A DNA stretch of 64,000 bases from an uncultured SAR86 cluster bacterium (GTDB lineage Bacteria; Pseudomonadota; Gammaproteobacteria; Magnimaribacterales; AG-339-G14). The stretch is taken from the NCBI GenBank assembly GCA_902635045.1, contig CACPMT010000002.1, positions 1 through 64,000 on the forward strand. Reading direction: 5' to 3'. This document shows positions 1 through 64,000 of this stretch, piece by piece. The first letter of the stretch is position 1, and every line of letters begins with the position of its first letter. The position numbers were made by a program, and so were the translations under genes. Under the pieces are notes generated by a model that did not search any database, had not been told where the DNA came from, and saw nothing but the letters and a program-made list of their open reading frames with translations.

Positions 1-546
1 GTAATTGATTAGTATATTTATAAAATAAACGACTAAAACAATCGGAACGCTATAAAAGATTGTGTCTTGAAAAGATTTAAAATCGGGTTTATTGCCTAAC
101 GAAATAGACGCGAAACAAATGGTAAATAGCAAAAGACCGTGACTAAAATTAAATAAAATAAAATGCAAATGGGGAAAGTCAAAAGGAAAATCCGGTTGAG
201 TTAAAGCCATAAGCACTCCTGAAATTCCCCAAAAAAAAGAAATACTAAAGAAAAACCTTATTTTAAAAATCAAGAAAATCGCAATGAATATTGAAGCAAG
301 ATTGCATAAATGCAATGGAAGGGTTGAGATAAAGGTAAATCTCTCTGGATAAAGAGCAGGATAATAGAATGGCTTTGTTAGTTCATTAATTAAAATTATT
401 GCAGCAATTACTATTGATAGGTTGCTTTTAGTTGAATTTCTAGAAAATTTTAAAATGATGGGTAATAAAATTGAAAACGCGATTATCAAAGAAATGGTAA
501 GCAAATGTTCAAATCCAAAAATTTTAAATTCTTCTGCTTCAAACAT
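1..546 (-). CDS. TIGR02206-family integral membrane protein, C-terminus cut by window edge
   Basis: An open frame of 182 codons runs on the minus strand from an ATG at 546-544 to the window edge without a stop, so the C-terminus is missing. The translation begins MFEAEEFKIFGFEHLL and is strongly hydrophobic with about five or six membrane spans. The stretch LPLHLCNLAS followed by an FWGISGVLMALTQPD-like segment and HLHFILFNFSHG is characteristic of the TIGR02206/YwaF membrane family, whose members are usually about 220-240 residues. The biochemical role of that family is not established. The gene is divergent from the lipoprotein gene at 561 with only 14 bases between the starts, and I see no strong Shine-Dalgarno. 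Family assignment is from memory of its conserved motifs. Confidence 0.75.
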   Translation of the reverse strand, partial: MFEAEEFKIFGFEHLLTISLIIAFSILLPIILKFSRNSTKSNLSIVIAAIILINELTKPFYYPALYPERFTFISTLPLHLCNLASIFIAIFLIFKIRFFFSISFFWGISGVLMALTQPDFPFDFPHLHFILFNFSHGLLLFTICFASISLGNKPDFKSFQDTIFYSVPIVLVVYFINILINY

Positions 547-560
547 ATAATCAATTTTAT

Positions 561-902
561 ATGAAAAATCTCAGTTTTCTCTTCTTATTAATTTTTATGA
601 TTCTAACTTCGTGCACTAATGAAGATTATAAAAACAAAATTAAATGGCAGGATGAATTGGATTATTTCAATGGTGAAAATGCTTTTTATTTTGTAGATGT
701 AGGAGGAAAATCTGCATACATCGGAGGCGTGCTAGAAATATATAGTCTTCAAGATAACTCTTACATAGACAGGATTACTGTAAACGGTTTCGATCTGATC
801 TCTAGAACTGATGGCTATCCTTTATGTAGAATTTGGGGCTTAAGTGGAAAATTAAATAAAGCTACTTATTTATTGGCTAGAAATTGTTCTAGCTCAGATT
901 AA
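561..902 (+). CDS. small putative lipoprotein of unknown function
   Basis: The 113-residue product starts with a short hydrophobic signal peptide ending in a lipobox (ILTSC, Cys18), so it is predicted to be a lipid-anchored periplasmic or outer-membrane protein. The mature part is about 95 residues, mixed alpha/beta in look, with three further cysteines near positions 88-110 (PLCRIWG, ARNCSSS). I recognise no family. The start lies 14 bases from the divergent TIGR02206-like gene, and its end overlaps the convergent SDR gene by 14 bases. Codon choice looks like the surroundings. Real gene status rests on the signal peptide and tight packing. Confidence 0.6.
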   Translation: MKNLSFLFLLIFMILTSCTNEDYKNKIKWQDELDYFNGENAFYFVDVGGKSAYIGGVLEIYSLQDNSYIDRITVNGFDLISRTDGYPLCRIWGLSGKLNKATYLLARNCSSSD

Positions 903-1677
903 ACTTATTGTAGAAATCTTCAAACTTTTTTTGAAGTCTTTGCATTCCTGATATCCAGCGGTCATAGTCCGAAGATTTTCTTTTAATATATTCAAGCACC
1001 TCTTTATGAGGGGTAACTAAAAACCGTTCTTTTTTAATTGCGTCTATTACATCCATGGCACATTCATCTGCTGATATCATACCGTCAACTCCAGCTGTGC
1101 CCGCGCCTTGAGCTGTCATTGCAGTTTCAACTGCTTGAGGACATAAGCACGATACTCCAATGCCTTTTTCACCATAAGTAATTTTCAACCATTCAGCTAG
1201 GCTTAAAGCAGCCGCTTTAGTAACTGAATAGGGCGCTGATCCTATTTGTGTTAACAAACCTGCGGCAGATGCTGTATTCATTAAATATCCATTACCTCTC
1301 TCTAACATCTGTGGCAAGACGTACTTTGCAGCATGTATGTGCCCAATTACATTAATATCCCAAATATTTTGCCAATCTTCAGTTGTGACATCGAAAAACC
1401 CTGGAACACCTCCGATTCCAGCATTAGAACAAAAAATATCTATCCCGCCTGCTTTATCGTTCATGTAATTAACCAAAGATTTAATTTCTTCTTCCTTGCT
1501 GACATCAATTTTTAAAGCATCGCAGTTAAGTTCTTTCTTTGTTTCTTCTAATTTTTCTGCATCAACGTCAACTATTAAGACGAATGAGGATTTCTCTTTT
1601 ATGAAAGCTTTGGCCAAAGCCTTTCCAATACCACTAGCTCCGCCGGTTACGACTACTCTTGAATCCAATATATCCAT
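889..1677 (-). CDS. short-chain dehydrogenase/reductase (SDR)
   Basis: A classical SDR of 262 residues. The Rossmann nucleotide motif TGGASGIG is at residues 11-18, the structural NAG motif (SNAGIGG) near 84, and the catalytic Ser with YSVTK near residues 138-155. It should oxidise or reduce an alcohol/ketone with NAD(P)(H); the substrate cannot be read from the sequence. Its ATG directly follows the stop of the acyl-CoA synthetase gene (1678), so the two are translationally adjacent and likely share an mRNA with the SDR and enoyl-CoA hydratase upstream. That context suggests a hydroxyacyl-CoA or a hydrophobic alcohol substrate, which is inference. Confidence 0.9.
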   Translation of the reverse strand: MDILDSRVVVTGGASGIGKALAKAFIKEKSSFVLIVDVDAEKLEETKKELNCDALKIDVSKEEEIKSLVNYMNDKAGGIDIFCSNAGIGGVPGFFDVTTEDWQNIWDINVIGHIHAAKYVLPQMLERGNGYLMNTASAAGLLTQIGSAPYSVTKAAALSLAEWLKITYGEKGIGVSCLCPQAVETAMTAQGAGTAGVDGMISADECAMDVIDAIKKERFLVTPHKEVLEYIKRKSSDYDRWISGMQRLQKKFEDFYNKFNLS

Positions 1678-3396
1678 TTATTTACCTAATAATTTTATTG
1701 CAGATGCTCTAAGATCTTTTTTGGCAATTTTGCCTGATGCGATCCTAGGCAACTTATCTTTTTGAATCCAGATATGAGCTGGAATTTTAAAATTAGCTAA
1801 TTTAGTAGCTAAAAAACTATTGAGATCAATCTCATTTAATTTACTTTCATCCCTTACACAAACATTAGTAGCTAATATTTCTCCCAGTCTTTCATCAGGC
1901 ACTCCGAATACCGAAGCCTCCAAGACATCAGGATGTTCCGCAATAGCCGCTTCCACTTCAGGACAAGCTATGTTCTCACCACCCCTTATGACCATATCTT
2001 TTTTTCTATCATTTATAAAAAGAAAACCATCTTCATCCAAATAACCAATATCTCCTGTTTTGAACCAACCTTGAGAATCCAAACAATCTTGTGTTGCTTC
2101 AGGATTTTTCCAATAACATCTAAACGTAGCTGCTGATTTTATACAGACTTCTCCATTTTCATTAGTTTCTAAAGTATTTCCATCATCATCAACAATTTTA
2201 AGTTCTATTATTTTAGGAACGGGAAACCCAGTACTCATTGGTTTAGCTAAATAAGTGTCCCCGGTATTATTTGCACCTAAAGCATTCGTCTCTGTTAAAC
2301 CATAACCGATCCCAGGATTAGTTTCTGGCATGTGCTCCTTTTGTTTCTTTACTTGTTCAGGAGGCCTTGGAGCACCTCCGCCATAAAGATCTTTTAATGT
2401 TGAAATGTCTCTAGGATTTTTAATTTGCGCCTCAACCATTTCAGCTGACATGGTAGGCACACCAGTAAAGGCGGTAATTTTTTCTTGTTCAACTAAATCT
2501 AATGCAATATCTGGATCCCATTTGTACATGAGAACGGTTTTTCTGCCAACTGGGATTGAAAGCAAGAAGAGGGCGTGAGAACCGGTGACATGAAATAATG
2601 GTACACCGACTAATGATGCTGCCTGCTCCTCTTCATTTGCTTGCTCTAAAGCTAATGTTTCCTCATCAGAGGCTTCTTTCACCATAGTGGTAAGAAGAAT
2701 CCAATAAAAAGGTGCAAATATAATTCCTCGATGAGTTAGAACAACGCCTTTCGGATATCCAGTACTTCCTGAGGTATACATAATTGATGCATCGTCCTCA
2801 GGATCTATTTCAACATTGTTATCTAATGTCTCCGATTGATCTTTAATAAGTTTATAAAAATCTATATCTTGGTGTTCAGACTTTGATGAACGAACAGAAA
2901 TTTTTGGCAAATCACTGAGTCTCCCTTCCAATCTATCTAATCTTTCTTCGTCACCAATAAATAATTTTGCTTCACTATTAGTCAATCCATATTCTATTTC
3001 ATCACCTTTCCACCAAGAGTTTAATGGCACAACGACACCGCCAATAGAAGTTATTGCCATGTAACAAAACATCCATTCTGGATAATTCCTCATAGAAAAC
3101 GCTACTCTATCTCCTTTTTGAATATTAAATTTTGCTTGAAGAGTATTAGCTAATTGAGCTGTTATTTTTAAAGTATCATTGAATTGAAATCTTTCTTCCT
3201 GATAAACAATATGAGTCCAATCGCCATGCAAAAGGCCTAACTGATAATATTCTCTTAAATTATTCGGTGCTTCCTTGAAAACAAAGTATTCATTTCCTCT
3301 AATGTTTGCCTTTTCTAAGCTAAGTAAGCCCTCCTTGGTAACTTGATCAAGTATCTCTAACCGACCTTGAGTGTTGAATAATTTGCTTGTTGACAT
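1678..3396 (-). CDS. acyl-CoA synthetase (AMP-forming, class I adenylate-forming)
   Basis: This 572-residue enzyme belongs to the ANL superfamily that activates carboxylic acids with ATP and CoA. The phosphate-binding loop YTSGSTGYPKG is near residue 210, the adenine/acyl motif GYGLTE near 365, the hinge/ribose Asp motif TGDIGYLDEDGF near 455, and the C-terminal catalytic lysine context ASGKIAKKDL near 555. Length is normal for the family. The substrate is uncertain: medium- or long-chain acids, or ring-bearing acids such as sterol side chains, are possible. The gene is third in the minus-strand cluster after enoyl-CoA hydratase and SDR genes, 2 bases after the preceding stop, supporting a role as entry step of a CoA-dependent catabolic route. 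Confidence 0.92.
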   Translation of the reverse strand: MSTSKLFNTQGRLEILDQVTKEGLLSLEKANIRGNEYFVFKEAPNNLREYYQLGLLHGDWTHIVYQEERFQFNDTLKITAQLANTLQAKFNIQKGDRVAFSMRNYPEWMFCYMAITSIGGVVVPLNSWWKGDEIEYGLTNSEAKLFIGDEERLDRLEGRLSDLPKISVRSSKSEHQDIDFYKLIKDQSETLDNNVEIDPEDDASIMYTSGSTGYPKGVVLTHRGIIFAPFYWILLTTMVKEASDEETLALEQANEEEQAASLVGVPLFHVTGSHALFLLSIPVGRKTVLMYKWDPDIALDLVEQEKITAFTGVPTMSAEMVEAQIKNPRDISTLKDLYGGGAPRPPEQVKKQKEHMPETNPGIGYGLTETNALGANNTGDTYLAKPMSTGFPVPKIIELKIVDDDGNTLETNENGEVCIKSAATFRCYWKNPEATQDCLDSQGWFKTGDIGYLDEDGFLFINDRKKDMVIRGGENIACPEVEAAIAEHPDVLEASVFGVPDERLGEILATNVCVRDESKLNEIDLNSFLATKLANFKIPAHIWIQKDKLPRIASGKIAKKDLRASAIKLLGK

Positions 3397-3398
3397 TA

Positions 3399-4163
3399 TT
3401 AAACTACAGTTCCACCGTCAATAACCAAGGTATGGCCATTTACAAAACTACCTGCTTGAGAAGCTAAAAAAACGGCAGCTCCACCAATTTCATCAGGTTC
3501 TCCAATTCTTTTCATAGGACAAGTAGCAGTCGATTGTTTGAGTATTTCTGGATTTTCCCAAAGCGCTTTAGCAAAATCTGTTTTGAATAAACCAGGAGCA
3601 ATGGCATTGGTTCTTATGTTGTATTGTCCAAATTCCAACGCATAGTTTTTAACTAACATGATGTCAGCAGCTTTAGAAATATTATAAGCACCTATAACCG
3701 GACTGGCATTAAGCCCTCCAATAGAGGAGACAATAATAATGCTTCCATCTTTTCGCTCCATCATTTCAGGGATCACCATCTGACAAAGATTGTGGTTACT
3801 TTTGATATTGTTGTTCATTATTTTTTCAAATGCATCATCAGTAATGTCTTTGATGGAACCAAAGTAAGGATTGGTAGCAGCGTTACAGACTAAAATATCT
3901 ATTTGCCCCAATTGAGATCTTGTCTCTTCAACAAGCATTTCAAGAGCGGTTTTGTCAGAAATGTTGCATGGGATGACAATGGCCTTTCCAGCACCTTCGT
4001 CTTTTAAGTTATTGATCTCTTCTGCTGTTGCCTCACAAACATCTACCTTTCGACTTGAAATCACAACATTTGCACCTTGTTTTGCCATAGCCATTGCAAT
4101 TGATTTACCAATACCTTTGGATGAACCGGTAATAATTGCGTTTTTGCCTGTTAAATCAAACAT
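3399..4163 (-). CDS. short-chain dehydrogenase/reductase (SDR)
   Basis: A 254-residue classical SDR. It begins MFDLTGKNAIITGSSKGIG, with the glycine-rich cofactor motif TGSSKGIG at residues 12-19, VCNAATNPY in place of the usual NAG motif near 94-102, and the catalytic Ser/Tyr/Lys (SSIGG, YNISK) near residues 147-164. The C-terminal GHTLVIDGGT is typical of FabG-like SDRs with a conserved tail. The start is supported by AAGGAG seven bases upstream of ATG. It sits between the enoyl-CoA hydratase (11 bases upstream) and acyl-CoA synthetase genes, so it probably acts on a CoA-thioester or steroid/alcohol intermediate in the same route. Substrate not determinable. Confidence 0.9.
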   Translation of the reverse strand: MFDLTGKNAIITGSSKGIGKSIAMAMAKQGANVVISSRKVDVCEATAEEINNLKDEGAGKAIVIPCNISDKTALEMLVEETRSQLGQIDILVCNAATNPYFGSIKDITDDAFEKIMNNNIKSNHNLCQMVIPEMMERKDGSIIIVSSIGGLNASPVIGAYNISKAADIMLVKNYALEFGQYNIRTNAIAPGLFKTDFAKALWENPEILKQSTATCPMKRIGEPDEIGGAAVFLASQAGSFVNGHTLVIDGGTVV

Positions 4164-4174
4164 TTCAATACTCC

Positions 4175-4963
4175 TTATTTTCCTTTCCAGTTTGGAAGTC
4201 TTTTTTCAGCAAATGCAACTGGACCTTCTATAAAATCTTCGCTGCTAAATAGTTCTCCAACTGCTGAATAGTGAGCTTTCATTGATTTTTCTAAGTCTGG
4301 TTCATTAAAGTTCTCGTAGGCAACTTGTTTTGTTGCTCTTATCGACATAGGTGAGCATTGTTCAATTTGCTTGGCCCAATTTTTAGCTGCTTCAATCAAT
4401 TTATCAGGCTCAACAACTTCATTAACAAAACCCAGTTTCATGCCTTCTTCTGCTGAAACGTGCCTTCCAGTGAGCATCATACCTAAAGCATTTTTCATAC
4501 CTATTTGTCTTGGCAGTCTTTGCATTCCTCCTGCTAAGGCAGCCAAACCTACCTTAGGTTCGGGTAAGGCAAATTTTGCATTGGTTGAAGCTACAATTAA
4601 ATCGCACGCCAAGGCTATTTCAAATCCTCCACCCATCGAGACGCCATTAACAGCAGCTATCAAAGGTTTAGTAAGGTTAAATCTAGAAGTTAGTCCGGCA
4701 AATCCGGTTTGTGTCGACATTTCCATTTTTCCGCCTGCTTGAGCTTGAAATTTAAGATCGTTTCCTGCAGAAAATGCTCTGTCTCCTGCGCCAGTAACTA
4801 TGCCAACCCACAAATCTTCGTCTTTATCAAATTCGTTCCACACTTCATCGAATTCAGCATGCGCTGGTGGATGCAAAGCATTCATTACTTCAGGACGATT
4901 TATTGTGACAGTTAAAATGTGTCCATCTATTTCAGTTGTTAAAAATTCAAAATCAGTTTTCAT
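4175..4963 (-). CDS. enoyl-CoA hydratase/isomerase family protein
   Basis: The 262-residue product is a crotonase-fold protein. Oxyanion-hole segments are visible: FSAGNDLKF near residue 66 and the NGVSMGGGFEIALACD stretch near 105-120; a catalytic-type glutamate lies in LPEPKVGL near 133-140. It should hydrate a trans-2-enoyl-CoA or act in a related CoA reaction; the glycine-rich AGND variant resembles CaiD-like hydratases, but I cannot fix the substrate. Start ATG is preceded by GGGAGA. It is the first gene of the minus-strand cluster 4963-889 and is divergent from the HSD10-like gene at 5090. Confidence 0.9.
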   Translation of the reverse strand: MKTDFEFLTTEIDGHILTVTINRPEVMNALHPPAHAEFDEVWNEFDKDEDLWVGIVTGAGDRAFSAGNDLKFQAQAGGKMEMSTQTGFAGLTSRFNLTKPLIAAVNGVSMGGGFEIALACDLIVASTNAKFALPEPKVGLAALAGGMQRLPRQIGMKNALGMMLTGRHVSAEEGMKLGFVNEVVEPDKLIEAAKNWAKQIEQCSPMSIRATKQVAYENFNEPDLEKSMKAHYSAVGELFSSEDFIEGPVAFAEKRLPNWKGK

Positions 4964-5089
4964 ATTTTCTCCCTTAAAAATTGGATGTTTATATTAATAA
5001 AGGTTACCGACCTAGTCTAGAGAGAACTCATGACTTTATTTTTTTTTCAGAACTGTAATAATGCTTAAGGACGAATTTTAGGAGAAGAA
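4964..5089. promoter_or_regulatory. divergent promoter region between hydratase and HSD10-like genes
   Basis: This 126-base gap separates two divergently transcribed CoA-metabolism genes and must hold both promoters. Toward the right a TAATAAT -10-like element at 5056-5062 lies about 20 bases downstream of a weak TGACTT -35-like element. Toward the left TTAATATAAA-like sequence could serve as a -10. A short GC-richer stretch, ACCGACCTAGTC (about 5006-5017), stands out from the AT-rich background and could be an operator, but it is not a clear palindrome. No hairpin terminator was seen. Confidence 0.4.
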
Positions 5090-5857
5090 ATGGATATAAA
5101 TAATAAAGTAGCAGTAATAACTGGTGGAGCCTCAGGTCTTGGGTTAGCTTCTGCTAAATTGCTTAAAGAAAAAGGAGCAAAATTGATGCTTCTAGATTTA
5201 AATGAAGATAACGCAAAAGCTGCTGTAGACGAGCTTGGTGATGTAGCTGACTATTCAATCACAAACGTAATTGAAGAAGAAAGCGTCAAAGCTGCTATTG
5301 ATAAAACCGTTGAAAAATTTGGCGCTGTAAATATCTTGGTCAATTGTGCTGGTATTGGCAGTGCTAGTAAGACTGTGGGAAGAGACGGTCCTCATCCATT
5401 GGATTATTTTAAATTGGTGCTTGATATCAACCTCACAGGAACTTTCAATGCAATTAGATTAGCTGCTGATGCAATGGGTAAAAATGAACCGGGAGATGAC
5501 AACGAATGTGGCGTAATAATTAATACTGCTTCAGTAGCAGCTTTTGATGGTCAAATTGGTCAAGCTGCCTATAGCGCAAGCAAAGGGGGAGTTGTCGGTA
5601 TGACTTTGCCCATTGCAAGAGATTTAGCTCGCATGGGCATTAGAAATAATACCATTGCTCCAGGTATATTTGATACACCGCTAATGGCTATGGCATCTGA
5701 TGAAGTTCGAAAGCCTTTAATAGAAATGACTCAATTTCCAAAAAGATTGGGTTATCCTGATGAATTTGCTAAATTAGTTGTACAAATAATTGAAAATCCA
5801 TTTCTCAACGGAGAAACAATTAGACTTGACGGTGCTATAAGAATGCAGCCTAAGTAA
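5090..5857 (+). CDS. HSD10-like 3-hydroxyacyl-CoA dehydrogenase (SDR, type II)
   Basis: A 255-residue SDR with TGGASGLG at residues 11-18, NCAGIG near 88, and the catalytic Ser and YSASK near residues 145-162. Three segments match the type-2 3-hydroxyacyl-CoA dehydrogenase (HSD17B10) subfamily: [11 protein letters not shown], the [15 protein letters not shown] helix and [11 protein letters not shown], plus the late [13 protein letters not shown]. Members oxidise 3-hydroxyacyl-CoA (also branched or steroid substrates) with NAD. The ATG has a good AGGAG eight bases upstream. It is divergent from the hydratase-led operon and would supply the step following hydration. Subfamily call is from recognisable motifs, not a computed alignment. 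Confidence 0.85.
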
Positions 5858-5878
5858 AAGGATTTTTATAACGATAAA

Positions 5879-5901
5879 TTAGAAGACAAGGAGACTTCTA
5901 A
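5879..5901 (+). terminator. hairpin after HSD10-like gene, possible weak terminator
   Basis: A perfect 7-bp inverted repeat (TTAGAAG at 5879-5885 with CTTCTAA at 5895-5901, 9-base loop) lies 21 bases after the dehydrogenase stop. It is followed after eight bases by TAATTTTTAATAAATT, a broken T-run. It may be a weak intrinsic terminator or attenuator ahead of the lipoprotein gene. The stem is AT-rich, so stability is modest. Confidence 0.4.
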
Positions 5902-5936
5902 GTGGTAATTTTTAATAAATTCTTTTGGAGAGATCA

Positions 5937-6470
5937 ATGGCATTTAGAAACTTAAGTTTACTTGTTTTATCGTTATTTATTATTGCTGGATGTGGCGGTG
6001 GCGGTGGCAGTAGTGAAACTCCTGCTGCTTCTAATTCTGCAGCTACTGGTTGTTCGCCTAGTACAACTAACTTGTGTATTACAGTTCGTGAAACCGGGGG
6101 CGGCGCATACGGTGGTAATGTAAGTCGTGATTACGCTGTGCAGAATAGTTCGTCTGCTGGAGTTGCAAACAAAGCATTAACACTAAATGCTGGCACTTAT
6201 GTGTTTGATCAAACTGAATCCACTAATGCAACCCATCCTTTGAGAATATCTACAACTGCCGATGGTACTCATGGTGGCGGTTCAGAGTATACAACTGGCG
6301 TAACTGTCACTGGCACTCCTGGGACAGATGGCAAAACTACCATAGTAATCAATGCTCAGACTCCCACAACACTTTATTATTATTGCAGCAGCCACGCTGG
6401 CATGGGAGGTCAAATCAATATTGTCCTAGGAAACCAGTCAGGCCAAGTTGAATTTACTGAAACCCAATAA
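5937..6470 (+). CDS. cupredoxin-like lipoprotein with apparent type I copper site
   Basis: The start is ATG 5937, preceded by GGAGAG; an in-frame TTG 12 bases earlier lies in this Shine-Dalgarno and is unlikely. The 177-residue product has a signal peptide and lipobox (IAGC, Cys19) followed by a glycine run and a Ser/Thr/Ala-rich linker. The beta-rich remainder ends with TTLYYYCSSHAGMGG, giving Cys150, His153 and Met156 in the C-x2-H-x2-M spacing of type I copper proteins such as plastocyanin; His100 in NATHPLRIS could be the fourth ligand. It is therefore a candidate membrane-tethered copper or electron-carrier protein. Similar YYCSSHxGMG segments also occur in non-electron-transfer secreted proteins, so function is open. 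The next gene starts 18 bases downstream. Confidence 0.75.
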   Translation: MAFRNLSLLVLSLFIIAGCGGGGGSSETPAASNSAATGCSPSTTNLCITVRETGGGAYGGNVSRDYAVQNSSSAGVANKALTLNAGTYVFDQTESTNATHPLRISTTADGTHGGGSEYTTGVTVTGTPGTDGKTTIVINAQTPTTLYYYCSSHAGMGGQINIVLGNQSGQVEFTETQ

Positions 6471-6488
6471 TTTATTTGAGGATTAAAC

Positions 6489-9419
6489 ATGATTAAAAAA
6501 ATTTTTCTTACCTTCGTATTAATTTTAAATATTAATTTAAATGCAACGGACTACGATGACGATGCAGCAAAAGTTGATTTTTATGTGCCTGGAATTTTGG
6601 CAAACGATGCTTTGTCTCAAGTGAATTTTTTACTTTGTTTTCAAGCAAATACCAATTTTGGAACGTTTGCTAATGCTGGTCCATATAAAGTTTTAATAGA
6701 TGAAGCAGCATGTCAAACAGCCGATGGAGCAGATGCAGCAGCAGAATTACAGGCTGCTACTGGGGGAAGTTCGGAAGTTGCTACAGACTCAGCAGTTGCA
6801 GCTGTGGAAGAGGTTGTATATAGCCCAGGAATAATGAATATAACTTCAGATGCTGATGGTAAGTTAAATGGCGTAGGTTGGTTTGATATTATAATTGATA
6901 TGGATGACAACGTTACGGTTGACTCAACTGCTTACGTTCAAACTGTATTAAGGCAAGACGTTGGAGCAGGACGTCCATATGGTAACTTCACTTTACTTTA
7001 TGAAATTAAAACGAATGAAGCTGTCACTGTATCAGGACAGCAGATTCCACTAGGAACCGCAATTTTAAAAGGTTATCTAGATGTTGAAGGCACTACTTTA
7101 AAATACTACGAAGATGGACCAAATTTTACGCCAAGAGGAATTGTTGGTGTTCTAGGAACAAACAAACGTAATGGTTATTTACTTACAAACATTCAAAAAT
7201 TTTCTGGCAATCCTCCGAATATAACTGTTGATTGGTATCAAGCAAGATATAAATTATTCCAAGATCTTACCGCCAAAGTTTATTGTCAAAAATTTGATAG
7301 AGCCATAAAGTACAATGTAACAGCTCAAGGGTTACAACCCTCTACGACTACTTATGAAGACGCTACAGCTTTTAATAACGAAATTGCTGCAGCTTTTACT
7401 AATCCACCAACTGCCTCTCTTTCTTTGGAAGGAGGAACCAAAGCAACCGTTCGTAACGAGAATTGTTGGAGTACTGATATTGCCGAAGCGACTAGAGTAG
7501 TCTATGAATACGGAACTTATTTGGATACAACTGGAGCTAGATATGACCTTCCTAGTACTTCATTGTCGTTAGAAGCAAATCCTACTGATAATCCTGGTGC
7601 CAATTTAACTCAAAACATTTATGCTCATGCAAGTTATCATGGCACGCACGTAAGAGATTCAGATCAAGCTAAAATTAATAGCAACTTAATTTTTAAAAAT
7701 CAACGAGATTCATCGGATACTGCGGTTTATTCTTTAACCAAAAATTATTATCAGGTTTGGAAAAAAACTTCTGCAACCAAAGCACTCAACCAGTTAGACG
7801 GTATAGGTTTTCAATGGTATGTAGGTGGTCTTAAAACTCATCCAACCTGGAGTTCAAAAATCGGAGCGAGTGGTTTTAGTTGGCCTCTCACCGGAAATTG
7901 CAACGCTGCGCAGGGAAACTGTCCTGAATATTCTGGATATATAACTGTTAACGGTGCGAATAACGTTGTTACTTTTACAGCCACTCACGGCATGAATTGG
8001 AATACTTCGCCACCAATAAAACCATTTGAGTTAAACACGCCTTTGACTTTTACATCGACGCAATGGGTCGCAGCAATGACCGACGGCAGTGGCTGGAATG
8101 AAAGTATGTATTTTCACAATCCAGATTCCAGAGAACAGTACCGACTTCCCTATGCTGCTTTTAATAACACGACTGCGGCAAATGTTAAAATAACTGCAGA
8201 AAATAAAGTCGATATTGCGTCATTAAATGGTAAAACTTTTATCTGTGTTGAAAGATGTTTAGCAAAGGACAACTTAAACAATGCCATAGCCGATGCTTTT
8301 ACTAAAGTTGATGCGGGGGCAAATCCTGCGGTTTTAGGTCATACACCTTATAATTTCACAGGCCCCTTTTTTAAAGTGGCAAGTTATTACGATGGTGGAA
8401 CGGTTAACGAAGATCAAGACGGAAACGAACCAACTGAGGGTGCTGGCAGGTACAACAATATTGGCGGTGTTGTAAATGCTGAATTATCAAGTTATACCGT
8501 GAGTAACGGAGTTCTTGTTGGGTCGGTTAATGACGGAGGAAATATCGAATGGACACCAGCAAATGCAAGTAAGTTAGATCAAAGAAAATATAGGGACGGC
8601 ATCAGAAGATATCAATATAAAACTAAGTATCCTACTTTCACCGTTGATAATTGGACAAGACAATTCGGCCATTCTTTTCGAATGACTGCTATTGATCAGA
8701 CCGACAAAGCTAGCATTAAGTGTAGTACAGTTGGTGGTAACGCAAGAGGCTATACCAATAAATATCGTGCTCAGACAACAGCTGGAGGCTTTAGTACGGA
8801 CGATTCTCTTCTTGTGACTGGCGACGTCTACTATTGTGGTCGGAAAATTAGAGAAGGTGTTGTCGATAGTTATGTTTTTGAGTTGCTCAAAAGACCAGAT
8901 TACAAAATCTTAAAAGATGGTCAAGCGGTAACAATTTCTCCTCCTAAAAGTTATGAATATGCTGTTCCAGCAAGTGGCATAACTTATAATTTTCCTGGTA
9001 CTAATTTAGCCGGTAAGAAATTTACTCTTAAATTTGAAGGCTTTGGTAATCTTCATAATTTTCCAGGAAAAGTTTTCAATACATGCACAGGAGATGTTGT
9101 TGGAAGGTATGTAGATTCTTGGGATGAGTGTTATCGATACATACCAGAATTTACTTTGCCTGATGCAGCCATCCTTACAGACAAAACAGGTAATGAAGAC
9201 ATCCGAGTCAGAGCATTAAGGGGTGATGAGTTTTTAAAACAGTTTGCAACCAATAATCTTCCCGGTAATAGAACTTATGCAGATGATTTGGTTTTACCTA
9301 CTGCTAGTGATTTAGTTACGGTTTCTTCTATTATTGGCACTAAACCAACAACTGGAATCCTCAATGGAGGAAAAGCGTCTGTTATTCACGGTGAAACTGT
9401 AGCAGCTCCAAGTCCATAA
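6489..9419 (+). CDS. large secreted protein of unknown family, paralog of 12276-13994 product
   Basis: A 976-residue exported protein; the first 19 residues form a signal peptide (cleavage probably after LNA). No family recognised. It is rich in Asn, Thr, Tyr and Gly and has cysteines spread in pairs. Three collinear segments resemble the 572-residue product at 12276: an N-terminal block (residues about 45-172, FLLCF, YKVLID, PYGNFTLLYE), a middle block (324-352, NENCWS to YGTYLDTTGARYDL) and a C-terminal block (about 866-908, TGDVVGRY to TDKTGNEDIRVR). Residues 85-110 hold an Ala-rich low-complexity stretch. ATG is preceded by GAGGATTAAAC. It is 18 bases after the cupredoxin-like lipoprotein gene and probably cotranscribed. 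Surface or extracellular location is inferred. Confidence 0.8.
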   Translation: MIKKIFLTFVLILNINLNATDYDDDAAKVDFYVPGILANDALSQVNFLLCFQANTNFGTFANAGPYKVLIDEAACQTADGADAAAELQAATGGSSEVATDSAVAAVEEVVYSPGIMNITSDADGKLNGVGWFDIIIDMDDNVTVDSTAYVQTVLRQDVGAGRPYGNFTLLYEIKTNEAVTVSGQQIPLGTAILKGYLDVEGTTLKYYEDGPNFTPRGIVGVLGTNKRNGYLLTNIQKFSGNPPNITVDWYQARYKLFQDLTAKVYCQKFDRAIKYNVTAQGLQPSTTTYEDATAFNNEIAAAFTNPPTASLSLEGGTKATVRNENCWSTDIAEATRVVYEYGTYLDTTGARYDLPSTSLSLEANPTDNPGANLTQNIYAHASYHGTHVRDSDQAKINSNLIFKNQRDSSDTAVYSLTKNYYQVWKKTSATKALNQLDGIGFQWYVGGLKTHPTWSSKIGASGFSWPLTGNCNAAQGNCPEYSGYITVNGANNVVTFTATHGMNWNTSPPIKPFELNTPLTFTSTQWVAAMTDGSGWNESMYFHNPDSREQYRLPYAAFNNTTAANVKITAENKVDIASLNGKTFICVERCLAKDNLNNAIADAFTKVDAGANPAVLGHTPYNFTGPFFKVASYYDGGTVNEDQDGNEPTEGAGRYNNIGGVVNAELSSYTVSNGVLVGSVNDGGNIEWTPANASKLDQRKYRDGIRRYQYKTKYPTFTVDNWTRQFGHSFRMTAIDQTDKASIKCSTVGGNARGYTNKYRAQTTAGGFSTDDSLLVTGDVYYCGRKIREGVVDSYVFELLKRPDYKILKDGQAVTISPPKSYEYAVPASGITYNFPGTNLAGKKFTLKFEGFGNLHNFPGKVFNTCTGDVVGRYVDSWDECYRYIPEFTLPDAAILTDKTGNEDIRVRALRGDEFLKQFATNNLPGNRTYADDLVLPTASDLVTVSSIIGTKPTTGILNGGKASVIHGETVAAPSP

Positions 9420-9425
9420 TTTATT

Positions 9426-9446
9426 GACCTTCTTTTTAAGAAGGTC
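9426..9446 (+). terminator. intrinsic-terminator-like hairpin
   Basis: Seven bases after the secreted-protein gene lies a perfect 9-bp stem (GACCTTCTT pairing with AAGAAGGTC) with a 3-base loop. The following sequence is TTAAATTACG rather than a long T-run, so termination may be partial. It is the strongest hairpin in this part of the window and separates the secreted-protein pair from the DUF2805 gene. Confidence 0.6.
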
Positions 9447-9460
9447 TTAAATTACGCACT

Positions 9461-9718
9461 ATGGATCAAGACAGCTTAAATAGAATCATTGAAATGGCTT
9501 GGGAGGATCGAACTCCTTTCGACGTCATTTATCAAGAATTTGACATCTCACAAAAAGAATTAGAACGCTTGATGAGAAATAATTTAAAGCCCAGCAGCTT
9601 TAAACTTTGGCGCAAAAGAGTCTCGGGCAGAAAAACAAAACATATCGCAAAAAGAAACAATCAGATCGATAGGCATAAATGTGACAGACAGGGAAAACTT
9701 GTTAGCAAAAGAAGATAG
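9461..9718 (+). CDS. TIGR03643/DUF2805 family small basic protein
   Basis: An 85-residue protein starting MDQDSLNRIIEMAWEDRTPF. The acidic N-terminal half with a helix-turn-helix-like pattern (FDVIYQEFDISQKELERLM) and the basic motif KPSSFKLWRKRVSGRKTKH are diagnostic of the TIGR03643/DUF2805 family. These are small conserved proteins of unknown function; a nucleic-acid-binding role is plausible from the basic C-terminal tail. No clear Shine-Dalgarno precedes the ATG. Its last 38 bases overlap the start of the next reading frame, suggesting translational coupling. Confidence 0.85.
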   Translation: MDQDSLNRIIEMAWEDRTPFDVIYQEFDISQKELERLMRNNLKPSSFKLWRKRVSGRKTKHIAKRNNQIDRHKCDRQGKLVSKRR

Positions 9719-9992
9719 AATTGATTTAATTTATGAATCTTTAAGCAGCAAACTTCCTGATACGTCTATTTCTAAAAATTCTGATGAAGTCTCAATCAAG
9801 ATAAACTCAAATAATCCTGACCCAATTGAAATATCAATTCAATTAATTCAGAACCAATATAGAGTTACTTATTGGGATGGTTATGCAGTAAATGAGTTTT
9901 ACGATTATGCAAACTTGAATAAGGCTCTAAAAAAATTTAACAAATTTACTTTGAAAGCTTTTAATAATATTCAAAAGTTTGGGATCAAATAG
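9681..9992 (+). CDS. hypothetical protein, 103 residues
   Basis: The frame starts at a GTG inside the end of the DUF2805 gene, with AGG eight bases upstream; a downstream TTG (9699) is an alternative. The product has an acidic N-terminal helix and a central beta-rich section (EISIQLIQNQYRVTYWDGYAVNEF) followed by a lysine-rich helix. No signal peptide, no cysteine, no family recognised. Overlap with the previous gene and a 8-base overlap with the convergent dehalogenase gene fit a compact genome. It could be a partner of the DUF2805 protein, which is inference from adjacency only. Confidence 0.55.
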   Translation: MTDRENLLAKEDRIDLIYESLSSKLPDTSISKNSDEVSIKINSNNPDPIEISIQLIQNQYRVTYWDGYAVNEFYDYANLNKALKKFNKFTLKAFNNIQKFGIK

Positions 9993-10848
9993 AGCTTATA
10001 AATTCTTTTATATGCAATCCTATGTCATCTGGAGAGTGCTCCTGAATAAAATGATTACCCTTCACGGACACTTCTTTTAAGTTTTTCCAGGTTCTCACAA
10101 ATTCTCTTTGGTCGCCAATTAAGATAGATCCTGGTTCTGCATTGATAAACAGTTTAGGGATATCTGAATCTTTGTGAAATTCAGAATTTTTACTTACTTC
10201 TTCGACAACTTCACTGGGTTCACCCTCGATAGGTATTTGTCTTGGCCATGTAAGGGTAGGGCGTCTGTCTTCGCCAGGGTTTTTAAACGGTCTTATGTAT
10301 TCAGCTTTTTCTTCCTCTGAAAAACCATTGGCTGAATCATTGAGCAAAATTCTTTCGACAAAAATATTTTTTTCCAAAACAATTTTTTCACCAGCTTCAG
10401 ACCTCATTAGTTGAAATATATTTCTGGCATTTTCAGGCCATTGTTCCCATGTTAAAGGCATCACTATTGCTTCCATGAAACTTATGGATTTAATTAGATC
10501 TGAGTTTTCTCTTGCATACTGAAAGCCCATTGCTGAGCCCCAATCATGAATAACCAAATTAATTTGATTTCCTAAATCCAAAGAATTCAATAAAGTTGAT
10601 AAATATTTATATTGGCCATGATATTTATAGTCGGGGTTGTCTATGCCTTCTAATTTTTCTGAATCGCCCATGCCAATTAAGTCTGGAACTATTATTCTTC
10701 CCATGCCTTCAAGATGAGGTGTAATGTTTCTCCACAAAAAAGAAGAAGCAGGATTGCCGTGAAGAAAGACAATTGAGTCTCCTTCACCATGATCTATGTA
10801 AGCCATTTTTTTTCCTAAAATTTCAATATATTTTTTTTCTGCGCTCAT
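9985..10848 (-). CDS. haloalkane dehalogenase, LinB/DhaA-type (subfamily II)
   Basis: A 287-residue cytoplasmic alpha/beta hydrolase with the residue set of subfamily II haloalkane dehalogenases. HGNPASSFLWR carries the halide-binding Asn32; VIHDWGSAMGF gives nucleophile Asp102 and halide-binding Trp103; FMEAIVMP supplies acid Glu126; GNHFIQEHSPDDIG supplies base His266. Known members hydrolyse carbon-halogen bonds of haloalkanes to alcohols. The Asp-Trp pair plus HGNP and the Glu after strand 6 separate it from epoxide hydrolases. It is convergent with the hypothetical gene at 9681 and divergent from a second dehalogenase-like gene 67 bases away. ATG has AAAGGAG upstream. Substrate range cannot be read from sequence. 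Confidence 0.88.
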   Translation of the reverse strand: MSAEKKYIEILGKKMAYIDHGEGDSIVFLHGNPASSFLWRNITPHLEGMGRIIVPDLIGMGDSEKLEGIDNPDYKYHGQYKYLSTLLNSLDLGNQINLVIHDWGSAMGFQYARENSDLIKSISFMEAIVMPLTWEQWPENARNIFQLMRSEAGEKIVLEKNIFVERILLNDSANGFSEEEKAEYIRPFKNPGEDRRPTLTWPRQIPIEGEPSEVVEEVSKNSEFHKDSDIPKLFINAEPGSILIGDQREFVRTWKNLKEVSVKGNHFIQEHSPDDIGLHIKEFISSI

Positions 10849-10915
10849 AGTAACTCCTTTATAATCTAGAAATTATAAATTAAAAAAACTCTTTATTTAT
10901 AATTTGGAGGTCATA

Positions 10916-12040
10916 GTGAATAAAATATTTTCAATATTGTTTTTTTTAGGTCTTATTTTAACGGGGATATTTCAATACACTAGAAATCTTGATGTAGAAG
11001 TAAATTATGAGAGATTTAATTTGGTTTCTCCTGGCATTCTAAGAACTCCTGAAGAAAGATTTAAGAATTTAAAGGACTATGATTTTGAACCAAACTATCT
11101 TCAAATCAACGGTTTGAGAATTCATTATTTAGATGAAGGCCCTAAAGACGGCGAGGTGATATTTCTTCTGCACGGACAACCAGCTTGGAGTTATTTGTTT
11201 AGAAAGATGATTCCTACTCTCGTCGGTGAAGGCTACAGAGTAATTGCTCCAGATATGGTAGGTTTTGGAAAATCCGATAAGTACATCAATATTGATGATT
11301 ACTCGCATCAAATGCATGTCGACATAATAACTAATCTGATAAAAGAACTAGATTTAACGGATATAACCGCTCATGTGCATGACTGGGGAGGGTTAGTTGG
11401 TTTGAGAGTTGTTGCTGAAGAACCAGATAGATTTTCAAGAGTAATTGCTTCTAATACAGGTTTAATTGCTCCGGGCAGGGGCTTGATTAACGATATAAGA
11501 GGTTTTTTCTTAGGTCCTATATTTAAATTAACTATTTGGTTGCAGGGTCCAGCGACATGGGAAGAATTTATCGGCGGAAGTGGTTTTAGTAACTGGATTA
11601 GATATTCAAGATACACTGATAACATTGACGTAGGTGGTGTCATGCAAACCTTGGGCTCTGTAAATTCCGAAGAGAGATTGGGATATGAAGCACCTTATCC
11701 AAATGCGTCCTATAAGGCCGGTGCTCAAATTTTTCCATATTTAATTCCTAGCGAATTAAGAAAAAATGAAATGGCTTTCAGAAACGTATTAGAAAAATGG
11801 AACAAACCATTTTTAATCGCAAATAGCGATAATGATCCGGTGACAGGAAACAATCCTGGAATTGTAGAAGGCTTAAAAAGAATTCCTTCCGCGCAAGAAA
11901 TAGTTATAAAAGGTCCAGGACATTTCATACAAGAAGAAGCTGGCCCAGAGTATGCACAACTTATAATTGATTTTATTAATGGAAATCCTCAAGGCTTCGA
12001 AGTAGAAAGTAAAGACGTAAATCTGAAGGAGATTTTATAG
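10916..12040 (+). CDS. membrane-anchored haloalkane dehalogenase-like hydrolase, DhlA-type (subfamily I)
   Basis: I choose GTG 10916 because GGAGG lies five bases upstream; the in-frame TTG at 10904 sits in that site. The 374-residue product has an N-terminal hydrophobic anchor (residues 3-20) not found in typical cytoplasmic dehalogenases. RTPEERFKNLKDYDFEPNYL matches the N-terminal signature of DhlA-type (subfamily I) enzymes. HGQPAWSYLFRKM is near 86, HDWGG gives nucleophile Asp156 with Trp157, NSDNDPVTG offers the acid Asp305 or 307, and PGHFIQEE gives His336. The Gln in HGQP replaces the Asn of subfamily II, as in DhlA. It may face the periplasm. Dehalogenation is likely but not certain; other alpha/beta hydrolase reactions are possible. 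Confidence 0.82.
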   Translation: MNKIFSILFFLGLILTGIFQYTRNLDVEVNYERFNLVSPGILRTPEERFKNLKDYDFEPNYLQINGLRIHYLDEGPKDGEVIFLLHGQPAWSYLFRKMIPTLVGEGYRVIAPDMVGFGKSDKYINIDDYSHQMHVDIITNLIKELDLTDITAHVHDWGGLVGLRVVAEEPDRFSRVIASNTGLIAPGRGLINDIRGFFLGPIFKLTIWLQGPATWEEFIGGSGFSNWIRYSRYTDNIDVGGVMQTLGSVNSEERLGYEAPYPNASYKAGAQIFPYLIPSELRKNEMAFRNVLEKWNKPFLIANSDNDPVTGNNPGIVEGLKRIPSAQEIVIKGPGHFIQEEAGPEYAQLIIDFINGNPQGFEVESKDVNLKEIL

Positions 12041-12149
12041 ATAGAAACTGAAGTTATTAAATTTAATATTTTCCCCAAAAAACCTAATTAGTTCTTTAAA
12101 TTTTTTTTAAATTATATTAAATTTAAAAGGAATTTAAATAGATTAAAAA
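12041..12149. other. AT-rich leader of the secreted-protein B operon
   Basis: This 109-base gap is almost purely A/T and contains no reading frame or GC-rich hairpin. It must contain the promoter of the three-gene operon that follows; TTAAATTATATTAAATTT near 12105-12125 includes -10-like TATATT, but no convincing -35 box was found. Confidence 0.35.
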
Positions 12150-12275
12150 ATGAAGATATTTTTTTTAGTAATCATTTCTTTTCTTATTTTTTCCTGCGGT
12201 AGTGGATCTAATTCAAGTACTGAAGACACATTCCAATTCAAAAATGTTCCAGACGATTTAACGATCTTAGATTAG
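12150..12275 (+). CDS. 41-residue mini-lipoprotein
   Basis: A very short frame starting MKIFFLVIISFLIFSCGSGS with a textbook lipobox (IFSC, Cys16). The predicted mature peptide is only 26 residues, mostly polar and acidic (SSTEDTFQFKNVPDD). Its TAG stop is immediately followed by the ATG of the secreted-protein gene, so the two are translationally adjacent. AGGAAT 14 bases upstream is a weak Shine-Dalgarno. The signal peptide, lipobox and exact junction argue that it is real; the function is unknown. It could be an entericidin-like short lipoprotein or a tether for its neighbour, both speculative. Confidence 0.65.
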   Translation: MKIFFLVIISFLIFSCGSGSNSSTEDTFQFKNVPDDLTILD

Positions 12276-13994
12276 ATGAAGAAAATTCTTTTTTTAACTT
12301 TAATTTTTTCCAGCGGCATATTTTCTTTTCCAGATTTAAATACATTTGATAAATCCAAACCCATCTGGAGAAATGCAAAAATTATATACGTACATCAATA
12401 TATGTTGGACGTTGCTTTTGGCAGAATAAACAGTTACTTATGCCTAATTAATAAGACGGATTACCAAAATAATTCAAATTTGGGAGACGGAATTGGTTAT
12501 AAAGTAATCTTGAACAATTCTGATTGTGAACATGCAGAAGCTTCTATACCTTGGACGGTGGTTTCAAAACAAGAATCAAAGAATGCAGATCTCGACATAG
12601 AACTGTTCAAGTCAGATCAAGCTGTTGACTATAAGTTAAAGATAAACATAGAAGAAGAAGTTTCTGATTCTAATCCTTTTGGAGTATTAACTATAGATTA
12701 TAGTTCCGTATTTAAATCTAATTCGTCTCCTTTATACAATGCATCTTATGAATCAAGAAAACTTTCAGAAAATCAAGTTAAATTTGAAGCAGCTTATTAT
12801 ATGGATGGTGTTGTTATAAATAATTTAATTCCCTTTGAATTCGATAAATATTTTTATTCATCAAAAATTATCCATACATCTAACTCAGGAGGGTATGGGA
12901 CTGCAACTTCGCTCAATTTTAATCCAACTATAGAAATTCCAAATACAGGAGGAGTTAAATACCTTACTTACTTTGCTGCACAGTATCCTCAATATTTTCC
13001 TACAGGTTATACAGGAAATTATCCTGACGGGAATCCAATTTCAATACAGACAGTAAATTTTGCTTACAATGATAAAGTTATTAAATTTGAAGTTACCGAT
13101 GGGTATTCTGGCGTCAAAAATGGTGTTTGGTTAAACGCAGGACCTAATGGTGGTGGAACATTTCAGCGATCTTCTCAAAATTCAGAATTGTGTGTCAATA
13201 GAACCGGAAGTTGGACTTATGTAGGGCCAACAAATTATGGCGTCTATAATACTTCTGGAGATAGAATAAATAACAATCCTGACGGGGATGGAAATCCCAA
13301 CACAGCTTTATCAGTCAATTATAACTTACAAGCCATAAATAATATCACTGCAAATAATGCCACCTTCGATGGAACTATAAAAATTTTTAGTGGTAGCTGG
13401 GTTGGAACTGGTCTCCAATGCAAAAAAATTGCAGATGGAAGCTCTTATGGAAATACTCTTTGTCCTGGAACTACAACAGGAGACGTAAGCACTATAGTTC
13501 TTATTAATGGAGAATATTATTCAAACTTTCCTTTTTTCGACGTTCCGGAAGGTACCGTAGTAACTGATGCTCAAGGTAACGAATACTATATAAGGCAGTT
13601 AGGTGAAAAAAAGGTTTATCCAATGAAACCTGTAGGAGACTCAGATTGCGCTACATTAACTTTGCAAAATACTTTAGATACACCGGACCATAACTTTTTT
13701 AATTATCCAGTTATGAATTTGCCAAAATCAGGAGCTGTTATTATTAATGAATTTTCATCTGATCCACTGGCAGATGAATATTTGCAGGGTAAATCTTTTT
13801 CAAAAAATGGTGACGATGATGGCGATGGCGTCTTAAATTATTTGGATGCTTTTCCGGAAGATGCTCTTAAAAGTTTAGACGCCGACCAAGATGGTATAGA
13901 CGATGCTGTCGATAATAACATTGCTCCATTTCAATTAGATTGGAATAATTTTAAATACTCAGGAAAGTCTCTCTATTCTAATTATTCTAAATAG
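12276..13994 (+). CDS. secreted protein of unknown family with calcium-binding-like tail, paralog of 6489-9419 product
   Basis: A 572-residue exported protein with a signal peptide (MKKILFLTLIFSSGIFS). Residues about 50-145 (INSYLCL, GYKVILNNSDC, PFGVLTIDY), 304-331 (ELCVNRTGSW to YGVYNTSGDRI) and 400-440 (TGDVSTIVL to VVTDAQGNEYYIR) match the large protein at 6489 in the same order, so I read them as paralogs with about 400 fewer residues between the last two blocks here. Residues 511-548 carry Asp-rich NGDDDGDGV and DADQDGIDD segments like thrombospondin type 3 or EF-hand calcium loops, absent from the larger paralog. The start directly follows the mini-lipoprotein stop, and the next gene's GTG overlaps this stop by one base. 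Confidence 0.8.
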   Translation: MKKILFLTLIFSSGIFSFPDLNTFDKSKPIWRNAKIIYVHQYMLDVAFGRINSYLCLINKTDYQNNSNLGDGIGYKVILNNSDCEHAEASIPWTVVSKQESKNADLDIELFKSDQAVDYKLKINIEEEVSDSNPFGVLTIDYSSVFKSNSSPLYNASYESRKLSENQVKFEAAYYMDGVVINNLIPFEFDKYFYSSKIIHTSNSGGYGTATSLNFNPTIEIPNTGGVKYLTYFAAQYPQYFPTGYTGNYPDGNPISIQTVNFAYNDKVIKFEVTDGYSGVKNGVWLNAGPNGGGTFQRSSQNSELCVNRTGSWTYVGPTNYGVYNTSGDRINNNPDGDGNPNTALSVNYNLQAINNITANNATFDGTIKIFSGSWVGTGLQCKKIADGSSYGNTLCPGTTTGDVSTIVLINGEYYSNFPFFDVPEGTVVTDAQGNEYYIRQLGEKKVYPMKPVGDSDCATLTLQNTLDTPDHNFFNYPVMNLPKSGAVIINEFSSDPLADEYLQGKSFSKNGDDDGDGVLNYLDAFPEDALKSLDADQDGIDDAVDNNIAPFQLDWNNFKYSGKSLYSNYSK

Positions 13995-14851
13995 TGAAAA
14001 AATTTTTAATTTTTTTTAGTTTAATTTTTTTGTTTTCATGTGGTAATACAGATACTACAAATATTGAAACAAAAGCATTCACGAATAAAAAAACAGCAAT
14101 TTTCTTTATGGAAAATATTCTTGATATAGAGAAGGTTAAACCTTTATTGCATGAAAATTTTAACTTTACTTTTATGGGCAACACTATTATTTCAAAAAAA
14201 GCCTACAATACTAAAGATTGGATTGACCAATGGAACGGAGAAATCATTCCGGCTTTACTGCCGAATGGAATAGAACTATTTATTGAAGATGTAATTTCAG
14301 ATGAAGAGGGAACAGCTGTGCTTCTTAAAGGAGACGCAGAAGGCATCAACGGAGAATATGATAATGATTACGTATTTGTATTTAAGTTCAAAGATGACAA
14401 GATTATTTCCTTGGTTGAATACAACAGTGATTTATTAGTAGCCACGAGACTTTATAAAAACAAACTAGTTTCTACTGATCCTAATAAGATTGGAGATCCA
14501 AAGGAATTTGTAGAAGAATTTCTTATTTACTTTAATGCTCAAGATAAATTGAATATTGAAAAAATTACGAGTTCTCCTTTTTACTTTAATGATCAAAAAT
14601 ACAATAAATATACAGATGCTTTTAATTTTGATGGCTTAAAGAGTAATGGTTGGTCTTATTCATCAGTGATTGATACTAAGACACTATTTAACAATGGTCA
14701 TGCTGCCTTGATTTCCTTTGACTTTGCAAGACACAACAAAGAAGGTAATCCTTACTTAAAAAGTAGAATTTTTTATATGCTAACTGTTGAAGAAGGTAGA
14801 TGGATTTTAAACGGAGGATATACTCCAGGTCCTATTCCAATGGGAAATTGA
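13994..14851 (+). CDS. lipoprotein with two NTF2/SnoaL-like domains
   Basis: Starts at GTG overlapping the previous TAG stop by one base (TAGTG), so it is coupled to the secreted protein gene. The 285-residue product has a lipobox (LFSC, Cys16). Residues about 35-150 and 160-280 each look like an NTF2/SnoaL-like cone domain: an N-terminal helix (FFMENILDIEKVKPLLHENFNF; FVEEFLIYFNAQDKLNIEKI) followed by curved beta strands with patterns such as YVFVFKFKDDKIISLVEY and RIFYMLTVEEGRWILNGGY. The fold assignment comes from pattern only. It would be an outer-membrane or periplasmic lipid-anchored partner; ligand unknown. Confidence 0.75.
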   Translation: MKKFLIFFSLIFLFSCGNTDTTNIETKAFTNKKTAIFFMENILDIEKVKPLLHENFNFTFMGNTIISKKAYNTKDWIDQWNGEIIPALLPNGIELFIEDVISDEEGTAVLLKGDAEGINGEYDNDYVFVFKFKDDKIISLVEYNSDLLVATRLYKNKLVSTDPNKIGDPKEFVEEFLIYFNAQDKLNIEKITSSPFYFNDQKYNKYTDAFNFDGLKSNGWSYSSVIDTKTLFNNGHAALISFDFARHNKEGNPYLKSRIFYMLTVEEGRWILNGGYTPGPIPMGN

Positions 14852-14855
14852 ACTA

Positions 14856-14880
14856 AATATATATTCGTATAATATATATT
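14856..14880. repeat. AT-only palindromic hairpin between convergent genes
   Basis: AATATATATT is repeated at 14856-14865 and 14871-14880 around a CGTAT loop. Each arm is self-complementary, so the pair can form a perfect 10-bp A/T stem in either direction. It lies 5 bases after one stop and 18 before the stop of the convergent cyclase gene, where a bidirectional terminator would be expected. Without G/C pairs its terminating strength is doubtful. Confidence 0.45.
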
Positions 14881-14897
14881 ATGTTAAATTAAACAAA

Positions 14898-15929
14898 TCA
14901 ATTTGGAACACCAATTGCTACTGGCCTAATGGGTGAAGCTGCACTCCCTTCGGTTTTTAAAGGTAATATCATTACACAAGAGAGATTAACATTATCTTTA
15001 GCTAAACCTTTTAAATTAAAGTTTTCTAAAGTGTGAACTCCAGATTCAGTTAAAAAATAATGATGGGCTGGATTTGCTATTCCGGGCGGATTCTGTGCCC
15101 TCTCTGGTCCATATTCACCTTCATCTGCAAATGTATCTACTCCCCATGTATCTAAACCAACACCAACTACTTTCTTTTCAGATAAATATTTAACTAAGTT
15201 ATAAGAAACTCCTGGAGCCTTTTGGTAATAAATTTTAAGAATATCTGGGTCTTGATAATTATCACTCCACCCAGTATTGATTAAAACGACATCACCAGGA
15301 AGGATTCCTCTGTCCTTGAGATTTGTTTTTTTTAATGTTCGTTCAATGTGCTTTATCGTTACGTATTCTCCAGCTTTCATAGCTTTGCCATTAAATATGT
15401 GTTTTCTGACGTCTAGAAAAACTGCTGTAGTTACGATTGGTGGAACAGTCTCAATTCCTAATTTTTTTAACGGTGATTCTGGTGTTGGCTTAACTTCTTT
15501 GCCACTAAAATTATTAAAATATTTTAGAGTTGAAAGATCAGCCTCGCCCTCTCCCTCCCACACCTCTTCAGTATGTCCAAAATGTCCCAAAGCATCCATT
15601 TGAGTCCCCTGATTTCCATCGTTAACATTTTCATTAAGAACATCCATAGTAAAGACTTGCCTGGAACCGGCCCAAGGTATTTCTGGTAAAAACTTAGGTT
15701 TATATTCACCTGCAAATGGAGACAATGGCATAGATGATGTTCTGTTATAAGAAAGTTCATAAACTTTTGCATCTGATTTGCTCATCTCTTTAGCGCATCT
15801 TAGATAAGTTTCATTTCCTAAAAGCTTAGTCATCCCTCTTTGATCTTCATATTCTGAATAAAGATTAAGAGAAAAAATAATATAAAAAAAGAAAGATATT
15901 TTTATATATTTACTCATATAGATTCCCAT
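14898..15929 (-). CDS. secreted cyclase-family (kynurenine formamidase-like) metal hydrolase
   Basis: I start at ATG 15929, which overlaps the TPR gene stop as TAATG; ATG 15917 is an alternative. The 343-residue product begins with a signal-peptide-like segment (KISFFFYIIFSLNLYS). The cyclase superfamily (PF04199) metal-binding pattern is present as GTQMDALGHFGH, with further conserved pieces ILPGDVVLINTGW, GVGLDTWGVD and ANPAHHYFLTESGVH. The family hydrolyses amides or lactones such as N-formylkynurenine; periplasmic bacterial relatives are poorly characterised. The first His of the usual HxGTHxD motif is replaced by a Gln-rich sequence here, which could change metal binding. It is last in a likely operon with the TPR lipoprotein. 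Confidence 0.85.
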   Translation of the reverse strand: MGIYMSKYIKISFFFYIIFSLNLYSEYEDQRGMTKLLGNETYLRCAKEMSKSDAKVYELSYNRTSSMPLSPFAGEYKPKFLPEIPWAGSRQVFTMDVLNENVNDGNQGTQMDALGHFGHTEEVWEGEGEADLSTLKYFNNFSGKEVKPTPESPLKKLGIETVPPIVTTAVFLDVRKHIFNGKAMKAGEYVTIKHIERTLKKTNLKDRGILPGDVVLINTGWSDNYQDPDILKIYYQKAPGVSYNLVKYLSEKKVVGVGLDTWGVDTFADEGEYGPERAQNPPGIANPAHHYFLTESGVHTLENFNLKGLAKDNVNLSCVMILPLKTEGSAASPIRPVAIGVPN

Positions 15930-17599
15930 TAATAAATTATAGACGAAGAAACTTTTATATCTGATTCTTTCCATAAGTTTTCAAACATATTAAAAGATTT
16001 TTCAGAATTTAAGCTATCACCAATTTCCTCATAAGCTTTATGCAGTCCATAATATGACCAGCCATTCTTTGGATAATCTTTCAAATCTTCTTTAAATATC
16101 TTTATAGCTTCATAAGGTTTTTCTGATTGTAATAAAACATGTCCTAATGTTTGTCTTGTTGGGTAGTACCAAAAAGGGGGTTCTGTATACGGCAGATTGT
16201 CCTGAAGCAAAACTGCTTTTTCAAAGTTATTTATCGCAGATAAATAATCTTTTTGATACATGCTTATTGAACCCATAGCTAAATTATTTGCAATTTCTAT
16301 CAATTGTTTTGTTGGATGCCCTGCTTTTACCATCGCTTCTACCTCCAAAGAATCCACAAATGAAGTAATTAATTTTTGGTGTTTTTTTGCATTTTCTATA
16401 TCCCCAATCGCAGCATAAGCTACGGATTTAGCATAATTAAAAATACTTCGAGAATACTTAAAATCTTTAATAGGTTCTTCATAATCAAGAATTTCTTGCC
16501 ATTTACCAAATCTAACATAAGAAAGAAGAGGTGGCGTATGAAAAAATTCTAAAAAAGGAACTGATCTAATCTGTTCTTCAGAGACATAGTTTGAAACTTT
16601 TAAAGCTGATTCTATTGATAATTGACTCTTGCCCTCCATAGTTGAGGCAGCCCATAAAAAATGAATGTTATGAGGATAATATAGTGCAGGATAAAAACCC
16701 TGAGCATTGCATTGAGCAATATAATCTTCATCAACTAAAGCAGCATCAATATTAGCTTGCGATGCATCTTTATATCTACCAACTCTCCAATATATATGAG
16801 AAGGCATATGAACTAAATGCCCTGCTCCAGGAACCAATTTACCTAGTCTATCTGCTGCAGCTTCAGCTCTCCCAGGATCACTAGAGGCTTCTACTGCGTG
16901 AATATATAGATGAATTGCCAAAGGATGATTTTCATCTAGTTCAAGAACTCTTTCTAGAGTTGAAATTACTTTCACGGTATCAGGTTTTGGATTTCCATCT
17001 TCTGCCCAATAATTCCAAGGCATCGTGATCATAAGAGCTTCGGCGTATAAAGAAGCAGCATCATTGTCATTAGGATATTTCTTATACAAACCCTCCATTG
17101 ATTTTGCGTAATTTAAATCTAAATCTATTCTTGAGGTCTCTGGGTTACCGTTATATCTAGTTTTCAAAGCTTCTATAAAATCTCTTTCCTTTAAAGAAGC
17201 GCTTTCTTTAAGACTTTCGGCAATTTTAAAAGCCTTAAGTGCCTCTATTCTATTTTCAGGAGACATTACAGCTTTTCCATCGCTTGTGACGTTGATATTA
17301 GGACCTCTAGCTAAAGCTTCGCCCCAAAAACAAATTGCACAATTTGGATCTAATCTTTGTGCAGCTTTAAAACTTCTTACTGATTCTGCATGATTAAAAG
17401 CAAATGCCATAATCAGGCCTTGATCGAAATACTCTTGAACCCCTTCAATATCTGAAGAAATTTTAAATGAATGATTACCTAGTCCTTTCAGCAGAGGTGC
17501 ATTAGCTTTTTTTACTATTTCATCTACATTTATTTGAGATTGATTATCTGAACAAGATAATAAAATTAGTACTGTTAAAAAAAATAAAGTTTTATTCAT
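15929..17599 (-). CDS. TPR-repeat lipoprotein
   Basis: The 556-residue product has a lipobox signal (ILLSC, Cys16) and a good AAGGAG upstream of its ATG. Tetratricopeptide-like helical repeats run through the chain: the N-terminal block FNHAESVRSFKAAQRLDPNCAICFWGEALARGPN is a hallmark of a family of large secreted TPR proteins, and C-terminal TPRs (YLSAINNFEKAVLL, GHVLLQSEKPYEAIKIFKEDL) follow. Several His/Trp-rich segments in the middle (HLVHMPSHIYWRVGRY, YYPHNIHFLWAAS) are strongly conserved in that family and suggest more than scaffolding. Function unknown. The stop overlaps the cyclase start, so the two are coupled. Confidence 0.85.
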   Translation of the reverse strand: MNKTLFFLTVLILLSCSDNQSQINVDEIVKKANAPLLKGLGNHSFKISSDIEGVQEYFDQGLIMAFAFNHAESVRSFKAAQRLDPNCAICFWGEALARGPNINVTSDGKAVMSPENRIEALKAFKIAESLKESASLKERDFIEALKTRYNGNPETSRIDLDLNYAKSMEGLYKKYPNDNDAASLYAEALMITMPWNYWAEDGNPKPDTVKVISTLERVLELDENHPLAIHLYIHAVEASSDPGRAEAAADRLGKLVPGAGHLVHMPSHIYWRVGRYKDASQANIDAALVDEDYIAQCNAQGFYPALYYPHNIHFLWAASTMEGKSQLSIESALKVSNYVSEEQIRSVPFLEFFHTPPLLSYVRFGKWQEILDYEEPIKDFKYSRSIFNYAKSVAYAAIGDIENAKKHQKLITSFVDSLEVEAMVKAGHPTKQLIEIANNLAMGSISMYQKDYLSAINNFEKAVLLQDNLPYTEPPFWYYPTRQTLGHVLLQSEKPYEAIKIFKEDLKDYPKNGWSYYGLHKAYEEIGDSLNSEKSFNMFENLWKESDIKVSSSIIY

Positions 17600-17661
17600 T
17601 TCTACTCTCCTTAGTAGTAATAATTAATATATCAAAAAAGATAAGTATTTAATGAAAATTA

Positions 17662-20001
17662 TTAAAATTTTAATCTTAATTTAATTATGAATTTATCAAG
17701 TGTTTCATTTGTCCAGGCATCTGAATATATATCTTGAAAATCATCTTGCTGATTAAAAGCTTTTGTAAGCTTTCCTCCTCTTGAATAAACTACGTATAAA
17801 TTAGACAAAGGAGAGAATTCATACTTATATCTTATTTGAAATGCTGTCTCAGATAATTGAAATGCGTTCATGTCATCTGAAGCAGCATTCATATATCCAC
17901 TTGAAGTTACTCTATATGAACGGGGATCTTTTGCTTTGATTCCATATATCTTTCCTTTGATTCTAAATTCTTGATTTGAGCCAATAAAATAATCAATGCT
18001 TAAGCTCGAAGATATCTGTTCTTTATCATAATAGCCAAATAGGTTTTCTTTTCTCCAAATACTCCAGTTTGATTTTTTTTGATATTCAAACCAATCTATA
18101 TTTAGCTGAAATAATCCAGAAGGTTTAAAAACATTAGAATACCCAAAAGAATGACTCTCATTCCTCAAATCTAAATTTTGTTCTTGTGTTTGATAACCAA
18201 AGCTTCCATACGATGCCTTATATATTGATTGAATTTTCTTAGTTCTAGGGCTTGAATACTCAACCATCAATTTAGCCCCAGATAATTCTTCTATAAAGGG
18301 AGCATCTTGATATTTTCTAGTTTCTTCGTAGTCTTTTCCTCGAATGAAATTACAGTAACATTTGAAACCAAGAGATGAGCTATCTCTATATTGAAATTTA
18401 TAATCAAAATACATACCTATTCCATTTCCATAATTGCCATCAACTGATTGTTGATGCAATAACCTAAAACTAAATTCTGTTTGAGATATTGAAGAATCTA
18501 AATTTTTGTTTGGTTTTAAATATTGAAGGTACGTTCCTACTGAAAGATTATCAAACTGTTTAACATATCCCATATCATTGATGTCAAAATTTTCATCGCT
18601 ATAATTGAGAAAATACAGAACGAAAAGTTCTGGCGTTACTCGAACTGTATAATTTGTTTTAAAACCATAGCCCTTTTTCTGAACCCCTTTTTCCTTGATA
18701 TCTATCTCACCTGCCCAACCATAAAGTCTTGAAGCAAAAGAAGGTTTAAAATCAAAATCTATGACATTAGCCATTGCTTTTCTATCGATAGACGGTCTGT
18801 TTACAGAAGTAGTTAAATATCCTACTTTTCCACTATTTTTAGATAAATTTGCTTTATATCTAAAAGCAAAATAATCTCTTCCTTCTGAAAACAGTGAATC
18901 GTCTTCATTAGCCATAAAGAAACCATATTTATTTATTTGCCCTTCTTTTGTATATCTAAGAGCATAATTTATATCCGATGTATCGCTAATTGAACTATCA
19001 CACTCTCCTAAATGAGCTTCGTTGGATTCAGAACATTTATCTGGCGCGCCCCCAATTCTTCTCGTGTTTATGAATCTTAAATCCCAACCTGTAATATCAA
19101 AAAGACTTTGATTTTCGGTAAAAAATGGTCTTTTATCCGGATAAAAAGTTTCATTTGCAGAAAAATTTATAATTACGTCATCGCTCTCAACTTGACCAAA
19201 GTCAGGATTTAAAGAAATATCTAATTTAGATTCTGAATCGATGTCCCAGAATATTTCACCCCCAACATTAAAATTTCTATTATTTTGAATGAAATTATTA
19301 GTACCACTTATATATGGAAAAAAATCTATATTTTCTTTAGATTGATTGTCGTATTTATAATTTGCAATCGATATTTCTTGCATTCTTGATAAAAAAGGCG
19401 AAAGCTCAGCCCATAAGCCTGGCATATTAAAATATTTTGATTCTGATTGAAGTTGCCTGCCAACGGATATTTTAATTTTTCGATAATTCTCTTTCACTTC
19501 TGACATTGGTGCAACGCCCCAGGGAATAAAATATTCTGCATACCAGTTATTTTGTGCTTGAGATGTTTTCGCTTCCCAAATAGCATCCCAATTTTCAGAA
19601 ATATCATTTTCATTAACCCATATTGCATCTCTTAAAGAATCTCCTAAGCTAACAGTAAATTCATAACCAATATTTGCATTTGCATCAAAATCAATAATTA
19701 AAAAAATACGATCCGAATCTACATTAGAAGCATCTCTAGAATGTTTTTGAGAAACTTGAGTGTCCAAGGGTTGCTCATTAGTTATGCCAAAATACAAGCC
19801 GTTTTGATTAGAAAAATATTGGATTTTTGTTTTATATATTGGATCTGACTTATCATTTGGGAAAACTGTTAAAAAATTATTTAACGTTTCAGCATCTTGC
19901 CATTCTTGTTCTGATAGTTTTCCGTCAATAGTTATAGAAAAGATGAAGGAGTTAAAGAAAAATACAATTAAGAAATAATAGAAACTAATCAATCTAACCA
20001 T
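17662..20001 (-). CDS. outer-membrane protein with CBM9-like and DUF5916 domains
   Basis: A 779-residue exported protein. After a signal peptide, residues about 22-215 form a CBM9-like sugar-binding sandwich (ITIDGKLSEQEWQDAETLNNF, GLYFGITNEQP, AEYFIPWGV). The remainder matches DUF5916: VESDDVIINFSANETFYPDKRPFFTENQSLF, then a long series of alternating amphipathic strands ending with Phe (KFIIKLRLKF), as in outer-membrane beta barrels. Such proteins are common in marine bacteria and Bacteroidota and are suspected to take part in carbohydrate or polymer handling, but this is unproven. It precedes the TPR lipoprotein gene by 62 bases on the same strand and may feed the same periplasmic pathway. 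Confidence 0.87.
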   Translation of the reverse strand: MVRLISFYYFLIVFFFNSFIFSITIDGKLSEQEWQDAETLNNFLTVFPNDKSDPIYKTKIQYFSNQNGLYFGITNEQPLDTQVSQKHSRDASNVDSDRIFLIIDFDANANIGYEFTVSLGDSLRDAIWVNENDISENWDAIWEAKTSQAQNNWYAEYFIPWGVAPMSEVKENYRKIKISVGRQLQSESKYFNMPGLWAELSPFLSRMQEISIANYKYDNQSKENIDFFPYISGTNNFIQNNRNFNVGGEIFWDIDSESKLDISLNPDFGQVESDDVIINFSANETFYPDKRPFFTENQSLFDITGWDLRFINTRRIGGAPDKCSESNEAHLGECDSSISDTSDINYALRYTKEGQINKYGFFMANEDDSLFSEGRDYFAFRYKANLSKNSGKVGYLTTSVNRPSIDRKAMANVIDFDFKPSFASRLYGWAGEIDIKEKGVQKKGYGFKTNYTVRVTPELFVLYFLNYSDENFDINDMGYVKQFDNLSVGTYLQYLKPNKNLDSSISQTEFSFRLLHQQSVDGNYGNGIGMYFDYKFQYRDSSSLGFKCYCNFIRGKDYEETRKYQDAPFIEELSGAKLMVEYSSPRTKKIQSIYKASYGSFGYQTQEQNLDLRNESHSFGYSNVFKPSGLFQLNIDWFEYQKKSNWSIWRKENLFGYYDKEQISSSLSIDYFIGSNQEFRIKGKIYGIKAKDPRSYRVTSSGYMNAASDDMNAFQLSETAFQIRYKYEFSPLSNLYVVYSRGGKLTKAFNQQDDFQDIYSDAWTNETLDKFIIKLRLKF

Positions 20002-20014
20002 AATAAAGATTTAA

Positions 20015-20260
20015 TTATTGAATGGATCCTAAAATTTTAGCTCTATATATAACCTCTGCATATTGATCGCAATTGAAATCTTTTATAGTTATCCAATCTT
20101 TTAACATGGACTTCTCTTCTTCACTATAAGATCCAATCATGAATGCATAACATGCTTGAAAATCTGATAATTCCTTAAAGGTAATAATAATTTTTTTTTC
20201 TTCAGAAGAATTACAAAATAAAGAAAAAAATATTAAATAGAAAAAAATAATGCTCTTCAT
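20015..20260 (-). CDS. small exported protein of unknown function
   Basis: ATG 20260 gives an 81-residue product; a TTG at 20269 overlapping the upstream stop is the alternative. The N-terminus MKSIIFFYLIFFSLFCNSS is a signal peptide, possibly with a poor lipobox (LFC). The remainder is 60 residues with two cysteines (FQACYAFM, DFNCDQYAE). No family recognised. It lies 2 bases after the ceramidase-like gene and 13 bases before the DUF5916 gene, on the same strand. Confidence 0.6.
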   Translation of the reverse strand: MKSIIFFYLIFFSLFCNSSEEKKIIITFKELSDFQACYAFMIGSYSEEEKSMLKDWITIKDFNCDQYAEVIYRAKILGSIQ

Positions 20261-20261
20261 A

Positions 20262-21230
20262 TTATTCAATGGCTTTCAATCTTTTTTCAGTTCTGTAGAA
20301 AAAGAAAAAAGACAATGTCGCCAAAGCGCAGATTATATGCCAAAGAGCATGGGGTTGAATAATTGAATCTGGATAACACCATTCAGAATCGGGATTTATC
20401 ATTAAATTTCCTTGCAGCCATATAGTAAATGCCAAAATATAAAAAAAACAACCCGCAAAGAACCAAGGATTATATTTTCTTTTGCTCTCGGGTCTCTGAG
20501 TTGCTATCAATCCTGGAAGCCAAAATAAAAGAGTCCACCAAAATTCTTCAATATTTAAGGCTACATCGTAAGGTGAAGTACCAAATATCCATAAAACGAG
20601 ATAGCCTACAAATCCAGAATAAAATCTCATTGAATTTGAATAGAAATTATATAAAAACTCAGAAATTACCCATAAACCGATTGAAACACCAAATAAACTA
20701 AAACCAATACCCAGTTCTGAACCATAAAACCAACTAAAAAAAGAAAACAAAAATAAAATTACAAAATACGCTTTTAAAAATTGATTCTCTGTCCACCCAT
20801 TTAAAATTTTGAAATTTAAAAGCCAAGGAATAATAATGTAAGCGACCATACTTACATTATCAATCCAAGCTCCCCAAACCGTATGAGTTCCATGCATCAT
20901 CAAGGAACCAGGGCCTAAAAAGATAGATGCAGAGGCATATAGTGTAGAAATAGAAGTAAGCCCAATAAAAAAGTTTTGGCCAGTAACTTCTTCTCTAGAG
21001 AGGATCCAAACCATAAAAATTCCACATAGAATAAAACCAATGTTACTTAAAGCGTTTGATGGTTCCCTAAAATATCCAGAACTTATTCTTTCACACCATC
21101 TAGAACTTTCACCTATTTTGTAGCCCTCCTCAACGGAAAGCATGATGCCTGAGTAGGCAAATAGAAAATAAAGTAGAAAAAAGGCAAGAATAAATGAAAT
21201 TGCAATTGTAAGCGCGTAATCTTTAAGCAT
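20262..21230 (-). CDS. ceramidase-like membrane hydrolase (CREST superfamily)
   Basis: The 322-residue protein has about seven to nine hydrophobic spans. Residues EPSNALSNIGF near 55, GPGSLMMHGTHTVWGAWIDNVSM near 105-127 and HALWHI near the C-terminus reproduce the Ser/His/Asp/His-x3-His signature of the CREST superfamily (alkaline ceramidase, PAQR receptors, Per1), in which these residues bind zinc and hydrolyse amide bonds in lipids. An SRWCER motif ahead of the first block is also typical of ceramidase-domain proteins (PF05875). Whether the substrate is a ceramide or another lipid amide is unknown; gammaproteobacteria generally lack sphingolipids. The downstream small exported protein starts next to its stop. 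Confidence 0.8.
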   Translation of the reverse strand: MLKDYALTIAISFILAFFLLYFLFAYSGIMLSVEEGYKIGESSRWCERISSGYFREPSNALSNIGFILCGIFMVWILSREEVTGQNFFIGLTSISTLYASASIFLGPGSLMMHGTHTVWGAWIDNVSMVAYIIIPWLLNFKILNGWTENQFLKAYFVILFLFSFFSWFYGSELGIGFSLFGVSIGLWVISEFLYNFYSNSMRFYSGFVGYLVLWIFGTSPYDVALNIEEFWWTLLFWLPGLIATQRPESKRKYNPWFFAGCFFYILAFTIWLQGNLMINPDSEWCYPDSIIQPHALWHIICALATLSFFFFYRTEKRLKAIE

Positions 21231-21332
21231 TTTGATTATAGTTTCTTATAATAATTAATTGTATTAATAATATGATTATTCTTTAAAGATAGACGCTTAA
21301 TAAATTTTATTCAATTAAGATATTATCTAATT

Positions 21333-21533
21333 ATGGTTTATATTCTCTCGGCAGTCATATTTTTTTTATCTTTCGTATTTAGTTATAAATTTTTCATTGT
21401 TCTTAAAAATAGATACTTAAATTCAATCAAAGATGAAAACTTGTATATGGCATTTGGATTTATGGCTTTGATTTTAACTTCTGCATTTTCACTTTCAACA
21501 TCGGCCTTTTTTTTATATTTATTTAAATCATGA
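21333..21533 (+). CDS. small two-span membrane protein
   Basis: A 66-residue protein with two hydrophobic helices (residues 4-22 and about 42-63) separated by a charged loop (KNRYLNSIKDEN). Its TGA stop overlaps the ATG of the oligopeptidase gene (ATGA), implying translational coupling. No family recognised. It could be an accessory subunit or an independent membrane peptide. The divergent 103-base gap upstream shares promoters with the ceramidase-like gene and shows only AT-rich sequence. Confidence 0.6.
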   Translation: MVYILSAVIFFLSFVFSYKFFIVLKNRYLNSIKDENLYMAFGFMALILTSAFSLSTSAFFLYLFKS

Positions 21534-23569
21534 GTAAAGCTCCAGTTCCAAAAAAAATACCAAAAAAATTAGTTACCCATGACGATATAAGAATCGATAA
21601 CTATTATTGGTTAAGAGATGATTCGCGAGCTAATAAAGAAGTTATTTCTTATCTTGAAAAAGAAAATAAATATACAGAAGATTGGTTTTCCAAAAGAAAA
21701 GATTACAAGACTGAAATTTATGAAGAGATGGTTAACAAAATTCCTAATAAAGAAACTTCATTAAAAGTTAAAAGAGATGATTTTTATTATTTTTCTGAAA
21801 TATTTTCTAATGAACAATATAGTCGATATTACAGAGAGCACAAAAACAAAAAAAAAGAACTTTTATTAGATCTCAATACTCTGTCAAAAAATAAAGAATA
21901 TTTTTCTATATCTGGAATTTCGCCCTCCCCTGATCATTCTTTGATTGCATATGGAGAGGATTTATCCGGAAGAAGAGAATTTAATCTAAAAATTAAGGAT
22001 CTATCTACAAACAAAATAATTGATGAAAGCATATTTAATAGTTCAGGCAACGTAGTTTGGGATAACTCGAATGAATTCATCTTTTATACTAAAAAAGATC
22101 CAAAAACTTTGATAACAAATAAAGTCTTCAAACATAAATTAGGAGACAAACAAGAAAATGATTTATTGATTTATCAAGAAAATGATCCTGAGTTTAATCT
22201 TGGCATTTCTAAATCTAGATTGAAGAAATATCTCTTTATAAACATTAGTAAAACCGAATCATCTGAGACCTGGATTTTGGATTTAGCAAAAGATAATGCA
22301 AAACCAATATGTTTTTTAAAAAGACAAGAAAATCATTTATATGGTGTTACAGAAAATGATGATTGTTTTTATGTAATTACCAATATAGATAATTGTAAAA
22401 ATTTTAAACTCGTTAAAACTAACTTAAATCTTTCTAATGATTTATCTAATTGGAAAACAATAATAGATCATTCAGAAGAATCTTATATTGAAGGATTAGA
22501 CACATTTAAAGATTATTTTTATTTAGAAACAAGAGAAGATGGCTTACCTAAGATAAAAAAAATAAAGAAAGATGATCTTTCTGTTGAATACATTAAATTT
22601 GATGATCCTGCTTATAGTTCTTATCTAGCAAATATTGGAGAGTATTCTTCTGAAGAGGTTTTTTATGGCTATTCGAGTCCAAATTGTCAAAGTACTGTTT
22701 TTAAAGAAAATCATAAAAATGGAAAACGCGAAAAAGTTTGGACACAAAATTTAAGTAATTTTGACTCTTCTTTATATAAATCTGAAAGACTCAAAATAAA
22801 AGTCAGGGATGGTAAAAAGGTGCCTGTCTCACTAGTATATAAAAAAGATATCAAGCTAAAAGATTCCCCTCTTTTAATGTATGGATACGGCTCCTATGGA
22901 GCAATCATAGACGCATCTTTTAAATCCTCCATACTTCCTTTATTAGATAGAGGGTTTATTTTTGCAATAGCTCATATTAGAGGAGGCTCAGAAATGGGTC
23001 GTCAATGGTATGAAGATGGCAAAATGCTTAAAAAAATGAATACTTTCTATGACTTTATTGATGTTACTAAAGGGCTTTTAGATTTAGGATTTGGGCATAA
23101 TCAGAAAATATTTGCAAAAGGAGGAAGTGCAGGAGGACTTTTAATGGGTGCAATCATTAATTTAGAACCAGAATTATATAAAGGTGTAATTTCAGCGGTT
23201 CCTTTTGTTGATGTTCTTACGACTATGTTAGATGAATCAATTCCTTTGACAACATTTGAATATAAAGAATGGGGCAATCCAAATAAAAAGAAAGAATATG
23301 ATTACATCAAACAATATTCGCCTTATGATAATTTAAAACCTTCTAAGTATCCTTCTGTCCTGGTTACTTCGAGCCTGCATGATTCTCAGGTTCAATATTT
23401 TGAACCAGCTAAATATGTTCCCAAATTAAGAGAAAATAGCATCTCTAACAATCCGATTCTCTTGAAAATGAATTTAGTTGGGGGCCATTCAGGTAAAAGC
23501 GGTAGATTAAATTCTCTGGAAGAAAGCTCTTTAGATGATGCTTTCTTGCTGAATTTATTAGATGAATGA
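21530..23569 (+). CDS. ptrB: oligopeptidase B (S9A prolyl oligopeptidase family)
   Basis: A 679-residue serine peptidase. The N-terminal seven-bladed propeller is followed by the alpha/beta hydrolase domain with GGSAGG (Ser533), the acid Asp in SSLHDSQVQYFEPAKY and the base His in GGHSGKSGR near the C-terminus; these positions agree with the Escherichia coli enzyme. RGGSEMGRQWYEDGKM and LLMYGYGSYG are family signatures. Oligopeptidase B cleaves short peptides after Arg or Lys, usually in the cytoplasm; no signal peptide is present. The start overlaps the upstream small membrane protein gene by four bases. Convergent with the symporter gene, 10 bases apart. Confidence 0.9.
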   Translation: MSKAPVPKKIPKKLVTHDDIRIDNYYWLRDDSRANKEVISYLEKENKYTEDWFSKRKDYKTEIYEEMVNKIPNKETSLKVKRDDFYYFSEIFSNEQYSRYYREHKNKKKELLLDLNTLSKNKEYFSISGISPSPDHSLIAYGEDLSGRREFNLKIKDLSTNKIIDESIFNSSGNVVWDNSNEFIFYTKKDPKTLITNKVFKHKLGDKQENDLLIYQENDPEFNLGISKSRLKKYLFINISKTESSETWILDLAKDNAKPICFLKRQENHLYGVTENDDCFYVITNIDNCKNFKLVKTNLNLSNDLSNWKTIIDHSEESYIEGLDTFKDYFYLETREDGLPKIKKIKKDDLSVEYIKFDDPAYSSYLANIGEYSSEEVFYGYSSPNCQSTVFKENHKNGKREKVWTQNLSNFDSSLYKSERLKIKVRDGKKVPVSLVYKKDIKLKDSPLLMYGYGSYGAIIDASFKSSILPLLDRGFIFAIAHIRGGSEMGRQWYEDGKMLKKMNTFYDFIDVTKGLLDLGFGHNQKIFAKGGSAGGLLMGAIINLEPELYKGVISAVPFVDVLTTMLDESIPLTTFEYKEWGNPNKKKEYDYIKQYSPYDNLKPSKYPSVLVTSSLHDSQVQYFEPAKYVPKLRENSISNNPILLKMNLVGGHSGKSGRLNSLEESSLDDAFLLNLLDE

Positions 23570-23579
23570 TTTTGAAAAA

Positions 23580-25214
23580 TTATCTTGAATAATCTTTTAG
23601 AAGAGTTTTCATCTCTTTTCTTAGAAGAAACATGCCAAATAAATTCGGTAAGGTAGATGCTGCAACCGTAATCAATGCAAAATTCCAAATAACCTCGGTA
23701 TCAATTAAGCCACTTCCAGCAATGAACATTGCAAGTAAATAAAAAATCCTATAGTAAATTAGTGCGTGTTCGCCAAATAAATACAAAGTACATCTGTCTC
23801 CGTAATAGGACCAGGTAATCATTGTAGAGAAAGCAAACAACAATAAACCAATTGAAACAATGAATTCGCCATAGTTACCAAAAAAACCTTTATTGAAAGC
23901 TTTGCTTGTTAAAACTGCGGATTTAACCAAAGACTCCCCTTTCACATTTATTCCTTGTGAGACCAATAGTCCATTCTCAATTTTAATAATTCCTGAAAAC
24001 AACATTTCATCTTTAAAGAAAGTGACATTTTCTGCAATAGATCTATTGTGAAAAACTGTATTTGTATCTTTTGCAATACCATTTTCAATGAAAATTTCCC
24101 CTGAAAAACAATCTCCTCCAGTGTCTCTGCACTCTATATAAGAATTAATTTGGCTCGATATATCTTGTTGTGATTCAGCCTGTCCTAAAAAATAAAGAGA
24201 AGTTTTCTCAAAATCATTTTCATACTTTTCAGTCCATACCCCAGAAGCAAGAATTACAAGACCAGTAAGTGTACATATTATTAAAGTGTCAATGAATGGC
24301 TCTAAAATTGATACAAAGCCCTCTTCTATCGAATGTTTTGTATTAGACGTTGCATGCGCAATTGGCGAAGAGCCTTGGCCAGCTTCATTGGAATATAATC
24401 CTCTTGCAACTCCATATGTAAATGCAGTTGAAAATGAAGCCCCTAAAAATCCTCCTGCAATTGCACTGCCATTAAAAACATCATGGATTATTATGTAAAA
24501 CGAAGGCAATATGTTTGAGTAATTAAAAATAAGTACACTTAAAGATCCTATAACATATATAAGTGCCATCGTTGGGACAATAGATCCAGCAAAGCTAGCA
24601 ATTCTATTTATGCCTCCAATAATGACTAACCCTACTAAAATTGTAATAAGTAGCGAGGATATTATTGGGTTAAAGCCAAAGCTTGAATTTAGTGTGCTCG
24701 ATATATTATCTATTTGAGGCATATTGCCAGAACCAAAAGTAGATACCAAAAGACAAAAAGAAAAAACTATGCCAAGCCATTTCATATTAAGCCCGTTTTC
24801 CATATAGATCATTGGACCTCCTGATACTGAACCAGACTTATCAAGTTTTCTGTATTTATGCGACAAGGTAACTTCTACAAACTTGGTAGTCATTCCCAAA
24901 AATGCTGTGACCCACATCCAAAACAATGCTGCTGGTCCACCAATAAAGATTGCCATTGCAACACCTCCTATATTTCCCGTACCCACTGTGCCGGAAAGAG
25001 CTGTGCTTAGAGCTTGAAACGGACTTGTATAACCATCAGAGCCTGAAAATCCTCCTCTTGAAATTATTCTCCATCCATTTTTAAAATTTCTTATCTGAGG
25101 AAATCCTAAATAAATTGTAAAGAAAACACCCGTAGCTAACAAAGTGAGTGGAAACCACGGCGCGCTTCCAAAATAACTATCTATTAATAAAATATATTTA
25201 TTAAGTTGATCCAC
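23580..25214 (-). CDS. sodium:amino-acid symporter (AGCS family) with large insert
   Basis: A 544-residue transporter of the alanine/glycine:cation symporter family. Signatures are GTGNIGGVAMAIFIGGPAALFWMW (split across residues 78-101), SNEAGQGSSPIAHA near 275-288 and AFSTMITWSYYGDR near 461-474. It should import alanine, glycine or a related amino acid with sodium. Family members are usually 440-490 residues; here about 100 residues (328-432), polar, with a C-x7-C pair, are inserted between a transmembrane helix (GLVILASGVW) and the next conserved ALTSKAF segment. The insert is probably extracytoplasmic. The glutaredoxin gene is 3 bases upstream on the same strand. Confidence 0.88.
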   Translation of the reverse strand: MDQLNKYILLIDSYFGSAPWFPLTLLATGVFFTIYLGFPQIRNFKNGWRIISRGGFSGSDGYTSPFQALSTALSGTVGTGNIGGVAMAIFIGGPAALFWMWVTAFLGMTTKFVEVTLSHKYRKLDKSGSVSGGPMIYMENGLNMKWLGIVFSFCLLVSTFGSGNMPQIDNISSTLNSSFGFNPIISSLLITILVGLVIIGGINRIASFAGSIVPTMALIYVIGSLSVLIFNYSNILPSFYIIIHDVFNGSAIAGGFLGASFSTAFTYGVARGLYSNEAGQGSSPIAHATSNTKHSIEEGFVSILEPFIDTLIICTLTGLVILASGVWTEKYENDFEKTSLYFLGQAESQQDISSQINSYIECRDTGGDCFSGEIFIENGIAKDTNTVFHNRSIAENVTFFKDEMLFSGIIKIENGLLVSQGINVKGESLVKSAVLTSKAFNKGFFGNYGEFIVSIGLLLFAFSTMITWSYYGDRCTLYLFGEHALIYYRIFYLLAMFIAGSGLIDTEVIWNFALITVAASTLPNLFGMFLLRKEMKTLLKDYSR

Positions 25215-25217
25215 TTT

Positions 25218-25445
25218 TTAACTTTCTTCAAGAATCTTTGCAGAAAATTCTGTATAACCGCCTACCAAAGTTCCATCTATAGTTATTTGTGGAAATGTTC
25301 TTGCTGAAGGAAATTTTTGAAATAATTCTTCCCTGGTAAAATCTACATCTAACATATATTTCTTAAAATCCAAATTTTTTTGTATACATAAATTTTCAGC
25401 TTTATCACAAAACGGACAATTAGGTTTTGACCAAATTTCTATCAT
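25218..25445 (-). CDS. glutaredoxin
   Basis: A 75-residue thioredoxin-fold protein with the dithiol active site CPFC at residues 9-12, the cis-proline segment TFPQITIDG near 45-53 and the glutathione-binding GGYTEF near 62-67. It reduces disulfides or deglutathionylates using glutathione. It is shorter than the typical 82-85 residue GrxC because the C-terminal helix is trimmed. The ATG has GGAGCAAAC upstream. It is the first gene of a two-gene unit with the AGCS symporter and is divergent from the YciC-like gene. Confidence 0.9.
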   Translation of the reverse strand: MIEIWSKPNCPFCDKAENLCIQKNLDFKKYMLDVDFTREELFQKFPSARTFPQITIDGTLVGGYTEFSAKILEES

Positions 25446-25478
25446 TGTTTGCTCCTGTAATTAAATATAATATTAGAT

Positions 25479-26165
25479 ATGACCATAGCTCCACTTTTAG
25501 AAGGTTTCAAGTCTTACTTTGCTACTTTTAGTAAATTCACGATTTCAACTTTACCTTTGTTTATATTGCTAGGATTACTAGCCTCTTCTGGAGACATATA
25601 TTTAAACAGCGAAACTTTCTTTACTTGGGGAATTTTACTGTTTATCTTTACCAATCTTTTTTTAACGCCTTTTGTGACTTCATTTTGTATTTTGATGGTA
25701 AATGATCTCAGAGAAAACCGCTTGAAAGAATCAATTGGTTATTACATTGTTTCTTTCCAGCTTGTATTGAGGGTTCTATTATTGACTCTAATTAATGGTT
25801 TGGTTGTTATTGGGGGATTATTGCTATTTATTCTTCCCGGAGTTTATTTGGCATCTCGCCTCCTTTTAAGTCCTTATTTTTTAATATTAGAGGGAAAAGG
25901 CGTTTTGGAATCTTTAGACTTATCTTGGCAATCTACTAAAACTAATCAAAGAAATTATCTCTTATATTTAATTTATTATTGGGCGGCATTAATTTTTGTA
26001 ACTTTTTTCACACTATCTATCATTTCTGCTTTTGCAATAAGCTCTGAGCCTGATGCGAATTTATTTTTTACTAACAGCTTTGCAAATGCCTTTTTATCTT
26101 ATGTCCAATTAGTATTAATCAGCTATCCTTTGCTCTTTGTATATAAAAGTTCTAAAACATCATAA
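25479..26165 (+). CDS. YciC-like multi-span membrane protein
   Basis: The 228-residue product has six hydrophobic segments and no signal peptide. LPGVYLASRLLLSPYFLILEGKGV and LDLSWQSTKTNQRN resemble the UPF0259/YciC and related DUF975-type inner-membrane proteins, where an Arg-rich segment followed by 'a helix with S-x-x-x-T' recurs. Function of this family is not known. The gene overlaps the convergent MAPEG gene by 14 bases. Confidence 0.65.
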   Translation: MTIAPLLEGFKSYFATFSKFTISTLPLFILLGLLASSGDIYLNSETFFTWGILLFIFTNLFLTPFVTSFCILMVNDLRENRLKESIGYYIVSFQLVLRVLLLTLINGLVVIGGLLLFILPGVYLASRLLLSPYFLILEGKGVLESLDLSWQSTKTNQRNYLLYLIYYWAALIFVTFFTLSIISAFAISSEPDANLFFTNSFANAFLSYVQLVLISYPLLFVYKSSKTS

Positions 26166-26568
26166 CCAATCTTGTCCACATCCATAGCATAACAACGTTA
26201 CTGGCTAGCCAAACAAGAGCTCTAATGCCGAAATTTGAATTAGATAAAATATGATAAAGAGAGTGAATTATTCTTAAAACCACATAGGAATTGGCTAACA
26301 ATATGAAATACCCATCAACTTTCCCTGTTATGTAAATAGAGATACAAGCAGCATAAAAAAGTACTGTGTACTCAAACAAATTAGTATGGTTTCTATCTAA
26401 TCGTTTAATAAAATCACTCGAATTACTTGGCAAAGGAATACCAAACATTTCTTCAGGTGTATGTTCGTTGTTGCTTACAGCACGGCTTCTTACTACTGAT
26501 TGGACGATCAAGACTGAAAAAGTAAATATAGCCAAATAAAAAATAGGAAGCAAAATATCAGTGTTCAT
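26152..26568 (-). CDS. MAPEG-family membrane protein (copy 1)
   Basis: ATG 26568 is chosen because GAGGAG lies six bases upstream; the longer frame would include that site. The 138-residue protein has four membrane spans with the MAPEG-like core FIKRLDRNHTNLFEYTVLFYAA and VVLRIIHSLYHI. MAPEG proteins conjugate glutathione or act on eicosanoid-like lipids in eukaryotes; bacterial members are mostly uncharacterised. It is 13 bases downstream of a similar gene, so a tandem duplication is likely. NLFEY and RIIHSLYH are the shared anchors. Confidence 0.83.
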   Translation of the reverse strand: MNTDILLPIFYLAIFTFSVLIVQSVVRSRAVSNNEHTPEEMFGIPLPSNSSDFIKRLDRNHTNLFEYTVLFYAACISIYITGKVDGYFILLANSYVVLRIIHSLYHILSNSNFGIRALVWLASNVVMLWMWTRLVMMF

Positions 26569-26581
26569 AATTTCTCCTCTA

Positions 26582-27010
26582 TTAAAAAGATGATATGAGT
26601 CTAACCCAAATCCAAACCAAAATAATCCAGCTTGGGACAAAAAATATAGCTCTTAAAGGAAGTACAGAAATAAAATTATTTAAAAAAATGTGATAAATAG
26701 AATGCACAACTCTAAAACCAACAAACCAATAAGCTAACAAAATAAAATAATCATCTACTTTTCCAGTTATATAAATAACCAAGCAAGCAATATAAAAGAA
26801 AACTGGAAATTCAAATAAATTAGCCAAATTTCTTTCTGATTGTCTTATCAAAGCACTAGCAGATCCGGGTGTAGGAATTTTCATTAAATCTTCTGCTTTG
26901 TGTTTTTTATAAATTGCAACATCCATTATGCGAATTATCGTATAAAACAAAAAAACCAATGAAGATAAACCCAACATGTAAAAGATAGGTATAAAAATAT
27001 CAGTGCTCAT
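26582..27010 (-). CDS. MAPEG-family membrane protein (copy 2)
   Basis: ATG 27010 is preceded by GGAGAG; the in-frame TTG at 27022 overlaps that site and is rejected. The 142-residue product has four spans and aligns along its length with the adjacent copy: LIRQSERNLANLFEFPVFFYIACLVIYITGKV is broken by the same residues, followed by FRVVHSIYHIF. Only the N-terminal third differs much. A membrane-bound glutathione-dependent or lipid-modifying enzyme is possible; the sequence alone does not decide. Promoter for both copies likely lies in the 129-base gap upstream, shared with the ferritin-like gene. Confidence 0.83.
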   Translation of the reverse strand: MSTDIFIPIFYMLGLSSLVFLFYTIIRIMDVAIYKKHKAEDLMKIPTPGSASALIRQSERNLANLFEFPVFFYIACLVIYITGKVDDYFILLAYWFVGFRVVHSIYHIFLNNFISVLPLRAIFFVPSWIILVWIWVRLISSF

Positions 27011-27139
27011 AAATCTCTCCAATAATGGAATTTATTTTACACAAAAGTTTTTTTTCTGTCGGTATTTTTGAAAACGATTCTCATTGTTATCTTAATTCTC
27101 ATCAGACGTTTTTTAAAAAAATTAGCATATAATTTTCAC

Positions 27140-27580
27140 ATGGAATTAAAAAAATTAGATGAAAAGAAAGTTTGTGATATTTTGAATGAAATCATGGAAT
27201 GTGAATTAGCGGGTGTAGTTAGATACACTCATTCATCGTTAATGGTGACAGGCCCGCATAGGATTCCCATAGTTGAATTTCTACAAGAACAAGCAAATGA
27301 ATCGCTCCTTCATGCACAAAAAGCTGGAGATTTTTTGACAGGTTTAGACGGTCACCCTACCCAAAAAATAGCAAAAATAGTTGAGACAAACAATCATACA
27401 ATAAAAGATATTTTAGAAGAAAGTTTAGAACACGAGCTACTCGCTCTGAGTTTGTATAAAAAACTGTTGAAGGTTGTTGCCGATGCTTCTATATATTTGG
27501 AAGAATATACAAGGACTTTGATTGGTGAAGAAGAACAGCATCAACTTGAGCTGAGGAAAATGTTAAAAGATTTCAGTTAA
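27140..27580 (+). CDS. ferritin-like (bacterioferritin-type) diiron protein
   Basis: I start at ATG 27140; the upstream extension begins at a TTG and reads as a spurious hydrophobic stretch. The 146-residue four-helix protein has diiron-type ligands Glu22 (ECELAGVVRY), Glu54 and His58 (NESLLHAQ), Glu94 or 99 (EESLEHEL) and Glu131/His134 (GEEEQHQLEL). The spacing E-x3-H and the LAGVVRY/SLMVTG pattern fit a bacterioferritin-like family lacking the haem-ligating Met seen in classical Bfr. A role in iron storage or peroxide detoxification is likely. No Shine-Dalgarno is visible. It ends one base before the convergent secreted ABM-like gene. Confidence 0.85.
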   Translation: MELKKLDEKKVCDILNEIMECELAGVVRYTHSSLMVTGPHRIPIVEFLQEQANESLLHAQKAGDFLTGLDGHPTQKIAKIVETNNHTIKDILEESLEHELLALSLYKKLLKVVADASIYLEEYTRTLIGEEEQHQLELRKMLKDFS

Positions 27581-28024
27581 TTAAAAGTTTCTTTTAAAAC
27601 CATCAACCTCAATTCTAAAATCATCTGTTATTCCCTCTAGTGACCTGATTAGTTCCTTCGATGCTGGCCCCATGACCTGGAAAGATCTTATTTCCATTAA
27701 CTGAAAAAAGGTTTCTTGATATGGTCCTTGCAGAAAATCCACAACATGTTTTTCAGCCGCCTTGCTGTCCTTATAATATTCAGTTAAGGAAATACTTTTC
27801 TTATCGCTGGAAATATAATATTCATAAAATTTAGTCCCCGGTTCGGTTCTTTTTATAAAAACCACCATCTCCTTTACCAAGTTTTCTATTTTTTGAGGTT
27901 CATCGGTGATGACTTTTAAATCCAGGTAAAACTTTATTGATTGGTCGCCTTTAGAATTCCAAATCTCAAAATCGCTATATACAATAGGTGAAATAAAAAG
28001 AAAGATTAAAAAAAATTTTTTCAT
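27581..28024 (-). CDS. secreted ABM-like (dimeric alpha-beta barrel) protein
   Basis: A 147-residue exported protein: signal peptide MKKFFLIFLFISPIVYS, then a ferredoxin-like alpha/beta domain with TEPGTKFYEYYISSDK and YYKDSKAAEKHVVDF, the pattern of antibiotic biosynthesis monooxygenase (ABM) domains. Most ABM proteins are cytoplasmic small oxygenases or quinol enzymes, so export is unusual but seen in some marine bacteria. AAAGAGGAC precedes the ATG. Its stop is adjacent to the ferritin-like stop. Confidence 0.75.
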   Translation of the reverse strand: MKKFFLIFLFISPIVYSDFEIWNSKGDQSIKFYLDLKVITDEPQKIENLVKEMVVFIKRTEPGTKFYEYYISSDKKSISLTEYYKDSKAAEKHVVDFLQGPYQETFFQLMEIRSFQVMGPASKELIRSLEGITDDFRIEVDGFKRNF

Positions 28025-28082
28025 AGTTGTCCTCTTTAGATAGGAATTTAATTTACAATTAGCCTAACAAAATTTTATATAA

Positions 28083-29369
28083 ATGATACTTTTAAAATTA
28101 ATCATTGAAAATATTTTTAAGGTTATTGTACTTTTTTATTCGTTTATTGCTGACCTTGTAATCACTTCTATTGTATTCATAAGAGAAAAAGAACAGTACT
28201 TAAAAAATTTTAAATTAATCAATATTGAAGGTATTCAGTTTGAAAAAAAAACCATTCTCATAGATGGTTACAAACATCTATACACTACTTGTGGAAACTT
28301 TAATGCTCAAAGCAATCAGACTTTGATTATGATGGGAGGTATACCATCTGATCCTAGTGAGTCATTGTATTGGATGGCATCAGAGTTAATTAAAAAGAAC
28401 CCTTCGTTAAAAATTTTAATTATACATCTGCCTTTCTATGAGAATTATTCAAAAATAGAACTTACGGATGATACTGCAAAATTTAATACTTTAAATCTTC
28501 CTTTCAATAGAGAGAGTTCAAATGCAAATGTAAAAGTTGATCCAAAATTTAGTCACTATAATCAATCCAAAATAGTTGAAAAAATTCTCAATAAGTTAGA
28601 AATCTCTAAAGCTCACTTCATAGCTCATGACAGGGGAGTAATTGTGTTTGAATATTTAATGACTAGGAAAAATGATTTTTTTCTAAGTTTCTCAAGAGGG
28701 GCTCAAGTATGGGACTATTACGAAGAAGAATGGTCAAAATTGGCACCTTTCATCTGTGTAGGTCCTCCCCATAGATTCATGACAAAGCCATGGCAATTAA
28801 AGTTTCTTTTTACCTTGGTTACTTTTTTTGGATTCCCATTAGCAATAAGATCTGAGGGATTTTTGAAGAAATGCAGAGTTGCGAATAAAAACACTGAGCT
28901 TTTCAATCGATTTACTCATTTGACATACAAAACAAATATGGCAAATAAAAATTTTTTGAATAAGGTTAAACAAACTATGCTTCAGACTGACTCTTCATTG
29001 GAAATAGAGAACAGGAAAAATTTACCTAAAGATATTAAGATTATGCAATTCCAAGGAGAAGATGAATTTAAATTAAATTCTAAAAATAAGCTTATATCCG
29101 ACCAACCTTATTTTGGAAAATATAATTTATTTAGAAATGAGATTGAAGACATATATCCTGAATGTTCTCATCAGGTTCATAGCAAATTGCAAAGTAAATA
29201 TATAGATTGTAAAAATGAATATAAAAAAATTAGTCTTTTGCCATCTGCAAGAATGAGTTTTTTTGCCTTAATACCTGATTCTGCACATTTCAATGTAATT
29301 GAAAATCCTAAAGGTTGTGCTTCAGCGGTATACGATTTCATTACAGAATGTAATTTAGGAAAAATATGA
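28083..29369 (+). CDS. alpha/beta hydrolase, membrane-anchored
   Basis: A 428-residue protein with an N-terminal hydrophobic segment (residues about 4-35) and an alpha/beta hydrolase core. The nucleophile elbow is AHDRGV (Asp near 182), the Asp-type elbow of epoxide hydrolases and dehalogenases rather than serine hydrolases; the C-terminal His is in PDSAHFNVIENP. MMGGIPSDP would be the oxyanion loop. Substrate unknown. Its TGA overlaps the ATG of the dehydratase gene (ATGA), so the two proteins are probably made together. The two-gene unit suggests joint action on a CoA-linked or lipid substrate, which is inference. Confidence 0.72.
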   Translation: MILLKLIIENIFKVIVLFYSFIADLVITSIVFIREKEQYLKNFKLINIEGIQFEKKTILIDGYKHLYTTCGNFNAQSNQTLIMMGGIPSDPSESLYWMASELIKKNPSLKILIIHLPFYENYSKIELTDDTAKFNTLNLPFNRESSNANVKVDPKFSHYNQSKIVEKILNKLEISKAHFIAHDRGVIVFEYLMTRKNDFFLSFSRGAQVWDYYEEEWSKLAPFICVGPPHRFMTKPWQLKFLFTLVTFFGFPLAIRSEGFLKKCRVANKNTELFNRFTHLTYKTNMANKNFLNKVKQTMLQTDSSLEIENRKNLPKDIKIMQFQGEDEFKLNSKNKLISDQPYFGKYNLFRNEIEDIYPECSHQVHSKLQSKYIDCKNEYKKISLLPSARMSFFALIPDSAHFNVIENPKGCASAVYDFITECNLGKI

Positions 29370-30172
29370 CCAATGATCTTAAAAAGTGGTTAAATAAAAA
29401 AGAGTCTTCTAAAGAGATTATAACGGATTCATTAATTCAAAAATATAAAGCCTGTTTATCAGCAGATGTAGACGTTAAAAATCTATTAGGCCTTCATTGG
29501 TGTTTAACACAACCTAAAGAAACAAGACTAAATCTGAATATTGACGGCCATATTAAAAAAGGAAACTTTATGCCGCCAATTCCTTTAGAGCAAAGAATGT
29601 GGGCGGCAAGTTCTATTAGTTTTTTTGAAGATCTTTCATCTGTTAATGAAATAGAAAGACTCTCAGAAATAAAAAAAATAGAAAGAAAAATTAGTAAAAA
29701 TTCTGGGGAATTATATTTTGTTGAAATTGAACATAATTATTACTCAGAAAAAACTTTATTAATTAAAGAAACTCAATCATTAGTTTATAAAAAGTTTTCT
29801 TCTAAAAAAATAAAGAAGCCTTTAATTGATCTTGATAATAAAAAAATCCTTAAAAAAGTTATGCCTGACAATACAATGCTATTTAGATTTTCGGCTATTA
29901 CTTTTAACTCCCACAGAATTCACTACGACAAAGACTATGCTATGAAAAAAGAAAACTATCCTGATTTAGTAGTCCAAGGCCCACTAATTGCCACAATTGT
30001 AATGAATCTTATTCAATCAAATAATTTGGCTCATCATTTAAAAGAATTTAATTTTAGAAATGTTTCTCCAGCATTTGTAAATCAAAATTTAATTATTTGT
30101 GCTAACGAAAACGAAGTTTTAGTAGTAAATGACGATAATGAAATTTTAATGGAAGGTAAGTATAAGTTTTAA
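29366..30172 (+). CDS. hotdog-fold FAS1-like/mesaconyl-CoA hydratase-type dehydratase
   Basis: The 268-residue protein has two hotdog halves: an N-terminal FAS1-like dehydratase domain (HWCLTQPKETRLNLNIDGH, MPPIPLEQRMWAASSI) and a C-terminal MaoC-like half with LFRFSAITFNSHRIHYDKDYA and YPDLVVQGPLIAT. The Asn/His pair in FNSHRIHYD is the conserved catalytic site of the R-specific hydratases and mesaconyl-C4-CoA hydratase family (HTD2-type). It should interconvert a 3-hydroxyacyl-CoA and an enoyl-CoA. Coupled to the preceding hydrolase gene; its stop lies 3 bases from the 3' end of the convergent tRNA-Arg. Confidence 0.83.
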   Translation: MTNDLKKWLNKKESSKEIITDSLIQKYKACLSADVDVKNLLGLHWCLTQPKETRLNLNIDGHIKKGNFMPPIPLEQRMWAASSISFFEDLSSVNEIERLSEIKKIERKISKNSGELYFVEIEHNYYSEKTLLIKETQSLVYKKFSSKKIKKPLIDLDNKKILKKVMPDNTMLFRFSAITFNSHRIHYDKDYAMKKENYPDLVVQGPLIATIVMNLIQSNNLAHHLKEFNFRNVSPAFVNQNLIICANENEVLVVNDDNEILMEGKYKF

Positions 30173-30175
30173 AAG

Positions 30176-30252
30176 TGGCGCGCCCGGAAGGATTCGAACC
30201 TCCGACACCGTAGTTCGTAGCCACGTGCTCTATCCAGCTGAGCTACGGGCGC
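30176..30252 (-). tRNA. tRNA-Arg (anticodon ACG)
   Basis: A 77-nt cloverleaf on the minus strand. The acceptor stem GCGCCCG pairs with CGGGCGC, followed by discriminator G and an encoded CCA. The D arm (GCTCAGCTGGATAGAGC), the T arm (GGAGGTTCGAATCCTTCC) and the anticodon stem CGTGG/CTACG with loop CTACGAA are intact, giving ACG, which reads CGN arginine codons after A-to-I editing. It lies 21 bases after csrA, an association also found in enterobacteria. Confidence 0.97.
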
Positions 30253-30273
30253 TTTCGGAATATTCTACAGAAT

Positions 30274-30432
30274 CTAAGAAATTTTTTTATGAATTTCTTC
30301 CCTATGAACTACTATAGAATCTGGTGCATCAATACCTAACCTTACTTGATTGCCCTTCAATTCAAGAACAGTTATTTTGATATTATCTCCAATGACAAGT
30401 GATTGATGTTGTTTTCTACTCAAAACTAGCAA
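30274..30432 (-). CDS. csrA: carbon storage regulator CsrA/RsmA (TTG start)
   Basis: A 52-residue frame starting at TTG 30432: M-LVLSRKQHQSLVIGDNI and RLGIDAPDSIVVHREEI are the hallmark CsrA sequence, including the RNA-binding Arg44-equivalent (VHREEI) and the N-terminal LxLxRK strand. CsrA binds GGA-containing mRNA leaders and controls carbon metabolism, motility and biofilm genes. The start is fixed by GGGGGA 8 bases upstream; a nearer ATG (30439) is out of frame and hits a stop after seven codons. It is shorter than the 61-residue Escherichia coli protein because the C-terminal tail is trimmed. Flanked by tRNA-Arg downstream and an acyltransferase gene upstream. Confidence 0.95.
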   Translation of the reverse strand: MLVLSRKQHQSLVIGDNIKITVLELKGNQVRLGIDAPDSIVVHREEIHKKIS

Positions 30433-30523
30433 TTTTCATCTCCCCCTTAAACAACTTATCAATTATACGACAAGATGTACAATAAAATGCCAAGGAGATT
30501 GTTAATTTTTTAAGTAAGATTTA

Positions 30524-31387
30524 TTAATCTGGATCTAAGCCATATGGAGGTGCAGAAAAATAATTGCTATTTAATAAATAAGTTTTTGTTCTGAGCATAT
30601 CTGCAAGCTCTTCATTTGACAAATCTTCTCCTATTTCAGAATACTTGAAACTATTTCCAACATAAACTGGCACTTCACTATTTATCCTTCTTCTGATTTC
30701 AAAAAATAATAAGGACGACCTTAATACAGCACTAAAATGACTAACTAATTGAAAAGCTAATGAATTTGAACCTGGAAAATTAATTGGTATTATCATTGGA
30801 TCGGTTTGTTTTATAAGCCTAGATGTAAATTTCTTCCATTCACAATCAAAGGCTTTAGATTTTTTTTCGTAAAATTTGAGTGTTGTTGATACCGTTCCTG
30901 AAGGAAATATAATTATGCAACCGCCTTCTGAAATATGTTTTCTAGCTTTCTTTCTGGTTTCTAAGTTAGTTAACAATGCTTTTTTATCTCCTGTGAAGTC
31001 GATTGGTAATAAATTTCCTTTAGTTTCTGGAGCTCTTAATAGTAAGGAATGAACCAATAACTTAAAATCTTTACGCTTTTGACTAACTAGCCAACTCAAA
31101 ATCAATCCGTCTAAAACTCCAAATGGATGATTGGCTACAACTATTGCAGGCCCGGTTGTGGGGATCTTATCTAAGTCTATGTCACTTATATTGATTTTTA
31201 ATTTAAGTAAATCGATGCAGCCATCCCAAAAACTTTTCCAGTGATCAGGGTTTTTTTGGTATCTCCGATAAAGTTTAAATAGTTTAGGTTGACCAGTAAT
31301 GTATTCGATAGATCTTATTAATATTTTTTTTAAAATTGGATCTTCAGGGTCAGCGTAACTGAAATATTTCGAATCTATATAGTCCAT
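30524..31387 (-). CDS. lysophospholipid acyltransferase family protein
   Basis: A 287-residue PlsC-like acyltransferase. The catalytic motif is NHPFGVLDG near residue 96 (His and Asp five residues apart, as in the hemolysin/OlsA-like branch), and the substrate-binding motif is FPSGTVS near 155-161 followed by IPINFPG. It should transfer an acyl group to a lysophospholipid or an ornithine/glycine lipid. No membrane helix is obvious. The ATG starts 8 bases after the 3' end of tRNA-Ser on the same strand, so its mRNA probably arises by tRNA processing. No typical Shine-Dalgarno fits in that gap (AGAAAAAA). Confidence 0.82.
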   Translation of the reverse strand: MDYIDSKYFSYADPEDPILKKILIRSIEYITGQPKLFKLYRRYQKNPDHWKSFWDGCIDLLKLKINISDIDLDKIPTTGPAIVVANHPFGVLDGLILSWLVSQKRKDFKLLVHSLLLRAPETKGNLLPIDFTGDKKALLTNLETRKKARKHISEGGCIIIFPSGTVSTTLKFYEKKSKAFDCEWKKFTSRLIKQTDPMIIPINFPGSNSLAFQLVSHFSAVLRSSLLFFEIRRRINSEVPVYVGNSFKYSEIGEDLSNEELADMLRTKTYLLNSNYFSAPPYGLDPD

Positions 31388-31395
31388 TTTTTTTC

Positions 31396-31485
31396 TGGCG
31401 GAGAGAAAGGGATTCGAACCCTTGAAGGAGTTTCCCCCTTACCCGCTTTCCAAGCGAGCGCATTCGACCACTCTGCCATCTCTCC
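31396..31485 (-). tRNA. tRNA-Ser (anticodon GGA)
   Basis: A 90-nt type II tRNA on the minus strand. The acceptor stem GGAGAGA pairs with TCTCTCC, followed by discriminator G and an encoded CCA. The anticodon stem CTCGC/GCGGG frames the loop TTGGAAA, giving GGA (UCC/UCU serine). The long variable arm contains AAGGGGGAAACTCCTT, and the T arm carries GGGTTCGAATCCC. It lies 15 bases after the yadH-like stop and 8 bases before the acyltransferase start, embedded in a same-strand gene block. Confidence 0.97.
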
Positions 31486-31500
31486 TATTATGACAAACAT

Positions 31501-32274
31501 TTAATCTCTTATACCTATACCTTTTTTTAAGATATACAAACTAACTGAGTAGAAAATTATAATAAAAAAGGAAATCATTAATATGGCAAAGTTAACATTA
31601 ATATCTGAAACACCCAACATACCGTATCTAAATGCATTAACCATATATAAAACTGGGTTTAATTTGGATATAAATTGCCATGTTTCAGATAAGAGGCTTA
31701 TTGAATAAAAAACTCCTCCCAAATAAATTAATGGAGTTAATATAAATGTTGGCACAATATTGATATCATCGAAACTATCTGCAAAAACTGCATTTAATAA
31801 GCCTGCTAGAGAAAATAATATAGCTGTAAGAATTATTACCATTAAAGTTAAAAAAATATTTTGAATAACGATTTCGGTAAAAAATAGAGAAGTAATCAAA
31901 ACAAGCATCCCTACTATAATTCCTCTTGCAACGCCGCCAGCAACAAAACCAATTAAAATTAAATACGTTGGCATTGGAGAAATTAATAACTCTTCTAAAC
32001 TTCTTGAAAATTTATTTCCATAAAAAGAAGAAACAACATTTGAATAAGAATTTGTAATTACAGCAAGCATTATTAAACCTGGTGCCATAAATTGCATATA
32101 TTCAAAACCACCCATTAAACCAATTCTATTTCCTATAAAAGTTCCAAAAATTACAAAGTATAAAATTGTAGTAATAACAGACGGTATTAGAGCTTGTTGC
32201 CATATTCTAAAAAAACGTCTTATTTCTTTGTATGTAAGTGTTTTGAGTGACCTAAATTGTTCAACAGGATTCAT
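31501..32274 (-). CDS. yadH: ABC-2 type transporter permease (YadH-like)
   Basis: A 257-residue inner-membrane protein with six hydrophobic spans and the ABC-2 signature region (FMAPGLIMLAVITNSYSNVVSSFYGNKFSRSLEELLISPMP, broken across spans) and FILTPLIYLGGVFYSISLL. It should form the channel of a two-component exporter with the ATP-binding protein encoded upstream. Its ATG overlaps the yadG stop (ATGA). The Escherichia coli YadGH pair is the closest well-known relative; substrate is unknown. Confidence 0.88.
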   Translation of the reverse strand: MNPVEQFRSLKTLTYKEIRRFFRIWQQALIPSVITTILYFVIFGTFIGNRIGLMGGFEYMQFMAPGLIMLAVITNSYSNVVSSFYGNKFSRSLEELLISPMPTYLILIGFVAGGVARGIIVGMLVLITSLFFTEIVIQNIFLTLMVIILTAILFSLAGLLNAVFADSFDDINIVPTFILTPLIYLGGVFYSISLLSETWQFISKLNPVLYMVNAFRYGMLGVSDINVNFAILMISFFIIIFYSVSLYILKKGIGIRD

Positions 32275-33188
32275 CTTTTATTTGTTAAGTTTAAAAACAA
32301 TTCTTCTAGCCTATTTGTTTCATTTGTCATATTAACAACTTCAATGTTATTGTCTGAAAGAAATTTAATAATCTGATTCAAAGAAGTATTTTCGTTAACA
32401 TTAACTGAAAACTGGTTTTCACAGATGAAATTGAAATTCATTTTTGAATGATCTAAGTTAGAAGGTATAGGGTGCCTTAATTCAAATAAATAATTTTGAG
32501 ATTCTAGTTCATTTAGCAAAGAGTTCATTGATGAAGTTTTAATGATTGAACCTTCATCAATAATTGAAATATTTTTACAAAGCTTTTCGGCCTCTTCTAG
32601 GTAGTGAGTTGTTAATATGATGGTGGTTCCCTTTCCATTAATTTCTTTCAAAAAATCCCAAAGCGATCTTCTTAGTTCAATATCTACTCCAGCGGAAGGT
32701 TCATCTAAAATTAAAAGATCAGGATTATTGACCAGGGCCTTAGCAACCATTAGTCTTCTTTTCATTCCCCCAGATAAATTTCTTCCTTGATCGTATCTTT
32801 TGTCCCAAAGGCCGAGAGCTTTCAAATAATAATTAGTGTTTTTTGTAACCTCTTTTGAAGAAAGTCCATAATATCCAGCTTGATGGGATAGAACCTGATA
32901 TACCGTTTCAAACTGATTGAAGTTGACTTCTTGTCCTACAACACCTAACTTTTTTTTAGCAAGGGAATGATTTTTATCAATATCTATTCCTAAAATTTCA
33001 ACTAACCCAGAAGTTTTAGTCACAAGGGAACTAATGATTCCAATCGCTGTAGATTTTCCTGCTCCATTTGGACCCAATAATGCATAAAAATCACCAGACT
33101 CAACTTTTAGTGATATGTTTTTTAGAGCTTCTATCCCACCAGGATAAGTCTTAGAAAGCTCTTCTATATTTAAAGCTATATTTGACAA
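32271..33188 (-). CDS. yadG: ABC transporter ATP-binding protein (YadG-like)
   Basis: A 305-residue ATPase starting at TTG (no ATG is available in range). Walker A is GPNGAGKST near residue 38, the ABC signature LSGGMKRR near 137, Walker B LLILDEPSAGVD near 158 and the H-loop TTHYLEEAE near 193. The C-terminal 80 residues form the regulatory extension usual in ABC-2 exporters. It powers the YadH-like permease, whose gene overlaps this one. The start is one base after the VWA gene stop. Confidence 0.9.
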   Translation of the reverse strand: MSNIALNIEELSKTYPGGIEALKNISLKVESGDFYALLGPNGAGKSTAIGIISSLVTKTSGLVEILGIDIDKNHSLAKKKLGVVGQEVNFNQFETVYQVLSHQAGYYGLSSKEVTKNTNYYLKALGLWDKRYDQGRNLSGGMKRRLMVAKALVNNPDLLILDEPSAGVDIELRRSLWDFLKEINGKGTTIILTTHYLEEAEKLCKNISIIDEGSIIKTSSMNSLLNELESQNYLFELRHPIPSNLDHSKMNFNFICENQFSVNVNENTSLNQIIKFLSDNNIEVVNMTNETNRLEELFLNLTNKR

Positions 33189-33189
33189 A

Positions 33190-34365
33190 TTATTTTGTTA
33201 GAAATGACATTCCATCTTCAAGCCCTTTCAGGGTAAGTGGAAACATTTGGTCTTCAATTAAAGACCTTGATAAATCTATAGATGCTGAGTAATCCCAATG
33301 GTCTTCTGGAACAGGATTAAGCCAAATTAGACGTTCATAATTATTAAAAAATTTTTTCATCCATAATGAGCCTGGTTCCTCATTCCAGTGTTCTATGCTA
33401 CCACCAGCATTAGTAATTTCATAAGGAGCCATGGTAGCGTCGCCGACAAAAATTATTTTGTAATCTGATGAGTATTTGTGAAGTATTTCTGTGGTCTCAA
33501 TCCTTTCATTATGTCTTCTTCTATTATCTTTCCAGACAGTTTCATAAATGAAATTATGAAAATAAAAGTATTCAAGATTTTTAAATTCTGTTTTACAAGC
33601 CGAAAAAAGCTCTTCACAAATTTTTACGTGTGGATCCATCGAGCCTCCTACATCAAACAGAACTAACACTTTTACTGCATTAGTTTTTTCAGGAATCATT
33701 TTAATATCTAAAAGCCCAGCATTTTTTGCTGTAGACTTAATTGTTCCGTCTAAATCAAACTCATCTTCTCGAGATTCTCTTACAAACTTCCTTAATCTTC
33801 TTAAAGCTATTTTTATGTTTCTAGTTCCTAATTCGATTGAATCATCTAAATTACGATAATCCCTTTGTTGCCAAACTTTTACTGCTTTATTTTGCTTTCC
33901 CTCACCTCCAACTCTGATTCCTTCTGGATTGACGCCATCGTTACCATAAGGGGATGTTCCAGCTGTACCAACCCATTTATTGCCACCTTCATGTTTGCCC
34001 TTTTGTTCTTCAAGTCTTTTTTTGAATTCATCTAGAAGTTTCTCTAGACCACCCATGGACTTAATGTTTTTTAATTCCTCTTCAGTTAAAAACTTTTCGA
34101 ATTCTTTTCTTAACCATTCGTCTGGAATCATAGCTTGAATGACATCGTCGAGAGTTTCTAGACCCTTAAAATAAATATCAAATGCTCTATCAAACTTGTC
34201 ATAATGTTTCTCATCTTTTACCAAGATCGATCTTGATAAATAGTAAAAATCATTAATGTTTGCAAATGCAATTTGATGTTCCAAACCTTGAATCAAATCA
34301 AGCAATTCTCTCAAAGTACAAGGAACTCCAGTTTCTTTTAAAGTCTTGAACAGATTAATAAGCAT
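33190..34365 (-). CDS. VWA domain-containing CoxE-like protein
   Basis: A 391-residue cytoplasmic protein of the VWA/CoxE family. N-terminal residues 1-120 are helical and charged; the VWA-like domain from about 225 carries the incomplete MIDAS motif DVGGSMDPH and later KIIFVGDATMAPYEI. Such proteins work with MoxR AAA ATPases as chaperones that mature metalloenzymes or membrane complexes. The ATG follows the moxR stop directly (34366), giving the standard moxR-VWA pair. The client complex is not apparent here. Confidence 0.87.
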   Translation of the reverse strand: MLINLFKTLKETGVPCTLRELLDLIQGLEHQIAFANINDFYYLSRSILVKDEKHYDKFDRAFDIYFKGLETLDDVIQAMIPDEWLRKEFEKFLTEEELKNIKSMGGLEKLLDEFKKRLEEQKGKHEGGNKWVGTAGTSPYGNDGVNPEGIRVGGEGKQNKAVKVWQQRDYRNLDDSIELGTRNIKIALRRLRKFVRESREDEFDLDGTIKSTAKNAGLLDIKMIPEKTNAVKVLVLFDVGGSMDPHVKICEELFSACKTEFKNLEYFYFHNFIYETVWKDNRRRHNERIETTEILHKYSSDYKIIFVGDATMAPYEITNAGGSIEHWNEEPGSLWMKKFFNNYERLIWLNPVPEDHWDYSASIDLSRSLIEDQMFPLTLKGLEDGMSFLTK

Positions 34366-35214
34366 TTAGGAATTTCCTTCTCTTCTGGTCATAAAGGCAA
34401 GTCTTTCAAGAAGTTGAACGTCTTGTTCGTTTTTAACAAGGGCGCCATAAAGAGGTGGAATTGCCTTGGAAGGATCTCTATTTTTCAATATTTCATCTGG
34501 AAGATCATCAGCCATCAAAAGTTTAAGCCAATCTACTAGCTCTGAAGTAGATGGCTTTTTCTTTAAACCAGGTACTTTCCTAACATCAAAAAATATTTCT
34601 AAAGCTTCTTTAACTAACTTTTCCTTAACTTTTGGATGATGAACTTTTATAATTTTTTTCATAGTTTCTCTGTCAGGGAAAGCAATATAGTGAAAAAAGC
34701 ATCTTCGAAGAAAAGCATCTGGAAGCTCTTTTTCGTTATTACTTGTAATAATTACGATAGGTCTTTTTTTTGCCTTTATAGTTTGTTTAGTTTCATAGAC
34801 ATAAAACTCCATCCTGTCTATTTCTTGTAATAAATCGTTTGGAAATTCAATATCAGCCTTGTCTATTTCGTCAATCAGAAGAACTACTCTTTCTTCTGAC
34901 TCAAAAGCTTCCCATAATTTACCTTTTTGTATGTAATTTGAAATTTCTTTAACTCTTTCGTCTCCTAATTGAGAGTCTCGCAGTCTGGTTACTGCATCAT
35001 ACTCGTAAAGTCCCTGTTGAGCTTTAGTTGTAGATTTGATATTCCATTCAATAAGAGGGACTTTATATGAATCAGCTATTTCTTGGGCTAACATTGTCTT
35101 ACCTGTTCCTGGTTCTCCTTTTATTAAAAGTGGTTTTTCTAGTTCTACTGCTGCGTTTACAGAAAGACTTAAGTCTTCTGTAGAAATATATGATTTAGTT
35201 CCTTTAAATTTCAT
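34366..35214 (-). CDS. MoxR-family AAA+ ATPase
   Basis: ATG 35214 is preceded by GAGGATC; an in-frame TTG 12 bases earlier lies in that site and is not used. The 282-residue product has Walker A GEPGTGKT near residue 37, Walker B VLLIDEIDKAD near 107, sensor-like IVITSNNEKELPDAFLRRC near 146-164 and a C-terminal lid. It is first in the block moxR, VWA, yadG, yadH, tRNA-Ser, acyltransferase, csrA, tRNA-Arg, which run on one strand with few gaps. MoxR ATPases remodel protein complexes with VWA partners. Confidence 0.9.
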   Translation of the reverse strand: MKFKGTKSYISTEDLSLSVNAAVELEKPLLIKGEPGTGKTMLAQEIADSYKVPLIEWNIKSTTKAQQGLYEYDAVTRLRDSQLGDERVKEISNYIQKGKLWEAFESEERVVLLIDEIDKADIEFPNDLLQEIDRMEFYVYETKQTIKAKKRPIVIITSNNEKELPDAFLRRCFFHYIAFPDRETMKKIIKVHHPKVKEKLVKEALEIFFDVRKVPGLKKKPSTSELVDWLKLLMADDLPDEILKNRDPSKAIPPLYGALVKNEQDVQLLERLAFMTRREGNS

Positions 35215-35264
35215 ATTGATCCTCAATTAATTAATCTGAAGCATATATTATCAAAAGACAACAT

Positions 35265-36074
35265 TTATTTCTTCATTCTTAATTTTGCCATTTGTTTGGA
35301 TTGACCTACTAATTTTCCATCAGAATCCCAAATTTCCCTATCTTCTTCCATAAAACCTTTTGTAACAAACTCTGTTTTTGCAGATACTTTTAAAGGCCCT
35401 GGTGAAGGAAAACCTCTTATATGAGATGTAAGAGTTATAGTTGGAACCCACCCTACAGAACCAAGTTTATTAAAAATTGGTGGAGTTGTTGCGTCTAGAA
35501 ATAATATTAAAGTAAATAAATCTACTGTCTCTTTTTCTGGCCATGACATATAAAGTTTTAAAACAGCATCATTTTCTTGTTTGCTGTTTTCCCACCAAAC
35601 AGAGTCTTTGCAATATTTTTTTTCTAAATTTTTTTCTAATTTGGGATTAAATCCTTCTTTGAATGGTTGAAGAATACAATCATCATATGAATCAAAGTTT
35701 GGCTCATTTCGCATGGATAAATCTAATCCATTTGATTTGGAAAAATTTGTAAATGTGCCTGTAAAAATTACTTTAACTTTATTATCTTGAATCAATTCTG
35801 CTCTGGCAGTGCTCATACTTTTACTTTCACTTACTGGGTAAACTTTTACTAAAGACTCTCCAAAATCAAGTCGTTCCAAATAATTAGCAGAAATCGATAA
35901 AGGATCTTTGTGAGTCAATGAGTTCGAAATTGCTTTTGCAGCAAAAGCCATAGAGTATCCACCATTGGGTGTATTTCCGATACTCCACCTATCAGATAAA
36001 TTTCCTGTCCAGAAATTTGTATCCTTCTGGACTGATAAAATATCATCTTTAAAGTTTTCAAATGATGTTTTCAT
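35265..36074 (-). CDS. acyl-CoA thioesterase-like protein (double hotdog)
   Basis: A 269-residue protein of the TesB-like thioesterase family (PF13622 type). The N-terminal half has WSIGNTPNGGYSMAFAAKA and LERLDFGESLVKVYPVSESKSMSTARAELIQD, the second half GSVGWVPTITLTSHIRGFPSPGPLKV and EIWDSDGKLVGQSKQMA. It likely hydrolyses acyl-CoA thioesters. No Shine-Dalgarno is evident before ATG. It lies 50 bases upstream (on its strand) of moxR and is divergent from tatD 31 bases away. Confidence 0.85.
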   Translation of the reverse strand: MKTSFENFKDDILSVQKDTNFWTGNLSDRWSIGNTPNGGYSMAFAAKAISNSLTHKDPLSISANYLERLDFGESLVKVYPVSESKSMSTARAELIQDNKVKVIFTGTFTNFSKSNGLDLSMRNEPNFDSYDDCILQPFKEGFNPKLEKNLEKKYCKDSVWWENSKQENDAVLKLYMSWPEKETVDLFTLILFLDATTPPIFNKLGSVGWVPTITLTSHIRGFPSPGPLKVSAKTEFVTKGFMEEDREIWDSDGKLVGQSKQMAKLRMKK

Positions 36075-36105
36075 TAATTATAAAAGCTAGTTTATATTGT
36101 TCATT

Positions 36106-36894
36106 ATGCCATTTAAATTATTTGATATCGGAGCAAATTTAACCCATAAATCATTTAAAAATGATTTTGATGAAGTCGTGAAAAGATCTTTATCAAAAGG
36201 AGTTAGAAATATATGCATAACTGGGTGTGATTTACCAGATAGTCAAAAAGCATTAGATTTAGCTAAAAAGTTTCCTGACAACCTTATATCAACTTGCGGT
36301 ATTCACCCGCATTATGCAGACTCTTTTAATGAAAACTCTGAAAAAGAGATTCAAGAAATTTGTAAAAATTCTTTAGTTAAAGCTATTGGTGAGACTGGGC
36401 TAGATTTTAATAGAAATTATTCAGATAAAAAAAATCAAATTAAGTCTTTTCTTGCGCATATTAAATTGGCTAATTCTCTAAATTTACCGATGTTTTTACA
36501 TCAAAGAGACGCTCATAAAGAATTTATGAATTGTCTCAATACAGAAACTCCAAAAATAAACTGTGTAGTTCATTGTTTTACAGGAAACAAAAAAGAACTT
36601 TTTGAATATTTAGACAAAGATTTTTATATTGGTTTAACAGGATGGGTATGTGACCCAAAAAGAGGGGCTCATTTAAAGGAATTAATTCCTTTAATTCCAT
36701 TAAACAGACTCCTTATTGAAACAGATAGCCCTTATCTTTTGCCAAAAAATCTTAAAGTTAAGGGAAGAAGAAATGAACCTTGCTTTCTAACTGAAATCTT
36801 AAAAAAAATTATCAAAGAGAGAAGCGAATCAGAAAATGAGATTATAGAAATGCTTTCAAAAAATAGTTTTTGTTTTTTTAACATTCAGCAATAA
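36106..36894 (+). CDS. tatD: TatD-family metal-dependent deoxyribonuclease/hydrolase
   Basis: ATG 36106 is chosen over the TTG at 36097. The 262-residue TIM-barrel protein opens with MPFKLFDIGANLTHKSF, the classic TatD start in which the first metal HxH is replaced by ANLTH. Metal and active-site segments are CGIHPHYAD, IGETGLDF, HQRDAHKEF, VVHCFTG and IETDSPYLLP. TatD proteins are 3'-5' exonucleases involved in DNA repair or apoptosis-like decay. In many gammaproteobacteria tatD sits after holB; here it is far from the holB cluster. Overlaps the convergent CoA-transferase gene by 17 bases. Confidence 0.93.
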   Translation: MPFKLFDIGANLTHKSFKNDFDEVVKRSLSKGVRNICITGCDLPDSQKALDLAKKFPDNLISTCGIHPHYADSFNENSEKEIQEICKNSLVKAIGETGLDFNRNYSDKKNQIKSFLAHIKLANSLNLPMFLHQRDAHKEFMNCLNTETPKINCVVHCFTGNKKELFEYLDKDFYIGLTGWVCDPKRGAHLKELIPLIPLNRLLIETDSPYLLPKNLKVKGRRNEPCFLTEILKKIIKERSESENEIIEMLSKNSFCFFNIQQ

Positions 36895-38011
36895 TTTTTG
36901 ACTTTATAAGTTCGTCAATTAAGTTTTCCTTTCCAATGCTTTTTATAATTTCTCTTGTGTTTTTTCCTTTTTCAACTGGTGAAAATTTAATTTTTCCAGG
37001 AGTATTTGAAAATCTAGGTGCTGGAGCAGGTTGAATTACGCCGTCAATGTCAATAAAAGTTTCTCTTTCTTTATTATGTTGGTAATTAATTGATTCCTCC
37101 AATGAAAGAACGGGAGCAAAACAAATGTCTCCTCCTTCCATAACTTCGCACCATTCGTCGCGCGTTTTCTCCATAAATTTTTTTTCCATTATTTCTTTAA
37201 ACTCAGGCCATCTAGATCTATCCATTTGATTTTTAAATTTTTCTTTATCGAGCTCTAATCTATTTATAAGCTCTTCGTAAAATTGTGGCTCTATGGAGCC
37301 TACAGATACATACTTTCCATCTTTGCATTCATAACATCCATAAAAATGAGCTGCACCATCTAATAAATTTGATTCCCTATGATCTGTCCATACGCCAGCC
37401 GAATAAAATCCATACATCATAGACATAAGCAGCGCAGAACCGTCTGTCATTGCTGAATCAATTACTTGACCCTTTCCTGATTTTGCAACTTCTACTAAAG
37501 CAGCACAAATTCCCATAGCTAAGAGCATTCCTCCTCCACCAAAATCTCCAACTAAATTTAAAGGAGGGATGGGAGGGCTATTTTTTTTGCCTATTGAAGA
37601 AAGTGCTCCTGTTAATGCTATGTAATTGATATCGTGTCCAGGATCAGATGCAAGGGAGCCATATTGGCCCCACCCTGTCATTCTTCCATAAATAAGCTTT
37701 GAATTAACTTCAAAAAAATCTGAAGGCCCCATTTCAAGTTTTTCCATTTTTCCAGGTCTAAGCCCTTCTATAACAACGTCAGCACTTTTCACTATATCCT
37801 TTATAAGGTTTATGGATTCTTTCTTTTTGAGATCAATGGCAATAGATTTTTTCCCTCTACTTGCAATGTCAGTTTTAGATTTTTGTCCAGCAGATTCTAT
37901 TCTATCAATAACAATAACTTCGGCTCCTAAATCTGCCAAGATCATTCCACAAAAGGGGCCTGGACCTAATGCTGAAAATTCTATAACTTTAATTCCTTTT
38001 AGTGGACCCAT
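36878..38011 (-). CDS. CaiB/BaiF family CoA enzyme, AMACR-like
   Basis: A 377-residue family III CoA-transferase/racemase. It begins with GIKVIEFSALGPGPFCGMILADLGAEV and has DPGHDINYIALTGAL (His near 126) and GQVIDSAMTDGSALL (Asp near 166), the pair used by 2-methylacyl-CoA racemase, so a racemase for branched acyl-CoA, such as sterol or phytol side chains, is the best guess. A CoA transfer reaction cannot be excluded. It is last in an eight-gene run, 1 base after the RND gene stop. Confidence 0.87.
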   Translation of the reverse strand: MGPLKGIKVIEFSALGPGPFCGMILADLGAEVIVIDRIESAGQKSKTDIASRGKKSIAIDLKKKESINLIKDIVKSADVVIEGLRPGKMEKLEMGPSDFFEVNSKLIYGRMTGWGQYGSLASDPGHDINYIALTGALSSIGKKNSPPIPPLNLVGDFGGGGMLLAMGICAALVEVAKSGKGQVIDSAMTDGSALLMSMMYGFYSAGVWTDHRESNLLDGAAHFYGCYECKDGKYVSVGSIEPQFYEELINRLELDKEKFKNQMDRSRWPEFKEIMEKKFMEKTRDEWCEVMEGGDICFAPVLSLEESINYQHNKERETFIDIDGVIQPAPAPRFSNTPGKIKFSPVEKGKNTREIIKSIGKENLIDELIKSKIIAEC

Positions 38012-38012
38012 A

Positions 38013-40460
38013 TCAATTCATAGCTTTTAGTTTTGTAAGTAGGACCGGCAACAAAAGAAGAGATCCAACAATTGCCATTATCATAGACAAAGAAGTAAAG
38101 ATTCCAAAGAAAATTGTGGGACTAAAGTTTGAAGTCGCCAAGACTAAAAAACCCAAGATAATTGTAATTGAAGTAAAAAAAAGAGCTCGACCTATAGTTG
38201 AATGTGTTTTTTTGGTACTCAACAAATAATCTCCATTCTTTAAAAATTCTTTTTTGAATCTAAAAATATAATGAATTGTATTATCTACGCCCATTCCTAT
38301 ACTTACTGCTGCTACAGTTACTGTCATTACGTCTAAAGGAATTCCAGTTAAGCCGATAGATCCGATTACTGCACCAGCAGCTAGAAAATTTGGCAACATG
38401 CCTATACAAGCTAACTTTATAGATTTAAATAGAAAAAGAAACATTATAAAAATTGATATAAAGACAATACTGATACTGCCAATGAGCGAACCAAATAAAC
38501 TTTGTAATAAGTTGTTATAAATAACTGAAATTCCTGTCAATTTATACTTATCACTTGATATATTAAATTTAGTCTCTAAATCATTTTTAACTGAATTAAT
38601 GAGATCTTTTCTATTAAGGCCTTCATAGGACTCAATTACTCGAGCTGAAAGTCTAACTTGATTATCTCCATTTGTTATGTAGGAAGATAACAGTTGAGAT
38701 TCAATATCTTCGGGAAGAAGTTTTCTTAGTAATGCTAATTCAAAATCAGTTAACCTATTACCATTGTTTGCAATTTCAGCTAATTTTATTCCGCTTGAAA
38801 CGGATAAAACTTTTCCTATTTCCGGTCTATTTTCTAAATAATCGTGTATGGTTTCTAAATAAGCTAAATTATCTGAATTGAACCAATAACCTTGTTTCTC
38901 AATTTCATCATTTAAAATTTCTCCAAAATCGTCGTCGAATTCATCATCAAATATATCGGTTAAATTTTCATTATTTTCTTCTGGCGCATCGATAATAACG
39001 TCAAGAGTGGCAGTACCGCCCAGTTTTTGATCAATCAAAGAAAGGCCTCTGTAAATTTCTGTAGTTGACTTGAAATAATCAATAAACTTATTTTCAACAG
39101 TTAATTTAGAAATACCAAAAATAGAAAGACAAAAAACCATAAAAGATAAAAATACTATTGAAGTCGGATATTTTTCTACAAAACCATGTATGTAAAGAGT
39201 TATTCCTTTTGACTTATCAATACTCAACTTTAAAGACTCTCTTCTAATTAAAGGCATGAATGAGCCAAATAATATAAATGCAAATACAAAAGTAATTGAA
39301 ATTCCTATAACCATTATTAATCCAAAATCTATTATTGGTTTAATATCACTAACAATTAAAGATGCAAAAGCCACAATTGTAGTCAAAGCCGTATAAAGAC
39401 AAGGTAAAAACATTTGACTTAAAGTAATATTAATTAAGTTTTTTTGATCATTTTCTTTATCTAAAACTCCTAATTCTTGATATCTAACAATTAAATGGAC
39501 CATCAGTGAAATACTTATAATCATTAGAATAGATATAAAGTTTGCTGAAACAACAGTAACTTTCCAATCAAACCACCCCACTACACCCATACAAATGGCT
39601 GACGTAACTAATGCGGTAAAAAGCGGCATAAACACCCATATGAAATTTCTAAATATAAGAGATAAAACAAATATAAAAATTAGAAATACTGATAATCCAA
39701 AAACAGTCAAATCTTGTGAAATAAATTTTATCGTATCAACAGTAATCATTGCCCCGCCGCCCAAAAAAAACTCACCGAAATCTTGATAAGAATCCAAAAG
39801 GCTTCTCATTGAAGTCACTAACTTTTCATCTTCTTTCGAAGCAATGTTTCTTTCTGATTCAATATTTTTGTTAATCTCTTCCAGTCTTTGCTCTTTATCT
39901 GGAGTCGTTAAGTCATAAATTTTATATCTTTGTTTTATTAAGTTTTCATAATTTATGTTCCTTTTGAGTGTTACCTGAAAAGCTGTTGTGTTTAAGTCTT
40001 CACTTATCAAAAGGTTCCGATAAACATCATTTGATGAGAATACTCTCTTAGCTAGCTCCAAGTTGGGGTTTTCTGAGTTAAGCGTCTCTACATTTTCTGC
40101 AACGTCGCTTAGCGATATATTTGGATTACTCTCTAATAATGGAACATCCAACAAAGACAAAACACTTTCTACTCTGTTAAAAGAAGAAATCTCATTAACA
40201 ATTTTTTTTATAAGCTGAATAGAAGACTCAGACAAAAGTTCATCTTTTGGAGAAAAAGTAACAATTAAGAAATCATTAGATCCATACTTTTCTGTATTTT
40301 CTCGAAAGAGTTTCAAATCAGGATCATTTTCTAAAAGAAGAGTGTCTGATGATGCATCAAGTTTAAAGTTAGAAACTCCCAAAAGTAAAAAGAGAGCAAA
40401 ACAAAACAATAAAAATAAATTTTTTTTAGGATTTGAAGATATTAAACTTACCAAAGTCAT
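38013..40460 (-). CDS. RND/MMPL-family exporter
   Basis: An 815-residue protein with an N-terminal span, a large periplasmic loop, five spans around residues 240-400, a second loop (about 430-640) and five more spans. The GMGVDNTIHYIFRFK segment and DVMTVTVAAVSIGMGVD run are signatures of the sterol-sensing/MMPL group of RND transporters. Such proteins export hydrophobic compounds such as lipids or hopanoids. An Asp/Glu-rich stretch (residues about 500-520, DEFDDDFGEIL) interrupts the second loop. The ATG overlaps the trhO stop (ATGA). Confidence 0.88.
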   Translation of the reverse strand: MTLVSLISSNPKKNLFLLFCFALFLLLGVSNFKLDASSDTLLLENDPDLKLFRENTEKYGSNDFLIVTFSPKDELLSESSIQLIKKIVNEISSFNRVESVLSLLDVPLLESNPNISLSDVAENVETLNSENPNLELAKRVFSSNDVYRNLLISEDLNTTAFQVTLKRNINYENLIKQRYKIYDLTTPDKEQRLEEINKNIESERNIASKEDEKLVTSMRSLLDSYQDFGEFFLGGGAMITVDTIKFISQDLTVFGLSVFLIFIFVLSLIFRNFIWVFMPLFTALVTSAICMGVVGWFDWKVTVVSANFISILMIISISLMVHLIVRYQELGVLDKENDQKNLINITLSQMFLPCLYTALTTIVAFASLIVSDIKPIIDFGLIMVIGISITFVFAFILFGSFMPLIRRESLKLSIDKSKGITLYIHGFVEKYPTSIVFLSFMVFCLSIFGISKLTVENKFIDYFKSTTEIYRGLSLIDQKLGGTATLDVIIDAPEENNENLTDIFDDEFDDDFGEILNDEIEKQGYWFNSDNLAYLETIHDYLENRPEIGKVLSVSSGIKLAEIANNGNRLTDFELALLRKLLPEDIESQLLSSYITNGDNQVRLSARVIESYEGLNRKDLINSVKNDLETKFNISSDKYKLTGISVIYNNLLQSLFGSLIGSISIVFISIFIMFLFLFKSIKLACIGMLPNFLAAGAVIGSIGLTGIPLDVMTVTVAAVSIGMGVDNTIHYIFRFKKEFLKNGDYLLSTKKTHSTIGRALFFTSITIILGFLVLATSNFSPTIFFGIFTSLSMIMAIVGSLLLLPVLLTKLKAMN

Positions 40461-41353
40461 ATTTGATTTTTTATTAATTTTTGTTTTTGGCGAACAGCGA
40501 ACCTTTTTCTATCTTCATCTGTTTTTTCATTTATACAATTATGGCAAGAAATACCTTCCATGTATTCAGGCTTCGATAAATCATCCTTGGACAGTGGTCT
40601 TCTGCAAGCAAAACACTGAAAAAATCCACCAGGATTTAAATCTTTATCTACTGTTACCCTGTCATCAAAAACGAAACATTCTCCTTCAAAACTGTTTTTG
40701 TCTTCAGACTTTTTAAAATAGTTCAATATACCGCCTTCAAGTTGATATACATCGTCAATTCCTTTATCTTTAAAAAGTGCAGATGCTTTTTCACATCTAA
40801 TTCCCCCGGTACAAAAAATACCTATTTTTTTATTTTTAAAATTTTCTTTTGAACTTTCAACAAAATTGCCAAATTCTTTAAAAGTTTTTGTCTCAGGAGA
40901 AATAGAATTTAAAAATGAACCAACTTCAACCTCATAATCATTTCTTACATCTATAACTAATACAGAATCATCTTTTATGAATTCATTCCAATTTTCTGGC
41001 TCAATATATTTGTTTGAATCTTTATTAATCATAATATTTGTTCCAGACGGAACAACTTCTTTTCTCACTTTAACTTTTAGTCTTTTGAAGGGTTGTTTTT
41101 GAGAAAAAGAGTCACGAAATCTGATTGGTCCAAATTTATTTTCTAATAAAGAAATCATTTTATTTAGATTATTTTTTGAACTTGATGAAATAGTAGAATT
41201 TATTCCTTCTTGCGTAAGAATTATCGTGCCAATGATTTTTAAATTGTTAGCTTGCTTTCTTATCCTTTGCTTTAACGAAGATGGATTTTTTATCTTAATA
41301 CAGCTATAGAAAGTATATGTATGAAATCCCTGAGCTCTTTTTTGATCAATCAT
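40457..41353 (-). CDS. trhO: tRNA uridine(34) hydroxylase TrhO (UPF0176)
   Basis: I start at ATG 41353, which overlaps the bolA stop; the TTG 12 bases upstream would extend into bolA. The 298-residue protein has the YceA/TrhO N-terminal domain (TLTQEGINSTIS-like ILTQEGINSTIS), a rhodanese domain with catalytic Cys in GIFCTGGIRCEKAS near residue 183, and a C-terminal zinc-like Cys cluster (CFACRRPL, CHNC). TrhO adds oxygen to U34 in a set of tRNAs to make 5-hydroxyuridine. Coupled to bolA upstream and the RND gene downstream. Confidence 0.92.
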   Translation of the reverse strand: MIDQKRAQGFHTYTFYSCIKIKNPSSLKQRIRKQANNLKIIGTIILTQEGINSTISSSSKNNLNKMISLLENKFGPIRFRDSFSQKQPFKRLKVKVRKEVVPSGTNIMINKDSNKYIEPENWNEFIKDDSVLVIDVRNDYEVEVGSFLNSISPETKTFKEFGNFVESSKENFKNKKIGIFCTGGIRCEKASALFKDKGIDDVYQLEGGILNYFKKSEDKNSFEGECFVFDDRVTVDKDLNPGGFFQCFACRRPLSKDDLSKPEYMEGISCHNCINEKTDEDRKRFAVRQKQKLIKNQI

Positions 41354-41654
41354 TTCCTCCGCCAAGACACTTTGGAGAATCTAAACTTTCTCCTGTTTTT
41401 TCTTTCCATTCTTCAGGAGTGAAAGGATGTATGGCTATTGCATGAATCTTCTGCATTTCTTCATTTAGAATTGAATATACTAATTGGTGCCTTTTTACAG
41501 CTTTGAAATCGTGAAACTTTTCAGAAACAACAATTATTTTAAAATGTGATTCAGCTCCGTCAGGCACATTATGATTTGGTGATTCATTGATGACATCTAA
41601 AAACCAAGGATTCAAATCTTCATTTAATTTATTTTCAATTTCGTCTTTAATCAT
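41346..41654 (-). CDS. bolA: BolA family protein
   Basis: A 102-residue BolA-like protein. The conserved core HFKIIVVSEKFHDFKAVKRHQLVYSIL has the family's FxGxxxVxRHQxVY pattern, with His40-equivalent in SHFKI and RHQ. BolA proteins pair with monothiol glutaredoxins in iron-sulfur handling and act as transcriptional regulators; a trailing segment HAIAIHPFTPEEW is also canonical. The C-terminus ends CLGGGND, with a Cys that may help bind a cluster. It overlaps the GPH transporter gene upstream by 8 bases. Confidence 0.92.
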   Translation of the reverse strand: MIKDEIENKLNEDLNPWFLDVINESPNHNVPDGAESHFKIIVVSEKFHDFKAVKRHQLVYSILNEEMQKIHAIAIHPFTPEEWKEKTGESLDSPKCLGGGND

Positions 41655-43071
41655 TTGAGTAATTTAGTTCTCCTAAATTTTCTTCATGAGTCGATCTTGT
41701 CATTCTTACTCTAGAAAAGACAAAAATTGCGGATATCCAGAGAACGGCGGAGATTGAAATTGCCAACAGGCCTACGTTATTTAGTATGCTTGATTCTACT
41801 TCTCCTGCAATAGCTCCTTGCGGCCAGTATGAATAAGACAGAATAAGGCCAGCAAAAAAAGCTCCAGCGCCGCTCATGCATTTAGCTGCAAAAGATCTTG
41901 CGGCTAATAAAGTTCCTTCCATTCTTCTTCCTGTTTTCTTTTCTACCTCTTCGACGGTATCAAAGACCATAGAAGCAAGAGTTGTATAGGAAATTATTTG
42001 AGCACTAACTGCTATCCAATGAAAAATTAAAACCAAAGGTAAAATTAAATTTGAATCATTACTTGGAAGAAAATCCAAAATTCTTAATAGAATAATCAAG
42101 TTCTCTGCAACAAAAGCAAACATGAATAGATAAAGAATAGTAGTCCTCTTTCCAAATTTTGCTGCAAGATATGGTGAAACTTTCAATCCTACTAACGGAG
42201 TAAAAAATAGCGTTAAACCAATAGTAAGTATATTAAAAGGAGTAAACTCCCAAAAATAACTATAAAAAAACAAAGTTAAGTTTGTTGCTATTCCTGACGC
42301 AATACTAGTTATAATCATAGCTAAAAACAAAACTAAATAATCTCTACTAATTGTGATTGTTTCCCAAAGCTCCATCAAAGTTCGTTTTAAAGAAATTTTT
42401 CTTATCTCAGGAGAATGTAAATCTTTTATATGTTTATGAGTACCTAAAGCAGTAACCATAATTGCAACAAACATAACTAGACTACAAACCAATCCATAAA
42501 TTTTCCATGTTTCAGGTAAATATCTAGCATCAGTAGTTCCTGTGTAACTACTATAAACAACGAATATCCAAAGAGAATTCCAAACTAAAAGTCCGCCCCA
42601 CCAACCAAACCAATATCTATAGGAAAGCAAAGAACTCCTTTCTACATAGTCTTTAGACAATTCAGGACCCAAGGCTGTACTAGGAATTTCATAAAAAGTA
42701 ATTGCCGTTCTAATAAAAACACCTACTCCTAATAAGTAAAAGAAAAGTTGTGTTTGGGTCAATGCTTCAGGTGGATCCCATAAAAGAAAGAAGGATAAAC
42801 TAACTGGTACTGCTGAAAAATACATAAACGGATGTCTTCTTCCCCAAGAAGATCGGTGTCTGTCTGAAAAATACCCAACGAGGGGATCGGAGAAAGCATC
42901 AAATACTAACATCAATAAAATTGCTAACCCAGCTAAATCAGGTGCCAATCCAAAAATTTGCACATATACAAACAATAAAAAATATGCAAATGCATTATCT
43001 TTAATTCCATAAGACATTGACCCAAATCCATATAAAAATTTGGTAAGGAAGGGTAATTTTTTTGCAGTCAT
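41647..43071 (-). CDS. MFS transporter, GPH (sugar/cation symporter) family, copy 2
   Basis: A 474-residue 12-span transporter. GPH/MelB signatures are DAFSDPLVGYFSDRHRSSWGRRHPFMYF near residues 55-80 and TFYEIPSTALGPELSKDY near 127-144. It imports or exports a glycoside or organic anion in symport; the substrate is unknown. It is a paralog of the gene at 46107-47561, with the same motifs (DxxSDPLVGxxSDR, GRRHPF, ALGPELxxxY). The DUF3604 gene lies between the two in the same run. Confidence 0.88.
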   Translation of the reverse strand: MTAKKLPFLTKFLYGFGSMSYGIKDNAFAYFLLFVYVQIFGLAPDLAGLAILLMLVFDAFSDPLVGYFSDRHRSSWGRRHPFMYFSAVPVSLSFFLLWDPPEALTQTQLFFYLLGVGVFIRTAITFYEIPSTALGPELSKDYVERSSLLSYRYWFGWWGGLLVWNSLWIFVVYSSYTGTTDARYLPETWKIYGLVCSLVMFVAIMVTALGTHKHIKDLHSPEIRKISLKRTLMELWETITISRDYLVLFLAMIITSIASGIATNLTLFFYSYFWEFTPFNILTIGLTLFFTPLVGLKVSPYLAAKFGKRTTILYLFMFAFVAENLIILLRILDFLPSNDSNLILPLVLIFHWIAVSAQIISYTTLASMVFDTVEEVEKKTGRRMEGTLLAARSFAAKCMSGAGAFFAGLILSYSYWPQGAIAGEVESSILNNVGLLAISISAVLWISAIFVFSRVRMTRSTHEENLGELNYSND

Positions 43072-43075
43072 TTTA

Positions 43076-45319
43076 CTAAAGTTGGTTTATATAAATTGGC
43101 GATGACCAAGCTCTTTCCTCTGATAACATTGTACAGTTATCATTCCTATCAGTCTGATATCCACCATAACAAATATTTACTTTTTTACAATTTCCATTTT
43201 CATCATAATCACATCTTAAATTACCACCGTTAATTCTTAAAGAAGGTTCCTCAATTGCTCTAACATAATAAAGACTATCTCTACCATTTTTTGAATAATC
43301 TGGATCTGAAAATCTAAATCTGCATTCCCCTTGCGAATTAGGCTTACATTTGTGAACTTTCCAAACGTCTTGTATTAAGTTTTCTACTGGCTCATCATTA
43401 TAATTTTGAGGAGTAATTTTTATTACCTCTATTCTTGTTATTTCTCTTCTTTCATCAGATGGATTAAAACATTCATTTTTACAAAGCTTCATGATTTTTT
43501 CATTTTCAGTCTTGGATAAACCTAAATCAGGACAGCCAGGTTTTTGTTTAAATGAACCAACTGCTTTAACTTCGAAAACTGGATTTTCAGACATTTCTAT
43601 TTTTGATCCCATAGGCTTTCTTCCGTATTTTGAATTGATGACGTCAAACCATAATAATATTCTTGGCCCGCTTGTTGCATAAGTTTCTTTATTTTTAAAT
43701 CCTTCCCAAATTCCCTTTCTATCTCTTTTTGATACATGAACTGCTGCTAGTCCTCCAGTAGTAAAAAATGAAGACTGCCTTTCAGCTTCAAACATTGTTA
43801 ATTCGGAGGCAGTATTAATTTCGCTAGGGATAACTTCCCAAGGAATGTCTGATTTTTCTTCTTCAGGATAAATATTATTATAAAAAAATTCATTTGATGG
43901 ACCATTTGCTTCAGTTGTTACAAGTCTATCAATAGCTTTATAGCCAGTTCCTGGTCTGGCTCTATGATTATCACTTGATGCAATAAAACCGAAATCAAAA
44001 GAATTAATTTTATCTCCTTCAAATTTTCTTAATGCTAAAGCATATTGCACTGAAGCATTAGGCCTCATATTAAAAGCAGGTACAAAACAATCTTTGCATT
44101 GGCCAGAATCGAGCCAATCAGCTGGTTCCGCTCCCATGACCGACCAATGACCATATTGACCTCCTTCAATATAAGTTTGTCGAGCCAATTCAGCCCTTGC
44201 TAAACAAATTTCTTCACTGGATCCATTGTTTAAACATCTCTCTTGGATGATCTCCCCTGCCCTCCAACAAGAAGGTAAATAATCTTCTGTTGGTGAAGGA
44301 CAAGTTTTTAATCCGTTTTTAGATATAGTGCCTGTCCAATTTCTAAATTCTTCGGAATTCCCATGTCCTGAAAAAACTTCAATTGAAATTTGCATCGAGG
44401 GATCATGCATTTCATTTAACAGTTGTTTATCCCAGCTTGATTCTGTAGGGGTGTAGTAACCCCAAGTATTTCCATGCGGAATTACTATCGAATCAGAATC
44501 AACAGTTTTTAAAATTGAAAATAAATCTTTAGGTGTAAATACAGATTTATAACAATCAGAATAATTCATATCGTTTGGATCGCAATCTGGATTAGCTAAT
44601 ACTTCTTCATAAAAAGCTATAAAATCTGCGTATCTATTTCTATTTGAAAAATCAACTACAGATGCAGAAAGCATATTGATCTTTGCGTTGACCAATCCAT
44701 CGCGATCTCTAAATCCTCCTGAGGTATAACCTGCAGCTCCAAAAGGAACTTCAGGAAGGAGCTTTTCATCTGTTTCTAAAAAAAGTACATTTTTGTGACC
44801 GTAATGATCGTCTTTGTTATCTGGATTTATCTGGGTCCATTCGTATCCGACAAAACTTATTAAATCTTTAACTCTGTCACCTTTATGAACCGCTTCACAG
44901 TTCTGAACTGCTTTTATAGTTTCAGCCCACTTTCTTGGTGTGCTTGCTTCGGCATGATCGGTATTTACCCAAAAATCTATTGCGGAACAAAATCTTGCAT
45001 AATCGCAAGCTTCAGCCATTAAATGAGGCCCCTCTCCATTAAAATTTTTAAGACTCCACAAAAATGCATCTGTTGAATAAGTAGAGTGGACATGAGTATC
45101 GCCAAATACAATCTGTTTTTCTGTATTAGTATGTTTTAACTGAGATTGGATTTTTGATTGGAGAAGGTAATCAGGATAAGGTTTATTTAAATTTTTTCCG
45201 GCTGTTTCAAGAGTTCCAAAAAAATTAAAGAAAAAAGCAAAATAGTATGCAGAAACTAAAATTAAAAGCGTAATGAAAGAGCTTGCTAGCCAAAAAATAG
45301 ATTTTAAAAATATCTTCAT
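43076..45319 (-). CDS. DUF3604 protein, PHP-like metal hydrolase, membrane-anchored
   Basis: A 747-residue protein with an N-terminal membrane span (about residues 5-28). The PHP-type metal motifs are GDTHVHSTYSTDA near 71-83, VNTDHAEAS near 114, YEWTQ near 148, PHGNTW near 271 and SSDNHRARPGTGY near 455, all diagnostic of the DUF3604 family. Many cysteines occur in the last 200 residues (CKNECF, CDYDENGNC), consistent with an extracytoplasmic domain. It is a putative phosphoesterase or amidase with two or three metals; no activity is established for the family. ATG overlaps the rhomboid stop (ATGA). Flanked by two GPH transporters. Confidence 0.9.
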   Translation of the reverse strand: MKIFLKSIFWLASSFITLLILVSAYYFAFFFNFFGTLETAGKNLNKPYPDYLLQSKIQSQLKHTNTEKQIVFGDTHVHSTYSTDAFLWSLKNFNGEGPHLMAEACDYARFCSAIDFWVNTDHAEASTPRKWAETIKAVQNCEAVHKGDRVKDLISFVGYEWTQINPDNKDDHYGHKNVLFLETDEKLLPEVPFGAAGYTSGGFRDRDGLVNAKINMLSASVVDFSNRNRYADFIAFYEEVLANPDCDPNDMNYSDCYKSVFTPKDLFSILKTVDSDSIVIPHGNTWGYYTPTESSWDKQLLNEMHDPSMQISIEVFSGHGNSEEFRNWTGTISKNGLKTCPSPTEDYLPSCWRAGEIIQERCLNNGSSEEICLARAELARQTYIEGGQYGHWSVMGAEPADWLDSGQCKDCFVPAFNMRPNASVQYALALRKFEGDKINSFDFGFIASSDNHRARPGTGYKAIDRLVTTEANGPSNEFFYNNIYPEEEKSDIPWEVIPSEINTASELTMFEAERQSSFFTTGGLAAVHVSKRDRKGIWEGFKNKETYATSGPRILLWFDVINSKYGRKPMGSKIEMSENPVFEVKAVGSFKQKPGCPDLGLSKTENEKIMKLCKNECFNPSDERREITRIEVIKITPQNYNDEPVENLIQDVWKVHKCKPNSQGECRFRFSDPDYSKNGRDSLYYVRAIEEPSLRINGGNLRCDYDENGNCKKVNICYGGYQTDRNDNCTMLSEERAWSSPIYINQL

Positions 45320-46107
45320 TTCCGTCTTCTTACCTCTTCTTCTGATTCTTCAATAAATTTATTTAATAAATCATCATTTTTAATCTTGTTCTGATCTTGT
45401 CTAAAATTAAAACCAGATTCTGTAACCCATGCAACACTATTTTTTTCTTGAAGTAATCTTACATTGGTTTTTTTAAAAAATGGGATCAAAATCATTCCTG
45501 TTATAAATCCTCCAATATGAGCTAAGTAGGCAGTGCCACCAGATGAATCAAGCGAACCAGGGAGGCTAAAAAATTGTCCTAAAATCCAAATTCCAAGAAC
45601 AATAAATGCTGGCACTCTAATCATTTGAATAAAAATAATTATAAAAATTAAACACCTAACATTTGCCCTAGGAAATAACAATAAATAAGCTCCTAATACT
45701 CCTGCAATAGCTCCACTAGCACCCACCATGGGTATATCTGAATTTGGATCAACAATTCCTTGAAGAAGAGCTCCAGAGGTGCCACAGAGGATATAAAAAA
45801 TAAAAAATTTTAATTTACCCATTGAATCTTCAACGTTATCGCCAAATATCCATAAATAAAGCAAGTTTCCAATAATGTGAGCGAAGCCTCCATGAACAAA
45901 CATAGAAGTTATCACTGGAAAAAATGCCTCTAAAAATGAAGCTGAATTAAAAAAATTTGAAGGTATAAATCCAAAATTGTAATAAATAGATGGATTCATT
46001 TCTGAAAGAATCTGTAAAAAAAAGACAAATAAACAAAATCCAATTAGAAAGTAAGTAACAATCGGAGAACTGTTACTGGGATTATCATCAGAAATAGGAA
46101 AAAACAT
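45316..46107 (-). CDS. rhomboid-family intramembrane serine protease
   Basis: A 263-residue, roughly six-span protein. The catalytic Ser lies in GASGAIAGVLGAY near residue 129-141, the catalytic His in AHIGGFITGMI near 197, and the oxyanion/loop pattern FVHGGFAHIIGNLLYLWIFGDNVED near 70-94. The C-terminal tail is charged. Rhomboids cleave transmembrane segments of membrane proteins. Overlap of start with the GPH gene stop by one base and of stop with the DUF3604 start indicates coupled translation; it may process a secreted product of the neighbours, which is speculation. Confidence 0.92.
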   Translation of the reverse strand: MFFPISDDNPSNSSPIVTYFLIGFCLFVFFLQILSEMNPSIYYNFGFIPSNFFNSASFLEAFFPVITSMFVHGGFAHIIGNLLYLWIFGDNVEDSMGKLKFFIFYILCGTSGALLQGIVDPNSDIPMVGASGAIAGVLGAYLLLFPRANVRCLIFIIIFIQMIRVPAFIVLGIWILGQFFSLPGSLDSSGGTAYLAHIGGFITGMILIPFFKKTNVRLLQEKNSVAWVTESGFNFRQDQNKIKNDDLLNKFIEESEEEVRRRK

Positions 46108-47561
46108 TATTTTTCTGCATATCCTAATGATCCAATAGCTTCATGATGTGAGTCTCTGGAAATGTTATAGAGAAATAAAAATGATGTTCCAATTAAAGTT
46201 AATAAAGGTCCCACAGTAATTTGGAAAAGTACAAGTTCGTTGATAGGAGGTTTTGATTCTGAATTGGTTGCAATGTTTGGATCAAAGTTCAGGTATTGTA
46301 AAACAAGTCCTAATATGAAGATTCCTAAACCAGAGAGAATTTTCTGTATTAATCCTGGTCCTGTCATAAAGATTCCTTCATCTCTTCTACCAGTATTTAT
46401 TTGACTATTTTCAACAATATCGTAAATCATTGAAATAACTAACGTAAATCCCATAGCTCTGAGTAAGTCTTCAATTCCTGTGTGAAGAATCAATATCCAC
46501 CAAATTAAATCTGTATTGTTTTCAGGAAAAAGAGTCATTGAAGTGTAAGGATCTAATAACCTAAGCGCCAAGGGAATGGGAGCAGTTAGAATTGTTATTA
46601 CAAAAACTGTTATACATACATTCCTTTTTTCCTGTCCATTTGCGATAGTCGCAGCCAAAATAGCTCCTAAGATTGCACCTACTCCTGAAACAACAGGAAA
46701 AAGAGCCAAAACCTCTGGTGTCCATTCCCAAAAAAATTTGTTTATATAGACACCAACACCTGTACTTATTCCAATTTGTAGCCCTAAAAAACTTCCAGAA
46801 ATAAGCGTTGCGAGCCAAGATTTATTCGAAAAACATTCAAGCAGTTCTTGAAAAAGTTTATTTAATGAAAAGCTTTTTAAAGATTCTGGCTTGTGTAACT
46901 CTGGAATGTATTTGTGAGTACTAATGCATGAAGTAAGACCAAAAATAAGAATCATTATTGCTGACGAGAGGCCCAAATACGTATAAGAAACTGGATTCAA
47001 GAAAGCCATATCTTTTTTATATTTTTCGGTTTCAGTTAGAAAAAATTCATACATCAAGTAACTAAGAATTATTGCTCCCATAACCCCCATAACATACGAC
47101 CAGCCTGTTACGAATGTTCTCCTGTCATATCCTTTTGTTAATTCTGGTCCTAATGCTGCTCTGGGAGTTTCATAAAAAGTTAAAGAAATTCTTATTAAAA
47201 TAACTAAAAATAATAACTTCCAAAAAAGAAAGTTTTGATCCGTTGACGAAGGAATAGAGAATAAAAAATAAAATCCTAATGCTAAGGGAATTAAACTCAA
47301 ATACACAAAAGGATGTCTTCTTCCCCATTTAGATTTAAATCTATCAGACCAAGCACCAACCAAAGGATCAGATATAGCATCGAAAACCAAAGAAATTCCT
47401 AAAGCTGTAGATGCAAGAACAGCGCTGAGACCTAGAACTTGGTTATAGTAAAACAAGATCCATCCACCAAAAATAACAGAATTAATACCTACTGTCCCTG
47501 AGCCAAAGGCATACAGTATTAAGTTCAAATTACTTACACCTTTTTCAATTGAATCTTTCAC
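46107..47561 (-). CDS. MFS transporter, GPH family, copy 1
   Basis: A 484-residue GTG-initiated 12-span transporter with DAISDPLVGAWSDRFKSKWGRRHPFVYL (GPH motif) near residues 60-85 and TFYETPRAALGPELTKGYDRRTF near 128-150. It starts the tightly packed minus-strand run and is divergent from the SDR gene (39 bases). The second GPH gene two genes downstream is a paralog, so the DUF3604 enzyme is probably served by transport of its substrate or product. Substrate unknown. Confidence 0.88.
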   Translation of the reverse strand: MKDSIEKGVSNLNLILYAFGSGTVGINSVIFGGWILFYYNQVLGLSAVLASTALGISLVFDAISDPLVGAWSDRFKSKWGRRHPFVYLSLIPLALGFYFLFSIPSSTDQNFLFWKLLFLVILIRISLTFYETPRAALGPELTKGYDRRTFVTGWSYVMGVMGAIILSYLMYEFFLTETEKYKKDMAFLNPVSYTYLGLSSAIMILIFGLTSCISTHKYIPELHKPESLKSFSLNKLFQELLECFSNKSWLATLISGSFLGLQIGISTGVGVYINKFFWEWTPEVLALFPVVSGVGAILGAILAATIANGQEKRNVCITVFVITILTAPIPLALRLLDPYTSMTLFPENNTDLIWWILILHTGIEDLLRAMGFTLVISMIYDIVENSQINTGRRDEGIFMTGPGLIQKILSGLGIFILGLVLQYLNFDPNIATNSESKPPINELVLFQITVGPLLTLIGTSFLFLYNISRDSHHEAIGSLGYAEK

Positions 47562-47600
47562 TAAGCTAATATAAATTTAATATTTTATGGGAGAGCTAAT

Positions 47601-48503
47601 ATGTCTAGTTTAAAGGATAAAATTGCAATAATCACTGGTGCTGGAAGAGGAATTGGAAAAGAAACTGCCCTTTATTTAGCAAAAAAAGGTGTAAAAGTCT
47701 TAGTAAACGATTTGGGTGCAAACCCAGATGGAAGCGGCGAAGAAAAAATAGCTGATGAAGTTGTTAAAGAAATAGTCTCTTCAGGAGGTGAAGCTTTAGC
47801 TAATTATGAAAGTGTAGATTCTTATGAAGGTGGCAAAAATATCTTTGACTCAGCTTTAAGCGAATTTGGAGCAGTAGATATACTTGTTAACAATGCTGGA
47901 ATCCTAAGAGATAAAACATTATTCAATATGGAGGAATCTGATTGGGACGCAATAATGGCTGTTCATCTAAAAGGTCATTTCAATTGCACGCAACCTTTCG
48001 TTCGTTATATCAGAGAAACAAATAGACTGAACTGTAAGATAATAAATATGTCATCAGTATCTGGGCTGATAGGAAATTTTGGTCAAACTAATTATGGTGC
48101 AGCAAAAGCAGGAATTGCTGGGTTTTCAAGATCACTTTCAATGGAAATGGCTAAATATAAATGTTCTGTTAATACAATTTCTCCTGGAGCTGCAACTAGA
48201 CTAACTATAGATTTAATGAAAGCAGCTGGTAGAGAGGTAGATGAAAATGACTGGAAGCAGGGTCCACAACAAATTGCTCCAGTGATTGCCTGGCTTAGCT
48301 CAGATGAAGCTAATGAAATCACCAACCAAATTTTTCACGTATCACAAGGGAATGTAGGTATTATGCAACAGCCAGCTGTCATTAAGTCTTTCAAAAGTGA
48401 TGACATTTGGGATCTAGATAAACTCAGTATGATAATTCCAGATTTAGTGGATGCAAAGAAAATGCATGACGAAGAAGTAGAAAAAAAAGGTGAGCCTAGT
48501 TAG
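47601..48503 (+). CDS. short-chain dehydrogenase (HSD17B4/FabG-like)
   Basis: A 300-residue SDR. Cofactor motif TGAGRGIG at residues 13-20, VNNAGILRDKTL near 95-106, catalytic SS and YGAAKAGIAGF near 150-170. The tail FQIFHVSQGN and the segment KGVKVLVNDLGANPDG are typical of the D-3-hydroxyacyl-CoA dehydrogenase domain of multifunctional enzyme type 2 (HSD17B4) and its bacterial counterparts. A GGGAG Shine-Dalgarno precedes the ATG. It ends in a 4-base overlap with the convergent HD-domain gene. Confidence 0.88.
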   Translation: MSSLKDKIAIITGAGRGIGKETALYLAKKGVKVLVNDLGANPDGSGEEKIADEVVKEIVSSGGEALANYESVDSYEGGKNIFDSALSEFGAVDILVNNAGILRDKTLFNMEESDWDAIMAVHLKGHFNCTQPFVRYIRETNRLNCKIINMSSVSGLIGNFGQTNYGAAKAGIAGFSRSLSMEMAKYKCSVNTISPGAATRLTIDLMKAAGREVDENDWKQGPQQIAPVIAWLSSDEANEITNQIFHVSQGNVGIMQQPAVIKSFKSDDIWDLDKLSMIIPDLVDAKKMHDEEVEKKGEPS

Positions 48504-49072
48504 GCTTCTGATTTATAAATAGACTTTTTAGTTTGCGACAGAACGTTCTTTAACATTGGCATGAAAGTTTCAATTGGTAAAGTATCGTAATCTGGATCAA
48601 AAGAATTTTGATCGTAACGTGCACAAAACTCGACGCAGTCTTTCCAATGCTCACTGTCTTTGTATTTATCTCTCATGTGTCTATCAAGACCTAAAAAATG
48701 AAAAAAATAATATCCTTGAAAAATTCCGTGATGTTTTAATATCCAAAAATTCTTTTCAGAAATATAAGGTTCCAATAAAGTAGCTGCAAAGTCAGCGTGA
48801 TTTGCTGGGGCTAAAATATCTCCAATATCATGAAGAAGAGCACACACAACGTATTCCTCGTCTCGACCATCTCTATAAGCTCTTGTAGCGGTTTGCAAGC
48901 AATGAGTATATCTATCTACCGCAAATCCGCCATTATCACCTTTAAGCATATCTAAATGCTGAATAATTCTTTCTGGAAGATTTACAGCATGTTCCATTGC
49001 AGCCTCAGCAATAGGAATATAATCCTCTGCTGTTCCATTGGTCATTTCTCTAAACTTTGCTACTTTAGTCAT
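48500..49072 (-). CDS. HD-domain protein, possibly MIOX/PhnZ-like
   Basis: A 190-residue protein of the HD superfamily. Residues YTHCLQTAT (His near 57), CALLHDIGDI (His-Asp near 81-82), NHADFAATL (His near 91), KHHGIFQGYYFF (His near 113) and CARYDQNS (Asp) supply the metal ligands. The extra His, FQGYYF and the small size resemble mixed-valence diiron oxygenases (PhnZ, inositol oxygenase) as much as phosphohydrolases, so it may oxidise a C-H bond. No phosphonate genes lie nearby to support a PhnZ role. Overlaps the SDR stop by 4 bases. Confidence 0.78.
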   Translation of the reverse strand: MTKVAKFREMTNGTAEDYIPIAEAAMEHAVNLPERIIQHLDMLKGDNGGFAVDRYTHCLQTATRAYRDGRDEEYVVCALLHDIGDILAPANHADFAATLLEPYISEKNFWILKHHGIFQGYYFFHFLGLDRHMRDKYKDSEHWKDCVEFCARYDQNSFDPDYDTLPIETFMPMLKNVLSQTKKSIYKSEA

Positions 49073-49084
49073 ATCTTTATTTTA

Positions 49085-49531
49085 TTATACTTTTTTTAAA
49101 AAATAACCAAAAAAATACCCTCCCGCAAATCCTGCCATGATGTGCAGTAAAGTTCCTATTGAAGTTCTATTTCCAGCAATTATTTGTGTTTCAAATAAAA
49201 GAGCAACAGTTAAAACTAAAATCAAAGCAATACACGTAGATCCAGCAATTGCATACGAAAAAGGTTCTGAGATTAATTTAACATTAAAATATTTTCGAAT
49301 TACAAAAGTTATTAAAAACGCAATAAAAAATCCCACCAAAAATAATAAGAATAGCGTCACTCCTAAATTGAACCAATCATGAATTAGACTAGCTATGAAT
49401 AAATTTAAGGTCGTAGGCATGTCAATACTAGTCAACCAAATTGTATAACTTGCGGTTGTTATTGGCACACTCAAAAAAGAAGTGATAATTGCAGCAAATA
49501 ATAATAAGGACGTAATTCTTATAAATCTCAT
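49085..49531 (-). CDS. small integral membrane protein, unknown family
   Basis: A 148-residue protein with four hydrophobic spans (residues about 8-25, 48-75, 92-112 and 125-145). Polar loop NRTSIGTLLHIMAG is the only pattern that stands out. No family recognised. It lies 2 bases after the sugar dehydrogenase stop and 12 bases before the HD gene start on the same strand, so the three probably form one transcript. Confidence 0.65.
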   Translation of the reverse strand: MRFIRITSLLLFAAIITSFLSVPITTASYTIWLTSIDMPTTLNLFIASLIHDWFNLGVTLFLLFLVGFFIAFLITFVIRKYFNVKLISEPFSYAIAGSTCIALILVLTVALLFETQIIAGNRTSIGTLLHIMAGFAGGYFFGYFLKKV

Positions 49532-49532
49532 G

Positions 49533-50636
49533 CTATATTTTTTTTACTTTAATTAACTGACCGTTTTTTTTATCAGTTATTATCATTAATTCTCCATTAG
49601 CTAAAGTTATGATGTTTCTAATCCTCTTGCCAATTTCTTCAAATAAAATTTCTTCGCTTATAACTTCATTTTTTTCATTCAACTCTAATAATCTCACATC
49701 TTGATAAACCAAATTGGATATAAAAATTTTATCCTTCCACTCTGGAAAAAGATCTTTTTCATAAATTGTCATGCCAGATGGCGCGATTGAGGGTGTCCAA
49801 TAGTAAATAGGTTGTTCCATTCCTTCTTTTTCCTTAAACGGTGAAATCAAAGCGCCAGAATAATCAATGCCATGAGTTATTGCAGGCCATCCATAATTTA
49901 AGCCCGGTTTAAGAATATTTAATTCATCTCCTCCTCTTGGACCATGTTCATTTTCATAAACTATGCCATCTTTATCTTGAAAAATACCTTGAGGATTTCT
50001 GATTCCATAGCTCCAAATTTCAGGTAGTGCGCCCGGTACATTTAAGAAAGGATTATCTTCAGGAATGGATCCATCATCATTTATCCTCAATACTTTTCCA
50101 AAGTGATTATCTAAAAACTGTGCAGATTCTCTAAAATCAAATCCATCGCCACTGGTTATCATCAGAGTTCCATCATTAATAAAAAAAAGTTTTGCTCCGA
50201 AATGAGCAGGAGCGTTTCTATTGGCTTTTGCTTGAAAGATATTTTCTTTTTCAGTTAATTTAAAATTTTCAATTTTAGCTCTATCCACAAACAATGTATT
50301 TAGTTTCTTTTTTTCATCGATATATGCAGAGTATGAAAAATAAATCCAACCATTATTTTCATAATCTGGGTGCAAAACAATATCTGAAAGGCCCCCTTGC
50401 CCTCTAAATAAAACTTCTGGTACGTTTGAAATTTCAGTTATTTTAGAGCCATTTTTTGAGATCAATTTTAAATTACCAGGCAGTTCCGTAAGAAGAAATT
50501 CTCCACTCGACAGCTCTACCAAACTCCAAGGATGATCCAAACCGTCTACAAGAACTTCTAAGTCATAATTTTTCTCACCTAAAATGTTAATAGACAGAGT
50601 AAAAATTGGAATAAAAAATATTTTAAAAAAATTCAT
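49533..50636 (-). CDS. secreted PQQ-type sugar dehydrogenase
   Basis: A 367-residue six-bladed beta-propeller of the soluble aldose/glucose dehydrogenase (YliI-like) family, with an N-terminal signal peptide (MNFFKIFFIPIFTLSINIL). Family segments visible are LDHPWSLVELSSGEFLLTE, GQGGLSDIVLHPDY, GDGFDFRESAQ, GPRGGDELN near 227-237, and NYGWPAITHG near 244. It oxidises aldose sugars in the periplasm with PQQ; no PQQ synthesis genes are in the window, so the cofactor may be scavenged. 2 bases before the membrane protein gene. Confidence 0.88.
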   Translation of the reverse strand: MNFFKIFFIPIFTLSINILGEKNYDLEVLVDGLDHPWSLVELSSGEFLLTELPGNLKLISKNGSKITEISNVPEVLFRGQGGLSDIVLHPDYENNGWIYFSYSAYIDEKKKLNTLFVDRAKIENFKLTEKENIFQAKANRNAPAHFGAKLFFINDGTLMITSGDGFDFRESAQFLDNHFGKVLRINDDGSIPEDNPFLNVPGALPEIWSYGIRNPQGIFQDKDGIVYENEHGPRGGDELNILKPGLNYGWPAITHGIDYSGALISPFKEKEGMEQPIYYWTPSIAPSGMTIYEKDLFPEWKDKIFISNLVYQDVRLLELNEKNEVISEEILFEEIGKRIRNIITLANGELMIITDKKNGQLIKVKKI

Positions 50637-50681
50637 ACAATCATTTTAATTAAAAATTTATAAAAATATAAATTTTTTGGT

Positions 50682-51659
50682 TTAGAAAGAAGACAAAAAA
50701 GCTTTAATTTGAATTTTGTTATTTAAATTTACACCCTTTACGAGTCCATCAATTAAAGTATTAAGTTCATTTGACATTTCAAATAATTCTAAGAGGCTTT
50801 TTGAATTAGCAAGGTAAGTAATATTTTCTTCAAACAAAAGGTTTTTTAATTCGATTTGATTAGTTTTTAAAAAAATTGAATTTCTTATAATTTTTGAAAA
50901 CCAATTTAACTTTTTTAGTAAATTTGAATCATCCCATTTGGAAGCTATTTTTTCTATATCTTTTGATGAATTACATTTTACTAAATCAGACGAAAAATCT
51001 TCTATTTCTTGTCTTGCTTGTTTAATTAAGTCTGAACTTAAATCAGTAAGATTAATATCTTCTAAAAAATTTAATTCTTGAGCATCTACTTTGATATTAA
51101 TAGATTTCAACCAATTTAATATTTCTTTCTTTGCTGGAGAATGAATTGATACATGATTAAGTCTGCTAAGAAGAGTTGGTTGAAGAAGATAAGGCTTTGA
51201 AGAAGTCAAAAAAATATATGTATTTTTTGAAGGCTCTTCTAAAGTTTTTAGTAAAAAATTTTGAGACTCTGCATTCATATTTTCAGCAGAACTAATATGT
51301 ATTATCTTTGATTTACTTATTAGTGGCGTTTCATGCAGGAAATTGAGAATACCTTTATTTTCTCTATCTTTTCCATTTCCTCTTAGTTGAGAGATTTTTA
51401 TAACTTTATTCTCATCCTCTGGTTGAATAAATTTAAAATCAGGATGTGTTCTTGACTGAAAAGAGTTACACGACACACATTTTCCACAATGATTAAAAAG
51501 TTCAGAGGAGTTGAGACATAAAAGAGATTTAGATAACTCTAAAGAAAAATAAGATTTTCCAATACCTGATTTACCAGAAAATAATTGAGAGTGCGCTAAC
51601 TTATCAGTATAAAAATAATCTAAATATTTTTTTAACCAGGGATACTTAATATTAACCAC
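50682..51659 (-). CDS. holB: DNA polymerase III delta-prime subunit
   Basis: A 325-residue clamp-loader protein, GTG start overlapping the tmk stop by 8 bases. Walker A-like GKSGIGKSYF is near residue 27, the zinc-type cysteines CLNSSELFNHCGKCVSC near 45-62, and SENMNAESQNFLLKTLEEP with the later LLSRLNHVSI near 167. HolB opens the beta clamp with the tau and delta subunits. It closes the fabG-acpP-fabF-mltG-tmk-holB cluster; tatD and pilZ, which often follow, are not here. Confidence 0.9.
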   Translation of the reverse strand: MVNIKYPWLKKYLDYFYTDKLAHSQLFSGKSGIGKSYFSLELSKSLLCLNSSELFNHCGKCVSCNSFQSRTHPDFKFIQPEDENKVIKISQLRGNGKDRENKGILNFLHETPLISKSKIIHISSAENMNAESQNFLLKTLEEPSKNTYIFLTSSKPYLLQPTLLSRLNHVSIHSPAKKEILNWLKSINIKVDAQELNFLEDINLTDLSSDLIKQARQEIEDFSSDLVKCNSSKDIEKIASKWDDSNLLKKLNWFSKIIRNSIFLKTNQIELKNLLFEENITYLANSKSLLELFEMSNELNTLIDGLVKGVNLNNKIQIKAFLSSF

Positions 51660-52260
51660 TTATTCTGCTCTTTATTAAATTGACAGCCTTTTTAAATAAT
51701 TCTTCTTCTGAAATTGAAGAATCAAATAAAACTATTCTTGCGCTATCATTTTTTGCTAAATCTAAATAAGATCTTCGAACATTTTCATGGAAATTTAAAT
51801 CTTCTTTTTCAAATCTATCTAATTTATTTCTTTTTCTAGCTCTGCTCAATCCAATTTGAACAGGCACATCTAACAAAATTGTTAAATCTGGAATTGGAAA
51901 GTCTAACGCCTTAAACATTTTTTTGATGATTTTTTTATCAAGATTCCTGCCGCTTCCTTGATAAGCGAGGGTTGAATCTAAATATCTATCACAAAAAATT
52001 AATTTATTTTTTTGAAGGTTTGGTCGTATTATTTTTTGAACATGTTCTGCTCTATCTGCCAAAAGAAGCAATAATTCTGATGTTGGGTCAAAAGAATATT
52101 TGGGATTTAATAAAATTTTTCTAATCTCTTTTCCTAAATCGGTTCCACCTGGCTCTTTTGAAAAAAAGGCTTCTAGCTTGCTGCTTTTAAAATATTTTTT
52201 TAATTGCGCTATCAAAGATGATTTGCCTGAGCCTTCTATACCTTCAAAAGTAATAAACAT
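51652..52260 (-). CDS. tmk: thymidylate kinase
   Basis: A 202-residue P-loop kinase: FEGIEGSGKSS at residues 4-14, DRYLDSTLAYQG near 92-103 and the lid segment RARKRNKLDRFEKE near 142-155. It phosphorylates dTMP to dTDP. The canonical gammaproteobacterial neighbours mltG upstream (2 bases apart) and holB downstream (8-base overlap) support the call. Confidence 0.95.
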   Translation of the reverse strand: MFITFEGIEGSGKSSLIAQLKKYFKSSKLEAFFSKEPGGTDLGKEIRKILLNPKYSFDPTSELLLLLADRAEHVQKIIRPNLQKNKLIFCDRYLDSTLAYQGSGRNLDKKIIKKMFKALDFPIPDLTILLDVPVQIGLSRARKRNKLDRFEKEDLNFHENVRRSYLDLAKNDSARIVLFDSSISEEELFKKAVNLIKSRISG

Positions 52261-52262
52261 TA

Positions 52263-53183
52263 TTAGTTAAGTTGATATTTTTTTATTGCTTCGACATGTT
52301 CAGAATAACTTTTTGAAAATTGGTGAGCGCATTTACCCTTGCTCACAAAATATAGATATTCACTATGCGTGGGATTTGCTGCAGCAATCAGAGACGATTT
52401 AGATGGTGTTGAAATAGGTTTAGGGGGCAATCCATAGTTAGTGTAACTGTTGAAAGGCGTACTTTTTCTAAGATCATTTTTAGTCAAATTACCATTAAAA
52501 TTTTCAATACCATAAATAACTGTTGAGTCTATTTGTAATTTCATTCCTTTCTCTAGTCTATTATAAATAATCCCTGATATTAAGCTTCTCTCATTGGGGC
52601 ACGATTCTTTTTCTAGGATAGACGCAATCGTAATTAAATCGTAAACATCTTTGACTATGTTATTTTCTTTAATTTTTTCAAATTGTTCTGTAGCTATTAA
52701 CAATTGAGTATTAAAAGCTTCGTTTAATAATTCATTTATATTTTCACCCAATTCAAAATAATAAGTATTTGGATGAAACATTCCTTCTAGTTCACATTCT
52801 TCAAGGCCCTTATAAATACAAAAAGAATTTTGTTCTTTATCAGATAAAAATTGTGACAATATTGAGCCCTCCGGAATATAGAAAGATCTATAATAAATTT
52901 TTCCTTTTGCTAAATTCATAGAAAAAGAAAACAAATCAGAACCTTTATCTATTAAATACTCCCCTTTTCTTAAAGATTTATCTGCTCCTGAAGTATAAAA
53001 ATAAAAATCAATAAGAAATGGAATGGTAATCTTCAGATCATCTAACCTATTTTTTATTATGCTGAAGGATTCACCATCTTTAATTAAAAAAATGTGATTT
53101 TGAGCAACATTAAAGTTTTTGTTTGTTAAAAAAAGAAAAGCTGAAAAAAAATAGATAAAGAAAAAAAATATTAATGAACGCAC
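52263..53183 (-). CDS. mltG: endolytic murein transglycosylase
   Basis: A 306-residue YceG/MltG protein, GTG start. An N-terminal membrane anchor (residues 2-20) is followed by a LysM-like region (FLIKDGESFSIIKNRL) and the catalytic domain with the active Glu in LITIASILEKES near 192-203, plus LQIDSTVIYG and PISTPSKSSLIAAANP. It cleaves nascent peptidoglycan strands and sets glycan length. It starts directly after fabF and ends 2 bases before tmk. Confidence 0.93.
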   Translation of the reverse strand: MRSLIFFFFIYFFSAFLFLTNKNFNVAQNHIFLIKDGESFSIIKNRLDDLKITIPFLIDFYFYTSGADKSLRKGEYLIDKGSDLFSFSMNLAKGKIYYRSFYIPEGSILSQFLSDKEQNSFCIYKGLEECELEGMFHPNTYYFELGENINELLNEAFNTQLLIATEQFEKIKENNIVKDVYDLITIASILEKESCPNERSLISGIIYNRLEKGMKLQIDSTVIYGIENFNGNLTKNDLRKSTPFNSYTNYGLPPKPISTPSKSSLIAAANPTHSEYLYFVSKGKCAHQFSKSYSEHVEAIKKYQLN

Positions 53184-54425
53184 TTAACAGTATTCACTAA
53201 AAATTAACGATACATTTGTGCCGCCAAAACCAAAAGTATTATTCATTACTGATTTTATATTCCTTTCTTCAGATTGATTAGCAACTAAATGTAGATTTGC
53301 CTCATTATCTGGAGAATTTAAATTTATTGTTGGTGGGACGATATTATTATTGATAGAGCAAATGCTAAATATAGATTCAATTGCACCAGCGGCTCCTAAC
53401 AAATGACCAGTCATAGATTTTGTAGAACTAACTAAAATAGAGTCAGCACTATTTTTGAAAACTTCTTTAATTGCCATTGATTCAACAACATCTCCGAGGG
53501 GTGTAGATGTTCCATGGGCATTGATGTGCTCGATATCTGATATGTCAAGCTGGCTATCTTTTAAAGCATTTGTCATTGCAAGCTTGGCTCCTATTCCGTC
53601 TTCAGCAGGCGCAGTAATATGGTAAGCATCGTCACTTTGACCGAATCCAGTAACCTCAGCGTAGATTTTTGCTGATCTCTTCCTGGCAGCTTCTAATTCT
53701 TCAAGAATAAGAACACCTGCGCCTTCTCCAAGAACAAATCCATCTCTTCCTTTATCCCAAGGACGACTGGCTTCTTCAGGAGAATCATTCCTCGTTGACA
53801 ATGCTTTAGCAGCATTAAATCCAGCCATCCCAAGAGGTGAGATAGCAGCCTCAGCTCCACCAGCAACCATAACGTCTGCATCTCCATAAGAGATACTCCG
53901 AGCTGAATAGCCGATGCTGTGTCCTGCAGAAGAGCAAGCAGATACCATAGATAAATTTGGTCCTTTAAAGCCATATTTGATAGCTATGTTTCCTGATGCC
54001 ATATTTATAATAGAACCAGGTACAAAAAATGGAGAAATTCTTCTAGGTCCCTTTTCTTTCAGAATAATGGCATTTTCTTCTATGGTAGAAAGTCCACCAA
54101 TACCAGAACTAACTGATACTCCAATATTTTCTAATTCATAAGAATCTAAAAAACCAGAATCATTGATGGCCTCGATTGCAGCGGCTGTGCCATATTGAAT
54201 AAATAAATCAGTTCTTCTCGCTTCTTTTGGATCAATACAATCTAAATCTTCAAAACCCTTTACGGTAGCCGCAAATTTAGTAAGAAAATTTTCAGTATCA
54301 AAATTTGAAATTAATACAGCTCCGCTCTTACCCTCAATCGCATTTTGCCATGATGTTTTCGCAGAATTTCCTAAAGGACTAATAAGTCCTAGGCCAGTGA
54401 CAACGACTCGCCTTTTTTGATCCAT
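53184..54425 (-). CDS. fabF: beta-ketoacyl-ACP synthase II
   Basis: A 413-residue KAS II. Catalytic Cys in SACSSAGHSIGYS near 164, His in AHGTSTPLGD near 304 and SMTGHLLGAAG near 338-348, and C-terminal NNTFGFGGTNVSL. It elongates acyl-ACP with malonyl-ACP. Located 7 bases after acpP. It is the only condensing enzyme in this window; fabH is absent from its usual position. Confidence 0.95.
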   Translation of the reverse strand: MDQKRRVVVTGLGLISPLGNSAKTSWQNAIEGKSGAVLISNFDTENFLTKFAATVKGFEDLDCIDPKEARRTDLFIQYGTAAAIEAINDSGFLDSYELENIGVSVSSGIGGLSTIEENAIILKEKGPRRISPFFVPGSIINMASGNIAIKYGFKGPNLSMVSACSSAGHSIGYSARSISYGDADVMVAGGAEAAISPLGMAGFNAAKALSTRNDSPEEASRPWDKGRDGFVLGEGAGVLILEELEAARKRSAKIYAEVTGFGQSDDAYHITAPAEDGIGAKLAMTNALKDSQLDISDIEHINAHGTSTPLGDVVESMAIKEVFKNSADSILVSSTKSMTGHLLGAAGAIESIFSICSINNNIVPPTINLNSPDNEANLHLVANQSEERNIKSVMNNTFGFGGTNVSLIFSEYC

Positions 54426-54432
54426 TTAAGTT

Positions 54433-54666
54433 TTAAGATGCAGAATCAATATAATCTACTGCATCTTGAACAGTAGAAATTTTTTCAGCCTCTTCATCAG
54501 GGATTTCTATTTCGAATTCTTCTTCAAAAGCCATGACAAGTTCCACTGTATCCAAAGAGTCAGCTCCTAGATCATCAATAAATGATGCGCCGGTGGTTAC
54601 TTCTTCCTCACCAACTCCAAGTTGTTCGCAAACAATTCTTTTTACTCTATCTTCAGTACTGCTCAT
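54433..54666 (-). CDS. acpP: acyl carrier protein
   Basis: ATG 54666 is preceded by GGAGAG; a longer in-frame start is not needed. The 77-residue product is acidic, with the phosphopantetheine serine in [18 protein letters not shown] (Ser near 36) and [19 protein letters not shown], nearly identical to the standard gammaproteobacterial AcpP. It carries acyl chains in fatty-acid synthesis. Located between fabG (67 bases upstream) and fabF. Confidence 0.96.
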
Positions 54667-54733
54667 ATCAAACTCTCCATTAAAACTATGCAATTATATA
54701 CCAATCTAGAAAAAAATCTTTCTAGAAATTTTT

Positions 54734-55468
54734 TTACATAAATAAGCCACCATTTATGTGTACAGTTTGTCCAGTAATATAATTTGCCTCATCTGAGGCT
54801 AAAAACTTAACAAGACTAGCAATTTCTTCAGGTTTTCCTAGTCTTTGTAAAGGGATCTCGCTTTTAACAACGCTAAGGTATTCTTGATCTAAATCTTTCA
54901 ACATATCTGTTTCAATAAAACCTGGTGCAACGCAATTAACGGTTATATTCTTACTTCCAACCTCTCTAGCTAAAGTTTTTGACATCGCCTCTATACCAGC
55001 TTTGGCAGCTACATAGTTTGATTGTCCTTTATTACCAAGTGCAGCAGCAGCAGATGAAATATTGATAATCCTGCCCCATTTGTTCTTTAACATACCTCTT
55101 AAAAAGTTTTTCATCAGTTTAAACTGACCTGTTAAATGAACGTTCAAAACTTCTGCCCAATCTTGCTCAGACATCCTTAACATAAGATTATCTCTAGCTA
55201 TGCCTGCATTATTCACTAAAATATCTGGGCTTAAGCCCTCTTCTTTCATATTTTTAAAGAAGTTTTCAATAGAATTAGTGTTATTTAAATCTAATTCTAA
55301 TGCGTGGCCAGAGATATTATTGTCGCTGAACTTTTTTTTAATCATTTCTATTCCATTTGATGATGTCGCAGTGCCAATCGGAATAAATTCGTCATTTAGA
55401 AAAAACTCAAGTATAGAATTGCCTATACCCCTCGAAGAACCAGTAACTAATACTTTTTTTTTGGACAC
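54734..55468 (-). CDS. fabG: 3-oxoacyl-ACP reductase
   Basis: A 244-residue SDR with TGSSRGIG at residues 8-15, NNAGIARDNLM near 86-96, and catalytic Ser plus NYVAAKAGIEAMS near 150-165. GQTVHINGGLFM at the end is the FabG tail. GTG start, one base after the rpmF stop. FabG reduces 3-oxoacyl-ACP with NADPH. The segment before it normally holds plsX, fabH and fabD, which are missing here. Confidence 0.94.
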   Translation of the reverse strand: MSKKKVLVTGSSRGIGNSILEFFLNDEFIPIGTATSSNGIEMIKKKFSDNNISGHALELDLNNTNSIENFFKNMKEEGLSPDILVNNAGIARDNLMLRMSEQDWAEVLNVHLTGQFKLMKNFLRGMLKNKWGRIINISSAAAALGNKGQSNYVAAKAGIEAMSKTLAREVGSKNITVNCVAPGFIETDMLKDLDQEYLSVVKSEIPLQRLGKPEEIASLVKFLASDEANYITGQTVHINGGLFM

Positions 55469-55469
55469 T

Positions 55470-55676
55470 TTACTCGGGAGACGCCTCAGTATCTCTTTCT
55501 TTCACTTTTACTTCCATAACCTTTTTGCCTTTGTAAAAACCATCTTCAGTCATGTGGTGTCGTAAGTGTCTTTCTCCAGTAGTTTGATCGGTTGAAAGTG
55601 TAGGAGATTTAAGGGCATTATGAGATCTTCTTGCCCCTCTTCTCGATCTTGAAACTTTACTTTTTTGAACAGCCAT
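55470..55676 (-). CDS. rpmF: ribosomal protein L32
   Basis: A 68-residue basic protein: [22 protein letters not shown] is the L32 signature (the AVQ-x-S-x3-SRRGxRRSH pattern). It is longer than the Escherichia coli protein by about ten residues owing to the acidic tail [10 protein letters not shown]. No zinc-type cysteines, so it is the Cys-minus form. It is 18 bases downstream of rluC and abuts fabG; yceD, which usually precedes rpmF, is absent. Confidence 0.95.
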
Positions 55677-55694
55677 AATAATTAGAAATGGATT

Positions 55695-56639
55695 CTAGGT
55701 TAAAAATGAATTTGATTCACTATTTTTTATCATTTTTTTAAATTCTTTTGGATCTTTGGAGGATACTTTTAAATTTAAATCTTTAATTTCTATAAGACTA
55801 GAATGCAAATACATTCTATTAAGGCCATGCCTTAAAAATTTTTTATCTTTTTCTTTGTTGCCATATTTTATATCTCCAACGATTGGGAAGTCGTTTGAAG
55901 AGGTATGCACTCTAATTTGATGCGTTCTTCCTGTTATTAAATTACATGATAATTTTGTAAAAAATTTACTTTTTTCAATAATTTGAAATTCTGTAATTGA
56001 ATTCTTTCCATTTTCAGAAACCTTAACCATTTTTTCACCTGAAATAGTTATGTTTTTTTCTAACTTATTTTCTATAAATATTCGATCTTTAGGCCATTGT
56101 CCATGAACTAATGCAATATATTTTTTTTTAATTTTTCTTTCTCTTATTAACGAATTACAAGTTCTTAAAAATTTTTGTTTTTTTGATATTAACTGACATC
56201 CAGATGTATTTTTATCTAACCTATGAACTAACTTGCAATTTCTGTATTCTTTTCCAAAGTTTCTTACAGCTTCTATAAGACCAATGGATATTCCGCTTCC
56301 ACCATGAGAAGCAATCCCAAAGGGTTTATCAATAACAAGGCAGTTATTGTCTTCGAAGATAATGTTATTTTGTAATATTTTAATAAGGGATATTGAGGGA
56401 ACTTTATCAGACCTAATTGGCAAATTTAAAGGTGGAATTCTTATCAAATCATCTTTAGAAATTTTGTAGGATACCTTCTTCCTTAGGCTATTTACCCTGA
56501 CTTCTCCTTTTCTAATTATTGAATAAATCTTTGATTTTGGAATGCCTTTAAGAAAATTCAAAAGAAAGTTATCCAATCTTTGTCCAGTATGATCATTGTC
56601 AACAATTATCTTTTGAACTTTATTAGATTCTGTTTTCAT
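55695..56639 (-). CDS. rluC: 23S rRNA pseudouridine synthase RluC
   Basis: A 314-residue RluA-family synthase: N-terminal S4 domain (QRLDNFLLNFLKGIPKSKIYSIIRKGEVRVN, split), the catalytic Asp in HRLDKNTSG near 145, and TGRTHQIRVH near 231. It makes pseudouridines at 955, 2504 and 2580 of 23S rRNA in Escherichia coli. The usual divergent neighbour rne supports the identification. The gap to rne (183 bases) carries both promoters. Confidence 0.93.
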   Translation of the reverse strand: MKTESNKVQKIIVDNDHTGQRLDNFLLNFLKGIPKSKIYSIIRKGEVRVNSLRKKVSYKISKDDLIRIPPLNLPIRSDKVPSISLIKILQNNIIFEDNNCLVIDKPFGIASHGGSGISIGLIEAVRNFGKEYRNCKLVHRLDKNTSGCQLISKKQKFLRTCNSLIRERKIKKKYIALVHGQWPKDRIFIENKLEKNITISGEKMVKVSENGKNSITEFQIIEKSKFFTKLSCNLITGRTHQIRVHTSSNDFPIVGDIKYGNKEKDKKFLRHGLNRMYLHSSLIEIKDLNLKVSSKDPKEFKKMIKNSESNSFLT

Positions 56640-56873
56640 AAAAAGATTTGATTCTATACCTTAAAGACATATAAAATAAGTTTTTCTAATTTGAATCGCA
56701 ATATTAAGTAAGACGTGAAAAAGTTCATCTTAGATATTTTAAATTAATAAGCTTTAAATATAATTTTTAGTTTCTAAACCATAGGTAGCAAAGGCGTAAA
56801 ACCTACTTTATAGAAACATTTCTTGCAGAGATTAACTCTGTCAATCATATTTATTGCGTTATGGAGATGTCCA
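56640..56873. promoter_or_regulatory. rluC/rne divergent region and rne leader
   Basis: The region between divergent rluC and rne holds their promoters and the rne 5' leader. A consensus TATAAT lies at 56759-56764, so rne transcription could start near 56771; no good -35 hexamer is visible. The structured hairpin at 56770-56817 would then lie at the extreme 5' end of an about 100-nt leader. The remainder is AT-rich with no reading frame. Confidence 0.5.
56770..56817 (+). promoter_or_regulatory. stem-loop in the rne leader, candidate autoregulatory element
   Basis: GTTTCTA (56770-56776) pairs perfectly with TAGAAAC (56811-56817), and inside it TAGGT (56782-56786) pairs with ACCTA (56801-56805), giving two stems separated by a symmetric five-by-five internal loop and a 14-base apical loop. 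In enterobacteria the long rne 5'UTR contains hairpins through which RNase E controls its own mRNA. This element is in the same place, though shorter; a regulatory role is inference. Confidence 0.55.
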
Positions 56874-58949
56874 ATGAAAAGGATGCTAATTAATGCTACT
56901 CAGCCAGAAGAACTAAGAATTGCTGTTACTGAAGGTAACACCCTGTTTGACTTAGATATAGAAAATATTGCTGAGATACGAAGAAAAGGGAATATTTATA
57001 AAGGAAGAGTTAGTAGAGTAGAACCTAGTTTAGGAGCAGCATTTGTTGATTTTGGTGCTGAAAGACATGGTTTTCTACCTTTTAAAGAAATTGCTCCTCA
57101 GTTTTTACCCAAGAATAAAAAAAACAACGAGCGTTTTTCTATAAAAGATTGCTTAACAAAAGATCAAGAGATAATTGTTCAAGTTGAGAAAGATGAGAGA
57201 GGCAGCAAAGGAGCTGCATTAACAACAATTATAAGTTTAGCTGGAAGATTTTTAGTTTTAATGCCAAATAATTCTAGAGCCTCAGGAATTTCAAGAAGGC
57301 TTGACCCTACCGAAAGAGAGAAATTAAAAGCAAAAGTTGAAGCATTGAATGCTCCAAAAGAAATGGGAGTAATTGTTAGAACTGCTGGCGAAGGGAAAGA
57401 CCCTGAAGAACTTAAATGGGATTTGCAATATTTATTGAAAGTTTGGGATGCTATTACTGAAGCTAATGTATTAAAAAAATCTCCATTTTTAATTTATAAA
57501 GAAGATGACATTATCATCAGAACTTTAAGAGATTATCTAAGAGAAGATATCGAAGAAATATGGATAGACACTAAAGAGGCATTTGAACAGGCAGAAGAGT
57601 TTGTAGAAAGAGTCATGCCTGATCAATTAAAAATGTTAAATAGGTATGAAAATACTTTACCCCTCTTCACTAGATATCAAATTGAATCACAAATAGAAAC
57701 AGCATATCAAAGAGAAGTTAAATTAGAGTCTGGCGGATCAATTGTCATAGACGATACAGAAGCTCTAGTTGCTATTGATATTAATTCATCTCAAGCCACG
57801 TCAGGAAAAGATATTGAAGAAACAGCAACTAACACAAATCTTGAAGCATGTAGAGAAATTGCTAGACAGTTTAAATTGAGGGACATAGGTGGATTAGTAG
57901 TTATAGACTTTATAGACATGATGAAATTAGAAAATAAGAGAGCTGTAGAAGACGAGATGAGAAAAGCTTTATCTAATGATAGAGCTAGAGTTCAAATAGG
58001 AAGAATTTCTAAATTTGGTTTACTTGAGTTATCCAGACAAAGACTAAGATCATCTCTATCTGAAAGATGGACTCAAGACGTAAATACTTTATCTACTTCA
58101 GTTTTAAGGCTGATAGAAGAGGAAACTAGTAAACAAAACACAAGTGAAGTAAGAGCAATTGTATCCCCAGATATGTCCTCCTTGCTTCTTAACGAGAGAA
58201 GGATTCGACTTAATGATATTGAGGCTAGATCAAATATAAAAGTTGTTGTAATTTCAGATGCTACAAGGCCTGACTCAAGATTTGAAGTACTAAGAATAAA
58301 AGATGGGAAGGTGGTTGATCCTGATAAAAGTAAGTCATCATTATCTGCTGCAGAACAATTTGAAAAGAAAAAGAAGAAAATATTCAAAAAAGAAGAAGCT
58401 GCAGTCAACATAAAACCTTCTGCAAGACCTAAAAAAGGGATTATTTCAAAAATTGTAGGTATGTTCTCTTCAAAACAGCCAAAAAAAATTAAGGTTAAAA
58501 CCCCTCCAAAAAACTTTAAGAGAAAAAATAACAGAAAAACTTATCCAAAAAAGGTAAGCAAAAACCAGAGCATAAAAAAAAGAGATTTTGGGAGTAAACA
58601 AAATAAAAAAGAGGTTAAGGCTAAAAATACTGAAATTAAACAAACTCAAAGACCAAAAAAATTAAGTAGGCCTAAAAAAGATGAAAAGAGCTTTTCAGAA
58701 AACAGAAAAGATCTCAAAGAGAAACAAATTAATAAGATTAAAAATTTAAAAGAAAAAGAGTTAAATAAAAATGATAAGACTGAAGAAACAAAAAATATCA
58801 GCAATAAAGAGGATATAAAACCAAAAAAACTTAGTAGGCCAAAAACTGAGAAACCCCTCAGCACCGAAGAAAAGAAGCAATCATTCGAAAATAAAAAATC
58901 TAATTCGAATGAAAGAGCTTCAAATGATCCTAGAAATAATTCTACTTAA
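56874..58949 (+). CDS. rne: ribonuclease E, without the zinc-link segment
   Basis: ATG 56874 (GGAG upstream) starts MKRMLINATQ, the usual RNase E beginning. The 691-residue protein has the S1 domain (residues about 36-120), the 5' sensor/RNase H-like region, and catalytic metal ligands Asp302 (AIDINSS) and Asp345 (VVIDFIDM), one residue off the Escherichia coli numbering. Where other RNase E proteins have CPRCSGTG between SRQRL-x-SL and LRLIEEE, here the connecting segment is about 12 residues shorter (SERWTQDVNT) and has no Cys. Residues about 500-691 form a short Lys-rich disordered tail with repeated RPKKLSRPK motifs, much shorter than the Escherichia coli degradosome scaffold. Confidence 0.93.
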   Translation: MKRMLINATQPEELRIAVTEGNTLFDLDIENIAEIRRKGNIYKGRVSRVEPSLGAAFVDFGAERHGFLPFKEIAPQFLPKNKKNNERFSIKDCLTKDQEIIVQVEKDERGSKGAALTTIISLAGRFLVLMPNNSRASGISRRLDPTEREKLKAKVEALNAPKEMGVIVRTAGEGKDPEELKWDLQYLLKVWDAITEANVLKKSPFLIYKEDDIIIRTLRDYLREDIEEIWIDTKEAFEQAEEFVERVMPDQLKMLNRYENTLPLFTRYQIESQIETAYQREVKLESGGSIVIDDTEALVAIDINSSQATSGKDIEETATNTNLEACREIARQFKLRDIGGLVVIDFIDMMKLENKRAVEDEMRKALSNDRARVQIGRISKFGLLELSRQRLRSSLSERWTQDVNTLSTSVLRLIEEETSKQNTSEVRAIVSPDMSSLLLNERRIRLNDIEARSNIKVVVISDATRPDSRFEVLRIKDGKVVDPDKSKSSLSAAEQFEKKKKKIFKKEEAAVNIKPSARPKKGIISKIVGMFSSKQPKKIKVKTPPKNFKRKNNRKTYPKKVSKNQSIKKRDFGSKQNKKEVKAKNTEIKQTQRPKKLSRPKKDEKSFSENRKDLKEKQINKIKNLKEKELNKNDKTEETKNISNKEDIKPKKLSRPKTEKPLSTEEKKQSFENKKSNSNERASNDPRNNST

Positions 58950-59763
58950 ATCTATTCTTATATGCTTCAATCAATTTTCCGGAGATTGAAACATTTGAAG
59001 GGGGAACATTAGGCAAATTATTTACGTTAAACCAGTTTGCTTGATCAATCTCAACTTTGTCGGGAATGATTTTTCCTGATTTATATTCTGCAAAATATCC
59101 AAGCATTAGTTGACTAGGAAAAGGCCAAGTTTGACTTCCAAAATAATTTATATTGCCTACCTCCACCCCAACCTCTTCAATTACTTCTCTTTTCAGAGCC
59201 TCTTCAACTGATTCTCCGGGCTCTATAAAACCGGCAAGAGTACTGTAGAAGTTTTCTGGAAAATTGATGTTATGAGCTAATAGTACTTCGTTTTCTTTGT
59301 GAATCAATGTTATGACACATGGAGCTATTCGAGGATATACAGGATCAGCATCACATTTTGTGCATATCATTGCTCTTTCTTTTTGTTCCTCTTTGAGCGG
59401 AGAGCCACATTGTCCACAAAATTTATTTGATTTTGACCAATTAATTATTTGTAAAGCTCTTGATATTGCACCAAATAACTCATCAGGAACCCTTCCGAAT
59501 AAAGCTCTAAGATTTAAAAATTCATGATTTTCTAATATACATTCAGTTTTTTTTACAGAAATTACATAGCAAGGGTTCTCGTCTAAATAACCAAGAAAAT
59601 GTTTTTCGTTGACATCTAATCCTGACCATTTAAGCTCATCGTTTGAAATAGGTCTTATGAATTGCTCGTTTGAAAAAATTAACAAAGAATCATTATCGAT
59701 CACAAAGAACTTTGACTCTTTGTTATCTTTTTCAATAAAATTACTGGGTCTAAAATTTATCAA
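58942..59763 (-). CDS. nudC: NAD(+) diphosphatase/RNA deNADding enzyme NudC
   Basis: A 273-residue Nudix hydrolase. TTG 59763 is the only early start candidate I can place (no ATG in range), so the exact N-terminus is uncertain. Zinc-ribbon Cys pairs CGQCG and CTKC are near residues 119-142, the Nudix box [22 protein letters not shown] near 192-213, and [14 protein letters not shown] near 226-239 is the NudC-specific motif. It hydrolyses NAD(H) and removes NAD caps from RNA. Its stop overlaps the rne stop, convergent; its start is 11 bases from divergent nhaB. Confidence 0.92.
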
Positions 59764-59774
59764 TATATTTTTCC

Positions 59775-61226
59775 ATGCTTTTAAACTTTTATAACAACTT
59801 CCTTGGAGAATCTCCCAAATGGTATAAGAATTTAATAATTCTTTTTTTAGTCTCTAATCCTCTAATATACATCTTTTTGATTAACATTGGTTCTGAAGCC
59901 GGCTTCATTATGGGGTGGATTATTTTAGCTCAATTCATTCTAACTCTTGCAATGGCTCTGAATTGTTACCCTCTTCAACCAGGAGGGTTAATTGCAATCC
60001 AATCGGTTTTGATGGGTCTTACCAACACAAAAAATATATATCATGAAGTAGAATTAAATTTAAAAGTTATCTTGCTGCTTGTGTTTATGGTTGCAGGAAT
60101 ATATTTCATGAAGGATTTCCTTCTATATATTTTTACAAAACTTTTAGTTAACGTCAGAAACAAAAGGACTTTATCTGTTTTATTTGTGATAAGTGCAGCA
60201 GTGTTATCAGCTTTTTTAGATGCTCTCACAGTAACTGCTGTTTTAATAGCAGTAGCAGTTGGATTTTATTATGTTTTTCAAGAAGCTAAAAAATCTGAAT
60301 CTGATCTAGATCAGTTCAAAGCATTTCTGAGAAATTTGCTTATGCATGGAGCAGTTGGTACTGCATTGGGAGGAGTAAGCACTATTGTAGGGGAACCCCA
60401 AAATTTACTAATAGGATCTATTGCTGGATGGGATTTTCTAGAGTTTTTTATTCAAATGCTTCCGATTTCACTACCAGTTTTCATTTTCGGACTCTTAACT
60501 TGTTATTTTATAGAAAAATTTAAATTATTTGGATACGGCGCTGAACTCTCAGATGAATTGAGATTAGTTATTGAAAATTTTGGACATGAAGAAGATAAAA
60601 AAAGAACCTCTAATGATAAAGCTAAATTATTTGTTCAACTTGCAGTTGTGATTATTTTAATTTTATCGCTGGCTTTCAATTTAGCTGCAGTAGGCTTAAT
60701 AGGATTGATGGTTATTGTTCTCTTAACTGCCTTCAATGGCATCATTAAAGAACATGACCTTGGGAAGGCTTTTGAAGAAGCTTTGCCTTTTACAGCTTTA
60801 TTGGTAGTTTTTTTTGTGATAGTTGCTGTAATTCATGATCAACATTTATTTTCTCCTGTAATAGGTTATGTTCTTACTTTAAATTTTGACTTACAAGTTC
60901 CAATGTTTTTTCTTGCTAACGGGGTACTTTCAATGATCAGTGATAATGTATTTGTTGCAACGATTTATATTAGTGAAGTAAAAGAAGCATTAGATACTGG
61001 TTTGATAAATAGAGAACAATTTGATTTATTGGCTATTGCTATAAATACTGGAACTAACCTTCCAAGTGTTGCAACGCCAAATGGTCAAGCTGCATTCTTA
61101 TTTTTGTTAACTTCATCAATTGCCCCTCTGATTGGTCTTTCTTATTTTAGAATGGTTCTTCTGGCTTTACCTTATACGATTGTTTTGACAGTAATTGGAT
61201 TATTCTCGGTAATTTATTTTTTATAA
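59775..61226 (+). CDS. nhaB: Na+/H+ antiporter NhaB
   Basis: A 483-residue 12-span antiporter. The N-terminal [16 protein letters not shown] and NPLIYIFLI segments align with Escherichia coli NhaB (NFLGQSPDWYK), and [11 protein letters not shown] near 150, GEPQNLLIG near 205 and [20 protein letters not shown] near 430 are NhaB/ArsB superfamily features. It expels sodium in exchange for protons, consistent with a marine habitat. dusA starts 3 bases downstream. Confidence 0.94.
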
Positions 61227-61229
61227 TTT

Positions 61230-62195
61230 ATGGATAGATCTTTTTGTATAGCCCCTATGATGGCTAGAACAGATAAACATTTTAGATATTTAGTGAGACA
61301 ACTTACTAAGAAAGCTGTTCTTTTTACTGAAATGATTCATACCAACTCTATTTTATTTGGAAATAGAAATAAGTTAGATGATTACTTTCAAATAGAAAAT
61401 CCAATAGTCTTACAATTAGGTGGAAATGATCCAGAGTCATTATCAAAAGTCTGTCAAATGGCCGAAAATTACAACTACGACGAAATAAATTTAAATCTTG
61501 GCTGCCCAAGTCCAAAAGTCAAAAGTGGCAATTTTGGAGCTGCCCTTATGAATCATCCTGAAATAGTAAAAAGGTGTTTAGTAGCAATGAAAGAAAACTC
61601 ATCTAAAACTATTTCTGTGAAAATAAGATTAGGGATAAATGACAATGATATTGATGAAAGTTTAGACGATTTTATTTATCAGCTTTCAGAAACAGGTATA
61701 AAAGTTTTTTATGTTCATGCTAGAAAAGCAATTTTAGATAAATTAAGCCCTAAAGATAACAGAGAAATACCCCCATTAAATTATGCAAGAGTAAAAAAAT
61801 TAAAAAAGGATTTTCCTAATTTAGAAATAATTATCAATGGAGGAATAATTGACTACTTTAATCAAAAAAAAGAGTTTTCTGAATTAGATGGAATCATGAT
61901 AGGAAGAGAAGCCTATTCTTACCCAAGAAAATTAAAAAATATTGATTCAAATTTTTATGGTATTGCAGACGCTAATAGATCTCTATCTGATATTACAAAA
62001 AATATGTTTGATTATTTTGAAACTTTAGATAATCAGAATGATATAAAGAAAGGATTAATACACATGCATGGCCTTTATAATGGTCTTAAGAATGCAAAAA
62101 AAATAAGAATTCTTCTTTCTAATTCTTGCTACTTTAAGCCAGCAAAAAATGAGATCATTGATCTTATAAATGATAATTTTAAAAATGTAGCATGA
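61230..62195 (+). CDS. dusA: tRNA-dihydrouridine synthase A
   Basis: A 321-residue TIM-barrel flavoprotein. Signatures: APMMARTDKHFRYLVRQLT at residues 8-26, LQLGGNDPESL near 66, catalytic Cys in LNLGCPSPKVKSG near 90-102, and VHARKA near 166 and IIINGGI near 205. DusA reduces U20/U20a in tRNA. The stop overlaps the TerB-like start (ATGA). Confidence 0.94.
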   Translation: MDRSFCIAPMMARTDKHFRYLVRQLTKKAVLFTEMIHTNSILFGNRNKLDDYFQIENPIVLQLGGNDPESLSKVCQMAENYNYDEINLNLGCPSPKVKSGNFGAALMNHPEIVKRCLVAMKENSSKTISVKIRLGINDNDIDESLDDFIYQLSETGIKVFYVHARKAILDKLSPKDNREIPPLNYARVKKLKKDFPNLEIIINGGIIDYFNQKKEFSELDGIMIGREAYSYPRKLKNIDSNFYGIADANRSLSDITKNMFDYFETLDNQNDIKKGLIHMHGLYNGLKNAKKIRILLSNSCYFKPAKNEIIDLINDNFKNVA

Positions 62196-62650
62196 AGAAT
62201 TTCTTTAAAGGCTTTTTTAATAAGACAGTAAGTCAAGAACCTGCAACTTCTAACTCAGTTTTGTTATCTGCAATTTCACTTATGATAGAGGTCAGTCTAG
62301 CTGATGAAATAATGGATATATCTGAACTTGAAACCTTAAAAAAAGTCTTACTAAATGAGTTTGAGGTTAAAGAAAATGATCTAGAGAATTTGATATCAGA
62401 TGCAAAAAAAAATCAAAACTCATCAACTTCTTTATACGAATTTACTAGAAAAATTAATGACGAATACGAATTCGATGATAAAAAGAATTTAATTTTATCG
62501 ATGTGGAAAATTGCTTATGCTGATGGAAATATTGATAAATATGAAGAATATGTAATTAGAAAAGTTTCAGACTTAATATATATATCTCATCCAGATTTTA
62601 TTGAATCAAAGCAAAAAGCAAAAAGAGAATATGAAAATAGAAAAACCTGA
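62192..62650 (+). CDS. TerB-like protein
   Basis: A 152-residue cytoplasmic protein of the TerB/TerB-like family. The helical core has ISLMIEVSLADEIMDISELETLKKVL near residues 29-54 and MWKIAYADGNIDKYEEYVIRKVSDLI near 107-132, the repeated acidic metal-binding pattern (A-D-x-x-x-D-x-x-E) of TerB. The family's role in tellurite resistance and membrane stress is only partly known. Coupled to dusA by a 4-base overlap and overlapping the following serine hydrolase start by 20 bases. Confidence 0.82.
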   Translation: MKNFFKGFFNKTVSQEPATSNSVLLSAISLMIEVSLADEIMDISELETLKKVLLNEFEVKENDLENLISDAKKNQNSSTSLYEFTRKINDEYEFDDKKNLILSMWKIAYADGNIDKYEEYVIRKVSDLIYISHPDFIESKQKAKREYENRKT

Positions 62651-63881
62651 ATCAGTTGGTCTTTCATCAAAAAGATTGAAAGATTTTGACAAAATGCTTA
62701 TGGAAAAATACGTTGGTCCTGAAAAATTAGCTGGAACACAGACTCTAGTTGCTAGAAAAGGATCGATTGTTCATTTTCATTCTCAAGGAAAGAGAGATCT
62801 AGAAAATGATTTGCCTATAGATGAAAATACTCTCTTTAGAATTTATTCAATGACTAAACCTGTTACTGGTGTGGCTTTGATGCAACTTTTTGAGAAAGGT
62901 TTTTTTCAATTATCAGATCCTGTATCAAAATTTCTTCCTGAATTTGATAATCAACAAGTTTATGTTTCGGGTTCTTACCCTCTCTTTATGACGGAACCAG
63001 TGAAAAGACCAATGGTTATTCGCGATTTATTAACTCATACTTCTGGGCTAAGTTATAGTATAAATTTTAGGTCTCATGTTGACGATGCTTATCGTAAAAT
63101 CTTTAAAATATCTGATCCAACAAAAGCATTAGTTTCTAAAGAAAAAGTTGATTTGGAAGAATTTACAAAACGAATCGCATCTCTTCCATTAGAATTTAGT
63201 CCAGGCGAACAATGGCTTTACAGCGTTTCAATAGACGTTTGTGCCAGATTGGTTGAGGTTATTTCTGGAAAAAAAATTGATCAATATTTTGAAGATTACA
63301 TTTTTAAACCTTTAAAAATGGAAAAAACTAGTTTCTATGTTCAAGAAAAAGACCTTAAAGATTTAGCAGTCTGCTATCACAGAGATGAAAACAAAAAAAT
63401 TACAATTCATGATCCTGGTGATACAAAAAGTAGATATTCTGCTCCAAGAGACTTTAATGGCGGTGGAAGTGGGTTGATTAGTAATGCAAAAGAATATTAC
63501 AGGTTTCTTCAAATGCTTCTCAATGGAGGCGAATTAGAAGGTGAAAGAATTCTATCAAGAAAAACAATCGAGTTAATGACTTTAAATCATTTACCGGATA
63601 ATCAAACAATGGCTGATATGGGCTCTAGTGGAAGTTTTAGTGAAGTTAGATATCATGGAATGGGATATGGTCTTAGCATGGCAGTAACAACTGATCCTGC
63701 TGCAAGCCAAAGTCCTTTAAGCAAAGGAAGTTATAATTGGGGAGGTATGGCGAGTACTTATTTTTGGATTGACCCTAAAGAAGATTTATTAGCAATATTC
63801 ATGACACAATTTATTCCTAGTGATGCTTTTCCTCTTCGACCTCAGATGGCCACAATGGTATATGGTTCGTTTATTGATTAA
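62631..63881 (+). CDS. serine hydrolase of the beta-lactamase/transpeptidase-like fold
   Basis: ATG 62631 is preceded by AGAG; the longer TTG frame from 62601 would run deep into terB and is rejected. The 416-residue product is class C beta-lactamase-like: SMTKPVTG gives Ser73-x-x-Lys76, YSVSIDVCARL near 202 supplies the Tyr-x-Ser motif, and HGMGYG near 345 corresponds to the KTG-like strand. No signal peptide, so a cytoplasmic esterase (EstB-like) is more likely than a periplasmic beta-lactamase. The stop overlaps the next minus-strand gene by four bases. Confidence 0.85.
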   Translation: MKIEKPESVGLSSKRLKDFDKMLMEKYVGPEKLAGTQTLVARKGSIVHFHSQGKRDLENDLPIDENTLFRIYSMTKPVTGVALMQLFEKGFFQLSDPVSKFLPEFDNQQVYVSGSYPLFMTEPVKRPMVIRDLLTHTSGLSYSINFRSHVDDAYRKIFKISDPTKALVSKEKVDLEEFTKRIASLPLEFSPGEQWLYSVSIDVCARLVEVISGKKIDQYFEDYIFKPLKMEKTSFYVQEKDLKDLAVCYHRDENKKITIHDPGDTKSRYSAPRDFNGGGSGLISNAKEYYRFLQMLLNGGELEGERILSRKTIELMTLNHLPDNQTMADMGSSGSFSEVRYHGMGYGLSMAVTTDPAASQSPLSKGSYNWGGMASTYFWIDPKEDLLAIFMTQFIPSDAFPLRPQMATMVYGSFID

Positions 63882-64000
63882 TCAAAATCATCGTCAAATA
63901 GAGATTCTTCCAGTTCTCCGTCTCTAATTTCATATTCTCTTCTTTGCAGATATGCATCTCTATAAAAACTATATTGGTCATTTCCACTGAGATCAGAAAT
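63878..64000 (-). CDS. C-terminus of an unidentified protein, cut by window edge
   Basis: A 40-codon open frame on the minus strand runs from the window edge to a TAA at 63880-63878. The translation ends YLQRREYEIRDGE then an acidic LFDDDFD tail. The acid-rich end and charge pattern look like a real C-terminus, and the stop overlaps the serine hydrolase stop in the convergent fashion seen throughout. No family can be named from this fragment. Confidence 0.5.
   Translation of the reverse strand: MSDLSGNDQYSFYRDAYLQRREYEIRDGELEESLFDDDFD

Follow-up and report, generated by a model that had tools for sequence, protein, structure and literature searches.

Two haloalkane dehalogenases of different subfamilies, one of them predicted to be exported, form a divergent gene pair in a SAR86 genome

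A stretch of 64,000 nucleotides from a SAR86 genome (the window; host genome 1.11 Mb in 9 contigs) carries two divergently oriented haloalkane dehalogenase (HLD) genes, one for a subfamily II enzyme (HLD-II) and one for a subfamily I enzyme (HLD-I) with an enlarged cap and a hydrophobic N-terminal segment that is predicted to export it. The best reading of the pair, which we consider probable, is that hydrolytic dehalogenation is split between two compartments of the SAR86 cell. Neither enzyme is of a new kind. What is new, as far as the literature accessible to the search shows, is the clade of exported long-cap HLD-I.

Results

Gene pair and start codons

Both open reading frames were found where the original prediction had placed them, in divergent orientation, and the spacing of 67 bases from start to start (10849-10915) was reproduced with GTG at 10916 as the plus-strand start. 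This codon was preferred because GGAGG lies close upstream and the start aligns with those of relatives, giving 374 amino acids; on the same grounds TTG at 10904, the start of the gene in the open reading frame list, was dropped. An HLD-I 96% identical to the plus-strand enzyme is encoded by AG-337-B16, a single-cell genome of the SAR86 cluster. The pair is flanked on either side by large putative secreted proteins of 976 and 572 amino acids (window 6489-9419 and 12276-13994), for which Pfam and NCBIfam gave no match; the 976-residue protein is just 68% identical in G002, a genome of the same genus, as against more than 90% for its neighbours. Coordinates are collected in Table 1.

Table 1. 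Features of the divergent HLD pair in the window (residue numbers refer to the encoded proteins)
Feature	Position	Strand	Basis
HLD-II haloalkane dehalogenase, 287 aa, no signal sequence	9985..10848	-	NF002938, LinB alignment, tree
HLD-II pentad residues	N32 10753-10755, D102 10543-10545, W103 10540-10542, E126 10471-10473, H266 10051-10053	-	LinB alignment
Divergent intergenic region, 67 bp	10849..10915	.	Conserved TTTATAAT-CTAGAA-ATTATAAA at 10858-10879; one TATAAT each way
Long-cap HLD-I, predicted exported/anchored, 374 aa, no cysteine	10916..12040	+	NF002043, PDB relatives, predicted model
N-terminal hydrophobic helix (residues 3-23), predicted uncleaved anchor with N-terminus inside	10922..10984	+	Model, 40 anchor-type relatives
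Nucleophile D156 and halide-binding W157	11381..11386	+	Aligned with DhlA D124/W125; invariant, 81 sequences
Cap enlargement ahead of W227; hydrophobic helix of 21 residues at about 190-210	11465..11593	+	Alignment, model
Second halide-binding W227 (DhlA W175), diagnostic of HLD-I	11594..11596	+	Invariant in every aligned sequence
Catalytic acid D307 (DhlA D260)	11834..11836	+	DhlA alignment
Catalytic base H336 (DhlA H289)	11921..11923	+	Invariant in alignment

Subfamily assignment

In HLDs an Asp nucleophile forms an alkyl ester with the substrate, two residues take up the halide, and a His and an acid activate water. The two genes had been proposed to encode HLDs of different subfamilies, and family models, pentads, solved relatives and trees all bear this out. 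The minus-strand enzyme carries the expected HGNP, HDWGS and Glu acid (Glu126) of subfamily II and scored 364.8 bits against the NCBIfam haloalkane dehalogenase model NF002938 (cut-off 241). Among solved structures its closest relatives are 7pw1, Rv2579 and LinB, it is about 53% identical to a Sphingobium LinB, and the HLD-II pentad (Asp-His-Glu with Asn-Trp) is complete, D102, H266, E126, N32 and W103 being invariant with LinB and two others. LinB groups with it at a support of 98/92, and two trees agree. The enzyme is a typical HLD-II from a marine lineage; LinB, DmmarA and Rv2579 resemble it in the catalytic five, in length and in the lack of a signal sequence, and nothing striking differs.

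HLD-I is defined by the pentad Asp-His-Asp with Trp-Trp (PMC6920932). All five residues (D156, H336, D307, W157 and W227) were located in the plus-strand enzyme by DhlA-numbered alignment. The HGQP, HDWGG, LRTPEERFKNL and late Asp from which a DhlA-type subfamily I enzyme had been predicted are present. The protein scored 313.5 bits against NF002043 (haloalkane dehalogenase subfamily; cut-off 265), and its best solved relatives (DpcA, DmrA, DccA and DhlA) are all HLD-I. DhlA of Xanthobacter, DmrA, DccA, DpcA and DpaA are 33-40% identical to it and share the RTPxxRF start, the Asp-Trp nucleophile, the cap Trp, the late Asp and the His. An AlphaFold2 model (mean pLDDT 89.2, pTM 0.86) has an alpha/beta-hydrolase core with a DhlA-like helical cap, and the top 17 Foldseek matches to this model were all HLD-I, with a TM-score of 0.82-0.86 on the target. 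In a tree with three epoxide-hydrolase-type sequences as outgroup, the HLD-I group including the plus-strand enzyme and DhlA was recovered at 98/94, in agreement with an earlier tree. A grouping of the anchored enzyme with epoxide hydrolases, which the original prediction had named as evidence against itself, did not appear: all HLDs were split from them at 100/100, and on this split and the presence of W227 epoxide hydrolase identity was rejected.

Active site and enlarged cap

The nucleophile, both Trp and the His are invariant in 81/81 sequences of the plus-strand family. The catalytic acid (DhlA D260 position) varies by subgroup: it is Asp in all 41 members of group A and Glu in 35 of the 40 members of group B, to which the exported HLD-I of L093, L101 and L115 belong. 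DhlA Glu56 corresponds to Gln88 in the plus-strand enzyme; most relatives keep Glu, the position varying between Gln, Glu and Leu, and the Gln may alter kinetics.

The original prediction had noted extra length at the N-terminus; extra length was found in the cap as well, as an insertion of about 20 residues relative to DhlA. The distance from Trp to Trp is 70 residues, where DhlA has 50 and the other HLD-I have 38-47, and throughout the marine HLD-I clade to which the enzyme belongs the cap is 20-30 residues longer than in known HLD-I. The cap helix was predicted with a pLDDT of about 80-87. A role of the long cap as partner of the anchor in membrane docking was considered and dropped, since in the signal-peptide-like relatives the cap is longer still (81 residues) and contains a comparable hydrophobic stretch.

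The extra hydrophobic helix in the cap, the Glu in group B and the variable residue 88 would also suit an HLD-fold hydrolase that acts on something other than a haloalkane (for example a lactone, an epoxide-like compound or an ester at the membrane), dehalogenation being absent or a side activity. Cytosolic paralogues and some of the exported genes lie beside GST and nitronate monooxygenase-type genes, with no known halo-alcohol or haloacid pathway, and there is precedent in the family: HLD-III 'HLD-like' enzymes and OleB illustrate that members can be poor dehalogenases, lack the activity altogether or catalyse a different reaction (PMC10503415). Against this stands the invariance of the nucleophile, His and both halide-binding Trp in all 81 sequences; with the four residues kept together, a halide or an equally placed anion is hard to avoid. 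We regard a non-haloalkane substrate as unlikely, and dehalogenation as the probable activity of the anchored enzyme.

Predicted N-terminal export segment

The hydrophobic N-terminal segment noted in the original prediction was recovered with a Kyte-Doolittle mean of 2.6 over 15 residues and was modelled as a helix (residues 3-23, pLDDT about 92) within an N-terminal extension of 42 residues. In 79/79 complete named relatives examined the N-terminus is extended by 26-53 residues and contains a hydrophobic core (Kyte-Doolittle mean of at least 1.7 over 15 residues), the window protein being the 80th; these relatives come from SAR86, SAR92, PS1, OCS116 and others. The cytosolic HLD-I paralogues and the HLD-I references, in contrast, start 2-10 residues before the RTP motif, and the DhlA-group enzymes thus differ from the plus-strand enzyme in having no export segment. 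By hydropathy and simple motifs the segments were sorted approximately into 40 uncleaved anchors, about 35 signal-peptide-like N-termini (small-X-small, under a lenient rule) and a few with a lipobox (L054, L023, L028/L099, L038, L109 and G002; the lipobox call for L115 is doubtful). In the 40 anchor-type relatives the mean charge is +1.5 before the segment and -0.4 after it. A hydrophobic segment with a positive N-flank that is kept in orthologues was thus found by hydropathy and motif, and export is predicted on this basis.

The type of export segment changes between close relatives. L054, a congener nested within the anchored clade, has FVSC-S where the anchor stands elsewhere, and the anchor of L088 is 86% identical to that of L053, the body just 56%, so that the L088 segment appears to have been swapped. 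Together with the G002 case described below, these sequences point to an export segment that can be exchanged. Cysteine is absent from 35 of the 40 anchor-type proteins, which fits a periplasmic location, as weak evidence.

In principle, a single helix that is not cleaved may insert in either orientation, and the charge bias is modest; the anchor might then leave the catalytic domain in the cytosol, with both enzymes in one compartment and differing in substrate alone. Lipobox and signal-peptide-like N-termini direct export, however, and both occupy the orthologous slots; swaps among three kinds of export signal on a similar body would not be expected for a cytosolic protein. With three such different signals at the same position, the catalytic domain is unlikely to lie in the cytosol, and we consider this arrangement highly improbable. 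The sequence comparisons support, without proving, a periplasm-facing plus-strand enzyme, and the interchange of the three signals within the family lends backing to the earlier suggestion that the two enzymes act in different compartments.

LinB of Sphingobium UT26 is cited as periplasmic without processing (Nagata et al. 1999, via PMC6771000). As cited there, it offers a precedent for an HLD working in the periplasm, as proposed for the plus-strand enzyme, and it implies that a missing signal is no proof of a cytosolic location for the minus-strand HLD-II. LinB is an HLD-II without a recognisable signal or anchor, whereas the export segment of the SAR86 clade is explicit and a clade-wide trait. 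No described case of an anchored or signal-bearing HLD was found in the literature (titles and abstracts; most subscription journals outside the search), and among the accessible literature naming both SAR86 and haloalkane dehalogenase none appears to describe one in SAR86.

Distribution and further HLDs

About 40 SAR86 species have the anchored long-cap protein, with identities of 69-96%, a recurrence which argues that the features of the pair are no chance product. Full-length relatives (E ≤ 1e-70) were found in 81 of the 203 genomes of the order and in 13 of its 22 genera; outside SAR86, one genome among 369 Gammaproteobacteria sampled had one. Named matches outside SAR86 belong to SAR92, Halioglobus, Rhodobiaceae, PS1, OCS116 and genomes labelled Pelagibacteraceae. 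Exported HLD-I were also seen on short contigs labelled Neomarinimicrobiota and Flavobacteriaceae (L085, L125); their sequences look SAR86-like, and the contigs may be mis-binned. A 4.2 Mb genome of another gammaproteobacterial family (G344) encodes two HLD-I, both with an N-terminal hydrophobic anchor (L127 and L128), which branch just outside the SAR86-type exported clade.

Among 61 close relatives, HLD-II was present in 38 and a second, cytosolic HLD-I in 46. The window genome has three HLDs, namely the two in the window and a cytosolic HLD-I on contig C3, which heads a tight gene row (a putative operon) with two GSTs and another protein that we take to be NIPSNAP-like. In this row (L131, 9414-13053) and in L101 (11131-14631) the cytosolic paralogue has a still longer cap, and the genes beside it encode GSTs, either nitronate monooxygenase or a NIPSNAP-like protein, and a small membrane protein without a known family. 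In genus g3 the order is a divergent TetR regulator, exported HLD-I, GST, nitronate monooxygenase, cytosolic HLD-I and small membrane protein, with HLD-II 6-10 kb further on. Alcanivorax dieselolei likewise is marine and has two HLD genes, DadA and DadB, but both have the HLD-II pentad and neither is described as exported (PMC3938430); the SAR86 pair combines HLD-I with HLD-II, one of them predicted to be exported.

Gene replacement in the divergent slot

The divergent pair was found in the window genome, G001, G006, G003 (with a small gene in between) and G002, all of one genus. The intervening gene (L049, 9475-10000), presumably of the GlcG/HbpS type, has a similar 150-residue open reading frame near the pair in L050. 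Most flanking genes of G002 share 90-99% identity with their window counterparts, and its HLD-II shares 93%. Its HLD-I, which sits in the same divergent slot, shares just 49%, falls in the other subgroup and carries the lipobox IFSC-S. On these comparisons G002 represents an in-place replacement by another exported HLD-I, and since downstream genes also differ, the exchange took in a segment beyond this one gene.

The claim that the two genes are kept together stands within this genus and fails beyond it: in G004 they lie in tandem, and in most other genera HLD-II is elsewhere or 1.4-10 kb away. Restriction of the pair to one genus would be expected if the pairing were a chance of local rearrangement, with no joint function. 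The G002 replacement, in the same place and orientation, speaks against chance, as do those other SAR86 genera in which HLD-II and one or two HLD-I lie within 10 kb. We give a chance pairing somewhat less than an even chance; it is compatible with the compartment proposed for each enzyme.

Intergenic region

A shared promoter gap had been predicted. The 67-base gap and a conserved short inverted repeat within it were found, the element being kept in L047, L048 and L049 and less well in G002, but a sigma-70 scan of the gap was at chance level. On its own, the inverted repeat does not exceed chance expectation (51/1000 shuffles), as a chance pairing would allow. A shared promoter for the pair is plausible; the conserved element could simply be the HLD-II promoter. 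Elsewhere, a TTGACA(T)-N5-(A)TGTCA palindrome lies within 150 bp upstream of 20/80 exported HLD-I genes, compared with 13/961 control upstream regions, related genomes being counted separately. The genes include L051, L056, L062, L073, L093, L101 and L104, the palindrome often overlaps a -35-like TTGACA, and in L093/L101/L104 a divergent TetR gene is adjacent. This palindrome is absent upstream of the window HLD-I.

Discussion

In the proposed division of dehalogenation between compartments, the plus-strand HLD-I would be held in the inner membrane by its uncleaved N-terminal helix with the catalytic domain in the periplasm. There, SN2 attack of D156 on a haloalkane would displace the halide, which W157 and W227 would hold as it leaves, and H336-D307 would activate water, freeing the alcohol. 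The minus-strand HLD-II would perform the same chemistry in the cytosol (D102, N32/W103 and E126-H266) on substrates that reach it or on another size class, given that the two cap domains are not alike. Most likely the substrates of the two enzymes are shared or overlap, with each enzyme working in its own compartment.

The natural role of HLDs is largely obscure because most have been studied on industrial compounds. Up to three HLDs, one of them predicted to be exported, in genomes of about 1.1 Mb, where few dispensable genes are expected, point to natural marine halogenated substrates. More tentatively, and with less than an even chance of being right, the exported long-cap HLD-I may form an ocean-wide clade performing periplasmic dehalogenation in SAR86 and other surface-ocean bacteria, complemented by cytosolic HLD-II and the HLD-I of the GST operon and resulting in a measurable removal of natural haloalkanes from seawater; its export module would be exchangeable and its slot refilled by gene replacement. 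The SAR86 HLD genes provide a concrete test set for a biological sink of marine halocarbons, and dehalogenation may be split over two compartments in bacteria that are very common at the sea surface.
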